Shown here piece after piece: positions 1-64,000 of a DNA stretch of 64,000 nucleotides (its first letter is position 1; the number at the start of each line of letters is the position of its first letter). The translations under genes were made by a program, and so were the position numbers. This DNA comes from Selaginella tamariscina. Lineage: Eukaryota > Streptophyta > Lycopodiopsida > Selaginellales > Selaginellaceae. Below the pieces are notes generated by a model. It saw only the letters and a program-made list of their open reading frames with translations. It had not been told where the DNA came from and made no database searches. Where the stretch lies: assembly GCA_003024785.1 (NCBI GenBank), contig PUQB01000284.1:186001-250000 (forward strand), in the 5' to 3' direction.

Positions 1-130
1 ATTTATGGATACTAATTTGAGAAACATGTAATAAAGTTTTTAATGAGTTATTCAACCCTTGCCATGTCATAGAAATACAAATTTAATGCATTAGGAAATT
101 GAATTTTAAAGAGAGCAGATCTTCTCTCTT

Positions 131-518
131 CATATGGTGTTTAATTGTTCTTCTTAAACACTCCCACATAAACCATATTGAACATTTTAATTGCACCCTT
201 TCTAAAGAGATCTCAATAACAAGAGAGGGTAAACAAGTTAAAGTATGTAAAAACAAAACATATGGTGTTTAATTGTTCTGCTTAAACACCCCCACATAAA
301 TCATGTTAAATATTTTAATTGCACCCTTACTACTAGAGACATCCAATAACAAAAAGGGTAAACAAGTTAAAAGTATGTGAAAACAAAACATATGGTGTTT
401 AATTGTTCTGATTAAACACCCTTACATAAACCATGTTGAACATTTTAATTGCACCTTTCCTAAAGACATCCCAATAATGAGAGAGGGTAAATAGGTTAAA
501 AGCATGTGAAAACAAAAC
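131..518. repeat. Three tandem copies of a ~129-bp AT-rich unit
   Basis: The phrase CATATGGTGTTTAATTGTTC starts copies at 131, 259 and 389, giving periods of 128 and 130 bp. Each unit continues through a conserved 'CCCACATAAA' (or similar) stretch and ends in an A-rich 'AAAACAAAACA' stretch. There is no coding content. It is a short minisatellite-like tandem array. Confidence 0.85.
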
Positions 519-1328
519 AAACAAGAATGTTTATATTTAACATTTTAATAAAAGGGGAGCTTGTTAAATACAAGATAAAAGACCGCTTAAACAGGTGTTT
601 CATTTGTATTAGTACAATAGGGGTTCACATGAAAAATAGTTGTCAGGATTTCTTAATGTGTGACAAGTTTTAAATAAAAAGAACATACCAAAAGTCGCCC
701 TTATATTCATATGTATTAAGTGTTCATTTATATATTATTTATGGATCCTTATGTAAACATATTTATCCACACGCTAACTCTTACAAAGTAAGAAGTTAAA
801 ATTAATGCATTTTCCTTTAGGGCAGGTGTTAGATTAATTATGTTCATTATGTTTATATAATTTTTGTAACTGAAACTTTTTATTTTGGCCCAAATTTCTT
901 AAATTTATCTACACATGTCCACTTCCACGCCCCAGTCGAGAAAATCCTCAGTGCTGAGGATTTTCGTAAGAATATTCTGAACGGTTGCACGCTCCTGTCA
1001 CATGGACATTAGTCGTTCTGGCACTCAGTTAACTTTGAGATCAACAAAATAAAGTATAACTTAAAATAATCAAGTATGTAGAAGAGAATTCATAATTATA
1101 CATCCATATTATAGAATTTACATTAGGTGCGTGTTTATGTAGCTATATATATATAATAAATCATATAACACTTTAGAATGTTTCTAATGTAGAATTTATT
1201 ATTTTATTCAAGACGGTTCTCAAACCTGAGGATGTATGTCGTATTAAAATAATATGTTTGAATATAAAGCTTAGAAACTATTTTAAATTCGTTCATATAT
1301 AATAGATATAAAATGGCCAAACTCACAA

Positions 1329-1370
<42 letters not shown>

Positions 1371-2072
1371 AGTGAGTGAGTAATGTATTCACGTGGGTAT
1401 ATTATACAAAAAGTATATTACATGAATATTGCGTAATCAGTTTGAAAAGAATGTTTTCTATATATGAATGATTTTATAAATTTTATGTGTTTGATGAGTT
1501 TAAGTGAAAATTTAAATAAATAATAAATTCTTAATAAATTTTAAATTAAAAATATTCTAGGATTTACAGGTTGATATGATTTGTATTCATATATATTGTA
1601 TATGCAACTGCAAGTAAATCTTTAATATATAAAGACAACACTTCATATATACTTCATATCAAATATTAAATCTAATTCTATAACTACAACAGGAAATATG
1701 TGTACTTGTGTGTGTGTGTGTATATATATATAATACTGCATGTGATGGAGTAGCAGAAGTAGCTCTTGTATAAGTTTAAAATAAGTTTAGCATGTATAAC
1801 TTTGTTTATTTAGTAATATTCAAAACATACTCTTCATAGTACTTGTTTAACAAAAACAAACATGGTTGGCATATTCATATTAAATTCTACACACACACAT
1901 ATGTAGAGGTATGCATGATACATCTCTTATATGAGACATACATACGTGTATATATTAAATGCCTTTAGAGTAAGCTATGTGTATGTTTAAATATACACAC
2001 AAATACATACATTAAACAGGGAATAAACTTATTAATAATCAAATAGCAATTTAAATTTTTAATTAAGCAGTA

Positions 2073-2144
2073 GCTTTCATAGCTCAGTTGGTTAGAGCGC
2101 CGCTCAGTGAGCGGAGGTCTTGAATCCGAATCTCAATGAAAGCA
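2073..2144 (+). pseudogene. tRNA-Thr-like pseudogene, copy A
   Basis: A 72-nt tRNA-like sequence with a perfect seven-base acceptor stem (GCTTTCA paired with TGAAAGC, then A) and a canonical D arm (TAGCTCAGTTGGTTAGAGC). It resembles plant tRNA-Thr(AGT). The anticodon arm is abnormal: it lacks one base on each side of the stem, the base before the putative AGT anticodon is C rather than the invariant U33, and the T loop reads TCCGAAT with a mismatched stem. Acceptor and D arms support the family; the other changes argue that it is not functional. A second, more damaged copy lies at 39,277. Confidence 0.7.
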
Positions 2145-2309
2145 ATGTGATATTATTCATTAAGAATAGATTTAAGATCAACAACATATTACTACGTGTG
2201 TAAGACATACACAAAATACACTTACATGCATAGTTGCACACATACAAAAAATTATATTCAACGCAATGCGTATATATTTACGTACATGTGAGCAGCATGA
2301 GAAACACAC

Positions 2310-2378
2310 ATACATACATATATATATATATATAATGTGTGTGTGTGGTGTGTGTGGTTGTGTGTGTGTGTGTGTGTT
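2310..2378. repeat. TA and TG microsatellites
   Basis: Runs of (CATA)n, (TA)n and (TG)n. Apparent short open frames here are repeat artefacts. Confidence 0.9.
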
Positions 2379-2600
2379 AAGCAGATTCATATTATCTCTG
2401 GTTAAATATTTTTTTAAGAACTTATATGTTTTGAATTTATAACTAAAAGAGTCTTTGAATTCACTAAAACTGAGTAATATTCAAAAGAATCTTTTCAAAA
2501 ATTAAAAGATGAAGTAAATAATATAAATTAATAACATAGATTTATGGTCATATAATCAATACAATATAGCTAAATAGTATGTTTAATCAAACATAACCCA

Positions 2601-2802
2601 TGGTGTATATTACATATATACACCATGTATACTCTGCCATGGAGGTGCCATGTGGCACTAGGATTCAGGCACACTAATATAGGCACTGGCTAATTTGGGC
2701 ACCATAATTTACCAAGCGCATTAATCTTGACACAAACACTTAGTATAAATACCTTGTATGAGTCAACCTAATCAATCATATTTAGTATTTACATCTCTCT
2801 CA
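2601..2802 (+). repeat. 5' LTR of gypsy element 1
   Basis: Begins TGGTGTATAT and ends TCTCTCA (TG...CA ends). It shares with the right LTR 'ACTCTGCCAT', 'GAGGTGCCATGTGGCACTAG' and 'CTTAGTATAAA', the last a likely TATA box. The first 24 bases form an inverted repeat (GGTGTATAT against ATATATACACC). Confidence 0.8.
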
Positions 2803-2803
2803 T

Positions 2804-2822
2804 TGGTGGAGAAGTTGGGTAG
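2804..2822 (+). other. Candidate primer-binding site, gypsy 1
   Basis: TGGTGGAGAAGTTGGGTAG starts one or two bases after the 5' LTR. The same 19 bases follow the 5' LTR of gypsy element 2 at 26,854, although the two LTRs are otherwise very different. It does not match the usual plant initiator-Met site (TGGTATCAGAGC). A tRNA ending in CTCCACCA, such as a tRNA-Ala type, could pair with the first bases. The primer identity is inference. Confidence 0.55.
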
Positions 2823-2879
2823 TTCTTCGAAGGCTTTTTTTTTTTGTTCTTTGTCTCCCCTCCCTTATTGTTCTTATTC

Positions 2880-3665
2880 ATGATGGCAAACGAAGAAAGG
2901 TGGTTGCAGTTGTTCGATGCACTACAATTGAGTATGGTGAATCAGATTGCTCTCATGCGGAAAATTCACCAAGGTATGTAGTAGAATGCCAGTATGCTGC
3001 AGAGTGCCAATCCACACCTTTTGGGTTCAAATCCACATGTTCGTCCAGAGTTCTTCAAGGGGGAGACTGGAGCAGACGTGTACCATTGGTGGGAACACTT
3101 TCAAGGGATTATTGACTACCATAGATGGTCTGAATCCCAACGGTTTCGAGAATGGTGTCCCCGTTCTTGATCGACAAGATTGAAACATCTTGTCTCAGCA
3201 ATTCAAGTAAGTTTTTGGTCAGCCCGAGGATTCGGAACTTGGTCAATTGTGCGGATCTAAGCATGACAGAACGTGTATGGTTGGGCTTGTTGTGGTCGGC
3301 TCTTCACCCTGATTTGGCTAGCTTGGTGGAGGGATTTGGTCCCTCGACTGTGGAGAAGGCCTTGCGGATTGCACAACGATTTGAGAACTCCTTGGGTGCA
3401 ACACAACGTGTATATCCTATATGGCACCTATTCCTGGAACTTCTTCGACATTCGATCCTATTCCGATGGAAGTGGGTGTTGTTCAAATGGAGGACAAGTC
3501 CTCAGGCCGTAGGAGGGCCCAGGCCAAGTTGCTAGTCAGTGTGGTCATGGTCATGGTCATGGGCGGAACATTCAGTGCTATGAGTGCCGAGGTTGGGACA
3601 TGTTGCACGAGCATGTGCAAATCGACATCAAGTAGTTGCCATCGAGACTGCAGAAGAAGTTAACC
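2880..3665 (+). pseudogene. gag region of gypsy 1
   Basis: An initiating frame starts MMANEERWLQLFDAL at 2,880 and is interrupted by stops by about 2,976. Downstream frames carry capsid-like sequence ('FFKGETGADVYHWWEHFQG' near 3,050) and a degenerate CCHC zinc knuckle ('QCYECRGWD', about 3,569-3,595, with the H and last C lost). In the intact family Gag forms the cytoplasmic particle that packages element RNA. Several frames must be combined to read it, so it is dead. Confidence 0.65.
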
Positions 3666-3834
3666 CATGCACTAGGCACATTGCACCACCTCTGAAGAAT
3701 TTGATTCCTGCACATGGTTGACACTTCCTTGAAGCACCTTTGTTCTTCCATGCTTGTGTGGGCATAGGGGTCTCAAGTGAGTTATCGGACACCGAGTGTT
3801 TTATGTTTGTGTTCTCAAGCATGGTAGAAGGAAT

Positions 3835-3975
3835 CCTGTTTCAGTCCTGGTGGACTCCGAATCCAGTATATCTTCTATCAATCGATTGGTAGCTGAGTCC
3901 TTGCACTTGCACACAGTACCAGCCGAGAAAACTTTGAAGGTAGTGTTTGCTGATAAGAAGTTCTTTGCTTGATCA
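3835..3975 (+). pseudogene. Retroviral-type aspartic protease remnant, gypsy 1
   Basis: The frame reads 'VSVLVDSESSISSINRLVAE', matching the active-site loop of retroelement aspartic proteases, where D-S/T-G is expected. Here the glycine is replaced by glutamate and a stop follows about 40 codons later. It sits between gag and RT, as in gypsy elements. It is inactive by inspection. Confidence 0.6.
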
Positions 3976-4339
3976 CATTGAATTGCACACGTGCCTGTGG
4001 TGTTAGGAGGATACCATCATATACTTCTATTACGAGTGATGCCGAGCCAAGTCCATGACATCATCCTGTGTGTCAATTGGCTTCGTGCAATCAAGACAAG
4101 ATGTGATTTTGAGACGTGCATGTTGTTTATCCTAGGATGCCCCCATTGCAGGTTATAGGACATGCACCGCATGGCATGGCGGCGACATTGCAGGGCATCG
4201 TGGCGCCTAAGAAAGAGCCTTCTCCAAAGCAACGAGCTAAGGACATCAAGGACTTGTTGGCGAGGTATCCGAGCCTATTCAAACCCATTGTAGGAGCTAT
4301 GAATCCCCTATTGACTACTCGGCATGGTACAACTCGCCC

Positions 4340-4960
4340 AATCATGATGGGCTTAGGCAACGTTCTCCAAAAGAGAAGGATATCCTAAATCGTTGTGTGA
4401 GGGAGATGCTAGAGTTGAAGGTGATACGTAAGTCCCGAAGTCCGTGGACGGCAGAACCACACCTAGTTCCAAAGCTGGATGAGACTACACATTTCACTAT
4501 CGACTTCAAGCCATTGAATGATGTTTCTGTTCCAGATTCATATCCACTACCGAGGGTGAATGATTTGGTTGATGCATTGGGGAATAGCCGGTACTTCACT
4601 ATCCTTGACATGGCTTCTGGCTATTGGGAGATCCCTACGGCTCCTGAAAATGCAACAAAGACAGCATTTCAAACACCATTCGGCTTGTACGAATTTACGG
4701 TTATGCCATTTGGGTTGGTTGGGCCCCAGCAACCTTCCAGCGAATGATGGACGAGCTATTGAAGGGCTTTGAAGAATTTGCACGTGCGTATATTGATGAC
4801 CTTCTAATTCACTCTGTTACATGGGAGGAGCACTTTTAGCAATTAGAACAGGTCTTGTAGTGATTGGTGCAATACGGGCTGAAGTTGAAAGAGCAGAAGT
4901 GCAAGTTCGGATGTACCTCCTTGAAGTACCTACGATTCATCATCATGTCAGAGTGTGCAG
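4340..4960 (+). pseudogene. Reverse transcriptase remnant, gypsy 1
   Basis: The longest frame (4,397-4,747) carries classic gypsy RT motifs: 'VIRKSRSPW', 'TIDFKPLNDV', 'YPLPRVNDLVDALG', 'TILDMASGYWEI' and 'TAFQTPFGLYEFTVMPFGL'. After a frameshift the catalytic loop follows as 'AYIDDLLIHS' near 4,785-4,815 (YIDD in place of YVDD). In-frame stops occur soon after, near 4,839 and 4,859. RT converts the element RNA to DNA. Confidence 0.9.
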
Positions 4961-5590
4961 TCAGATTCCAAGAAGACCCTAGTTGTACAAGAATTTTCTG
5001 CTCCTAAGTTAGTAGTGGAATTGCAGCGTTTTTTGGGGAAGACAACATACCTAGCGAGGTTTGTTCAGTGGTTCTCAGATCTGACAGCCCCATTGCGAGG
5101 ATTATTAAAACAAGGAGCTCGGTTCCTATGGTCCAAGAAGTGTCAAAAGGCGTTCAAGGATGTTAAGGCACTACTCGGATCTCCACCTTTGTTGTGGTAT
5201 CCGGACTTCACCAAATCCTTTATTCTTCGGATCGATGCTTCAGATGTCGGGTTAGGGGCAGATCTGTTGTAGGAGACTTCCGATGGTCAGTGGTACCTGA
5301 TCATTTATGCAAGTCGAAGCCTTAGTGATGCAGAGAAAAATTATTCCACCACAGACAAGGAATGTATGGCAGTCGTATGGGCCTTTTAGAAGTTCCATGC
5401 ATATCTACATGGCCCCAACACATTGTTGAAAACCGATCATGCTTCAGTCGACTTGATCATGAAGAGGAGGAATGTGACGGAACGACTTGCACGTTGGACT
5501 TTAATTTTGCAAGGGCATATTTTTGGGTTGTTCATCGCCCAGGATCTAGCATGGCGGACGTGGATGCGTTATCCCAAGCTCCTGTGGCAG
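4955..5590 (+). pseudogene. RNase H domain remnant, gypsy 1
   Basis: The frame continues from the RT thumb ('FLGKTTYLARFV', 'LTAPLRGLLK') into RNase H. The first catalytic aspartate is in 'FILRIDASDVGLGADLL', followed by a stop at about 5,271. Further motifs, such as '[15 protein letters not shown]' (a stop follows) and 'VHRPGSSMADVDALS', appear in other frames to about 5,575. The order RT then RNase H fits Ty3/gypsy. Confidence 0.8.
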
Positions 5591-5859
5591 TGGTAGCCCC
5601 TATGGCATTGTTGTCGGATGCCCTCCTTGATTGCGTCCTTCCGAGGTGGGAAGACATTGTGGAGGCCAAAAGATGGAGCCGTGGATCAAGAGGTTGCGTG
5701 AGGTCTTGAGTAGTGAGGTACCCTGCAAGGATCTTAACTTTCATACATATGCACAATCTTTTAGATTGATGAATGACATGCTTGTTTTTGTTGGAGACGG
5801 GTCCGAGTGTCGTGTGGTGGCACCACCAATTTACATTAACTCTTGGTTGTAGTTCTTTC

Positions 5860-6893
5860 ATGACAACCCGATGTCCGGACACATGGGATTCCAACGATGC
5901 CTTGAGAGGATTTGGCAGCACTTGTATTGGCTCTGATTGCGGCAAGACCTGCATGAGTACATTCATACGTGTCCGGAGTGTCAACGGCATAACATGTCCA
6001 CACTTCGTCCTGTTGCAACCTTGGAGCCAATTCGAGTTTCTCGCCCCTTTGAGCTGTTAGCTTATGACATCATGGGACCATTTCCTGTGTCGCAGTTTGG
6101 TAATCGATACATCATTGTGTGCTCTGATTATTTGACTCGGTGGGTAGAAGTGTGTGCTTTGTCGGATGCTACAACAACTTCTATCATCAAGTTCCTGCTA
6201 GCTCAAGTGGTGCTGAGGCATGGTTGCCCCGAATGAATTTTATCAGATTAAGGACCAGGCCCAACAGCAGAAACAATAGCTTTGTTGATGCAACAGTTGC
6301 AGATCCGACAATCCTTTACCTCAGCATATCATTCTGAGACTGATGGTTTGGTAGAGCGGTTGAACAGAACTTTTAAAGTCATGCTTGCCAAGTATGCGAG
6401 CCCTAACCTTATGGATTGGGATATGTGGCTTCCATATCTCCAATTTGCTTATGTTTCAGCCCCTCACAAGTCAACAGGATTTCCCCATTCAAAGCTTGTA
6501 TGGTCGTGAACCTGTGTTGCTGCCAGCAGTTGGCATCACTTCTCACGAGGCACGGTATTATGGATGGGCGTATATGGTTGGAGCATTTGAACCAAGTCCT
6601 TCCTCTGTTGTATGTTCAAGGTGGAGAACAGTTAGCCCGGCATAAGAGTATCAGCGTCGAACTTACAATCAACAACATCAAATGCCACTCAATATCAAGT
6701 GGGAGATTTGGTTCTTGTCAAGTTTCTGAGGCTAGGGGATCAAACACACGCAGCAAGGCTTCAGCCGCGATGGGTTGGGCCTTGGAGTGTTGAAGAACAG
6801 TTGGAGACACAAGTGTATCGCTTGAAGCGGTGTGATGGTGTTCGAGAGTCACAACATGTCGCTCATGTGTGTCGGCTACTATCGTTACACTAG
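5860..6893 (+). pseudogene. Integrase remnant, gypsy 1
   Basis: The zinc-binding HHCC region includes 'CPECQRHNMS' near 5,970. The catalytic core follows as 'LLAYDIMGPFP', 'CSDYLTRWVE' and 'FLLAQVVLRHGCPE', where a stop interrupts before the second aspartate. After a frameshift 'DGLVERLNRTFK' carries the glutamate side of the DDE triad. The C-terminal domain is readable as 'GDLVLVKFLRLGDQTH' to a stop at 6,893. There is no convincing chromodomain. Confidence 0.85.
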
Positions 6894-6960
6894 CGGACAC
6901 TCATCCAAGGAGGAGGACAACCTTAATAGGTAGACGTCAGGGGGATGATATAAGGTTCCA

Positions 6961-7187
6961 TGGTAATACTACGTATATACACCACGTATACTCTGCCATT
7001 GAGGTGCCATGTGGCACTAGGATTCAGGTGCACTAATTTGGGCACTGGCTAATCTGGGCGTTGGCTAATCTGGGCACCATGATTTACTTGGCACCAAGCA
7101 CGCTAATCCTGGCACAGACACTTAGTATAAAATACCTTGTATGAGTCAGACCTAATCGAATCATATTTGGTATTTACATTTCTCTCA
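6961..7187 (+). repeat. 3' LTR of gypsy element 1
   Basis: Starts TGGTAATACTACG and ends TTTCTCTCA. It is about 25 bp longer than the 5' LTR through a local duplication of 'GGCACTGGCTAATCTGGGC'-like sequence. A purine run (CAGGGGGATGA, 6,938-6,948) upstream may be the polypurine tract, although it lies 12 bases from the LTR start. Confidence 0.8.
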
Positions 7188-8476
7188 AACCTATACTTAT
7201 TTAATAATGGACATATCTACATACAATCGTATATGTTCATATGTGTATATTTATAGCTTTAGCATTGTACATGATGTAACATATATATCATTTGTATAAA
7301 ACTTTTAGGGGCATTTTCACCAGTCATAAATTTAAATTTTACGGGGTCGAAGGTGGTTTTACGTTCACACTAACAATCCTTTAACTCTTACATAAAATTT
7401 TTTGGATAAGGTTCATACTCATTCCCACCTTTAACAAAATTTGTGGAATAAGTGTTTCCCGACCATTTTTTAAGTGACCCTTCCCAGGTCACTTCAAATA
7501 AATTTGATCCTAGGGCTTATGTCTAGCTTTGCTTGGCACGTGCGTGAGTGACTAGCCATTAGCTAATATACTCAGTCACATGTGGAATTGGGGGGCTGGG
7601 CTGCTCAATTTGGCATGAGCAGCCCGTTTGCTTAGCCGCAGGCCAGTCTAAGCAGCCGGGCTGCTCAATTGGGCATGAGCAGCCCAGCCGCAGGCTGGTC
7701 TAAGCAGCCGTGCTAAGGCTGCTCAGCCCAACCTAAGCACGCTTGTGCTGAAGAGACCGCGGTGGTGGCCGATATCTCTCTCTAAATGCATTGTATGTGT
7801 GCCTGTATTATATATATGTATTATACTGTGTGTGTAATATATATATAGACACACACACACTTGTTGACAATATAATCCTTATGTATATATCAAACTGATA
7901 TGCTCTCTCTCTCTAAATGCATGTATGTGTGTGGGTGTATGATACTTATTATATTGCTGCTGTATAAAACTGTGTATATGTCATATATAGTGTGTAATAT
8001 TGTATGTATATGTTTTCTCTTATATGTTGTGTACACAATATTATATCATATGGATATATATAAGGGAAATATATGTGAACACAATTACTTAAATTTATCA
8101 CATGTGAACGACTGGATTAATGTGAATGCTAAACCCTTAATTTAACAATTTAAAGGGTTTTGGTCTGAACATAATTCACCCTTAACCGGTGCGAATGCCC
8201 CCCTTATGCATATATCATAATAAAAAGAGTAACTAATATGCATGTGTCTCTGTATATGGACTGTGCAGTAGGAGTGTGCTACCGTATTGAATCCTAGTGA
8301 ATATTCTTTGTGAAATTCTTAACACTGAGCAATACTCATAGTTAATTAAGGCACATTCGTGTCTTTATCCAACTATGGGTGTGGGATCTTGATTAACAAG
8401 TTTTCTTTACCAAGTTTCCGAGGGCTTAAAAGGGATTTTAGAGAATGCATCTGTTAGCCATGTTTGTGACACAAAG
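7188..8476. other. Non-coding interval with GC-rich inverted/tandem AGCAGCC repeats
   Basis: The first ~110 bases continue the duplicated block. At about 7,590-7,745 there are two tandem copies of a GC-rich unit built from CTGCTCAAT, GGCATGAGCAGCCC and CTAAGCAGCC, which also fold on themselves. From 7,780 to 8,000 there are TA, TG and CT microsatellites. The one open frame of about 80 codons (7,900-8,145) is low-complexity and I do not regard it as a gene. Confidence 0.6.
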
Positions 8477-10642
8477 TGTCAAAGTTTTAACCCGAAGGGC
8501 TAACATGTGGTAGCATGTAGTTGCCAAGTGGCCATCTGGCGTCATAACCTTGTGTGAGCAATGCTAAGTCTTTCAAGATAACCCTAAGAGTCTAACTCAG
8601 AGGCCCAATTAGGCAGAGACTTAGAGTCTTACCCTAAGTCCCCTAGAATGACCATCTCCTGATAGAGGATAACTTTAGGATCATGTCCCAGTAGACCCAG
8701 ACAGGCTCATGCCCTAACCCCACAGAGGAGATGTGTCTCGTGACAGAGCTAAGGCATCGTCACTTACCCCTTGAGGAATCACCTTCATCTGGGAGTACAA
8801 CTCCTTTAGGGCAACAAGGGGTACCGGAACCATGACTAACCCCTAAGGGTTTAAGTGGCCAAGTCATACCCTAGACCTAGGGCTAATACTTAGTGAGGAC
8901 ACGAGTGTGCATCGTAAGCGAACACGAGTGTTCTGCTAAGCAAATTTCTTAAGGCTAGGTTTGGATAACCTTAAGTACATGACCTTGTGAGTGCCTCACG
9001 AAAGGGTTCCTACTAACAAGCTTAGGTTGTTCAACCCCTGGATTCCAAGGAGAACACTCTCCTAGCCAAGTGTGCCAAAGCACACCTAGTTACAAGACTT
9101 AACCTCCTTAAGCGGATGCCCAATACTTAGCACCTTAGTGCAAGGACAAGCATGTTTGTTTGCTAGAGTATCCAACCCTTGGCAACAAACCATGACACAA
9201 TCCCAAAGGGCATGCCTTGGGCATTGTATGGTGGGATGTCTAGCCCAGTGTCACATCTTCATGTGACACTGCCTTCTAGGATGTGGGCTATCATGCCATA
9301 GCCTTTAGGTTCAACAGTTGCACTAAGTGCCACAAATGTGGCTCCTAAATGCCACTCTAGAACCCCTCAATGAACCCTTAGGAACTAGGTAAGAAAACCT
9401 TGTCAATTAAGAACCCCGACCACATTTAGACAAGGACACGAACGTGCCTTGCTTAGTTGTGAGTGTTGCCCTTAGTTGGATGTGGAGGAGAAGGCTGGAG
9501 ACAAGCCTCAACCTCTAACCTTTGGAATGTGCATTCCGACAAGACCTTCTAGGCATGGATTCGCCAACGTTAAGGGTAAGTTACCTCGAAGGTGGGACGT
9601 ACCCCTATCATTTAGAAGTTAGGCGGCACAATAGAGGGTTGTGCCTTGACGACACAAGCTAGAGCTTGCACGGGAGAAGAGTAACGAGCTTAGTCATGAA
9701 CTGAGGAACCTCACTCCTACATACTACCTTATTTATGTGATAGAGGGGGCCCCCTATTTTCCTATTTACATAAGTGGGCTAACACAGAATCTCATTCCCA
9801 GAGGGTGTCACGACCCGATACAGGATGCAGGATACAGGATATGAGATACAGAATATGTCTGTAGGATATACCTACAAGATATGCCTATAGGATATGCTAC
9901 AGGATATGCCTAGAGGATAAGGGACATGTGAACTCGTTTTAGCCTCTGCATGCATATAGCCACTTTTAGATGCATGCAACCACTTTTAGCACTCATGCCT
10001 AGATTAGCTCTTGGAGTTGTGAGCATAAAAGCTTCGACCTAATTGTGTACAATCAGTTATTATCAACACCAGTCTTTCTACGATTAATCTTGTCTTGTCT
10101 TGTTCTTGTCTTGTTCCTTGCTTCATGTTCTCTCCTTGTCTCGCTCCTGGATCCTGTCATGCTCCTGTTTGCTCCTGGATCCTGTCCTACTCATGACTCC
10201 TGAGTTCCTGGTTCCTATCCTGTGCCTTGTCCTACTCCTGAGTTCCTAATTCCTGTCTTACTCCTTATCCTACTCCTGACTCCCGAGTTCCTGGTTTCTA
10301 CCGCTCTTGAGTCAAGCTTTCTTGTTCTCAGAATCTTACTCTCTTCCTTGTTCCTAGATCGTGGCTTGACAGAGGGAATATACTTAGTGAGTTATTCATC
10401 AACCCCTAAACCCTAACCTGTCAAACCTAGGGGTATTTCTAAACATATCTGACATGCCGAACTCACCAGAACTAGCCATTAACCCAACCGAGACACGGAA
10501 AACTAAGATAAGAGTTTTTATATGGAAGTGCTAACTTCGCCCAGAGTTTCTTATAAATACCTAATGACACCGGCCGGACAATCACTAGATATCCAAGTGC
10601 ACTAAGCAGGCCTGTTTTTTCTACACTTAGGGCTTATCAACA
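8477..10642 (-). repeat. LTR of the LARD-like element, left copy
   Basis: Starts TGTCAAAGTTTTAACCC and ends CTTATCAACA. It aligns along its length with the right copy through shared phrases such as 'GAGTCTAACTCAGAGGC', 'GATCATGTCCCAGTAGACCC' and 'GGTATTTCTAAACATATCTG'. The extra length compared with the right copy is largely the solo LTR at 9,806-10,371. Confidence 0.75.
9806..10371. mobile_element. Solo LTR inserted in the LARD LTR
   Basis: A 566-bp segment starting TGTCACGACCC and ending GGCTTGACA is absent from the other LTR copy. It is flanked by a perfect 5-bp direct repeat, GAGGG (9,801-9,805 and 10,372-10,376). TG...CA ends, a 5-bp duplication and an empty site in the sister LTR together define a solo LTR. 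Inside are repeated 'CCTGTC', 'CTCCTGAGTTCCTG' and 'CTTGTC' runs and a possible TATA box near 10,026. The small open frame at 10,222-10,416 comes from these repeats. Confidence 0.85.
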
Positions 10643-13600
10643 TAGTACAGTAGGTAACAATAATTAACCTCCAAAGTAAAAGGGGAGTCATAGTAAAAAC
10701 TATGACACACTCCCCGCCTTTAAAAATGTCAACGTCCTCATTGACGTCCAACTCCAAGACTAGATAATGTTAAGAAAACTAACCAAAACTAATATATCAC
10801 TCTATGCGGAGTTAGTCAAAAGTTCACATAATTTCATTACCCCCTTGCATTATGCGAAGCCAATACTTTAGAACTGTCATTCACTAAGTCATAAACCTAG
10901 CTGCCAGAGGCACCACCTACGACATGAAGTTACCTAGAGACCTTTTGCACGTCTGCAAAGTCTGTCACCCAACGCACACAACACAATAGTTAATTTCTTT
11001 ACTTAACTAGAATTTATATTGGAGGCCTCTAGTTAGTGTTGCTGTCAACCCTTGGTTAACAAGAAATAAAGGTTATATCAAACACTGTTGATGACCTCTG
11101 TCATCTAGCATACAACAAGCACTTCTCAAATGCTTGACCAAACACCTTCGCATTTATTTGATTTTCCAATGGTTCCACATTTCTACATGTTACGGTATTA
11201 TAGCTTCACATTTTTACATCCCTCGGCGTTTCTCATTACTTCTTTACATAAGGGTCTGCTACTATACCTATCCCTCGTTAGTATATAGCTACGCCAGACT
11301 AAGTATGAGACTTTTATCGATACAAGAGTACTATTCCTGAAACCCTATTCTTTGTAAACATGTCAATCTAGTTAGAGGCGATCACAGAGGCGCATGGCTA
11401 TACACATGTATACAACAAGGTCATGCCAACCTACTAATTGTCATCCACTTAGTGTGTTATTAACATAAATTTACTTCCGATAGGAATCAAATTCAGTCAA
11501 ATCCACAACCAAGTGTGATAGCACTACCATTCATCTTTCACAACCAATTTTGTACTCTTCCATAACACCGGCCAGTTCAGGGACCAGATAAGTTAACATA
11601 CCTTTTTACAAACCAATGTGGAAACCAGGAAATTCAACCCATCTCTAGTGCTTCAAACAATAATCTTTAGATAGCATGTGTCTTAACTAACATTCTCATT
11701 ATACTCATTCCCCAAAGAGTACATCATACTAAATGCCGTTCAATAATTCTTAACTCTTTATCTCATTAAGTTCAAAAATACAAATTTCAAAACTTAGCTT
11801 TCACGATAAGAGTTTCCCTAAACTCAAAAACTGCACGCCGTGTAACATTATATCTATTTCCAACTCTCAAACTAATTAAAATAAATGTTCCTAATACTAC
11901 CGAAGTATAGTATTTCCACTAATTCAAGCAATTAGTGTTTCTGACAAGCAAGTTCAACCTAATCCTTAATCATAAACAGTTGCAATTTCGATATTGATAC
12001 TCTTGAACGGATATCGATCGTCTTAACGTTCAAATCCTAAGTTTACCAACTAGTTGTTACACTAAGGGATATAACTAAATCATATCAATTATTGAAATGC
12101 TACAATTATAATATAGATATGGTCTTAGTTTACATGAACTGAATTTAGTTTTGAGATGGAAATAATATTGTTACATAGTATTCCGAGGAACTGTTCAGAG
12201 ACTAAGAGGAATCATGAACTAGTGTTTAGTTTATCTAATTGATTTAGTAAGATATTAACCTCACATAAATGTTATCATAACACTGAAGTGTCATATTAAC
12301 TTCATGTTTTAGTCATATCTCATAAGTCAGCAGATCTTCCCAAACATGAATAAGATATCTAGTTTAGTATGTTGAACTAAGATACATTATTCATTCTAGA
12401 CACCTAGCATCCACAAAGTACCACATTGCCCCTCAAGCAATGTATTGAGAAACGCCTCATTTCTCAACTAACTTGAAAACATGTTTCAAGTTACTACACT
12501 AAGGTATGTCTTACCAAAGTGTTGAACTCAATCTGTTGAGTCTTTCTATTATATGATTATGGCCACCTATGTGATCATAACCAAGTTTCATATTGAGCGC
12601 TCCAAACTAATATTAAGAGATATCATACCATACTTTAACAAGTCATTTATAACCAATCTTAAAAGATTGTCACAAATTTTGCCAAAGTCTAGAATATAAA
12701 TATCTCAACAGATGAGGTGATAAAAACCTCATATTCTCGAACCGGATATTGGACCATACATTAAGAACCTTAAATTAAGATCATCAAGAAGGGAGACCAT
12801 CTTCTTGAACTAATCCCTACTCAATATCATACTTACAAGAATATTGAACCAACTCAAGGAACACCATCAAAACCTTGAGATAGAGTAACAACTAACCCAA
12901 GGAATACTATCAAACCTTGAGTCAAGAATAGTTCTATTTTTCATATTCCAAAGAATTGAAGATACCTACTTGATAAGTTCTTTGAGTGCCCACATTTCTG
13001 ACCATGATGCAAAGTCAAAAACCGTCTTTTTGAATAATCGTATTCGACTCTAAAATGAAATTGATATTGAAAATCAATATCAACTTCTAATTCTCATTGA
13101 ACACCGACTCTCTGAGGAGGTATATGCACCTAAACCTCCAATGAAAATCCGACTGTTACTAGCTCATTGATAGTTCCCAACATAAGTTATCAAACTTAGC
13201 AAGTTTTCTTACTTAGTCGATAACCAAAGTGAAGAATCCCAAATCATGCTCTTCTTAACCAAGGAATCACCCTTGTTCAAGAGCTTATCCCCACATTGCA
13301 AATAACGTTACAAATTTCAATATTAAAAGTTAATAATGAAAATGCGCAAGTGTGCGCGAATGCCTTCACTATGCAAGTCCTTCATCACTCAGTAAACTGA
13401 AAATGTAAACGTATGTTTCCAATATTATTTTTTTCTGATAGATCATGCCATCTATCCCAAAAGCTGCATTGATAGGGATGGAACATTAAATTCGTCTACT
13501 GCCAAAATCAATTTTTCTATCTCATTCTTATGATCCCATGAGATAACTTCATAATCAAGTTAATTGAGTTAGTTAACTTGAATACAAAGTGCGTGCTTAC

Positions 13601-14485
13601 AACCAACTAAGGTTTCAAGTTGTACTTTGTTCAAATTAGTGACTTGAACTTAATAAACTATTCCACCTAGTGTTACTTGTAACTAGCATCATCAAAATAT
13701 TGTGAACATAAATAATATTTTGATTACATTAAATCTTCGAACCAACTGCTTAACATATTTATCATATGTTAATATTTGACATTTTATTGTATTATAAGTT
13801 CATCACCACATAGTATGTTTCTGGAGTTACACTCTGGAAAACACGCACTATAATGAGAGCTTATTTTACAACTTCTGTTAGAATGTAGTGTTTATTCTTA
13901 TGTTTGAATATGCCCCTTCTCTTGAAGTCAAAGATGCACATTTAACATAAGTCTTTCCCCGTTTGAACACTATTGCTGAACCTAATATTGAATCTTGACT
14001 TAAGCCAAAACTCAATGGACACTGTCTACTTCCAAATCATGTGTTATGCCAAATTCAAACACCTTAAAAAAAAAAAATTTCAATAATGTGTAAACTTAGC
14101 ATACCACATGATCCACTTCACAAGACTTAATTTGTAAGCCATAACAAACTAACTCGCCATGTCTTGTGGAAGTGTTTGGTAAATTAACCAGTGCAAACTT
14201 AGGGTAAAGTAACATGAACAAAAGTAAAGGTAATGTAACTTGGCATGCATCTTGGAAGTTACCTTCCAAGTGCTACCTTCGACATTAGAGTCCATAACCC
14301 ACACCCACTTATGAAGTAGGTATCTCTGAAGAGCTATAGATCTCAGGACCAACTCTCCGTGCAGAATTCAGACGTGTTAATCAAAGTAGTATAGTATTTT
14401 AAGAATTTAGAACCAACTAAACTCTGAAACACATTACAACTTTAGGCAGTCTTACTGACCGCAGAGAATAAGCTCCGATACCAAT
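10643..14485 (-). other. Internal non-coding region of the LARD-like element
   Basis: I see no gag, protease, RT, RNase H or integrase motif in any frame; the longest frames are about 65 codons and unremarkable. The composition is moderately AT-rich with many short paired phrases. The primer-binding site for the minus-strand element lies at 14,470-14,485. Confidence 0.6.
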
Positions 14486-16012
14486 TGTTAAAGTTTTAAC
14501 TCAAAAGGCCAACACTTGGCAGCATGCATCTAGCGTCATAACCCTGTGTGAGCAACGCTAAGTCTTCTAAGATAACCCTAAGAGTCTAACTCAGAGGCCA
14601 ATTAAGTAGAAGACTTAGAGTCCTACCCTAAGTCCCCTAGAGTCCTACCTAAGTCCAGAATGACCATCCCCTGAACCCTAAAGGATAACCCGAATAGACT
14701 TTAGGATCATGTCCCAGTAGACCCAGAGGCTCATGTCCTAACCCCACAAAGGAGATGTGTCTCACAATTACCCCCGTGATAGAGCTAGGCATTGTCACTT
14801 ACCCCTTGAGGAATCACTCCATCTGGGAGTACAACCCCTTTAGGGCGATAAGGGGTACTCGAAACCACGACTAATCCCTAAGGGTTTAAGTGGCCAGACC
14901 TAGGGCTAATACTTAGTGAGGACACAGTGTGCGCCGTAGGCGAACACGAGTGTTCTGCTAAGCAAATTCCCTAAGGTTAGGTTTGGATAACCTAAGTACA
15001 TGAAGTGCTCTTGCTAACAAGCTTAGGTTGTTCAACCATGGAGAACACTCTCCTAGCCAAGTGTGCCAAAGCACACCTAGTTACAAAACCTAACCTCCCT
15101 TGAGCGGATGCCCAAGGCTTAACACCCTAGTGCAAGGACAAGCATGTCTGTTTGCTAGAGTATCCAACCCCTTAGCGACAAACCCATGACACAATCCCAA
15201 AGGGCATGCCTTGGGCATTGTATCGTGACGTCTAGCCCAATGTCACATCTTCATGTGACACTGCCTTCCAGGATCATGCCATAGCCCTTAGGTTCAACAG
15301 TTACACTAAGTGCCACAAATGTGGCTCCTAAATGTCAATTGTAGAACCCCTCAATGAACCCTCAGGAACTAAGTAAGAAACCTTGTCAACTAAGAACCCA
15401 CGATCACATTTAAACAAGGACACGAACGTGCCTTGCTTAGCTGTGAGTGTTGCCCTTAACTGTACGTGGAGGAGGAGGCTTCAACCTCTAACCTTTGGAA
15501 CGTGCATTCTGACAAGACCTTCCAAGCATGGATTCGCCAACGTTAAGGGTAAGCTACTCCAAAGGTGGACGTACCCCTGTCATCTAGAAGTTAGGGCGGC
15601 ACAACAGAGGGTACACAAGCTAGAGCTTGCATCGAGAAGAGTAAGGAGCTCAGTCATGAACCAGGAACCCTAACTCCTACATACTATCTTATTTATGTGA
15701 TAGAGGCCCTCCCCGTTTTCCTATTTACATAAGTGGGCTGGCACGAAATCTCATTCCCAAAGGGAATATACTTAGTGAGTCCTAAACCCTAAACTATCAA
15801 ACCTAGGGGTATTTCTAAACATATCTGACATGTTGAACTCACCAGAACTAGCTATTAACCCAACCATGACACAAAAACCAGGATAAGAGTTTTTTAAATG
15901 GAAGTGCTAGCTTTACCTAAAGTTTCTTGTAAATACCTAATGACAACCCAGCCAAACCATCACTAGATATCCAAATGCACTAAACGGCCTGTTTCTTCTA
16001 CACCTAAGACTT
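14486..16012 (-). repeat. LTR of the LARD-like element, right copy
   Basis: Starts TGTTAAAGTTTTAACTC. It matches the left LTR with scattered small deletions and lacks the 566-bp solo LTR. The exact outer end is uncertain (about 16,012, after 'CACCTAAGACTTA'). Divergence between the two copies indicates an old insertion. Confidence 0.7.
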
Positions 16013-16708
16013 AGAAATCTCAAATGTAATAATAATTTAACGATGTGATAATCAAAACAATTCATAACCACGGCAGATTAAACATATCTTAGTCCAGTTT
16101 TACTATGTCCAAGAACAAATAGAGTGGAGCAATGTGAAGGTGAATTACATGCTTATTTAAATAGGTGTGCAGATGGTCACCTACACCTTAACAAAACCTC
16201 ATAATTCATAAAAAGTTTCTTACTTTGAAGAGTGATCTTGGAGCGTGGAACGGAGGTTGGGCTTGTGAGGACAAGGCTTACTCTAGGTAGCAAGTGTGTT
16301 TTTAGCACCCTTCTCAGTTAATTCAATTTAATTTGTCTTTATTTTCTAACATGGTAAAGTACTATATTTAAACATGATTTTTTGAAATAAATATATTTGA
16401 TACGATTATAGTTTGTTTTGGTATATCATATACAAAAAACAATAGATTTGAGGTTTCATATTATGCTTTTAAATACTAAAATCTTTTTCACTTTGTTTTC
16501 CAATTAAAATATTGGAAAGAAAAAGAAAAACCTCCCTATAATAACAAACTAAATTTGATTTCTTTACTTAAAGTTTAGTGTCACTCACATTATTTATGAA
16601 ATTTCAGACTCTGACAATATTCTAATGTAACCAGCTCATTCTGATAGTTTAGTACCTGCATAAGTCACCGTTAAACTACAAAATACTAATTAAAAAGGAT
16701 ATACTTAC
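16013..16708. other. AT-rich intergenic interval
   Basis: I see no gene, RNA or repeat structure here. It separates the LARD-like element from the last readable exon of the aspartic-protease pseudogene. Confidence 0.5.
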
Positions 16709-16975
16709 AATCACGTTTGCCCATCCAATTCTTGACTTCTCCAGGTCATAAACCACATTTTCTCTTTGAGGACAATGTCTGCAAGTTAAAGATTTATACG
16801 CATGAATTAAAACAGCCTTTTTATTATAAATAAAACACATTAATTAGTATTTATAAATCTTCACATGAATACCTCCCAACTGTGTAAACCCGGGGAAACC
16901 TACTGAAACCATGCAATGCACGTAGCACTTGTTGGTTTACCATGAAGCTAAACCGGTAATAACAAGAGTTATAAA

Positions 16976-17045
<70 letters not shown>

Positions 17046-19215
17046 GCACACATAAGAGAGAGAAGAGTGTACATGTTTTATACATTTAATACCTTTGATG
17101 ATACCAAGATTAAGTAGTTATTGGGGATCAGCTCCATTTTGGATCCTCCTTGAAATGTAAGTGTTACATTAGGAAACAAACGCATTGACCTTCATTAAAC
17201 TCTAATGTTACAAACTCTTTAACCTCATTATTTCAACTTACCCTTTAAAACAATGATCGAATGTTCCCCACTCTGCCAATATACGTTGCAGTTGTAGATT
17301 TCCGAATCTACATTGTATAAGATTTAATTTATAATATAATCTAGATTAGGGGTTAATGTTTAACATAAATAATAATAGGATATCGTTGAATCTTTCTCTC
17401 TAACACACAGGCAAGCGCACGCGCACACACGCAAACTTACAGCACGAACAAAGGCCTTGTAAGCTTTTTGGTGGAAGAACTGCAACTGGGGCTCCACAAT
17501 CAAAAATAGTACCTTGAAGAGCGGCAGCGGCATTACCAGTGTCAAACTCACTCCTGTTGATGCGCAAGACTTTAGAGTTTACACTAATACTCAAAAGTTT
17601 GACATCAAGTTTGACATCATAATGTGTTCTGCACATAAAAAATTATAAGTTTTTACTATAATTATACTTATTAATAGTTTTTACCCAAAGAAAATATAGG
17701 ACGTGGCATGTTGCCATTATGGAAGGAGTAATGCATAACATCTCTAACACAGGGACCTGTTGAAGTAGTACCATCTCCATAACGTACATTAAAACCACAA
17801 GTGGAGGTTTTCCTAATGCAAAAGTAATCCGCATTACATAAAGGATCTGAGCATCGAGCATTTGAAACACTTGTTGAGGCTTTTGGACTATACACTGAAT
17901 CTGAAATGTGTACAGTATCATATGTGTGTGTATGTGTGTAGGTAAAGATATATTAATTTACCCGTTTTCTTTGAACAACCACGGCATTTCCCACATTTTA
18001 CCCACAACATGTCGCTCCCAGTATCCACAACCACTTTAATATGTTGAACAGGATTTCCAAGCCCAACTTTGGTGTAGTAAGAACTACAAAAACAAATCAT
18101 CTATATTAGTAATGATTAAATTAATAATATTGGTTTCAAAATATAAATATATTGCATTATATTAACTTTTATTAGAACTAGGGTGTCTTTTTATTATACG
18201 GTTTGATTAAGTTAGCATTAATCAATATTTAATAAATAAATGATTATCTTCCCACTATAATTAATTAATTATGATTAAGTGATAAAATTTAGTTAAAAGT
18301 CTTTATATATTAGAGTTATAAAATCCAATTAAGTTTGGCTTAACTACATTATCTTTATATAGGATAAAGATAATTTTATTTTATTTAACAAATTACTTTA
18401 ACTTATAGCTTTAAAGTTTATGAACCCACATAAATTTATAATATTTAACTGTCTTGTATATTAATTATTAACCTAATTAAATGCTATGTGAAGGAACATT
18501 AATTAAGATTTAATTTTTTTTTAAAGAATTAACATGATTGATTTCATAGTTATTTCAATGCGAAGACAATATACTCTTAATTAAAGGACTTAACCCAATG
18601 GTGGAAGACACCCTTAAACTATTATATGTTATATGAGGAATTTATGTGTTTTTTAAGACTTGGTTACAAATGAAAAACTATGCTGTTTTTGGGAAAGGGG
18701 TTTTGTCCAATAATTTTCATACTTTTAAGACTAAGTAAACTATTTATATAGAGTTAGTTATTTTTATACGGGTATATCTAATAAATAATTTGATTTAAAA
18801 AAAATATTACATTTACATTTTACATTAATTATGTTTAATACTAAAGGTCAATTAATATTTTAAATATTAAGGGATTTTCAAAATTTTAATAAGGAAAAAT
18901 CTATAAAATATGAATTTCAACATTTTTTATGCAGCATGCATGTGTAAAGTAATCTTGACTATTGAATTTCCTGATATACATATAGACAACAGCTACATTT
19001 ACATATGAAATGCGCACACGCACGCACACACACTTACGCTGCTACTGAATTGAGAAATCTTCCTTTGAACTTATAATCTGACGGACGCAGCAGCAAACTT
19101 TGATTTAAACGAAAGTTTGCTATTTTACTTAAACGGGCAAGAGTGAGCTGCATAAGTAGATGTGAATGATCCTCGCTAATCCCATAGTTCCCCCTTGAAG
19201 CCTTGGAATTCTGAA
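16709..19215 (-). pseudogene. Nepenthesin-type (A1) aspartic protease pseudogene
   Basis: Readable minus-strand exons with GT-AG borders: about 19,215-19,038 (propeptide-like 'RLSKIANFRLNQSLLLRPSD'); 18,083-17,962 ('YYTKVGLGNP' then catalytic 'VVVDTGSDMLWVKC', with a CGKCRGC run typical of the cysteine-rich nepenthesin insert); 17,900-17,685 ('YSPKASTSVSNARCSDPLC', 'VRYGDGTTSTG'); 17,628-17,441 (second catalytic region 'GTIFDCGAPVAVLPP', where DSG has become DCG); about 16,930-16,861 ('CMVSVGFPGF'); and 16,778-16,709 ('ENVVYDLEKSRIGWA'). The family are secreted or vacuolar endopeptidases. A frameshift after 'VLPP' and the changed second active-site triplet point to a pseudogene. Confidence 0.8.
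16977..17061. repeat. Compound CT/TA/CA microsatellite inside a protease intron
   Basis: (CT)n is followed by (TA)n, (CA)n and (GA)n. It lies between the protease exons ending near 16,930 and starting at 17,441. Confidence 0.9.
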
Positions 19216-20446
19216 AATATATGCTTCATCTGGAGAATCCCATTTTCTTGGACATTAAGCAAGGAGTTCACGAAAATGCAGAAAATACAGAAAATAGATC
19301 TCATACTGAAGAACTGAATACGTTTTGAGTGAAAGTATCTAATATTTAATGAAATTTATTAAATAAAAGTCATGCGTCTACATAATGTTATGGATGTGTA
19401 TACTACAATGAGGTTATCAACAACTTTTAAATATGAGTTGACATCATAAGAATCCCTAGAATATTGTACACACGCATACACACATCAGGTGTGTGTGTAT
19501 AATTTTATGCAGTGCAGCTGGACGTACTTGGTACCCATGTAATGGATGCACAATCATAACGGTACAGGAGGATTTTGTGTACCAGCAGTGGAACAATAAT
19601 GTACCGATATTGGACCAGTGGATCAATAGTGTGCCAATATTATCACTTCTGATACACATAACTATTCACTACAGTAAATTCAAATAAAAATGTATGTCTA
19701 CTGTTTATTATAGTGTGAACACATAAGTTGCGAAGGTATCACTTTACATATTTTTATTTTTACATATAATTTATATTTTATAATTAGAATAGTGTGTGCT
19801 ACGTAAACACGTTTTCAATATATTTATAAATAGAATTAATTATAATTTTTATTATAATATAATAATGTTTTTATTCATATCTATTTTGGACTAACAAGTC
19901 ATGGATAGTTCTACTAAACAATTTATTATATCCAAAATGAAACGGAGGAATCTTTTCTTGTAATAATTAGTAACCAATAAAATCTTTCAATTATTAGAAA
20001 CCTAATTTTTTATTATACTTAAATATTTAAATTAAGAAACACTCTATTTAGTAAATCCTTTGTTATTATTATTATTATTTACTCACCCGGTAGTTTGTTG
20101 AAAACTCTATATTTCACATGTTATATATTTGATTGTATTTATATGATTTATATGGCTATTATTTCTTAAATAGAACTTACATTTATAACAACATATTTTA
20201 TTAAATGTTTAGATGACAAAACATAATCTAGTCCTATTTAACATTTAAAAATATCATACACACATATGTATATGCACGTGTATCTTCTGTATTAAACTTT
20301 AAATAAAGAAGCATTTGTGAATCATAACGTAAATAAAATGCACGTGCACATATTTTATATATTATAGGAAGGCTCTTGGAAATGTTAAACTTCTCCTATG
20401 TATGTACAAATATATAAGTCAAGTCTAGATATACCCTGTGTTAGTA
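19216..20446. other. AT-rich interval, no gene seen
   Basis: I see no coding signal. A short stretch at 19,500-19,680 holds a three-fold near-repeat of 'AATAATGTACCGATATTGGACCAGTGG'-like sequence. A (TTA)n run lies near 20,063-20,080. Confidence 0.5.
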
Positions 20447-21660
20447 TCAATAACACACACACACACAGCAGCCTTCAACAATGTACTTCCTCTTTGTTTT
20501 CAATCTCGTGTGTGCATAATTACAGTTCGTAAGAGACATATATACACTCAACAGGCAAGTCCACTCCAATCTGGTTGGTTCGAAAGGCATATTCATTACG
20601 AGATCCTGGGCATCTTCTAGATACCCACACCTCCCCAACAAAGCCACCATACACGAGTAATGCTGTTTACGGGGCTCGACTCCGTATTCACCAACCATCT
20701 CAGCAAAGCAGCACCTTGCAGCATATGCCTTTCCCGCGTGACCAGAACCGATAAGAAAATGACTGATCTGGCATAACTTCTAGCTTCATTGAATTATAGA
20801 GCTTAAACACATGTATATGCCCACCATTCTGCAGCCAAAACTACACTGTTTCTCAGGCATTCTCTGCAACACCTTGAATGCTTCATTGAGATCCCCATTT
20901 TGTGCATAAGCTGCAAGGATTGCATCTTACGAGTATACATTCCGCTCCCATTTCATCGAAAAGATACTTGGCTTCTTGCCCATGCCCTTTCTGCGCATAC
21001 GCAGAAAACATTGTATCTACTGCACAAGTTGATATCCGGTGTCGAGTTGAAGCTTCCTGTAGATGCCCAATTGGGCATATGCAGAAACCATAATTGTGAA
21101 TGCCGCTATGTTCTTCTGTCATAGCGTGAACACCTCTGCAGCCTCTTCGAGAAGCTCGTTTCGCACAAGCAAGAAGCATAGCATTCCACGATACGTGGTT
21201 CACTAGGAATGCGATCGAATACCCTTTGCTTCCTCTAAAAGCTTCCTGTGTGTACATCGACATGGTGTGAGAGTTACCAAATTGTGCATGGGCATGTCGT
21301 AAAAGAGACAATGCTTCCTCGATGTCACCACTGGCCACGGAAAGCATTGCATGGATGTTCTCAAATAGCTTTCTAGCGTTTTTATGTAACCAGTCTGGGC
21401 ATATGCAGTGATCATGGAGTTCCAGGAAACGATGTCATGCTCCGACATGTTCTCGAAGATATCCATACATCGTGGATATGCCCTTCCTGGGATATCCATT
21501 CAACGTCGTGTTATAAGTTGCCAAGCTTCTCTGTGGCATTGTTCCTTACTTTCTCCATATGCCGTTCTGTGCGTATCAACTAAATACGCTCAAAACAAGA
21601 CGTCATGTACTGGCGTCTCACTTAAGAATCTCTCAGCGTCTCTTACGCGCCCATTCTGAC
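20447..21660 (-). pseudogene. PLS-class pentatricopeptide-repeat protein, pseudogene
   Basis: Minus-strand frames carry typical plant PPR phrases spread over three frames: 'HDIVSWNSMITAYAQTGYI' (near 21,440), 'HVSWNAMLLACAKRA', 'DTMFSAYAQKGHGQEAKYLF' (near 21,000) and 'QHYSCMVALLGRCGYLEDA' with 'MPFEPTRLEWTCLL' (near 20,600), the last resembling the end of PLS repeats before an E domain. Such proteins bind organellar RNA, usually for C-to-U editing. The motif order on the minus strand is correct for one gene, but frameshifts separate the pieces and no E/DYW domain is readable. A partial second copy is at 37,440-37,985. Confidence 0.8.
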
Positions 21661-22275
21661 ATTACAAATTAAGAGAGTAGTAAATGAAACTAGACTCCTC
21701 ATAGTACTGAATGTTCCGCGTACTGAACAATTAAACCGGCGATATTACTCTTCTAAGATTAAGTAATCCATGGCACGTTCTTTCGTCAAAATCTCCATAA
21801 TCACCATGACGAACAATGTCATACGTGGTAAGCAGCACCCTCCAGCTTGAAACCATTATAACGGATTATCGTATTACTGTCAATCAAAATCACACAAATG
21901 GATGTACTAAATTCATACGTGGATTACACCCATTAGATTTTCATATCAATGATTTTGAAAAATTATAACTTTTATTTTCAAACATAATTCAATCGAATTT
22001 CACTGACCAGCTTTTAAATTAAATATACATTTTAAACAATATGTAAAGTAAACATTCAACACTTGACTAAATTTTAAATACACACCCAAGGTAAACACAC
22101 ATATACATATTCCTTTTTGCATTTGTGTGTTCGGTTATATTCTCCAAAACCGGTTTTGGACTATCGACAGGGTGGTTGATCTAGCATATACATTTAAGTA
22201 GAGCTTTTTCCATATGTGTTGTTTGTTTATATATAGTTAGGACATAACACTAATTAATATTTTTTAACACGTAAG
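21661..22275. other. Intergenic interval
   Basis: I see no coding or structural feature beyond short CA runs near 22,080-22,105. Confidence 0.45.
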
Positions 22276-22990
22276 TTAATACAGGGTTATGTTGAACATA
22301 TTGATTTTATTAACAAGATCCAAGAGCAGCACATGTCCTTGGAAACTGAAGCCTTGCTTACTGCCCAATACATAAACCATCCTCTTTCTACAGTGTACAC
22401 TTGAAAACATAACCAGCGCACGTGGGCGATGCCTCAGTTGGGTGCAATAAAGTTTGCCATCCTTTCCCGTCATGTATGCATCAACTCTGTTCGTGTTGGG
22501 GTTATAGTGACTTCAACGACTCATCCGCGAGCTCAACCACAACCTTAATGTCAAGCAGTCAAATGCCCTGGAAAGATCTGACAAGAGAAAGCGTTTGGCC
22601 TTCCAACACGCACAGCTTGGCATGTAACATGTCTAACCACTATCCTTCTGGGATCCCCAACTTCAGTCCAAGGGCATGAGTAAGTAGCATTGGGCTCCGA
22701 TAGATGACCCCCTTCCACTCTTCACAGTAGACATAACCGTTGAAGCACTTTCTTGCTCCCACATCATTTTGGCTTTTGCATCAAAGCCCAGTGAGACGAA
22801 ACCGAACCATGCGTTTCGACCTTGTCTGTGTTCCCATTAAGATTCGATAGCTCAGAGTCACAGAATTCGAAGTATGCAATCAAATCCTGTGCTGGTACTC
22901 CTCCATTCAGCGCGACTAGCCATGCACTGTAAATGAACCTGATCAGCCTCGGGAAGCAGCCGCAGTCCTCTAGCAATACAATATTTCCAG
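22276..22990 (-). pseudogene. Unidentified coding-like remnant
   Basis: On the minus strand, frames of 65-85 codons ('CGCFPRLIRFIYSAWLVALN', 'IAYFEFCDSELS', 'LALKLGIPEG'-like and 'KLCVLEGQTLSLVRSFQG') have protein-like composition, but stops and shifts separate them. I do not recognise the family. It sits between the PPR and CER1-like pseudogenes and could be a 3' part of a neighbouring gene. It is not obviously the C-terminal domain of CER1. Confidence 0.35.
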
Positions 22991-23356
22991 CAGCGTCCGA
23001 AATTCTTCGAAATGGTTATCCTTGATAGACATACTTAGTACCTTTCGAAAGCATGCACAGACTTAACCATGACCTGGACCAATAGCATTATTGCTGATAA
23101 TTAATATAAAACATGCATATGTTACTATGTATAAATATGCATGATATTTTCGCGGTAACTGCAGAGGTAACTTGCAATAACTTTAACTCAACCCCAGTTA
23201 AGAAAACTCATTCACGTCGTGAGGTATTTTGTTTACCACAATTGTCATTGTGAGAGTGCTCCCATCCACTACTTTTATTTTCAAGTCTCCGTTGTTCTTC
23301 AGCTCCGTTTGCATTCAGCTGTTCATCCTGGTGTGTGTGTGTGTGTTTTCAAGAAG

Positions 23357-23959
23357 TTAGTATATATAAACACATACACACCCAGATGGGGAGAGAGAGA
23401 GAGATAAGACGTCATTGTACTTAGTACAATAGTGTATTAAAGGAATATATATAATATAGTAATCCTTGTTGTGCATTCCAAAGCATATAACCTTAGCTCC
23501 TTTCTCTTGTGCAGCAAGGATAGCCTTCTCAATAAGCATATTGATCCTTGATCTCGGAATAGTGGATAGACATCATACAACATAAGAAACACAAGACTTA
23601 TAGACATATAGTAGTATGTGTGTATGCATACGCACATATATCAGTGTTTGCTTACGTGGAAATTAAATCTGGGCTGGCCCAAGCCTGGACATGCAGCCTA
23701 TCAACCATGTAATCGTCTACAGTAAACGTCGTTCCAAATGCCCAAAGAAGAAGCGTCAAAGGAATAGCCAAGGGGTACAAGAGCCGAATATACCACTTTC
23801 TCCCTGTATAACAGCTCGTAAGAGAGAGGGAGGGACATTCAGAGGATTTATCCACAGTTCCGTATAGGTAGTCACAGAGAGGTATATACGAGCAAAAGTT
23901 GGTATGAACTTGAGTGCGGTGAAGTGAATGACATCTGCATATATTAAGTCATAATCTGC

Positions 23960-24008
<49 letters not shown>

Positions 24009-24380
24009 TGAGAGAGAGGGGGGAAGAGAGACTTACGATGGGTGTAGACGAGGTACTTGAGTGGGTTATAGAGCCACAAGGGCATTAAACGCCAGTTACA
24101 GTGTCCAATATTGTTCATAAAATCGAACCAGAGTATGTAACCGTACATTAAGGAGACAGAGTTGATACCCATGAAGGAACAGGGAAGCCGAACAACACAA
24201 GGTAGGGGAAAGGGATGCACATTTCCAGTGACAGCCTGTGTATGGTGGTGCGAATGCTACCTTGTGTAGAGGTAATGGTGATGGAGCGCCATGTGGAACC
24301 AACAGTAGAAGAACTCTATGCCAGAGGATGGTGAATACAAACCCGATCCAGTTCCACATGGGGTGGGTAACAATTTAGAC
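23357..24380 (-). pseudogene. CER1-like very-long-chain aldehyde decarbonylase, pseudogene copy A
   Basis: Minus-strand exons follow CER1/WAX2 order: a fatty-acid-hydroxylase segment with a histidine cluster ('HMALHHHYLYTR' then stop then 'HSHHH'), 'YILWFDFMNNIGHCNWRLMP' and 'LKYLVYTH' (exon edge with GT at 24,036/24,035); then 'CHSLHRTQVHTNF' and 'CDYLYGTVDKSSE' (near 23,900); 'FGTTFTVDDY' (near 23,720); and 'INMLIEKAILAAQEKGAKVI' (near 23,530). In plants this ER-membrane protein makes cuticular alkanes with CER3. A nonsense codon (24,257-24,259) replaces the tyrosine before HSHHH, and the region between VDKSSE and the next block is shortened, so it is a pseudogene. I am sure of the family. 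Confidence 0.85.
23955..24020. repeat. TG/GA microsatellite in a CER1-like intron
   Basis: (TG)n followed by (AG)n, between two CER1-like exons. Confidence 0.9.
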
Positions 24381-24455
24381 AGGCCTGCAATTGCCACTGC
24401 ACTTAGTATTATGAAGTCCTCCCTGCATATTACAGAATCAGTGTAAACACATATA

Positions 24456-24617
24456 GTGTGTGTGTGTGTGTGTGCGCGCGCGCGAGAGAGAGAGAATTAT
24501 CTATTTAATAATAACCACATTCGAGTTTCATCTGTTTAAGTGATCATAATGTAACTTATATTAATATATTGTTCTTTAGCATTGGATTTTTTTTTTATAT
24601 ATACGTATATACCTGTA

Positions 24618-24665
<48 letters not shown>

Positions 24666-24795
24666 CCATAATTATCTGTGGAATACTTCTTTTGGAGGAA
24701 ATTATTTACATTATATACGCACATAGGTCCGTACGTGTATACATGCGTGTGTATATAAATATATATATAGAGAGAGAGATGTCTATGTATGTATA
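24456..24795. repeat. Microsatellite cluster (TG, CG, AG, TA)
   Basis: Runs at 24,456-24,495 (TG, CG, AG), 24,617-24,664 (TA) and 24,755-24,780. Apparent open frames here are repeat artefacts. Confidence 0.9.
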
Positions 24796-24910
24796 CTGCG
24801 TACTTGTTATTTTGCAGGATTACAGTATATGTTATATTTTGGTGGGGATGAAAACCTGCACCAAAACAAGAAACTAAGCAAACAAGAATACATAACATAG
24901 AAGTCACCAT

Positions 24911-25473
24911 CAGCTCTTTTACTTTGGATGATATTATTACTTATCAAATTATGTTTACTTTTGACGTTAATATATTACTTGTCAAACTATGTTGACAAAC
25001 CTTAATTATAGAGAAACCTGTTGGAGGTCCGTTCTGTGCCCTGTAACCCCGAGATCACTGCATTCCATGTAACCAGCAAACAAATAATGTGCTTACATTT
25101 GAGCGATGAGAAGAAGATGTGCTTGAATGGCACTCAAATCAGCCGTGCCAATGGCATCCACTTGGTGGATAAGATTTGTGGCACTACAACTTGGACGCCT
25201 CCAACATACAACTCACAGCTTGGCAGATAGGGTGGTGTGCAGTCCGACGGCCCACCGCCAAATCACACTGCTCATAGCCAATAGAATTTTATATCACAGC
25301 CAGCAATGGCTCATTGCTAGACTTAAATCACAGCTTCGAATTCCCAACCCAGCAACTCTACGTTTAAAAACTCAAACTTGATAAGAAATTACATTAAGGT
25401 TGTTAAACTATCACATAGGTTAAAAAGCTGGAATATTTAAGAAATTAAATTAGGGTTAGGTCGAAGTTGCAGT
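24911..25473. other. Interval without a recognised gene
   Basis: A 69-codon frame on plus (25,021-25,230) and coding-like composition on both strands may be exon relics, but I cannot assign them. The sequence from 25,380 to 25,473 looks like the 5' flank of the next fragment. Confidence 0.35.
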
Positions 25474-26304
25474 GGAGATGGCGGCGCAAAATATCTGTGT
25501 TGGTGTGATGCAGTCTCACTCAGTGCCAAAGGAACATGAAATCTATGGAGATGGGCTTCTTATGGTCGCTGACGGAGATGAAGTTCTCGATGAAGAGCTG
25601 GAGGTTAACTACACTTACAAAGTGTTGCATGTCTGTGTTTTGGCCATGTTCTGTGTTTGGCTTGCTTCCCGATTTGGAGTGTTTGCTTGATCTCGGATAT
25701 TCTTTCAAAACATTATCGTGCTTGTGTGCCTCTTTACCATCCCTGGATCTGGTGTTCTACCTTAGGAAGCGGTTGTGGATCTGGTTTTGTTACTTGTGGG
25801 TGTTTTGACTTGTTTGCTTGATGTCATGTTCTGCTGTTCACACCTTGCTTCTCTTATTAGTATGTGGGTTTAGTAGTCCAAGGCTTCTGTTGGCTATGGT
25901 TATAATGGAGTTCATTCTCTGGGCTGATGCATCGTGCGTTCCATTTGTTCAGGTCATCACGGATATGCAGAGAGGAGGAGTAGCACTTTACTGCAAGCGG
26001 ATAGATGCTGTAATGGCATTGAACTGAGGCAGGTGGTGCTCAGAAACATGGATGAAGTTGAGGAATTTGTGTCTAGTATGGGGCTGCTCTTCCAGATATC
26101 TTGGGGATGATGGTCCGGAGGGCGTGATCCTCACTCAGACTTTGTCTGGCCCACCACGGAAGAAGTTCAAGCAGCGAGCGTAGGTCCTTCTACGTATGAG
26201 CACCAAAGCGTTGTGGACGATTGGAGCCCGGTTCTTCTGGAAAATGATGGCGATGTTGCCAACTTGGCAGACCTGGACTCATTCCAGCATGGCGAGGCCT
26301 ACTA
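25474..26304 (+). pseudogene. Crinkler/RHS-related gene family, fragment A
   Basis: The 5' part encodes 'MAAQNICVGVMQSHSVPKEH' (ATG at 25,478). After what looks like an intron ending in TTTGTTCAG (25,946-25,954), an exon reads 'VITDMQRGGVALYCKRIDA', then decays. That exon is nearly identical in DNA to 34,507-34,730 ('CTCAGAAACATGGATGAAGT', 'GACTTTGTCTGGCCC'). The relation to the Crinkler/RHS NTPase at 35.5-37.4 kb comes from shared neighbourhood, not from domain motifs in this fragment. It has internal stops and small deletions relative to copy B. Confidence 0.5.
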
Positions 26305-26684
26305 GTTAGTGTTTCTCAAGGTTAAAAAAATATATAATTAGAAGTTATAAATTTACTAATTATAACATATTGTGTGTATGCATCATAAGTTTTATTTTAA
26401 ATTTTCATTATGAAATAACCTTGAGAAAAATTCGTTTAATATTTACATATAGAAACTAAAATCTCTAAATTAGATTTATTATTTTCGACTGCTCTCTCTT
26501 TATATATTCTTAATCTGAAAATATATATTTTAATGTGGGATATATATTTTCAGATTAAGAAATTCTAAATATAAATATAAATGTCCTACAATAGAATTAA
26601 GATACAATATATTATATAAATGCATATAGTTGTATAAGTTAGAATTTTTTAATTAAAAAATCCATTTTAAAGAATAAATAAATA
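26305..26684. other. AT-rich interval with one strong hairpin
   Basis: I see no coding sequence. The hairpin is listed separately. Confidence 0.5.
26507..26561. repeat. Perfect 22-bp inverted repeat (hairpin)
   Basis: TTCTTAATCTGAAAATATAT(AT) at 26,507-26,528 is the exact reverse complement of 26,540-26,561, with an 11-base loop. It could be a small inverted-repeat element remnant or a folded RNA. AT-richness makes function uncertain. Confidence 0.75.
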
Positions 26685-26852
26685 TGTAAGACGCATGTGT
26701 ATATACCATGCGTAGTGACACATGGGTGGTGATTTGGCCCCCATGTGTCAGTGCCATGTGTTGCATGTGTGCCATGTGGTAAAAGGTCTCTGTATATAAG
26801 GGGTTTTGTATATGAATAAAGTATTACATTCTGTACATATTTTTTTTTTTCA
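26685..26852 (+). repeat. 5' LTR of gypsy element 2
   Basis: Starts TGTAAGACGCATG and ends TTTTTTCA. Shared with the 3' LTR are 'AGTGACACATGG', 'CCATGTGTCAG' and 'GTATATAAG', the last a likely TATA box. TGGTGGAGAAGTTGGGTAG follows at 26,854. Confidence 0.8.
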
Positions 26853-26883
26853 TTGGTGGAGAAGTTGGGTAGTTTCCATAACA

Positions 26884-27730
26884 ATGAATATGGAGACAGC
26901 TTTTAACATTATTACTACTGTTATTGATGCACAAACTAAGTTATTGAAGCACTTTGTTGAGGGTCTGTTTTCCTCTTCCCCGCCTGAGCCTTTGCCGGGG
27001 GATTTGCTTCTAATACTCCTTTGTCTTCTTCACATGTCACAAATCCGAGGGTTAACCCCGATCTTTTTATGGTGATCCAGGAGATGATGTATACCACTGA
27101 TTTGATCATTTCCAAGTTATTGTTTGTTACCATGGTTGGGAGAGGCCGTGCTCTCAGAGAATTTCCTTACATGTTTGGAAGGCCCTGTGCTCAAATGGTA
27201 TAATGAATTGGCTATGGAGATTCAAGCTAATAGTAATTGGTTGACGGAATGCCTCAAACATACGTTTGGCAAAGTTATGGATTCAGATAATGCTTTCTAA
27301 CAACTGCATGCGATACGACAACATCTTGGTGAGTCTGTTATGCGGTTCAATATTAGATTCAGGGATTTAGCTCGGCGTGCATATCCCAACATGCCTGAGC
27401 CCATTAAGTTCGGTATGTTATGGCCGATTATGCGACCTGAACTTGTTTCATTCAGGCTCTTCGACCTACCACATTGGAGGAAGCTTTTGCACTAGCTCAA
27501 CGATTTGAGTTGATGCATGGTGAGGGTCGTGGTCCCTTGGGTTACATGCTTTTCCTATTTAGCGTGTTGATCCAATGGAGGTGGACGTTGCTGCATATGT
27601 GCCCACACGACAAGCCCTTCGTGGTCGACCTCGGGGCCCGACCACCTCCACAAAATCATCCTGCACTTGCTCCAGTTCCTGCCGTGGTGGTCAAAATCCA
27701 CGGATTCGTGACAAGGGAATCGGAATAATG
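26884..27730 (+). pseudogene. gag region of gypsy 2
   Basis: Starts MNMETAFNIITTVIDAQTKL at 26,884. Capsid-like sequence follows in shifted frames, for example 'ELAMEIQANSNWLTECLKH' and 'ESVMRFNIRFRDLARRAYPN' (near 27,330-27,390). No intact CCHC knuckle is readable. Multiple frameshifts and a stop near 27,297 disable it. Confidence 0.65.
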
Positions 27731-28074
27731 CAGGTCGACCCAATCAAGTTCATTGTTGGGCATGTTGGGCACCTGGACATACTTGGCGGGCATGCGATGT
27801 GTATCCTGATTGGCATCCACCACATCCGGGCTGGCGACCATATGTTCCGGATGGTGTGCCTGTGGTGGCCATTATGTCTGATGATGAGCTTCCAGATGAC
27901 GAAGTCTCTCTTGCAGGTGGGTCTATTGTGGAAAACCAGTAATCGTACGGGCAACGAAGGGATCCCGTGCGATGGAGACTTCACCTCCATGTTTTTTCTG
28001 CTATGCATATTAAGGATTGCAAGTTCCACCAGATCATCTAGTTTTCATATTTAATGCACGGGTGAATGATTTTC

Positions 28075-28260
28075 AGTCACAGTGCTTGTGGATACAGGAT
28101 CTAGTATGTCTTCCATAACTACTTCTCTAGCGCATCAGTGTTCATTACCCTTGAGACATGCAGATAAGGTCTTGCACATTTCATATGGTAATGGACAGTC
28201 TCGTGCAGTATCATAGTATACCACTTCGACTACACTGGTTATGAGTGCCAACTGTAAGTT
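28075..28260 (+). pseudogene. Aspartic protease remnant, gypsy 2
   Basis: The frame reads 'VLVDTGSSMSSITTSLAH', with the catalytic D-T-G intact, unlike in element 1. A stop interrupts about 40 codons later. Confidence 0.65.
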
Positions 28261-28496
28261 TCCCTCTGGGTCTCTTAGGGTTGTTCCTTCCTAGGTCTTT
28301 AACATTATTCTGGGATGTGATTGGTTAAAGCAGTCGAAAGATATGTGGGATTTTTCACTCTCTCTCCCGTATTATGCTTGGAGTCTGTGTCTCTACAGTC
28401 TGTTCCTTTATGTCTAGAGAAGCTTGTTGCTATTTGTATCATGCATACAACTCCTTTGATTCTGATCTTGGGGTGTGTTCATCTTAACAGGTTTAA

Positions 28497-29170
28497 ATGC
28501 CGGATCTGTCACTTGAGTATCGACCACACTGCATCGAACAACTTAAGCAGATGTATGCAAGTTTGTTCAAATTTGATATATTCCAAGGTGCATGTGTGAA
28601 GACTCGACACTGTATACCCACCGGCAATGCAAAGCCTTTCAAAGTCCCAGTTCGACGGAGGTCACCAAAAGAGTTATCAGCCATGCGAACAACTGTTACC
28701 GATATGATTGGTAAGCGAGTGTGTCGTCCATCACGGAGTCCATGGGCATGTAAACATCATTTGGTTCTCAAGCCTAATGGATCTCTTTGATTCTGTGTGG
28801 ATTACCAACCTCTCAACGATGTTACCATAAAAGATGTTTATCTACTTCCGAACTCTACTGATCTATTAGATCGTTTGGGTCAGAGTCGATGGTTTACTAA
28901 GTTGTATTTGGCATCAGGATATTGGCAAGTTCCTATGGTTGAGGAGGATATTCCAAAAACGGCCTTCCGGACACCATTTGGTCTTTACAAGTTTTGGTCA
29001 TGCCCTTTGGATTGACTTCAGCTTTTACTACCTTTTAACACATGATGGATGAGCTTTTTCATATATGCCGATATCACTACCGATTTCATTGATGACGTGC
29101 TAATTCATGGGTTTGGTTCTTGGGAGGATCACATTCGAGATGTATAGCGAGTTCTTGATTGATTTCGAGA
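28497..29170 (+). pseudogene. Reverse transcriptase remnant, gypsy 2
   Basis: Motifs in order: 'CRPSRSPWACKHHLVLKPNG' then a stop; 'DYQPLNDVTIKDVYLLPN', 'KLYLASGYWQVPMVEEDI' and 'TAFRTPFGLYKF'; and, after a frameshift, the catalytic 'FIDDVLIHG' near 29,085-29,110. It is broken at each junction. Confidence 0.9.
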
Positions 29171-29177
29171 AGTCGGC

Positions 29178-29885
29178 TTGAAATTGAAACCTAAGAAGTG
29201 TGTGTTCGGATCGATTAACACCACTTACTTGGGTTACTGTATATCTCGAGAGGGTTTACAGGTGGATCCAACGAAGTTGCGAGTTGTTCGAGAGTTTCCT
29301 CGTCCCGTACGGTACAGGAAGTCCATCGTTTCTTGGGCAAGGTGCAGTACTTGGATCGATTCATTGATCATCTTGCTGATCGAACTGTCCCTCTTTGGGA
29401 GTTAGTTCGTCCACAGGTACCTTTCAAGTGGACTCACAGGTGTCAACAGGTATTTGACCAGTTAAAAGAGTTCCTAACAACTCTACGATTACTTCAATAC
29501 CCAGATTTTACTCGTCCATTCATTTTACGGGTAGATGCCTCAGATATTGGTATTGGTGGTGTGTTGATACAAACCGATGCTACGGATCCTTCAATTCGAC
29601 ACCCGGTGGCTTACATTAGTCGAGTACTCAAGCCTGCTGAGCGGAATTATTCCACTACTGAAAAGAATGCCTTGCTGCTGTTTGGGGTTTTGAACAACTT
29701 TATGCCTACTTATATGGGAGTGAAACACTTTTGGAGTATGATCATGCTGCTGTCACTTCCTTATTAAAACGGAAGAATTTAGTGCGTCGTGTAGCTAAAT
29801 GGGCATTACGTCTCCAGGTATATAACTTTAAGGTGGTGCACAGGCCTAGGCAAACAATGTTGGATACGGATGCACTTTCTTGAGC
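29178..29885 (+). pseudogene. RNase H region, gypsy 2
   Basis: RT connection 'KLKPKKCVFGS' and 'YLGYCISREGLQVDPTKL' leads to a frame at 29,333-29,767 with 'FILRVDASDIGIGGVLIQT', which carries the first RNase H aspartate, and 'ERNYSTTEKNALLLFG'. A stop follows 'LDTDALS' at about 29,881. Confidence 0.85.
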
Positions 29886-30065
29886 ACCCCTTTCCGATTC
29901 CACTTTGCCTGCTCATGCAATAACTGCAGCGTTCGGTTTGATACAAGCCCCTCAGGTATTCGATGATGATTTACCATCCTTGGAATAGTGATAGGATGCT
30001 CAAAAACATGACCCATGAGCGAGGCAATTACGCGATGCATTTACAAATCCGTCTTCTGAACCTTA

Positions 30066-30180
30066 ATTTCGACAATATCATGCTCGATTTCGATAATATC
30101 ATGCTCGATTTCGATAATATCATGCTCAGTTTCGATAATATCATGCTCAGTTTCGATAATATCATGCTCAGTTTCGACTT
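30066..30180 (+). repeat. 21-bp in-frame tandem repeat in gypsy 2
   Basis: About five copies of TTTCGATAATATCATGCTCRR encode a heptad FDNIML(D/S). The period is exactly 21 bp, so the frame is kept. It lies between RNase H and integrase, where the other gypsy element has no such repeat. Confidence 0.9.
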
Positions 30181-30274
30181 CAAAATGGTTTATTGTATTT
30201 TATTGGGACAAATCCAAAAAAAATCGCGTTTGGCTGTACCCTTTACATATATTTCACACCTTCTTTAAGCATAT

Positions 30275-31330
30275 CATGATTCACTTATTGTTGAAGGTCA
30301 TCTTGGTCACCAACGAGTGTTGGAGAAGCTTCACCGATCCTTTTATTGGCCCAGCATGCGTGGTGATGTGATCAGGTATATCCAAAGCTGTCCATTTGTC
30401 AAACTCTGAATTCTTCTATGATTGGGGGTGTTAGAATCCATCAGTGTCTCTCGCCCTTTTGAGTTAGTTTGTAATGGATTTAATGGGACCTTTTTCACGT
30501 TCTTTTCAAGGTAATAAGTACATCATTGTGATATCTAATTATTTAACTTATTGGGTGGAGGTTGGTGCCCTTCCGGATGCAACTGCCATGTCAACAGCTT
30601 TGTTTTTGTTTGATAATGTGGTTTTGCAGCATTCTTGTCCAAAACGAATGTTATCAGATAATGGCCCTGCTTTCATTGCAGAGGTATTCTGAGTTGTGTG
30701 AGAGGTAAAGGGTAAAACACTCATTTGCCTCTCCATATCATCCACAAACTGACGGTTTGGTGGGCGATTGAATTGGACTTTCAAGGGTATGATCTCGAAG
30801 TATGTGAACTTCAATCACATTGACTGGGATTGGTATTTGCGATGCTTAAGATTTGCTTATGTAACAAGCATTAAGAGTTCGATTGGTATTTTTCCATTCA
30901 AGGCATTGTATGGATATGATCCTAAGTTGCCTAGTGAACTGGGGTTATCATTGAATCTACCACGTGTCGAGGATGTAAAGATGTGGGCTCGACATTTGGA
31001 TGCTGTTTGTCTCTTCTACGTGCAAAGTCTGCCGAACATCTTGGTCGAGCTCAAATACGGCAGCAATCTTCTTACAATGCATGACATTAGATTCACCAGA
31101 TTTTGCTGACGGTGACTTAATCCTTGTACATTTTCCCAAGCTGACTGCACCTAGGCTTGCAACTGGCTTATTATATAAGTGACTTGGTCCTTATCGAGTA
31201 CTTTGAAAAGTTGGTCCTCAAGTGTATCAAGTACAGTTAGTGGGATCTCATGAGGTTGAGATAGTTCACGTAATTCGAATGAAACAGTTTGTTGTTCAAG
31301 ACCATTGAGTACATTCGATCATAACTTAGA
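30275..31330 (+). pseudogene. Integrase remnant, gypsy 2
   Basis: A degraded zinc-binding region ('EGHLGHQRVLEKLHRSFYWP' followed by 'IQSCPF') precedes the core: 'MDLMGPFSRSFQGNKYI', 'VISNYLTYWVEVGALPDAT', 'HSCPKRMLSDNGPAFIAEVF' (second aspartate) and, after a shift, 'YGYDPKLPSELG'. The C-terminal part reads 'DFADGDLILVHFPKL'. Frameshifts and stops throughout. Confidence 0.85.
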
Positions 31331-31399
31331 TGAGCTAGTTCACACAGATTTAGGAGCATCAATCCATCACCATTTACACAACCGCAAAGGGGAGGATAA

Positions 31400-31556
31400 T
31401 GTAAGATGTTGTATACTATATACACACATTCATAGTGACACATGGTGGTGATCTGGCCCCATGTGTCAGCATGTGTGTCACACAGCAGAAGGTCTCTTGT
31501 ATATAAGCAAGGTTTTGTACATGAATAAACTATCACGTTCTATGCATATTTATTCA
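31400..31556 (+). repeat. 3' LTR of gypsy element 2, with polypurine tract
   Basis: Starts TGTAAGATGTTG directly after a purine run AAAGGGGAGGATAA (31,386-31,399) and ends near TTTATTCA. It matches the 5' LTR. Confidence 0.85.
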
Positions 31557-32549
31557 CACAGACTCACACAATTATATTTATTATCAATAGTGATAGTGAG
31601 GGAGAAAGCGCAGTCTAGAGATAACACTATCAACATCCACTTGTGTGTCTATGCGTGCGTGTGTATGCACGTGTGTGTATAATGAATTATGCTTGTACAC
31701 ATTTAAAATTTCCTTTCACCCACATATTTTGTTCACAACTGTTTCCTTTTGGATGTGTACTACATATGTGAACATGTTCAAATTAATTAATTAAATTTTA
31801 TTTTAAAGGGATTTCTTCATAAATTTATTAAAGGAATATTAAACATTTACATTTTTATTATTTTAAATTATATAACATGTTAAATTAATATACATAATCC
31901 TCCTTATAAAAATATATATATTATAGAAAAACATAAATTGAAAAGTTATTTTGAAAACTTTAAAAAACAACATTTTCATATACTGTTGTACGGTTGTACC
32001 TAGTTAATTTTCATTTTCATTTTATAAAATGTTGTTTTACTTATTTTATTATTTAACATAATATACATTTAAATTAAATATATAAATAATTATCATAACA
32101 TATATTCTTTTTGCCTTTGTAACATATAAAATCTCTTAATTAAGAATTCACCTGGTATGTGAAAGTATGCTTACACAAGTTAAGAATTAACTAATACTAT
32201 TAAACAATGGAATCCAGTAACATAACTTTTTAATTTATAAAAATAAAACAGAAAACTATAAATACTATATGTATCAGGATGCCACCTTGGATGACTCCAC
32301 GTGGCAGTTTCCTCCTTAAAAAACATTATAAACTTTTCATAAATAAGCATTCGTGCATGTTACATAATTTAAAGACAATAAAATGTTTTAAAGATTTATA
32401 TAAAAGAAAATAATAAATTTAGAAAAAAATACAAATTAATAAATAATTACCTCACATGCTCAAGTTCAGTAGGAAGAGGAAGCATTGTTCGTAAAGTGTG
32501 TTCCAAGGAGAGCATATTCTTTTTTTAAAGACTGCTGGTGGTCTGCACA

Positions 32550-32591
<42 letters not shown>

Positions 32592-32690
32592 CACCTATAT
32601 GCATGCATACATATTTTATGTATCTGGTTATAACTTTATCAAAGTAAAAATATAAGATCAAGACGATACCTACACACACCACACAAACAC
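31557..32690. other. AT-rich interval with a CA microsatellite
   Basis: No gene seen. (CA)n occupies 32,552-32,589. The sequence from about 32,450 resembles the 3' flank of the next pseudogene. Confidence 0.5.
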
Positions 32691-33530
32691 ACACACGCAT
32701 ACACGCACACCTTGCATTGTTTCCCACCATGATGAAACTCCCAAGGGATTGACTTCTTCAAAGCTTCGAAAACATGCAAAGACTTAACCATGACCTGGAC
32801 CAATAGCATTATTTGCGGATAATTAATATAAAACATGTACGATATGCATATGTGTACTATGTATAAAATGCATCATTCTCTATATACAAAAACACAGATA
32901 CACACGCGCGCGCACGCACACACACAGGATAAACAAGCTTTACCTCCAGTGAGGTGATATTGTCGCGGTAACTTGCAAATGCACGCCCAACTTTAACCTC
33001 AGCCCCAGTTAAGAAAACCTCATTCACGTCGTGAGCTTGTGCGTGTGTTTTCAAGAAGTTAGTATATACATACACCCAGATGGAGAGAGAGAGAGATAAG
33101 ACGTCATTGTACTTAGTACAATAGTGTATTAAAGGAATTATATTATATATTATAGTAATCCTTGTTGTCCATTCCAAGGTATATAACCTTAGCTCCATTC
33201 TCTTGTGCAGCAAGGATAGCCTTCTCAATAAGCATATTGATCCTTGATTTTCTCCATGACAAGGAATACTGGATACACATCGTACAACATAAGAAACACA
33301 AGACTTATAGGCACACGGACACGTATAGTAGTATTGTGTATGCATACGCACATATATCAATGTTTGCTTACGTGGAAATTAAATCTGGGATGGCCCAAGT
33401 CTGGACATGCAGGTTATCAACCACGTAATCGTCTACAGTAAACGTCGTTCCAAATGCATCAAAGGAATAGCCAAGGGGTACAAGAGCCGAATATACCACT
33501 TTCTCCCTGTATAAGTAGAGAGGGAGGGAC
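32691..33530 (-). pseudogene. CER1-like fragment, copy B
   Basis: The minus strand repeats parts of copy A: 'INMLIEKAILAAQENGAKVI' (33,180-33,245, read across a frame) and 'FGTTFTVDDYVVDNLHVQTW' (33,395-33,460). DNA identity to 23,050-23,120 ('GACTTAACCATGACCTGGAC') and 23,360-23,800 is high. The histidine-cluster exons are absent. It is a truncated duplicate, not a gene. Confidence 0.75.
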
Positions 33531-33676
33531 ACGCACTGTGCTTTTGCCCCTTGTTGTCCCTTGGCTATGGCGTCTCTTTCCATTTCATTGTGTGAAAGTG
33601 AAAGGCCGATAGGGTCAATACATATATGTAACAAATCTCCCTGGTGTATAGACTTTGTGTGATTTTTCTGCGTGCG

Positions 33677-33787
33677 TTTTCTTGTTGTGCTCCATGTCGG
33701 TTGCTTGATGTAATTTTCTTGTTGTGCTCCATGCCGGTTGCTTGATGTGATTTTCTTGTTGTGCTCCATGCCGGTTGCTTGATGTCA
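33677..33787. repeat. 37-bp tandem repeat, three copies
   Basis: TTTTCTTGTTGTGCTCCATG starts at 33,677, 33,714 and 33,751, and each unit ends GGTTGCTTGATGT. The overlapping minus-strand reading frames are artefacts of this repeat. Confidence 0.9.
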
Positions 33788-33979
33788 TGTTCTGCTGACA
33801 AATTTGTGTTTCTTCATACTGCTGGGTCGATTTTTCAGTGTCCACTCCTTGCTGTGCTCTTCTCGCCTTGTCTGCTCTGCTTTCTGTGTCATCTGTTTTT
33901 CTTCTGCCTCCTTGATTGATTTGTGCATTCTGGAGTTGCCAGTGACACGTTTCAGTGGACATGGTTTGTTTGAAGCTGA

Positions 33980-34990
33980 TTCTTGATAAGGTGTTTTGTT
34001 ATTTTGCATATCTTGCTTCGGTGCTACGTTCTTCAGAAGCTTGACACTCTGGAACGGGAAGTTTCCGCTACACGAAGTGCCTCTGGTATTAATGCTGATG
34101 ACGTCGAGTTAGTACGCAAGGCGCTGAAAATCGTCGGGCCTCTCAACGAAGACAAAAATGGGAACATTTTAAGCGACAATACTGACGTTCGAGAGAAACT
34201 TTTGGGAGACGAGCAGTTATGGGATGAGAGGTACGAGGAGCAACAGCGAGTTAGATACTGTAAAACCGTGGAGGGCTGGGTGGCAAGCAAGAGAGTTCAC
34301 AGATGCGAACGGGAACCGGGAAACTGTACGGCGCAAGTTTGAGGGCCTGCATTTCACGCTCAGCTCGAAGAACGATCTGAGAAGTTTTGGGGAGCTTTTT
34401 CACAGGGAGCTGTGCTGGGTGTGGAGCTGAAACAGAAAACTTTGACGAGGAGGCGTTTATGGAGTTCTTTCTCTGGGCTCATGTAATCGTGCGTTCCGTT
34501 TGTTCAGCTCATCACGGATATGCAGAAAGGAGGAGTAGCAATTTACTGCAAACGGATAGATACAGTGACTGGCATTGAACTGAGGCAGGTGGTGCTCAGA
34601 AACATGGATGAAGTTGAGGAATTCTTGTCTAATATGGGGGCTGCTCTTCCAGATGATCTTGGGGATGATGATCCTCCGTCAGACTTTGTCTGGCCCGCCA
34701 CGGAAGAAGTTCGAGCAGATGGAGGATAAGACCGAGCGAGATTCGACCCCGGTTTTCAGATGTCACTTCTTGAGTCCAGCGTCCAGGTAGAGTTTTTATC
34801 TTTGTTTGTGAAGCTTCTCAAGCTTTAACTCTTTCTGCTTGTTTGCAGCCCGACACATGCCCGTGGTTGCTCGATCAAGCGCTACTGCCTAAACTGTGGC
34901 AAGTTTTCGCGCCAGAGGTGTGGCGAGAGCGCCCGGTTGTAGAGCTGGAATATGTGTACATCTGCTGGAGCTGCTCGCAAACATCTCAAT
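33980..34990 (+). pseudogene. Crinkler/RHS-related gene family, fragment B
   Basis: Exon-like frames: 34,037-34,290 ('LDTLEREVSATRSASG', 'KLLGDEQLWDERYEEQQ') after an acceptor-like TTCTTCAG; a frameshifted continuation 'REFTDANGNRETVRRKFEGL' and 'SSKNDLRSFGELFHRELCW' (to about 34,430); 34,507-34,727 ('ITDMQKGGVAIYCKRID', 'VVLRNMDEVEEFLSNMG'); and 34,850-34,985 ('CPWLLDQALLPKLWQVF') after TGTTTGCAG. It is directly upstream of the NTPase remnant and may be the same ancestral gene or a second copy. No catalytic motif is visible here, so function is not assigned. Confidence 0.5.
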
Positions 34991-35082
34991 TCTGTGTCTA
35001 GCTATGTAGCACACCGACTTGTAAGTGGAACAACCGTGATTTTGATGCTGTATCTGTGCTACAGGTTTTTAATTTATAAAAT

Positions 35083-35452
35083 AACCTATTAGAGGCGGTT
35101 CACTGCCCTCACCCTAAGAATCTTTTTAGCCCCTAGTTCGGTCACACGTAATATTTTATTTTCACCTTGGTGAATGTAAGCGTAAATTTAATTAAATTTC
35201 TTCATGCTTTTTATTGCCATGTGTTTCATTATTATAGATTTAAATTAAAAAAATTAAAATATAATAATATAAATAAGTAAAATTTTTAATTTTATTTATT
35301 TTATATAAAAAATTATATAATTGAGAAACTCACAATTCTAATTTATATTTATTTTATTTTAAACACAAATTTTATAAATTTAAATTAATATCGTGACGTA
35401 TGTAACCCTCACCCCTCTGAGGGTGAGGGCACATGTGAACCTAATGGCATCA
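35083..35452. mobile_element. MITE-like element 1
   Basis: The ends form an imperfect inverted repeat: TTCACTGCCCTCACCCTAAG near 35,099 against the complement of the right end, which reads TTCACATGTGCCCTCACCCT. The interior is very AT-rich and non-coding. It sits between fragment B and the NTPase remnant. The target duplication is unclear. Confidence 0.55.
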
Positions 35453-35479
35453 GTTTAGCCCTAGGTCTGCCACGGCAGC

Positions 35480-37400
35480 CGTCGGAGTTATGGCATCTTC
35501 CGCGATTGACGCTACCTGCGCATCGTCTTCCGCGCTATGGATATTCACGACTCTCCTTTCCAGGAGGTTGAGCGTTCCATCAGGGGGGATGCTAAAATCG
35601 AGGAAGTGGAGAAACAACTGACGAGCGAGCAAGATTCGGAAGAGCGGCGGTATCTGCGGAAGAAGAAGCAGCAGCAGCTGCGGAAGGAGAAAGGAGCAGC
35701 TGCGGAAGGAGGAGAGCAGCTGCGGGAGAAGAGCTCCTCCCACTTAAATCTAAAGGTAACCTTTCCGATACATGTGTGAATGTTTAATAGTTTTTCAGTT
35801 TCCGCACACTTCTTGGCTATGTCTCTGGTTGCGAAATGGACTGTAAGAAGCGTGCTTGTATTTTCTATGTGGTTTAGGTGTCTCTTTCTTCGATCTGACG
35901 AGTTTGTGTCTGTTTTGCAGTCCTTCTTGGTGTAACACCTGCTGGTAAGAAGCTGTGCTTTGTATTTTCTTTCTGATCCTAATTTTCGATGTTGCAGTAG
36001 TGAATGGGTACGTCTCGCTCGGGCCATGAAACAGCAGGTACGTGATGCGGCTGGGGTCTTTGTGGAACGCAACATTGTCCGCTGGATACTAAATTGGATT
36101 GGGACAGCAGGTTGGGCAAGTCGGCATTTGGGTTTTCTTTGGCTATACTACCTGGCGTGCCAGCGTCAGAAAGTACTGTTCAGGGCGAAGGACGGGACGA
36201 GTTGGGTTTTCTTTGACTTCTCAGGCGAGGATTTGCAGGTACTGCAAAGCCGAATCACGCTCCTCGTTCTCATATCGCTTGGGCTATTAAACGACCAGAC
36301 GTGGCTGATAGTGGATGGTGCTTCGGGTCCCGTAGTTCATCCTGGTCCAGTTCTCCAATGCGTTTCGGACCAGAAGCAAAACCACCACGAGTTTGCCAAG
36401 AGTGGTATATACTTGTATATGTCTGCATGGACACTTGGGAGTGTGAACAGGCCGCTGAAGACTGTGGTTGGGAGATTGCCGATCTTCTTCAACGTTTTTA
36501 CTATATTGGAGGTGTGCCGCGCTACCTGTTTGAGCCTGGTGAGCCTGGTGAGGGTGTTACTCGAGCAAAAATGCTAGTTGACGCGGCCTTTGATCCGAAA
36601 CGGTTCAGGGCCTTGCTCTGTAATCCATGGACCATAAATGATATATCGGACAAACTATTCCACTACAGGTACTGTTGCTCAAAAAACATTGTGCTGTATA
36701 TTATCAACACCTCCCTTGTGCTGTTTGCAGATACGTGCCGGATTTTTTTGATGAGAAGTATCTTTTAGTGAGAAAGGAGCTGGTTCCTGCTTCTGATTAT
36801 GTTATTGAGGAAGGACGAATTTTCTAAAAACTCTCAATGCAGGATAAAGTTGATGCATTGGCTTACCTCTCCAACTGGCTCTGTAGTTTATTGAGGGGTA
36901 AAATTTTGAAAAGTTATGGTGGTGTGTGAGGTAAGTTCCGCTGTAGATTGCGTCAGTCAGGAACATGCAGCAGTGGGAGAAACAGAAGAGTGGGAACGGC
37001 CGGCTAAATCACACACTTCACAATGCAATCTCTTATTGTCTGATTCTAACTTTTCCAACTTCCAAGGAAGGGGCTTAAATCACTGGGTACCGATTCGTAT
37101 GTGAGGGCTGTTTCGAAATCAGATGGCGTGGGACTCTTTCAGGATTAAGGTAGAAGCAGACGGGTGTCCACAATATACCAAGTGACTCTAAGACTCTACC
37201 ATCCAGTGAAGGGATGATATCTCTGAGCTTATGAGCATGTTGACTGGTGCCTTACAGACGAAGCTTGTATTTGTAGTGCCCGTTGACAAGTTTGCAGACT
37301 TTAAGAAGGCGCAAAGCTTCTTCGGCAAGGTGGATCAGGAATGTAAGAGATTTCCGACCGCAGCTGCAAATTTAGACAGTATGTACTGGAGTTTAAACTG
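35480..37400 (+). pseudogene. Crinkler/RHS-type P-loop NTPase pseudogene
   Basis: A charged, coiled-coil-like first exon (ATG 35,537, 'MDIHDSPFQEVERSIRGDAK', K/Q/E-rich, donor at 35,755) is followed by shifted frames. Together these resemble the NTPase of Crinkler and trypanosome RHS proteins: a degraded Walker-A region ('NWIGTAGWASRHLGFLWLYY', about 36,095-36,155), 'KVLFRAKDGTSWVFF', Walker-B-like 'TWLIVDGAS' (36,301-36,327), 'YMSAWTL', then 'LLQRFYYIGGVPRYLFEPGE' (36,486-36,545) and near the end 'LVFVVPVDKFADFKK' (37,267-37,311). Family members couple an NTPase to nuclease-like C-terminal domains. The match is from motif memory, not a search. At least three frameshifts make it a pseudogene. 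Confidence 0.65.
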
Positions 37401-37439
37401 TGAAAGCTTAGTGTGTTTTAGATCTATGTGTTATCCAGT

Positions 37440-37985
37440 TCATGAAATGTCCTCTTTGTTTTCCATTTCGGTGTGCATAATTACAGTTTATAAGAGTCAC
37501 ATCCACTCACTACGCGCGACCCAAACCAATAGGCATAACTTCTAGATTCATTGAATTATAAAGCTTAAACACATGTATATGCCCACCATTCTGAAACCAC
37601 ACTCCAAGTTACACTTCCTCTCGGGCATGCTCTGCAACAGCTTGAATGCTTCATCATTTTAGGCATAAGCTGCAAGCATTGCAGTGCACGAGTATACATT
37701 CCGCTCCTGCATTTTCATCGAACAGATACTTGGCTTCTTGCAGATGCCCATTTTGGGCATATGCAGAAACCATTGTATCTACTGTTACCAAGTTGATCTC
37801 CGATGTCGCTTCCTGTGCATTGCCATGTCGCAAAAGAAACGAGCTGCTTCCTCAACGTCACGACTGGCCGCGGACAGCATTGCATTCCATGGTATTAAAC
37901 TCCGGTCTGGGATTTCCTCAAAGAGCTTTCTAGCGTTTGCTATGTCATATGCAGTGATTTGTGTATCGCGTATAAAACTATTTTA
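37440..37985 (-). pseudogene. PPR pseudogene fragment, copy B
   Basis: DNA similarity to 20,480-21,400 runs in the same orientation, with shared phrases 'GTGTGCATAATTACAGTT', 'ACATGTATATGCCCACCATTCTG' (split by changes) and 'GATACTTGGCTTCTTGC'. It lacks a readable frame longer than about 90 codons. It is a truncated duplicate of the PPR pseudogene. Confidence 0.7.
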
Positions 37986-38309
37986 ACTTATGGCTGGATA
38001 CGAGATAAATAGATATTTAATACTATTTACATCTTATCGAAACTTAATAACTATTCTAATGTTTAAACACTTAAATTTATACGAAGAACTAATCAGATGA
38101 GATGTAACAAGATATATTAAAGAAATGAATCGTCTCAACTTTCCACTTTAGAACATAAACTATTTGGCTTTTCTATATGTTAACTATGGAAAATCCTTGA
38201 CGCCAAGGACGATACGACTGACATGTTTCATTACAGTGTGCAATATAAATATGTTTTCTTTTGTTGTCCTCTTGTGATACTTAGAGTGTGGGTGTAACCC
38301 GGTTCTTCC
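37986..38309. other. Intergenic interval
   Basis: AT-rich; I see no feature. Confidence 0.45.
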
Positions 38310-39660
38310 ACTTTCTTACATATGTAATAGAATCCATAATAAACCAATTTGAGAAACGTGTGTATAAAGTTTCTAATGAGGTGTTCAAGGGTTTACGTGG
38401 ACACGCAGTGCCTAGTACCTACATACAAGTTGATGTGAAAGAACATACACACATTACATTTATATGTATTACGATGTTCGTCCGTTCATTGTTCATAAAT
38501 CTTAATTCAAACATATAATTTCACATTAAGAAATTCATGCACTTTTCTTTAGTGCAGTTGGTGGGGGTTAATTATAATTGACTAGAATTTAATAAAGAGA
38601 AACTTTACTATCTAAATGAGTTCTGTAAATACACTTAGATGAGTGAGTAATATATTCATGTGGGTACATATAAAGGAGTGAGTAATATATTCATGTGGGT
38701 ATTTAAGTATATATACATGAATAAGAATGTTTTTCATATATGAATGATTATAAAATTTATATGTTTGATAGTGAAGTAGTTGTCGATTTGAATGAGAATT
38801 TAAATATATATAAATTTAAGTTAGAAATATTTGATATGATTAGTATTAATATATATTGGAGTAAATCTTTAATATAAAAGACATGATTATGCACTTCATA
38901 TACACTTAATATCAAATATTAAATCTTGATTAGGTTATCATTCTATAAGAAAATATGTGTACTGTGTGTGATATATGTGTGTGTGTGTGTATAATACTGC
39001 ATTATATAAGTTTAAATTATGTTTAGCATGAATAACTTTGTTTATTTAGTAATATTCAAAATATACTTCTTTAACAAAAATAAAATGGTTGCATATTCAT
39101 ATTAAATTCTGCAACACACATATGTAGAGGTATGCATAAATACATCTCTTATATGAGACATACATATGTGTATATATTAAAATGCCTTTAGAGTAAGTTA
39201 TGTGTACCACAAATACATGAATTGATTTAAACTTTTAATATAATCAAATAGCAATTTAAATTTTAATTAAGCAGCAGCTTTCGTAGCTCAGTTGGTTAGA
39301 GCGCCCGCTTACTGGTCTTGAGTCCGAATCTCAATGAAAGCAAATGATATTATTCATTAAGAATAGATTTAAGCTCAGCAACATATCACTATAATATATA
39401 CACATACATCATAGGAATTTTTTAACAAGGATAAAAGATGAAGTAAATAATATAAAATCATAAAGCATGTGTTCATAGACATAGTGTTCTTAGTATAATC
39501 GATACAATATAGTTGAATAGTATGTTTAATCAAACATAACATATATTTTTCTACATACAATGGTATGTGTCCATATGTGTATATCTATTAGCTTTAGCAT
39601 TTTACATGATATAATATATATCATTTGTATATGCCTATATCATATATAAATATATGTTAC
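38310..39660. repeat. Duplicated AT-rich block, copy B
   Basis: Diverged copy of 1-2,597 plus 7,205-7,300, in the same order and orientation. Within it 'GAGTGAGTAATATATTCATG' occurs twice (38,641 and 38,675). It runs across the position of the gypsy-1 insertion without an element, so it serves as a near empty site. Confidence 0.75.
39277..39342 (+). pseudogene. tRNA-Thr-like pseudogene, copy B
   Basis: 66 nt. Acceptor (GCTTTCG with TGAAAGC) and D arm are kept. The 3' half of the anticodon arm is deleted ('CCCGCTTACTGGTC'), so no anticodon loop can form. It is the partner of the 2,073 copy. Confidence 0.8.
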
Positions 39661-40378
39661 TTTACAGAATACACACATATAACGCTTATAGTTTACAAAC
39701 TGTACTTATAAAATGATGTATATTCTGTATTATAATGATTTTAAAAATGTAGAAAATAACTTTCAGATTTATTATTTACACAATAGACCCTACTTTTCTA
39801 GAAATTCCATAACACCGACCCTTAATTATTAAGTTTTAATTCTTAACTTAACATTTTCCTTACTTTAAAAATTTAAGGGTTTGACCATTAACTGTGAGGC
39901 ATTTTCATCACTTCGCTTATCTTTGAAAAATAAGTGAGTAACTCAGATCATTTCATTTTTAAATTTAGGCTTGAGTTAGTAGGGATTGGTGTGAAAATAA
40001 ATCTAACCCTTAGGTCAAACTTTATTATTTGAAAAACATTATATAGGACATTCATTTAAATTTATCGAATGTATTGGATATTCATTTGATTCATTTAAAT
40101 TCATTCATTTAATGTGAATTAATGAATCAAATTAATTTTCATTTTTTACTTTATCCATTTTTATTATTTAAATAATGCTTTAAAACTAAATTTAAATAAA
40201 TATTATTTAATTTATAGATTATTTTTGTAATTCTTTATTTTAATTTAAAGCATTTCTATATCCATTTAATAACAAAATAACATACAAGAAAATACACAGA
40301 ATACAACTAAAATTCAGTGATTAAGATTATATTATAAGCATTATAGTGTCATAATATATATATATATAATATATATAG
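39661..40378. other. AT-rich interval
   Basis: No gene seen. Repeated 'TTCATTTAAATTCATT'-like phrases occur near 40,045-40,140 and a TA run near 40,355-40,378. Confidence 0.5.
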
Positions 40379-40616
40379 GAGCCTGCTAGGTGGACACCAC
40401 CCACCCTTATTTTATATATATTTTAATATTTAAATACAAAATAATCTTCAGAATTAACATATTTCATTTATACATGTGATTTATTATAAATAAACTTTTT
40501 AAATGCATGTTTTCACTTGATTTTTAATGTTTTTGTTAATCAATTAAATAAATTAATTAAATTAATACAAGTTAATACAACGGGGGTGTCCAAGGTGGGT
40601 GTCCACTAGCAGGCTC
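40379..40616. mobile_element. MITE-like element 2 (238 bp)
   Basis: The left end GAGCCTGCTAGGTGGACACC pairs with the right end, whose complement reads GAGCCTGCTAG then TGGACACCC. This gives about 20 bp of terminal inverted repeat with one indel. The interior is AT-rich and non-coding. Flanks are TA/CT microsatellite, so no target duplication is readable. Confidence 0.75.
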
Positions 40617-41953
40617 TTCTCTCTCTCTCTCTATATATATGAAATCTCTTCTTGAATCATAACACAAGACACATGTTTTGATAGTATTTTACGAACTCTA
40701 AAGCTTTTATATTCTAGTGTGTGAGAGAGAGAGTAGAAAATCTATCCTCATCTATATGCAAATACATACCAGCTCATTCGAAAGTAGGAAATATTTAATT
40801 ATTAAACATTAATAAAGCTATATTATGTTATTATTTATAGAAATTAAATCTGAGAGTGTTACGAGAGATAACAAAATTGTACATATAACATATATACATA
40901 GGTTAACATATTCTCCGTCTGTTTCACATTTATCTCCTAACAATCAGTCTTGATGTATATAGGAATGTGTATACAAACAAGCGATGTGTTTAATCTGCAT
41001 ATATTTGTATATAGATGTATCATGTTTATGATTATATATATGTTACCTAGATAAAATTATATAAACATATGTATATATATATATATATATAAAAAAATTA
41101 TAATTATATAGTATTGCGAAGACAAACGTATGGAAGGCAAACAAACAAGACATACTAATTAGATAAATATTGTGAAAAGCTTTCGTTTAACAATTGTGTT
41201 TGTGTATCTTAAAACAAAATATTTAGGCAAACTGTTTATACTTATATTTTTATTAACATTAATATAGTTACACTGAAATACATAGTGCAAGCATGTCTAT
41301 ATATAGATGTAGAAGTATAAATATAATACATATATGCAACATAGAATAGAAAGTATGTATGTATATAATATTATACAATAGATATTGATGGACAAACTCA
41401 CAAACTTTGAATATAGAAATTTTATCCGAATATTTCTAATTAAATATTTATTTTTATTTAAATTCTCGCTAGCTTATGTAATGTTTAAAACATATATTAG
41501 AAAATTGTTAAGCTTCGAAACTCATTCATATACTGTATATATAAAACTGTATATAGATTTTGTAATATATTCCTCTGCATACGTTAATATTGTAATATTA
41601 AAATATTAAAATATTAAACTTAACAATATAAACGATGGGACACTAAATGTGCAAAGGTTAAATATATTCAGTTATAATATTTCTAAAATATCACATGCAC
41701 ATGAATGTATTATACAAAAAGATTTGAAGATGGAAGTCCAGGATCAAATATCAGAGGATCAACGGATGGTGATTCATGACAGCCAGATATAAAAGGGTAT
41801 GGATGGAAGCGCTCACTCCAGATCTACAGGTCGTGCCAAGAGGCTGATTGTATCCATGTGTTCTCAAAGGTAAGATTTCTTACATTCTGTTTTCTTTTTT
41901 CTTGATTGCTTTCTCTCGATTGAGTTTTCCCTTGATGTCATAGGGATCACAGG
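40617..41953. other. AT-rich interval, then possible exon of the Crinkler/RHS-related family
   Basis: 40,617-41,700 is AT-rich with TA and CT runs and no gene. From about 41,720 to 41,870 composition turns coding-like and ends at 'CTCAAAGG|TAAGATTTC', a plausible donor, followed by T-rich sequence (41,880-41,950) like the introns of the nearby Crinkler/RHS-related fragments. The copia element inserts immediately after, so this may be the left half of fragment C. Confidence 0.4.
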
Positions 41954-42152
41954 TGCTGAAGATATATCAGCGTGGAGTCCAAGCTGGAGAAGAACAGATA
42001 TATATGCTTAGGCCATATATAGCTTAGGCATATATACTTATGGAGAACTATCTTATATAGTTATGAAGAAAACTGTATAAATAGTATCAGAAATTAAAAA
42101 ACATAGGTTAGTTGATATTTGGTTCGGCTGGGTTTAACAGTTTTTCACAACA
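41954..42152 (+). repeat. 5' LTR of copia 1
   Basis: Starts TGCTGAAGATATATCAGCG and ends TTTTTCACAACA. It shares 'GCGTGGAGTCCAAGCTGGA', 'ACTTATGGAGAACTA' and 'AACATAGGTTAGTTGATATT' with the 3' LTR. Confidence 0.85.
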
Positions 42153-42239
42153 TGATCAGAGCCAAGAACAATAGTAGTTCAAGGGTCATAAGAAGCAGCC
42201 AAGTGTAGTTTGTGGAACATTATATCCTCAAGAACAATT

Positions 42240-43385
42240 AGTCAATGACAGACATACTTGAGAATGATGAGAAGCCACAAATCAATCCCAATTTCGGTCT
42301 TTGATGGGCATGACTTTGAATTGGTAGCAGAAAATCTCATTTGTTATGAGCGCGACAATTGTTTACGAATTGCAGATGGCAGTGAAGTGAAACCTCAGAC
42401 GAACCCAGAAGATTGGTATGTTCACATGACAAAGCGTTGTCACTAATGAGGATTGGGCTTGGTAGCATCACACCATCACCTAGATCTAAGCAAGTCAGCT
42501 TCCGAGAACTGGACAGAGTTGAATGCGATTTTTTGGCAATTAGGCACAGAAGGAGAGATCTGTGGTATCAATTGAAAGGAAAGTTTTTTTTAGGCTCAAG
42601 TTTAGTCCCACAGAACCAGATCTATGTTCCTCGGAAGAATGAAGTCCATTCTTGCTCAGCTCACTGCTCTTGGACAGACCATTTCAGATATAGACAAAAC
42701 CACGGTGCTTCTCGGGGCCTTGACTAGGCCAGACCACGTGACTCTCAAGACGACACTGGAGAATACATTAGGGATGTCTTATCAGGAGATTCAAGTTGCA
42801 GTCATCAACCATGATCCAAATCCTCAAGCAGACATAACCAGCGGTATGTGGGACATTCTCAAGTCCTCTTCACTTCGAGCCAATTCGAAAAGAAAACCAA
42901 CTTCAATCTGCATCAGTGAGGAGTGGGAGCAGTGCTTCACACTATAAAGGTAGCAAGTAGCACAAATAGGCAGGACATTCCACCATCAAAGCTTGGACCG
43001 TGCAACTACTGCAAGAAGATGGGGCATTTTGCCAAGAGCTGTCCAGACAAGGCAGCCAGGAAAACCACGAGCAAGCGAACTGAAGAACAAGGGCAATCAG
43101 CGGATGGCCCTCATGGTAACCACTAACCTCAGTCCTTTCGAGGAAGAAAATATCCTTTGGTTGGACAGTTGTGCCAATGTTCACTGTACTCCAGTATTTG
43201 CCGCTTTTAAGACATATCAGGCAATCCCAGTGGGAGAAGGAGTCTACACGGGAGATCATCGACCATTGAGCATTGCAGGAGTCGGGACAGTAGAGATTCA
43301 ACTCCAAAATGGTGAGATTGTCGATCTTCGAAGGTTCACTATGTCCCACACTCAGCGAAACTCTTATCTGGTGGGAAGATAGCAG
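42240..43385 (+). pseudogene. gag and protease region of copia 1
   Basis: Gag frames ('NLICYERDNCLRI', 'LTALGQTISDIDKTTVLLGA') are broken by shifts. A good CCHC knuckle is present in 'CNYCKKMGHFAKSC' (42,992-43,033). The protease follows in the same frame: 'ILWLDSCANVHCTP', with D-S-C where D-S-G is expected. Confidence 0.8.
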
Positions 43386-43714
43386 ATGCCGGTTGGAAAG
43401 GTTAATCGATAAGGACAAGATCACTTACACTGACAAGCAAGGAACCATAGTAGCACGTGGCCAAGACATGCTGGAACTATAGGTTAGACGCCACATTGGT
43501 GATACCCAAGAAGAAGATCTTCTCCACAAACTCTTCAACGATGGCATAACGATTGGGACATGCAAACGAGGCAACGATTCAGTTGTAGCTCGAGACAAGG
43601 ACCAGCTTTCAAACTTTCAGGTACTGAGACAACCTTGAGTTCTGTGAGGCATGCTTGTTTTGGAAGACAACATAGGCAACCGTTCCCAGTAAGGGCATCT
43701 GCTGTAAGACCACT

Positions 43715-44195
43715 CAACCTCTAGAATTAGTGCACACAGACGTGTGTGGACCAATGCATGTTCAGTCATTGAACAGAAGGAGGTATTTTGTGACGTTTAT
43801 AGATGATTATACTCGTTACACAGTGGTGAAATTCTTGATTAACAAATCAGAAGTAGCAGAAATGTTTCGGCTATATAAGATTGCTGCAGAAAACGTGTGG
43901 CAGAATTTGAAAATCCGTGTACTTAGGAGTGATAGAGGTGGGGAGTATCAAGCAAGTGTGCTCAAGAAGTTGTGCGAAGAATCTGGATTCAACAGCAGTT
44001 TACAACCCCATACTCAGCTCAGCAAAATGGAGTGGCGGAGAGAATGAATCGGTCTAGTGGAGACGACAAGATGCATGCTTATGCATGCAGGAACACCGCT
44101 CAATTATTGGGCAGAGGCCTTAAGCACATCCAACAACCTCGTCACCCATGGATGTACACACACAGATTTCAAAGGATCAACAACCGACGTTAAGG
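43715..44195 (+). pseudogene. Integrase core of copia 1
   Basis: 'LVHTDVCGPMHV' (first D), 'FVTFIDDYTRYTVVKFL' and 'VLRSDRGGEYQAS' (second D) lie in one frame. 'QQNGVAERMNR' (E) is in the next frame. The DDE triad can thus be traced, but a frameshift near 44,000 separates D and E. Confidence 0.9.
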
Positions 44196-44870
44196 AGGAG
44201 AGATGAGTCATGGCACAGGTTCCTTATAGGCAGATAGTTGGTTGTTTGTTATATTAGCCATTTCTACTCGACCAAACTTGGCTTTTTGCAGTTGGAGTGG
44301 TTTCCAGGTTTGTAAAGAATTAGGAGGGCTCATTGGACAACAGTCAAGCGTATCTTATGATACTTGCGAGGCACAGTTGGGTTCTGTTTCACATATTCAG
44401 CTAGTGGAGCTCTATAGGAAATCACATGGTAATGGATCTAGTGGGTTTCACAAATTCAGATTGGGCAAGAAACAAGGAGAGGAAGTCCACTTCAAGATAT
44501 GTGTTTCTTCTGGATGATGGGCTTATTAGTTGGATGAGTAGACTGCAGCGAGTGATGCACTCTCCTCGATGGAGGCCGAGTACATTTTAGCAACAGAGGC
44601 GGCCAAGGAGGCAACCTGGTTAATGAAGTTGCTCAAGGACATGGGGATCTCATTTCCGAGGCCGATCACAGTATATTGTGAGCACTAGTGCCATAGCTAC
44701 TTCAGAGAACCCCAAACATCATGACAAAGTCAAAGCATGTCGATGTGAAGTACCACTTCATTCCGACAAGAGGTTCGAGCTGGGAACATCAAGCTCAAGC
44801 ATGTGTCTACTATTGAGATGGTTTGCAGATATTATGACCAAGGCCTTGGAGCAGGGATAGTTTCTAGCAA
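44196..44870 (+). pseudogene. RNase H end of copia 1 polyprotein
   Basis: Directly after the integrase come 'VPYRQIVGC' and 'AISTRPNLAF' (normally 3' of the RT), then 'SSMEAEYILATEAAKEATW' with the RNase H glutamate, and 'ADIMTKALEQG' near 44,830-44,860. The RT catalytic region is missing between about 44,190 and 44,200, an internal deletion. Confidence 0.8.
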
Positions 44871-44915
44871 CACCGGTCTCGAATGACCATCTTGAACTCT
44901 CATGCTGAGTGGGAG

Positions 44916-45098
44916 TGTTGAGATATCCAGCGTGGAGTCCAAGCTGGAAGAACAGCTATATATGGCTTAGGCCATATATACTTATGGAGAACTACCATAT
45001 ATAGTTTGAAGAAAAACTATATAAATAATATCCAGAAATACAAAAACATAGGTTAGTTGATATTCGGCTCGGCTCGTGCTTTAACAACTTTCAAAACA
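44916..45098 (+). repeat. 3' LTR of copia 1
   Basis: Starts TGTTGAGATATCCAGCG and ends ACTTTCAAAACA. It matches the 5' LTR with small indels. Confidence 0.85.
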
Positions 45099-46230
45099 AT
45101 TAGGAGCCATGTTGCCATCTTTAGATCTGTACACATTCTTGCTTTCTCTGCTTTCCGTGTCATCCTTGTTCTTGTGTCTGGTTGTGAATCTAGGCTGTTG
45201 TGTGCTCTGGATCTGTTATTGCTGGTCTTAGATGTTTTGTGCTTTGCGGGTGTTGTACATGTAGCACTGATTTTGTGTCTTTGCCCCTTCTTTCTCATGT
45301 GTGATGGTTGTGGCCTTTGATCATTTGGGTATGGTTTGAGTTGTTAATGACTTGTCTTGCCAGACCACTTGATTGAAATGTACATACTTGTTTCAAAGTT
45401 GGTCACTATGCTTTTTTTTTTTTTTTTCTATGCTTTGAATATGTGATTTAGGTGTCTCTTTCTTCGATCTGATGAGTTTGTGTTGCTGTTGCCTTTGCCC
45501 CTTGAGTTTTGCTGATTTGGTCTTGTGTGCTTTGACGTATTTTGGGTGCTAGTTTAACAAATTTGTATTTGTTTTTGCAGACCGTTGCCTTGTTCTACGT
45601 TAAGAGCTCCTCTTGGTACGTTTTCATTGTTGTTCGTTTAGAGCATTCTTCTAGGTTGTGTGGATTTTGATTGTACGGTTCCTGTTCTAGAGTTGTCAGT
45701 CTCTATTATTGTAGATGGTCTGTGTTTTACAAGCGGAGTTGTGTCTTATTCTCTTGTTTGCAGACAAGAAGGCTGTGTGTGAGATTATTTGGGACAAGTA
45801 TGGGGTTGCTACAGCATCCCTTCGAAACAGGGCAGGACCAGACAATCATAGTGAGGATATTCGCTTGCAGGTTGGGATTGATGTGATTGGCAACAAATTT
45901 GCCATCACAGGCAGAGAGGATGTTTTGCCGGTTTATGAATAGAGCGAAGAACGCAAATGAGCATTCAAGAGACAATCCCTTCTTCTTTGTTTTATTCTCT
46001 CTCTTCTCTCTCTAAGTATGTCTCCTTTTAATATTTATATAATAGGAGCCGGCAAAATGAAGTTGGGCACAAGATGTTTGAAAGACATGTGGCAAAACCT
46101 CTCTTATCACAAGAGAAACATGATTTTAAGAAACCACTTGACGGAGGAAGATGCTCAACGTTTTGTGGAGATGGCAGACAGTTTATTGAACTACAACCTG
46201 TTCTGTACCATACCATAACTTGGCTGGACA
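45099..46230 (+). pseudogene. Crinkler/RHS-related gene family, fragment C
   Basis: Intron-like sequence shares 'AGGTGTCTCTTTCTTCGATC' with the second copy at 35,877. An exon after TTGTTTGCAG (45,754-45,763) encodes 'KKAVCEIIWDKYGVATASLR' and 'EDIRLQVGIDVIGNKFAITG' to a stop at 45,940. A further coding-like stretch (46,050-46,218) reads 'LGTRCLKDMWQNLSYHKRN', 'LRNHLTEEDAQRFVEMADSL'. The copia 1 insertion separates it from 41,720-41,953. The domain function is not recognised; membership rests on shared intron sequence. Confidence 0.45.
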
Positions 46231-46249
46231 CGCCAAATTAAGTCCCCAA

Positions 46250-47947
46250 AAAGTGAGGTTTGTCTTACTCTGCTTAGATTCCATCTTACACACGATAGAG
46301 AGTACTCTTTCTTATTAAGAATTCATTGGTGAATTCTTTATTAAATGTCCCCAATGTAGAAAGGAGTAGCGGTTCACGTTATTAGCTGTTCTAAAGTTTC
46401 TTCACAAGAGCCTAGGCCTAGAACACATTGGACAGTCCTGGTTGATGGACCTTTTTCTTTGATGAAGCTAATTTGGTCAGGTTAGAGGCAGGGGCACAAA
46501 CAACTTGGTTTCAAGATGTCATGTCGCTTACGAGACAAATCATGATAAAAGCAGACCCTAATATCTATGTGGTGAGCTCTAATATCTATGTGGTGAGAGT
46601 GTGTCGTGTAACACTCCCCCCAACCGAAGCCACTCACCAAACCAAATATGTCATGCAGGAGCTGAAACTGGTGTGGCCCCAATGGTTTGGTGAGAAGGTC
46701 GTTTGGCATATCCTTTGTCCCAAGATGTTGGACTGCTATGGTGTTGTCGTCAACCAACTCATGCACTTAGTGAAATTAGACTTCAATGTGCTTCAAGCGA
46801 TCATGGTGAACGGGGTTCTTGGACATGGCAATGCTACTCCGGTAAGGAGTGGGCCAACTTGTGTACATTCCAGCTCAACAAGTAGCCCCTGAGCCCAGAA
46901 CCACTTCCATGCTACAAGTAGTGAGTGCGATGTACTCAGCTTCTACACTAGAATGTGCCACCACAGATTATTGTGTGGGCCTAAGAAGGAAAGGCAAATG
47001 CCAGAAGTCGAGCGATGACCTTTGTTATTGGCAAAGCTAACATTTGTGTAGCATGTCAACAATGCATAACCTCTCGAATAAGCAATGCCATAGTCCATAG
47101 TGCCCCAGAGGTATCTGACGATACACTTGGCAGCTTGCTAATGCATGGTGGTTGGTGATATGTTGTATTGACTCAAGGCAATAGTTGCATATGTGATGTC
47201 GAGGCGAGTCATTAGGGCCAAATACGTGAGGCAACTGATGAGATGCCGATAGGCAGTCCCAACGGGTAGAGGCTCACCGGATTGCTCAATCATGAGGTCG
47301 ATGGCAACGACAACCATCGGGGTCTTGATGAGGTGGCAATCATGCATACCAAACCAATCCAACAAAACTTTGATCTTATGTTGTTGGCTAAGCATGTAGC
47401 CACAAGACTTGGAATTGCATGTGACCTCAAAGTCAATAAAGTAGAAGACTTAACCAAGGTCCTTCTGTTGGCTGAGAGCAGCAATGACATCGGTGTTATC
47501 ACCCATGAGGAATAAATCATCAATGTAGAGGACCACAATGAGCATGCTCTTGGCATGACTCTTCACATACACATTGTGATTAGCATGGCAGCGACAAAAG
47601 CCTTGAGCATGTAGGGTAGCATCAAACTTTTAGTACCAAACACGGAAGCTCTGTTTTAAGCCATATAAACCTTTCTGCAATTGTCATATAGTGCCACTAG
47701 GGGCAACATCGTAAGAGGTATATGCATGTAAATATCCTTTTGCAAATCCCCATTTAAGAATGCCGTCTTGACATCCATATAGTGGACTTGCCATAAGCAA
47801 CTGCAAGTGCAAAAAGGGTACGAAGGCTGGCCATGCTTATAACTAGTGAGAATGTTTTGTTGTAGTCAAAGCCATGGACTTGGCAAAATCTGTGAACAAC
47901 CAACCGTGCCTTATAACGTACCACCTGACCATCTTTCTTATACTTTT
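46250..47947 (-). mobile_element. Ty1/copia retrotransposon 2, 3' half (RT to LTR)
   Basis: Minus-strand pieces run from RT 'YKKDGQVVRYKARLV' (47,940-47,900), through 'VVLYIDDLFLMGDNTD' (catalytic loop, near 47,530) and 'YRHLISCLTYLALMTRLDIT', to RNase H ('SSVEAEYIAL' near 46,925) and 'GTKDMPNDLLTKPLGPHQF' (near 46,700). A polypurine run GGGGGGAG and an LTR starting TGTTACACG at 46,613 follow; the outer LTR end is uncertain. The upstream half of the same element is at 62,912-64,000, displaced by the 15-kb insertion. Confidence 0.85.
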
Positions 47948-47976
47948 ATGCAAGTTGTAACTAAAATGGGCATGGC
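47948..47976 (+). repeat. Left terminal inverted repeat
   Basis: Starts ATGCAAGTTGTAACTAAAAT and ends GGGCATGG. It matches the right end with three small indels. The next bases (CTATAGTCCCATTT) also form a local inverted repeat with AAATGGG inside the TIR. Confidence 0.8.
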
Positions 47977-48454
47977 TATAGTCCCATTTCCTAATAATTA
48001 ACAATTTTAGCTATTTAATTAGCATTTTCTAATATTAAAGGAATATTCTTTAGAATATATGTTTGAAAAGAGAATATTCTTTAGAATATTCTATTTTGTA
48101 TTCTACCCTTTAATAAATTATAGCATTCATTGAACAAAAATTAATAACATTATAAAAGTAGAATGTATTAATTATATATATATTGCCTACCTAAATAACA
48201 ATTAAGGAAGAGCATAAGAGGTACATTATATAAATATTGATGTTGTTATTAAAATATTAATATTTAAATATAACATTATTAATTAAAAATTTGTAGTAGT
48301 AATAATATATATATAAAATCCTATAATAATATAGTCAATCTTCCATATCATTTTTTAAATTTATATAGTTAAGTATACAATTTGGTACTATTATTAAAGA
48401 GTTTATAATATATTATGAATATTAAATATGATATTTTATAATTTTGTAATTGCT
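47977..48454. other. Left AT-rich arm of the transposon
   Basis: Non-coding. 'GAATATTCTTTAGAATAT' occurs twice (48,041 and 48,072), itself an inverted repeat. Similar GAATATTC-type motifs recur in the right arm (62,714-62,742) and the AT-rich centre. Confidence 0.6.
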
Positions 48455-51400
48455 TTAAGCTTCAGAAAACATACATTCCCTTGCAGTTTTGTTAATCGTG
48501 ACTTTATCAACGCTTCTTGACATCCACCCATATCGAATAGATTTAACATTTATAAAACATGTTGGGTCTTTTTGATTGGGAGACCATGTTTTCTCTAGGC
48601 ATCCATTATATCTTTCGCTCTCCTTCTCGTGTCGCCTTTTTTGTGGGTTTGAACCATGCAACCTTAACAATACTATTTTTTTGTGGATTACTTCAGGTGT
48701 GTCGATAATTTGACCCATCCAAATAGGCTGATATATGACGCATCTGGAGTAATGAGAACCATCATTAGTTTTTGAAGATCCTTGCAGCAATCAAAGTATG
48801 CTTTAGGTTTTTGGTTCCTTTGTCCAACAAAGTGTGGGGTTTGCACTTCCACATCACTACTGGCTTCTATGTCGTCTGTGCTCAGTGATGTCATTTCAAT
48901 CTCCTCTCGCCACCTTGTTTTAGGCCAGAAAGGGTGTTGCAATTCTGTACTTGTGACAGTAGGCCCTTCCAACTCTCGAACAACAGTCTCCCAATAGTTG
49001 ACCACATGCTTATATAGTTCTGAGTAACCAGTTGCCTTATCAGAATTCTTTGGCATCGATTTTTGAACCCATGCCACATATTTTTTGATGCCATCAATAA
49101 TAACCTCTTGTTCCTTGAGCTGGGCACTCAATGGAATAGGGTCTGGTTGTCCTTCTGGGAGAAGTGGCTTTCCATCCTCTCCACTTTTGAAGAGCATTAA
49201 GCCCTCTTTCGGTAACCACTCCTGCTCTGATGGCCGTAACTTGTACTGCATAATAGGTATACCATCTCGTATGGAGAAAAAGAATTGTAGCGGCACAAGG
49301 TGACCAACTAAAGAATCACTCCCTTCTTTTATATACTCCTTGAGAAATTTTTTGAAGTCTGGCACCTCAGTCACAAGCAAAGCACAACTTTTTTTGGAGA
49401 TGCAATTTTCAAAAAGATTCATCATATGCGGTAAGGTAAGTGCACTTGTCCTTTTTGTAGAGTTGGAGACCTTGCTGAAGAACGCATCAATATCTTCATG
49501 AGTGTGACCAACCATAAGGAAACTGAGCGTGATTGTTTCAAACACACCTTTGGCAACAAGCATTGACAAGTATGCTAGCACATATCTAGAAAATAAAAGT
49601 AAGTATGAGCTTGAGAAACCCTTAAGTAAAATGATTTACCTATTTTTGTTCTCGCCTGCACAATTATCCATCTGTAAAAGCAAATGACGAGGAAGCTTAT
49701 TTGATGTTGAGGACACATGTACACTATTTGAGCTAGATCCCTCCACTGAACCTGAACTCTCAACAGGGCCATCTGTTTTTTGTGCAGGTTGCTGACAATG
49801 CCTCTCATATTCCCAAGTAGCCTCAAGTGCAGACGTGTTCATGAGAGCATTATGTAAAGGTTGAAGGTGTTGTTTCTTCACTTTGAGATCACTGATAGGA
49901 CTTGTCTGTGAGTGGGCTTCAAGGTTTCTGAAACACATGGCTAACGACCCAATAGTGAAATTGGAGTCGCTAGACCAATGTGGAAGTGAAAAGTGTCCAT
50001 ATGACTCACAACCGTGTCCATGTGTTAGCACACCTGTTAAAGAAATCGGAAGTTTCATGACATTTCCAAGGCACTTTGGTGTTGCAAAGAGCTTTGGAAT
50101 GCTGGTCTTTGAATGATCCATCTTGTCATGGATCAAGCACAGGTACTCTGATGGGCGTGACACAGAAAGCATGCGGTGTGCATAGTACTGAGACCGACAA
50201 GTTTGTTGTGCAATCATGTGGGCCTCCATCTTCCTTTGAATGGTAGTGATCTCCACCAAGGTTTTTGCACAAGCCTCTGCAGCCTTCAATGATGTACAAG
50301 TGTCACACTTAGAAAAGCTAGAGTGTTTTGCAATCTCCACATCCTTAAAATGAGTATTCCATATGTTGTTGAAGGTACCAGTGCAGATTGCTTGGAGCCC
50401 CATCAAACTGAGGCACTTGTTCACATGTTCACACAGTTTCAATTGAGTGTAGATTGAAGGTAAAACCTTGAGATTTTCCCTGACCCCTGCATTTGTGGTT
50501 CGGCATTTGTGAGGCATCCTGTCTGCATTTGCTTCCACAAAAGCCTTGAGTATCTCTATGGCTGCCATGATGTGAGAGCGGGTTTTGACCAAGCCAGTGT
50601 TCCCATGAACTGAGGTTCGCGCTCCATCTAGCCACTCATCCCTCCGACGGTAGAACGTGGTCTTTGGGATCCCGTATATACTGTACCAAGCTTTGAAGCA
50701 GATGGCCACCTTATTAAATACCATGGATGTACTCTGATAACCTGTGTCCGAGGCCATTCCATCAATACACCCAGTTAGTGCAGCATATACAAACTCATGC
50801 CTTTGCTTTTGGGTGAGCATACGAAAGACATGTCTACATTGGGTAATTTCATTCCGGTCTGCCATCTGACAACACTTCTTCTTGCAACAGTCAATCGTGG
50901 AAATGCTCGTAACACTTTCGGAAGATGTAGGATCCATCTTTACCCTCTTGCTGAAACTTGCAGGGGAAGATCTACAACCCATGAATCGCCTTTTTCTTAC
51001 AATAGGACCAATGCAAGGAACCTCTTCAAATATGAGTTGTTCTTCCGGGTTGTTATTATTGAAATCCAACCCAGAATATGTTGAACCATCTTGCCGTCTT
51101 AATTCAGATGTTCGCCACCTCACGAGGGATCCAGGATACAATGTGCCATTAGGTGAAACCTCTGTCACAACTACACCCACGAAGTCGGACCCTAGTTTCT
51201 CTTCTGACACTGCTTCCATTGGATTTATAGCTGTGATGATGCCTCTTCCGACTTCAATCTCACGAAGAAAGAGAATCACCTCATCCATTACAGCAGGCAA
51301 GCCATCATCTGGTAAACTCGTGCTACTATTTGTTTGTGACTCTGCATATTTGTGTCAGCCTTGACTTCATCCAAATTCCACAATACAGGAGAACCCTCCT

Positions 51401-51590
51401 CAAATTCCATTCCCAGAACCTCAACATGCTTGAAATGGTGTTCACCCATACGTACACACAAGATCCTTGGGAAATATTGTGACATGATGCATTATTATCT
51501 CGAACTTCCACAGTTCCAGTGCCAACTATCTCGTTGTTCCGAAGAAGACATACTTTATCTCCAGTATTAAACATATTGTCCTGCACATAA
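48455..51590 (-). CDS. DDE/RNase-H-like transposase (DUF7869-like), with frameshifts
   Basis: The main exon (51,300-49,640) has a cysteine cluster ('DCCKKKCC', ~residue 137), a DNA-binding-like region ('AWYSIYGIPKTTFYRRRDEW'), a second zinc-like pair ('KCDTC', ~331) and catalytic-type motifs 'IHDKMDHSKTSIPKLF' (~391) and 'LLLQMDNCAGENKNR' (~541). A 53-bp GT-AG intron (49,639-49,587) splits 'NKNR' from 'YVLAYLSMLVAKG'; exon 2 then has 'FLMVGHTHEDIDAFFSKVS', the hallmark third motif. The C-terminus continues past a frameshift near 48,750 as 'WMGQIIDTPEVIHKKIVLL' to 48,455. The N-terminal exon (from 51,586) holds 'TGDKVCLLRNNEIVGTGTVE' and needs two more frame changes (near 51,440 and 51,350). 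The role is cut-and-paste of the element. DDE assignment is by motif; this copy may be inactive or contain sequencing indels. Confidence 0.8.
49587..49639 (-). other. 53-bp GT-AG intron of the transposase gene
   Basis: On the minus strand AACAAAAATAG|GTAAAT ... TTTTCTAG|ATATGTGC. Removing it joins N-K-N-R to Y-V-L-A-Y in frame, inside a conserved block. Confidence 0.85.
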
Positions 51591-51762
51591 ATAATTGTAT
51601 TATTTATGATATCTGTTTATGCAATATTTTTAAGAAATCTGAATTACGGTTACTTAATAATATGCATATGCAATAATACATAATTATGTTTAGAGATAAT
51701 ATCTCATGTTTGATTAATACAACTGATGGGCGGGATTAATACCCCTCCGACGAGGAACGGTC
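51591..51762. promoter_or_regulatory. Region between transposase 5' exon and palindrome array 1
   Basis: An acceptor-like TTATGTGCAG (minus) lies directly before the first readable exon, so a further 5' exon or leader is likely within or beyond the array. AT-rich. A degenerate first palindrome (GGGCGGGATTAATACCCC) lies at 51,728. Promoter assignment is inference from position. Confidence 0.4.
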
Positions 51763-52632
51763 GGCGGGATTAATCCCGCCGCCGACTCAACCCCTTCGGA
51801 GAGAGTCGGCGGGATTAATCCCGCCTTGGACTCCCTCCGACAAGGAAGAGCCGGCGGGATTAATCCCGCCGCCTCTTCCTCCTCGGGGGGAGTCCGGCGG
51901 GATTAATCCCGCCGACTCTCTCCGACGAGGAAGGGAGTCCGGCGGGATTAATCCCGCCGCCGACTCAACCCCTTCGGAGAGAGTCGGCGGGATTAATCCC
52001 GCCTTGGACTCCCTCCGACAAGGAAGAGCCGGCGGGATTAATCCCGCCGCCTCTTCCTCCTCGGGGGGAGTCCGGCGGGATTAATCCCGCCGACTCTCTC
52101 CGACGAGGAAGGGAGTCCGGCGGGATTAATCCCGCCGACTCATCCTCGCCGGAGAGAGTCGGCGGGATTAATCCCGCCGGACTCCCTTCCTCGTCGGAGG
52201 AAGAGGCGGCGGGATTAATCCCGCCGGCTCTTCCTTGTCGGAGGGAGTCCAAGGCGGGATTAATCCCGCCCACAATTCTTACGACGGGGAATGGGTGGCG
52301 GGATTAAACCCGCACATAACTCTCTCCAAAACTATGATTTCAAAGAGATCTCGGGATAAATCCTGTCCCCAAATCTTTAAAACAGGGAAGTGGTGGCGAG
52401 ATTAATCCCGCCACCCCTTCCCTGCCTCCTAAAATGGTTGGCGGGATTAATCCCGCCGACAACTCTTTCTAATAAATTCTGGTAACTCTTCATCAGTTGA
52501 GAAGGTTATCGACGGGATTAATCCCGCCACTCTTTTTCAGTGGCGGAGAAGCATTGCCCGGGAGATGGTGGCGGGATTAATCCCGCCACTTCTTCAAAGA
52601 GGCGAAAAAGAAATGGCCGGATTAATCCCGCC
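51763..52632. repeat. Palindrome array 1: GGCGGGATTAATCCCGCC at ~45-bp intervals
   Basis: Fourteen exact copies of the 18-bp perfect palindrome start at 51,763, 51,808, 51,853, 51,896, 51,941, 51,986, 52,031, 52,074, 52,119, 52,161, 52,208, 52,253, 52,440 and 52,570. Variants lie at 51,728, 52,297, 52,395, 52,511 and 52,615. Steps between the first twelve are 42-47 bp. Spacers are GC-rich ('GACTCTCTCCGACGAGGAAG'-like) and belong to a few related types. A 178-bp unit is duplicated head-to-tail (51,763 and 51,941), and part is repeated in inverted order after about 52,140. The copies occur only inside the 15-kb element. Confidence 0.95.
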
Positions 52633-52639
52633 GCCCGGT

Positions 52640-54230
52640 TAACCTAGAATATTAAGTTAAAAGGATATTTAAACGTGATAAATCCCTAACGGAATATATT
52701 ATAATCCTAATGCATTTCTAAACCCCTAAATTGTAATTTTAAGAGAGAATGTAAGAGAGTGAATCTTAATAAGTATTTTTAAATTTGTTTATAATACTTA
52801 CTTGTAAACAGCACTGAAGGCGCCGTGCTTTCCTATAAAGAATAGCACCCAATTTAATCTCGCTCCTGAGATGATCACTATGAAGAAAAAAGAAGATCTA
52901 AAGAGTGAAAAATACAGAAATGAAGAAACCCTTGCCGGAGAAAGAACCAGATCTGAATTTGAGTGGGAAATTAAATGCATTTTCAAATTTACATGTCAGA
53001 CCGACAATACATATGTCAGAAATTCAAATTTTTTAAAAAGAACAGAAAATAAAATTTAAGATGAGTTGACACAAATATCCGACACTCTGACATATATACT
53101 CTCCAGTTCCAATGAGTATTTTAAAATTGCATTTAATGTTATTCAAGTGATTCAAGCTGTTTAATATTACGAAATTTTAGACTATATTCTACATTCTTAG
53201 TATTCAAGTATATTTATATTATATATATATATAAATATATACTTATACAATAAATAAATTGATATATTATTATGTATCATTTAAAATATATTCATAGTCT
53301 GTTTATTATTATTATTTTCTTAATTACTCGAGTATTTAGTTTTCATTTCCTAGTATCAATGGGATATTCTTTAATATTTTATTAATATTTGAAGAATATT
53401 CTAATATTAAACCTGATTATCATAATTAAATTAGTCTTGTTCTTAATTATTGCAGTAATTATTCTACATTTGTATATATTAATGGGATTTTCTCAATTAA
53501 TTTGTTATTATTTCAAGAATATTCATGTGTTAAACCTTATTATCAATATTAAATTAATACACACTATGAACATATTTTAAATTATACATAATAATACATC
53601 ATTTTATCTAATATATAGTCATATATAGTTTTAATAATATATATATTAATATCATTTCCTTAATTACTTGAGTAATTAATCTTCTTTATATTAATGGGAT
53701 ATTCTTTATTATTTTCTTATTATTCCAAGAATATTCCAATATTAAACATGATTATGATAATTAATTTAGTTAATTATTTGAGTACTTAATTTACATTTGT
53801 ATATATTAATGGGATTTTCTCAATTAATTTCTTATTATTTCAAGAATATTTCAATGTTAAACCTTTTTATCAATATTAAATTAATATATATTATTAAAAC
53901 TATATATGGCTATATATTAGATAAAATCATATATTATGTATAATTTAAATATGTTCCTAGTGTGTTTATTAATTTTATTTTCTTAATTATTCGATGTTTG
54001 TTTTGCACACATATATAAACACAATCATAAATTTACACACGCATTACAAGAACTTACAAAAACACATATGCACACACATGCACAACCCTAAACCAAACTG
54101 AAGAAATAGGTTGCTTCTTTATTGAAAACATCATGTTCAACGCATGTATGATATATGTACTCAATCTGTGTGACTGTATGTAACACATTGAATTTACATG
54201 TGTAATATTTATATTAAGCTTGTTGGGAGC
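52640..54230. repeat. AT-rich centre with ~330-bp tandem repeat
   Basis: The phrase TATATTAATGGGATTTTCTC recurs at about 53,473 and 53,803 (period ~330), with the intervening 'AATGGGATATTCTTT' phrase recurring on the same period (53,357 and 53,694). No convincing gene: the 62-codon frame at 52,871-53,059 is isolated and lysine-rich. Confidence 0.7.
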
Positions 54231-54233
54231 AAA

Positions 54234-54262
54234 CCCTAAACCCTAAACCCTAAACCCTAATA
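54234..54262. repeat. Interstitial telomere-type repeat (CCCTAAA)n
   Basis: Four consecutive CCCTAA(A) units. A second block is at 54,696-54,722. CCCTAAA is the common plant telomere repeat. Short interstitial tracts can arise by repair, so function is not implied. Confidence 0.85.
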
Positions 54263-54695
54263 TGTAACACAATGAATTTACTCATGTAATATGTATGTAT
54301 GTCTGTGTGTATACACGTGTGCATGTATATATGTGTACTCTGTATGTATATATGTGTACTTTCTGTCTTCTCTCATACATACACACCATGCATGATCCAT
54401 GTTAATATGTACTGTCTCTCTTCTCTCAAACATACACACCATGCATGATCTATAATATGTACTCGGTCTCTCTAATATTATGTACTAATATGTATGTATG
54501 TCTGTGTGTATAATACACACCATGCATGATCCATAATATGTACTGTCTCTCTTCTCTCATATACTATGTATGTATATCTGTGTATAATATGTGTAAGTAT
54601 ATATGTGTACTAATATATGCAATGTGTACAAAAATAATTTTTCAACACTCTCTCTTCTCTCATACATACACACCATGCATGATCCATCCTAAATC

Positions 54696-54722
54696 CAAAA
54701 CCCTAAACCCTAAACCCTAAAC
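54696..54722. repeat. Interstitial telomere-type repeat, second block
   Basis: CCAAAACCCTAAACCCTAAA and continuing, three to four units, in the same orientation as the first block 460 bp away. Between them are repeated 'CACACCATGCATGATC' and 'TCTCTCTTCTCTCA' phrases (three to four times), indicating a ~100-bp tandem duplication. Confidence 0.85.
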
Positions 54723-55099
54723 CCATGTAATATGTGTGTATGTCTGTGTGTATACACGTGTGTATGTATATATTATGTGTATTAATATATGTGTATGTAT
54801 GTATTGATACACATGAAACTTTAACACTCTCATGGACACACACATGTTAAATCCCTGCATGATTTATATTTTTGAGGTGTATGTGATACACCCACGCACA
54901 CGCACGCGCTAATAATATAATAAAGAATATTCGTTTAGGGCGAATCTATATTTTATTCTTTTTAGGGTTTAAGTATATTCTCAGAAGGAATATTCTATTA
55001 GGGTTGATATATATATTTAATTCCTTTAGGGTTTAGGTATATTCTTAGGGTTTCAAGAGGCGGCGGCTGTGAAATCGGCGGCGGCGGCTGTCACACAGG

Positions 55100-55377
55100 T
55101 GAGATCTGTGTGTGTGTGTGTGTGTATGTATGTATATATGTATAGGAGTGTGCGTATAATTTTATTTATTAGTTTTATCTCTCGCACACACACGCACACT
55201 CCTGTGTATGTATATGTGTGTGTGGGTGTGTTTTGTTTATCTGTATGATTTTATTTGTTTCGCTCACACACGCATACACACGATATACATATACACATAT
55301 ATATATATACCTATATACATATATACATACATATATTATGTGTACCAGTTCTGTAAATTTTTTTTTATTGATCTTGC

Positions 55378-55440
<63 letters not shown>

Positions 55441-55502
55441 TATGTGTACCAGTATCTGTAAATTTTTTTTATTGATCTATCTCTCCCACACACACGCACT
55501 GC

Positions 55503-55550
<48 letters not shown>

Positions 55551-56220
55551 CAACACTAGTTTATATATATGCTTATATATTCATATGGGTTATATATCTA
55601 TATACACACATATATATATGTGTGTGTTTTTCTGTATAATTTTATTTATTTATTAGTTTTATCTCTCGCACACACACGCACACTCCTGTGTATGTATATG
55701 TGTGTGTGTGTGTGTTTGTTTATCTGTATGATTTTATTTGTTTCGCTCACACACGCATACACACAATATACATATACACATATATATATACCTATATACA
55801 TATATACATACATACAACACTAGTTTATATATATGCTTATATATTCACAGACTCTCTCTCTTTCTCTATAGATTATATATCTATATACACACATATATAT
55901 GTGTGTGTTTATCTGTATAATTTTATTTATTTATTAGTTTTATCTTTCGCACACACACGCACACTCCTGTGTATATATATATGTGTGTGTGTGTGTTTGT
56001 TTATCTGTATGATTTTATTTGTTTCGCTCACACGCATACACACGATATACATATACACACATATATATACCTATGTACACACATATATTAGGTGTACCAG
56101 TACTGTATAATTTTATTTATTTATTATCTCTTGCACACACACGTACACTCCTATACATACATACATACATACATATATATACACACACACATATATATAT
56201 GTGTGTGTTTTTATCTCGCT
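55100..56220. repeat. Microsatellite-rich tandem block (CA/TG/TA)
   Basis: Long (CA)n (55,381-55,417, 55,505-55,533), TA and TG runs are embedded in a larger unit. That unit, containing 'TTTATCTGTATGATTTTATT' and 'GTTTCGCTCACACACGCATA', is repeated near 55,236, 55,718 and 55,999. Apparent open frames up to 143 codons here are translations of the repeat and not genes. Confidence 0.85.
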
Positions 56221-56227
56221 AAGCCCC

Positions 56228-57735
56228 TCGAGCGGCGGGATTAATCCCGCCGCTATATAGTTGGGGCCATGGCGGCGGGATTAATCCCGCCGCCGAGGCC
56301 CTTCAGCAGGCTATGGGCGGCGGGATTAATCCCGCCGCTCTACGACAAACCGAAGAGCGGCGGGATTAATCCCGCCGCCCATGGCCTGCGTGAGGGGCCT
56401 CGGCGGCGGGATTAATCCCGCCGCTCATCCATGCCCTGCGCGGAATGCGGCGGGATTTATCTCGCCGGCAATGGCCTGTGTGAAGGTTCTAATGGGCGGG
56501 ATTAATCCCGCCGGATTCCGCGCAGGGCATTTAGAGGGAATGGCGGCGGGATTAATCCCGCCGCCGAGGCCCCTCACGCAGGCCATGGGCGGCGGGATTA
56601 ATCCCGCCGCTTTCGGTTTGTCGTAGAGCGGCGGGATTAATCCCGCCGCCCAGGGAATTCACGCAGGACATGAACGCCGGGATTAATCCGGCCCCACGCT
56701 CATGCCCTTCGCGGAGGGCGGCGGGATTAATCCCGCCGTTCATGTCCTGCGTGAATTCCCTGGGCGGCGGGATTAATCCCGCCCCCACCCATCCCTGTTC
56801 AAAAATGCCGCAGCCAATATATATGTGTGAGCGCATGATTTACGAGAGGGCGGCGGGATTAGCCGCGAACCTTCATTACCCGGTGGCGAGATTAATCTCC
56901 GAACCTTCATTATCCCATTGGTATGTTGAATCAATCCCGCCTAACTCTGTCTGAGACGGAGAAGGTTTACAAAATACCAATGGAGGGAACCGAGAAGGGT
57001 GGTGGGATTAATTTCACCATCCCTTACATGGTGGGCGGGATTAATCCCGCCGTGTACGCATGCCCTGCGCGGAATCGGGCGGGATTTATCCCGCCGCCAT
57101 TGGCCTGCCTGAAGGGCCTAGGCGGCGGGATTAATCCCGCAAGATTTCGCACAGGGCCTGGGAGGCGGGATTCATCCCGCCGAACGCCAATGCCCTGTGC
57201 GAAATCGGGCGGGATTTATCCCGCCGCCATTGGCCTGCCTGAAGTGCCTAGGCGGCGGAATTAATCCCGCCCGATTCCGCGCAGGGAATTGGCGTCCGGA
57301 GGGATTAATCCCGCCGCATAGGGATCGAGTGAAGGCCCTGGGCGGCGGGATTAATCCCGCCGAGTCTTCAATGCCTGTTGGAGAAATGAATCTCGCCACC
57401 CTTCCCTTTTTCCTCCATTGGTGAGTTGGACCAATCCCAAACGTTTCTGTCTAAGACGTAGAAGGTTTACAACATACCAATGGAGGGGACTGGGAAGGGT
57501 GGCGAGATTCATTTAACCATCCCTTACATGGTGGGCGAGATTAATCCCGCCTCCTTTCTGGAGTCACTGAAGGGGTGTGAGAAATAAATCCTGCCCAGTT
57601 CTCTCTGAGACCGAGAAGGGTGGCAAGATTAATTCCGCACTCCCGTTCAAGGCCTCCAGAAAGGTGGCGAGATTAATCCCGCCCACTCTTTCAGGAGGCA
57701 TTGAAGGGGTGGCGAGATTAATCCCGCCGCACCTT
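56228..57735. repeat. Palindrome array 2: GGCGGGATTAATCCCGCC at ~45-bp intervals
   Basis: Thirteen exact copies start at 56,234, 56,274, 56,319, 56,359, 56,405, 56,495, 56,545, 56,591, 56,630, 56,720, 56,766, 57,034 and 57,344. Single- or double-change variants fill the same rhythm (56,449, 56,674, 57,078, 57,124, 57,164, 57,208, 57,254, 57,300), with looser copies to about 57,730. Spacers differ from array 1 (GGCCTGCGTGAGGGGCCTC- and GCGCAGGGCAT-type) and occur in inverted pairs, so 56,319-56,647 and 56,648-56,765 are larger imperfect inverted repeats. All short ORFs here encode repeats of 'GGGINPA'/'AGLIPP', translation artefacts. Confidence 0.95.
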
Positions 57736-58070
57736 CCATGTGAATATATATGTGTATTAGTATATATAAGTTGCATATCTCATTTTATTTACTTTTATCA
57801 TCTTATCATAATATTTCGAGTAAAAGCTAGGAATCTATGTAAAACTGTCCAGAGCTCACATTTGTGGTGGTTCTAAAACGAAATGTTATCTTTCTTTTGC
57901 ACTAACACAAATGTGAGCTTCGGACAGTTAATTACGTCTACTTCTCTCTGTGTATTATTTTTGTATATTCGGGTTTATACAAGTGTGTGTGCGTTTTTAT
58001 ATATTTGTATTTATAGTGTATTATTTTGCAGAAGGACGATTTGATCAAACAAGGAGATCGAGTCATTAGT
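57736..58070. promoter_or_regulatory. 5' region of the ParB-methyltransferase gene
   Basis: It holds the stem-loop and ends with an acceptor-like TATTTTGCAG (58,022-58,031) followed by an open stretch to the ATG at 58,071. An upstream leader intron is therefore likely, as for the transposase gene. No certain TATA box; TTTATATATTTG at about 57,995 is a candidate. Confidence 0.4.
57843..57929. other. Stem-loop with 24-bp near-perfect stem
   Basis: 57,843-57,866 (AACTGTCC AG AGCTCACATTTGTG) pairs with 57,906-57,929; only two positions (AG against GA) differ. The loop is 39 bases. Size and shape resemble a microRNA-type foldback or an inverted-repeat remnant. It lies between array 2 and the ParB-methyltransferase gene. 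Confidence 0.7.
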
Positions 58071-61000
58071 ATGGAGTCGTCGTCAAATTCTGGGTAAGAA
58101 TTAAAATAAAATCTGTTATACTCGGATACTTGAACTAATCATTTTTGTATTCAGATGTGGAATTGAAGTGACATTAAAGACAAGAGCAGGAGAAGAGATG
58201 GGCAGGGGGATTTTGGAATCAACTTGGCCATATTTTAAGATAAATGGGAAGCGCATTGGAGCAACCATGGTTGCTGTCAAATTAACCTCTGTCACATCTC
58301 ATGGACAAGCAAAACAATGGAAAGTTGATTCGCTAGTCAAGCACCCGAAAGCAGGCTGCGAACCCAGATTGGACGATGCTCGACAGATATGCCTTGTTCC
58401 ATCCAATGTCACGTTCTCGGATCCAGAGGTCGTCAGTTACAACATTAATCTCGGGTGGTTTTGTCGACTTGTGGATAATGATGTTCACGTGTTCACTAAT
58501 GATGTTGACCTTGGAGTTCTTCTTCAACTCAACGAAAGCCCATCTATGGAGGGGATCCATCTGGATGTCTACTTCGAAGATCTTCAGACTCATCGAGTAG
58601 GTGTATTGTCAGGAGATATTGTTCACAATACAGAAAATCAGCAAGTGGAGCAATCTTCCCTCTTGACATTGAAGAAGAACACAGCGACATCATAAGGGAG
58701 ATTGAGAAGGTGGCTCGGTCTCAGGTTCTCTACAGATCACGTTCAATTTGCTTAGGAAGCTTCGGGAGCTGGAGGAGTGTGCCGAGAACACTAGAACAGC
58801 TGCAGTCGGGGATCACACATGTTGATTCGGATCGCAAAAGAAAATCATCAATCGTTTTGTCAGCTGCACCTGTGGCATCTCATGCTGCAATAAGTCACAA
58901 GGAAATGATGTTGGATGATAAGATTTATCCTTGTAGGGTTAAATATTGCAGCGTCAACCCAAACTTCAATTACAGGCCACTCAACCAGGAACGTGTAGCT
59001 GAGCTCATGGAGAAGATGAAGGACGACAATTCTTATACCGTTCCACATAATGCTGTTTTGTGTCCATACTATGAAAGAAGGAAGGGTGCTGACAAAGTCT
59101 GGATCACAACACCAGAACAACTCATGAAGATTCAGACGGAGAATAAAAGATCTATCAAGTACTACATCATTAGTGGCCAGCACACAATAACGGCAGCCCA
59201 ACGACTTCTCGATGAACACAACAAAGGAACGATGGCAACAAAACTTTCCGAGCATACCCGTGAGAAGCTGACAAAAAGATCGGCGTTTTTAGCTAAGCCG
59301 AATCTCACAATCGAGCAGTACCATAAGTTATCGGCGGAATGGGACGCTGCCGACACCAACCACTACAACAGCAAAATATGGGAGAAGTTTAAACACACGC
59401 GAGCCGTGTGGGAATCTCTTCAGCGACCACAAAGAGCTACCGCAGGGAATACACAATCTGCGGAATACCGGGTAAGCAAATTGTTTGGGCGGGATTTATC
59501 TCGCCGGTATATTAATCTGTCTTTTTCCTCAGAGAGTTGAAGAAATTGCAGCAGTTGATTTTGCCCAGGTGGGCGGGAAGGAAACATCATTTCTGATGAT
59601 GTTGATTTCTTGCCCCGAAGATAGGATCTTTGCCAAATGGTTGGGGATTATGGAATCCTTTTCAAAAGGAACACTGAAGAAGAAGCAGACAAGTGAAGGG
59701 GAGCCCTCAGAAAAGTCTGCAAAGAAACCCAGTAAGACGCCGAAGGCTAAGTCTGTTCAATCTACAAAGGATGTAGACAACGATTTCAAGCTCACATGGT
59801 TGAAGCCTTTAAATGGAACAACGATGGAGGAGATGGAAGTCTTGGCTGATTTGGTGATCGATGGCAAACTACAAATTAATAACAGCAGCCCAACCTCTCC
59901 TTTTCATCTCAAGGCAATGGAGTTGAAGACGGTCAGGCATTTCAAGGAGTGGTTGGGAATACACTGCCACAAACTGGGTTGGACCTCGACTTCAACATAT
60001 GAAGAGGTTAGCAAATATTTGCATGTGACGAACGATGATATGCTTGTCGAATGGGTGAACCAATCGGAAGATCTAGGCAAGAATCTATTGCACGCCAACG
60101 CCAAAAAGGAGAACATTGGGATGACGCCTTCTCTTATGGCAGTCCTTCAGCAGCGGAGAACCGAATTGAACCTTATAAAGGAGGATGCTACGAATCACGA
60201 CAAGCCCTACAGATGTTTGTTGTTAGATTCGGAGACTTTATGGGGTAACATCACTGCTTGTAGGAAACCGTTTCAATTGTTCGTGATGGATCGGCGGGTG
60301 TCAAAAAATCTTTCGACAGATAGGGCACTAGAGGATCTGGTGGAGAAACTTAGCCGTGCAAGCATATACATAGAAGGTATTTATTATTGAATTCATGCTT
60401 GCGCTCTTCACTGATACCTACTTTTTCAGGTATTTATTTCTTGATTCTTGCTCATGTCACCGATACTTTTGCCTTCGCCTTCGCCAAGAAGAATAGACAT
60501 CGTTGGACAGGATTTTATATGAACGATGCTAATCCCAAGTGCATTGATACTGTTGTTCACTTGGTTGTTAGGAATGCGCCAAACAATTTCAAGCTTCCAA
60601 ATGACTGGCCAGGCATCTGTTTGCACTCCAACGGCCCTGAACCTCCATCCGATACACCGATAGGTATGAGTGACGTATTCGGCAATGTACGTTATCCAAA
60701 CATTACAAGTCAAGCGGCACGGAGCATCGTCAACTTGATCAGGGGTCCTCACAGTGATGCGTGGGTTTTTGACTACTGCACTAGGGGGTCCGTCTTGAAG
60801 GAGTGTTACCTTCGGCATACATGTGTGTTTGCCGTTGAGAAGGATAAGACCATGGTTGAGGACCTGAACAAGTGGATAGATTGGGTCTCAACTGAGTACC
60901 CCAACGAATCCATAAAGGCGTATTTGAGAAAGTTCCCTCCAGATAAGTGCGATAGCTCTGAAGGTGAATCTGGTTCAATCTCGGAGTCTGAGAACGAACA

Positions 61001-61175
61001 TCAATCAGATATTAGACCGGAAGTTATCTCGAGGAGTACAGAACATTCGCACACTCCAGGACCCATGGAAACATCAATAGAAGATGCAGAAGATCTTGAA
61101 CCATCTCACAAGCGGCTTAGACCTTCTTCGCCTCATTCAGAAGGTAATAGCGAAGAAGAATTGATAATGAATTGA
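58071..61175 (+). CDS. ParB-like domain fused to beta-class DNA methyltransferase-like domain
   Basis: Four exons: 58,071-58,093, 58,155-59,471, 59,533-60,376, 60,430-61,175 (about 975 residues). Exon 1 starts MESSSNSG; exon 2 starts CGIEVTLKTRAGEEMGRGIL. After one frameshift near 58,650 a ParB-like segment follows: 'FNYRPLNQERVAELMEKM' (58,960-59,020) and 'IISGQHTITAAQRLLDE' (59,165-59,215), matching ParB's R..(x)..V..L and GxHR..AA elements. The C-terminal half resembles N6A/N4C methyltransferases in beta order: 'FQLFVMDRRVSKN' where DPPY is expected (~60,280), 'WPGICLHSNGPEPPSD', 'MSDVFGNVRYPNITSQAARS', then 'WVFDYCTRGSVLKECYLR', 'CVFAVEKDK' as the AdoMet-binding (FxGxG-like) motif (~60,765-60,845). 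The tail is acidic and serine-rich with 'KRLRPSS', nuclear-signal-like. Role inferred: sequence-specific DNA binding and ancestral methylation. Catalytic motif loss suggests an inactive enzyme here. Confidence 0.7.
59472..59532 (+). other. 61-bp intron containing a palindrome copy
   Basis: GTAAGC ... CCTCAG; removal joins 'SAEYR' to 'RVEEIAAVDF' in frame. The intron includes GGCGGGATTTATCTCGCC (59,488-59,505), the same two-change variant as the array-2 copy at 56,449. Confidence 0.85.
60377..60429 (+). other. 53-bp GT-AG intron in the methyltransferase domain
   Basis: GTATTTATTATTG ... CTTTTTCAG; joins 'SIYIEG' to 'IYFLILAHV' in frame. The exon after it starts with the same GTATTTATT as the intron, so a small duplication created or moved the border. 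Confidence 0.8.
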
Positions 61176-61447
61176 TAGAGTGATGAATAGTTGTAAATGA
61201 GTGTAACATAAGGCATTTTTGTATATTTCTTTTATATTTGTACAGAAAATAAATTCTCAAGGATTAATGAAGCTTTTAGTTCAAACATGGGTCACACATT
61301 AACAAGGTAAATAATATACCTTGATAATTTTAAGGTCAGCTAATTATCATTTTGCAGATGTAATGAAATAATTGAGAACATGGATTTTCAGCATTGCCAT
61401 GAGGTAAGAGAGGGGTTTGGCGACAATTTCTTGTGCCACATGTCAGA
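61176..61447. other. Spacer between methyltransferase and phosphatase genes, possible leader exons
   Basis: Splice-like sites occur (ACAAG|GTAAATAA at about 61,306; TTTTGCAG at 61,351-61,358; GAG|GTAAGAGA at 61,403; GTCAG at 61,442-61,446). The phosphatase gene may therefore have 5' leader exons here. No coding domain is recognised. Confidence 0.4.
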
Positions 61448-62623
61448 ATGACAGAGTTCATGCAGGAAATGGATAATAATGCAGCTCAAAACATCGTTAC
61501 CATGGGGGCCACTTCAGTTTTTGCATCATCATTTTTATTGGCTTCAGTTCCGAAATCAATTTCTTCAGCGCATGCAATATCTGAATCTTGTAAGGATGAT
61601 GTACAATTAAATGATGAAGGGATAGGCAACGAAATAGTGGCAACGGATAAATGTGAAAGGGAGCAAACAAGTGATTTGCAAAGTATTCAAGAGGCAACGC
61701 TATCTCACGTTACTCATGGCCATATTGTGTTGTTGGATGTCAATGGTGTTCTGCTTCATCGACAAAGGCCCGAGGATAGAAAAACAGAAATCAAACAAGG
61801 AGATTTCATTCCTTGTCATGGTAAATTTCGATATGATATTATTTTTCGTCCAGGGTTGGATCGTCTCTTTCAAAAGCTTAAGGAGATGGGTGCGCTTGTG
61901 GGGATTTGGTCATGCATGCAGATTCATAACTTAACACCGCTGTTGAGTTTACTTAAGAAACATTGTAGTGTTGCAGAAGAGGTGATTCGTAAAGATTGGA
62001 TTTTTGACCAGCGAATGTGTTATAAACCTCTCGAATTTCACAATATAAGAAAGGAAAGCAAGCCATACTTCTTCAAGAATGAAAGAATAATTGGGACTCA
62101 TGGGGAGATCAGTCGCTTAAGGATAACGAAGAATGCACATATCTTAGTAGTAGACGACTCTCCTCAGAAGGCTATGCTCAACCAAAACATTGCTTGTATT
62201 CATCCAATCACTTTCGATCCATATTCTGATATCGATATCATGGATGAGCTAGTGAACTACTTGGATACGTGCCTCAGAAAGAAGAATCTCGAAAATTTTT
62301 GTGAGCAGTATCCACCGTATCATACATTTCCTGAAGCTTTTCTTTCTCGTGATATTGAATTTTATAAAATGAAGGATAGCAACCGGGCGCTTTATAATAT
62401 TATTCTTAAGGAACGTCAGTTTTTAGATGAGCCTTTATGCAGACCTTCTCTTATCACATCTTATGTATTAACAAGGATGGCAACTCCCAATTGCATTCGT
62501 GAGAGTGTTAAGTGGTGGCAACAACATCAAGATATTGACCAAAATGATTTGATTAATCCGGAGAGTGATGATTTAGACAAAATGAAAAGATTTCTTTGTA
62601 TGATAGAAAGAAAGTATTTATAA
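61448..62623 (+). CDS. HAD-superfamily FCP1-like phosphatase
   Basis: An uninterrupted frame of 391 residues from ATG 61,448 (MTEFMQEMDNNAAQ); the frame is open a few codons upstream without another ATG. Motif I reads 'IVLLDVNGVLLHR' (~residues 93-105), with D-x-N instead of the usual D-x-D. 'FRPGLDRLFQKLKEMGALVG' and 'IWSCM' (~133-157) match the FCP1 R-P-G-L...W/S core, and 'HILVVDDSPQKAMLNQNIAC' (~232-250) is the DD motif, followed by 'YSDIDIMDELVNYLDTCL'. FCP1/NIF-type enzymes dephosphorylate serine/threonine, classically on RNA polymerase II's tail. The second motif-I aspartate is the general acid, so its change to asparagine may reduce activity. The N-terminal ~90 residues are low-complexity. 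It is the only clearly intact gene in the element and could be cargo captured from the host. Confidence 0.8.
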   Translation: MTEFMQEMDNNAAQNIVTMGATSVFASSFLLASVPKSISSAHAISESCKDDVQLNDEGIGNEIVATDKCEREQTSDLQSIQEATLSHVTHGHIVLLDVNGVLLHRQRPEDRKTEIKQGDFIPCHGKFRYDIIFRPGLDRLFQKLKEMGALVGIWSCMQIHNLTPLLSLLKKHCSVAEEVIRKDWIFDQRMCYKPLEFHNIRKESKPYFFKNERIIGTHGEISRLRITKNAHILVVDDSPQKAMLNQNIACIHPITFDPYSDIDIMDELVNYLDTCLRKKNLENFCEQYPPYHTFPEAFLSRDIEFYKMKDSNRALYNIILKERQFLDEPLCRPSLITSYVLTRMATPNCIRESVKWWQQHQDIDQNDLINPESDDLDKMKRFLCMIERKYL

Positions 62624-62883
62624 AAAATTAACATGTTGATAAGAAAATGATTTCATTTGTAATTATGTTTGATAGTATTTCTTCATTATTGTAAACTATT
62701 TTTAGAATAATATGAATATTCTAAGATATTTTAGGAATATTCCTTACTAAGTAAGGTTATTGAAGGATTAATTAATTAATTAATTAATATTTAAGGCTTA
62801 ATTACATATTAATTAAATGATTAATTAATAATTAAAACTTAAGTATTAATTAGTAATTTATTTTATATTCCCATTTTCACGTA
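62624..62883. other. Right AT-rich arm of the transposon
   Basis: Non-coding; includes (TTAA)n-rich sequence near 62,768-62,790 and 'GAATATTC' motifs like the left arm. Confidence 0.6.
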
Positions 62884-62911
62884 TCATGCCCTTTAGTTAC
62901 CAACGTTGCAT
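62884..62911 (-). repeat. Right terminal inverted repeat
   Basis: Plus strand ends ...CAACGTTGCAT. Read inward on the minus strand it begins ATGCAACGTTGGTAACTAAA and continues GGGCATG, matching the left end. T-runs flank both ends. Confidence 0.8.
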
Positions 62912-64000
62912 TTTTAGAAAATATCCATTTTGGATCCAAAACACGTCGTCCCGATGGCGCTGAATTCACTTGAACAATAGGTGCCATTAACCTGAATAGA
63001 AGCAACTTCTTCCACAATGGGTTCCATCCAAGATGGAGCCTCAAATCCTGAGACGGCCTCATCATAATGGGGATGCCGGCATCAACAAGACCACAAAATC
63101 ATCAAGCTTTGTAGCAACTGCTTCAGCATTTCTCGAACTTTCAATGAGGGCCGACATTTCCAGGGGTGATCAAGAATTGGCATCGGATCAGACATGCCAC
63201 AAGGTGGTGGAGTGTTGGAGGCATATCCTTGACTAGAGGAGCATCATCCGGTTTGGCATGTCTAGAAGTGGAGATTCCCTAGTGGAATCTTTAGTGCAAC
63301 TCACGAATAAGATCTAAAGGTAGAGGCAAGAGTGGATCATCCCCATAAGTGAGATCAAAGAATAAGTTGAGTCCATCAAATGAAAGAAGGATCTTGAAAA
63401 GACTTTGTGCACATGGAAAGTCATCTTCATTGAATATGACCTCCATGCTTACAAGGGCCCTGTGAGATATAGATTCCACAACTTGTAAGCTTTTCTCCCA
63501 ATGGTGTCAACCTATGCATATCCCATGAAGATGAATTTTTTACTTTTGGATTTAGCTTTTTTCTAAAGTTGATCAAGGGTAGTGTGTATGTTGCACAACC
63601 GAAGACCCGAAAGTGGGACACATTAGAAGTAGAACCTGTCTAAAATGCCTTAGGGGTTTTCTATCCAAAGCAGCTATAGCAAGGCAATTTTGGATATGCA
63701 TTGCTGCCTCTTGCCAAACATCTTTGTTGAGATGTCATCGGCTAACAAAGTGCGAGCAGCATTGACAAGAGTGTGATTCTTCTTTCCGCAACACCATTTT
63801 GCTAGGGGTGTATCAGGTCGTGGCTTGTAGTGGTATGCCTACATCACGACAATGCCTCGAAGCTTATTGCCATCGTCAACCCGAAGATCTTTTATCTTGG
63901 AGATTTTCAACGTAAGCCTTGTATGTTTGAAACGCAGCAACTGCATCACTCTTACACATTAAGAATGATGCATGTTTGAGGACTATAGTCATCAATGAAT
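62912..64000 (-). mobile_element. Ty1/copia retrotransposon 2, 5' part (integrase end to RT start)
   Basis: Minus-strand motifs: 'HFRVFGCATYTLPLINFRKK' (63,618-63,560, the conserved segment after the integrase core), then a decayed linker, then 'APSGRRVLDPKWIFSK' (62,960-62,915, start of RT), which stops exactly at the 15-kb element. It runs off the window end and contains several stops and frameshifts. Confidence 0.8.

Follow-up and report, generated by a model that had tools for sequence, protein, structure and literature searches.

Algal transposons are known that carry ParB-methylase genes of bacterial type, and for these genes a self-marking role has so far only been proposed. In the brown alga Ectocarpus, the giant Sola1 transposon Sola1-1_Ec32 (21.5 kb) encodes a protein of 1104 amino acids, ParB-like and of N4/N6 methylase type, whose gene and that of the transposase lie on opposite strands, and the role put forward for such algal elements is self-modification (PMC12477816). 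A second relevant system is VANDAL21 of Arabidopsis, whose protein VANC21 binds motif arrays that lie in front of the transposase gene as well as within the introns of VANB and VANC, with loss of methylation (PMC5735166).

The transposon analysed here lies in the window, by which we mean the whole stretch of 64,000 nucleotides that was studied. As far as the published description allows a comparison, its family and Sola1-1_Ec32 are both giant DNA transposons with a ParB-like gene opposite the transposase. They differ in that the algal element has a methylase-type protein whereas the methylase part of the window family is matched by no profile, and in that the window family has a HAD gene. The window family also has palindrome arrays, which the parts of PMC12477816 available to us do not mention for Sola1-1_Ec32. 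The first-pass annotation had linked this combination of genes to no named family; since a giant Ectocarpus Sola1 with a ParB-methyltransferase is in print (PMC12477816), that claim of novelty is weakened for the genes, and the new part is the palindrome module. With VANDAL21 the family shares an element-encoded protein and dense arrays before the transposase gene and in accessory-gene introns; however, the VANDAL21 motif YAGTATTAY is a 9-bp non-palindromic sequence, transposase and protein are unrelated to those of the window family, and binding with loss of methylation, demonstrated for VANC21 (PMC5735166), is a prediction for the window family.

Borders, copies and target site

Features of the element and of its copia host are listed in Table 1. 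The two ends, ATGCAA...TTGCAT, form an imperfect terminal inverted repeat (TIR) with 25 of 29 aligned columns identical, in agreement with the ~28 bp annotated earlier. Its score was matched by 1 of 100,000 random anchored pairs drawn from the window; unanchored, the signal is weak, the local score being reached by 4 of 1000 random pairs. The source genome (300.7 Mb) contains at least 40 near-identical left ends, that of the window included, and other copies share both ends with the window element. Of the ten long copies fetched, nine extend over the whole element, and the remaining one is a left part fused to an inverted right part. The transposon family is real, and has been amplified to high copy number in a plant genome.

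All 14 copia-only paralogues fetched from the same genome are uninterrupted at the insertion point, where they read ATACTTTTTGGAAAA. The earlier observation that a minus-strand copia reverse transcriptase (RT) halts at one border and resumes at the other was reproduced: excision in silico of the insert together with three T's gave an unbroken RVT_2 match (4e-16, residues 5-77). With ends common to other copies and empty sites in every paralogue fetched, the exact borders proposed for a ~15-kb DNA transposon inside copia were confirmed. The 3-bp TTT target duplication proposed with them was not: the target-site duplication (TSD) of the family is 4 bp. Both ends are present in 27 copies, and 16 of these have an exact duplication of that length (0 of 100,000 permutations). 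The window insertion is flanked by TTTT on either side, against five T's in the empty site, so that either one T was lost or 3 bp were duplicated in this insertion alone.

Table 1. Position of the transposon, its parts and the interrupted copia element (window coordinates)
Feature	Position	Strand	Remarks
Transposon	47948..62911		complete, TIR class, ~15 kb, within copia RT
Left TIR	47948..47974	+	same start in other copies
Right TIR	62885..62911	-	common to other copies
Left TSD	47944..47947	.	TTTT (4 bp)
Right TSD	62912..62915	.	TTTT
Copia, upstream half	62916..64000	-	to RT start
Copia, downstream half	46482..47943	-	remaining RT and later parts; reading interrupted by stops and frame changes
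DUF7869 transposase	48690..51354	-	two exons, stop-to-stop reading; PF25273 1.2e-12 and 7.2e-27
Transposase intron	49586..49639	-	GT...AG; spliced reading ENKNRYVLAYLS, matching homologues
Transposase N-terminal extension	51326..51616	-	more than one frame in window copy; blastp to P0002 residues 2-37, 1.2e-5
Palindrome array A	51729..52632	.	19 copies of GGCGGGATTAATCCCGCC, at most 3 mismatches; upstream of transposase
Central non-coding part	52700..56230	.	AT-rich; TG/AC microsatellites, plant-telomere-like repeats
Palindrome array B	56234..57728	.	24 copies; upstream of ParB-like gene
Frame upstream of ParB-like exon	58105..58692	+	domain resembling transposase N-terminus, 14.3 bits vs 8.4 for best of 500 shuffles
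ParB-like exon (exon 1)	58680..59471	+	YYIISGQHTITAAQRLL
Intron 1 of ParB-like gene	59472..59532	+	contains one extra palindrome, 59488-59505
Second exon of ParB-like gene	59533..60376	+	tentatively methylase-like
Third exon of ParB-like gene	60430..61166	+	stretch WVFDYCTRGSVLKECYLRHTCVFAVEKD resembling methylase motif I
HAD/NIF phosphatase-like gene	61403..62623	+	PF03031 1.3e-11; motif I LLDVNGVLL

Gene content

The transposase, annotated as DUF7869-like, does match PF25273 above cut-off, and its homologues are 29-49% identical. Four residues, D410, D563, D603 and D605, are invariant in an alignment of 11 sequences and are putative catalytic aspartates. Members of the Sola superfamily have a 4-bp TSD and three catalytic Asp (DDD); on the basis of its 4-bp TSD and Asp-rich conserved core, we consider the element a Sola-like giant transposon. 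CACTA/EnSpm membership was considered and rejected, the termini being ATGCAA/TTGCAT and not CACTA. The CACTA transposase is PF02992, whereas the window family has a DUF7869 transposase and a 4-bp TSD. The likeness to En/Spm with its TNP1/TNPA consists in a weak match of one transposase homologue, at its N-terminus, to TNP1/EN/SPM (PF03017, 0.023, below cut-off).

The gene previously described as a HAD phosphatase keeps that name for its PF03031 match, but not for its active site: the catalytic motif of NIF/FCP1-type HAD phosphatases is DxDx(T/V), and here DVNGV is read, with Asn in place of the second catalytic Asp.

The ParB-like gene had been taken for a ParB-methyltransferase fusion. Relatives suggest such a fusion, but in the window neither a ParB nor a methylase profile was recognised in Pfam, PHROGs or NCBIfam, and PF01555 gave no match to the exons up to E 10; the label therefore depends on the relatives and on weak pairwise similarity. 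In none of the 11 copies, alignment gaps aside, does the motif I stretch have the glycines of DLFSGTG. The strict form of catalytic motif IV, [DNS]PP[YFW], was found neither in the window protein nor in the relative L006 (which has DIPY); the relaxed form [DNS].P[YFW] has a single match in each protein, DKPY at residue 487 in the former. The methylase part of the window family has diverged past recognition and is perhaps, more likely than not, inactive. Purifying selection nevertheless acts on the exons (omega-like 0.32, p 0.001). Exon 1 is preceded by a frame that probably belongs to this gene as its N-terminal part: in nine of the other ten long copies the frame break between the two is missing, and four of these nine are free of any further frame-shifting gap in this stretch.

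Palindromes in the window family and its relatives

Both palindrome arrays seen at first pass were recovered, in front of two divergent genes. Palindromes are present in 11 of 11 long copies, at 32-48 per copy. Likeness between arrays A and B is confined to the palindrome core (0.948, against 0.30-0.31), and between copies the cores vary less than the spacers (1.4% vs 3.9%). Deletion rates of core and spacer, compared between copies, showed no difference, and duplications of entire array units were seen. CpG observed/expected ratios indicate no depletion in the arrays (0.98-1.24), in contrast to the transposase gene (0.36-0.39).

A divergent DUF7869 transposase and ParB-like gene, as in the window, were also found at four loci (L005-L008) of a cyanobacterial MAG, whose host contigs are probably Azolla contamination. 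Intergenic palindromes occur in all four, with at least 4 strict copies in three, and their sequence is unlike that of the window. DIPYG is present in 4 of 4, and DLFSGTG in both of those whose contigs extend to the motif. L006 (CAKZGI010000204.1, Trichormus MAG), the sole relative scanned for PF01555, matches it above cut-off (4.1e-8). Like the window element, it has divergent transposase and ParB-like/methylase genes, palindromes between them, and TIRs; it is inserted in a Ty3/gypsy gene with a 4-bp TSD, AACA, if the TIR is taken as AACAC. It differs by its length of 7.7 kb, by palindromes in a single place, by recognisable methylase motifs and by the palindrome itself, GTCGATGC-N3-GCATCGAC instead of GGCGGGATTAATCCCGCC. 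A tblastn search of L006 yielded no relative of the HAD gene. That distant relatives keep the pairing of ParB-like gene and palindrome, with another palindrome, suggests a self-recognition system.

Possible roles of the arrays

The reading that we tentatively favour is that the ParB-like protein binds the palindromes of its own element and so keeps a giant transposon of the DUF7869 class unsilenced. The gene would derive from a ParB-methylase fusion resembling that of the relatives, and its product would be a sequence-specific binder which loads onto the arrays at both promoters and prevents silencing, in the manner of VANC proteins and the VANDAL arrays; it may additionally co-ordinate transposase expression. 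In favour of this reading are the divergent gene pair with its palindromes and methylase motifs in the relatives, purifying selection on the window exons, the lower variation of cores than of spacers, the likeness of arrays A and B in the core alone, CpG depletion of the transposase gene but not of the arrays, and the precedent of VANDAL21. A broader proposal, possible but doubtful, is that in DUF7869 transposons the ParB-like protein and its palindrome array co-evolve as a module, the target sequence being swapped between lineages while array and position are kept; here a former methylase, perhaps without methylase activity, would act as a site-specific binder, still under selection, that shields a giant element of very high abundance against silencing. 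The self-marking role becomes directly testable in this high-copy plant family, with its conserved palindrome, the different palindrome of its relatives and its strongly diverged methylase part: the target of the protein, the need for methylation and the control of silencing by the arrays can each be addressed.

Among the alternatives, the palindromes could be binding sites of the transposase complex, with the ParB-like protein aiding transposition rather than countering silencing. They would be an internal analogue of the subterminal repeats of En/Spm, which TNPA binds. The transposase shares a related domain with the frame that precedes the ParB-like exon, to which the sub-cut-off PF03017 match of one homologue may be added. 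This domain match is modest, however, and the arrays are internal, lying at both promoters away from the ends, with one palindrome inside an intron of the ParB-like gene; we regard this explanation as unlikely.

Somewhat less likely still, the protein would be an active N6A/N4C methylase marking its own palindromes, as proposed for the algal relatives (PMC12477816). The PF01555 match and DIPYG of L006, and DKPY together with purifying selection in the window, are in its favour, but the lack of any methylase profile match in the window exons and the missing motif I glycines argue against it.

Another alternative is that the arrays lack function and were left behind by the amplification of repeats or by unstable hairpins. 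This would account for their variable palindrome number, the whole-unit duplications and the lack of a difference in deletion rates. It is improbable given that cores are conserved amid unrelated spacers, with fewer substitutions, and that different palindromes occupy the equivalent position in all four relatives with the gene pair. Finally, a ParB-parS-like clustering or tethering of element copies in the nucleus, brought to mind by the ParB-like GxH motif and the many-fold repeated palindromic site, is very improbable, as no partner ATPase gene was recognised and the ParB assignment is weak.

Element borders, copies and target site

The bounded element recognised in the first-pass annotation is real, as its terminal inverted repeats (TIRs) and the copia reverse transcriptase (RT) halves at both flanks confirm. 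The TIR is imperfect (ends ATGCAA.../...TTGCAT, 25 of 29 aligned columns identical); its score was attained by 1 in 100,000 random anchored pairs, and it is unconvincing by unanchored local search, in which 4 of 1000 random pairs do as well. The flanks are, as had been proposed, halves of a single minus-strand copia RT, for once they are joined an RVT_2 match (4e-16) spans the junction. All 14 copia-only matches fetched from the source genome were uninterrupted at the insertion point; these empty sites have five T's, and the window has four T's on either side of the insert.

The source assembly (300.7 Mb, window at C598:186001-250000) gave at least 40 matches to a 201-bp left-end query, window included, at 96-100% identity (best 40 of 1461 first-look candidates), and at least 63 to the right-end query (40 of 94 candidates scored), those listed being 26 right ends, 14 copia-only and 23 short inverted matches. 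The DUF7869 profile had at least 300 matches (150 of 4249 first-look candidates scored). Ten long copies were fetched, with 20 further left ends and 19 matching right stretches. The suggested check for other copies sharing the same ends was run, and nine of the ten long copies could be aligned from one end to the other. The longest HSP of each long copy was 94.8-98.6% identical, and in some of them stretches within or next to the arrays were 75-88% identical. In the tenth, on contig C738, a left part adjoins a right part in inverted orientation, which looks like a meeting of two copies. Many single-base deletions separate the copies at loci L020-L039, some perhaps being assembly errors.

The 3-bp TTT target site duplication (TSD) claimed at first did not hold for the family, which duplicates 4 bp. 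Of the window and 30 other copies, four were excluded from the count: C738, C692, C25 (right end not found) and C647 (off contig). An exact 4-bp TSD was found in 16 of the remaining 27 (6 ATTT, 2 CTTT and 8 different singletons), TTT alone in 2 and neither in 9. Pairing flanks between different copies gave a chance match of 9.7%, and 100,000 permutations never reached a count of 16. We placed the right end of C1366 by eye, and copies C147 and C687 may not be independent, since the last 14 left-flank bases are common to both. Sola traits, reportedly set out by Bao in 2009, are a 4-bp TSD and DDD.

Genes of the element and of its relatives

The minus-strand transposase matches the DUF7869 profile and is spliced at one GT-AG intron. 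The protein search returned its best homologue at 49% identity, and all ten homologues share with it D410, D563 and the pattern VGHTHxDxDA. Its N-terminal extension and C-terminal end lie in more than one frame in the window copy. Copies often differ from one another by single bases, which could reflect either mutation or faulty assembly.

The plus-strand gene has three exons, one of them ParB-like, with GT-AG introns between them. Pfam, PHROGs and NCBIfam did not recognise it, and protein searches found nothing among the matches listed. A frame just upstream of the ParB-like exon holds a domain like that of the transposase N-terminus, scoring 14.3 bits where the best of 500 shuffles gives 8.4. 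Because the break between this frame and the exon is missing in nine of the ten other long copies, four of them without any other frame-shifting gap between the two, we take them as one gene. The third gene resembles NIF/HAD (1.3e-11) and has Asn in place of the second motif Asp.

A contig profile scan with the transposase alignment yielded ten loci (L002-L011), six in a metagenome-assembled genome (MAG) labelled Trichormus (ERR2144891). These six contigs are eukaryotic, to judge by the introns and retrotransposon genes on them, and from the symbiont's name we infer that they come from Azolla. Across L002-L011, and in this MAG above all, prokaryotic MAG records thus carry apparently eukaryotic transposon contigs (introns, Ty3/gypsy genes), which amounts to contamination. 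In four loci (L005-L008) a ParB-like gene is divergent from the DUF7869 gene, and tblastn with the window protein reached the same places, at E 0.04-0.14 only. Methylase motif IV (DIPYG) is present in all four, and motif I (DLFSGTG) in L005 and L006, the two contigs reaching that far. In L006, the sole relative tested, the N6/N4 DNA methylase profile PF01555 matched above cut-off (4.1e-8), and PHROG methyltransferases at 9.5e-6 and weaker. This locus is a 7.7-kb DUF7869 element (L006:391-8114) inside a Ty3/gypsy gene, with TIRs at its borders and a 4-bp TSD, AACA, if the TIR is read as AACAC; the insertion is probably young, since the reading frame is still open across the joined Ty3/gypsy flanks.

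By Smith-Waterman, the window protein aligns best with the L006 methylase part over its residues 380-480, at a score that 1 of 400 shuffles reached. The match sits on the L006 stretch between motifs IV and I, out of order with a motif I resemblance further on.

Palindrome arrays and a putative self-recognition system

The window-family palindrome, GGCGGGATTAATCCCGCC, occurs in 44 copies at up to 3 mismatches, 27 of them exact, all within the element; long copies hold 32-48 (n=11). Between arrays A and B the cores are 94.8% alike, a value inflated by choosing cores at up to 3 mismatches, against 30-31% for the flanks, near chance. Relative to the window, substitutions affect 1.4% of core and 3.9% of spacer positions (Fisher 1.5e-16) in 15 of 20 array-copy pairs, five with identity below 88% being dropped and repeats possibly aligning out of register; the deletion rate was alike in cores (2.3%) and spacers (2.6%). 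CpG is kept in full in the window arrays; the window transposase gene and copia are CpG-poor (o/e 0.38-0.47), and values are 0.90 and 0.75 for the array spacers alone and 0.77 for the ParB-like gene. In the ten other copies, o/e is 0.98-1.24 in the arrays and 0.36-0.39 in the transposase gene.

In the relatives, a palindrome GTCGATRC-N3-GYATCGAC lies between the two genes in all of L005-L008, spaced by about 51 bp in L007 and L008. The strict pattern occurs 1, 4, 13 and 10 times in L005, L006, L007 and L008; with one strict copy and a few imperfect ones, L005 is a weak case. L003 and L004, also from the Trichormus MAG, have two each near the contig end; none was found in L002, L009, L010 and L011, where the ParB-like gene was also not seen.

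The evidence fits best with sequence-specific self-recognition, the ParB-like protein being the putative palindrome binder. This protein would bind palindromes at both divergent promoters and could act against silencing; any role of the HAD gene is conjectural. The nearest functional precedent (PMC5735166) is VANC21 on VANDAL21, whose motif arrays lie upstream of VANA and in VANB and VANC introns, and where VANC21 binding is accompanied by methylation loss. A literature search of open-licence papers for palindromes in transposons with ParB or methylases returned nothing relevant. PMC12477816 describes a ParB-methyltransferase in Ectocarpus Sola1 and, for green and red algae, cites Iyer 2011 and Petroll 2025. 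Coordinates, with minor observations from the window, are collected in the table.

Table. Features of the window, with palindrome copies and CpG o/e
Feature	Position	Palindromes	CpG o/e
tRNA-Thr (AGT), ARAGORN prediction	2073-2144
Open frames resembling Ty3/gypsy RT and RNase H pieces, by eye	4241-4747; 29219-29767
Transposon	47948-62911	44
Array A, upstream of transposase	51725-52700	19	1.15
Plant-telomere-type (AAACCCT)n, central AT-rich part of transposon	54231-54258; 54698-54718
Array B, upstream of ParB-like gene	56230-57740	24	1.02
Frame upstream of ParB-like exon	58105-58692
First intron of ParB-like gene		1
Exon holding residues 380-480	59533-60376
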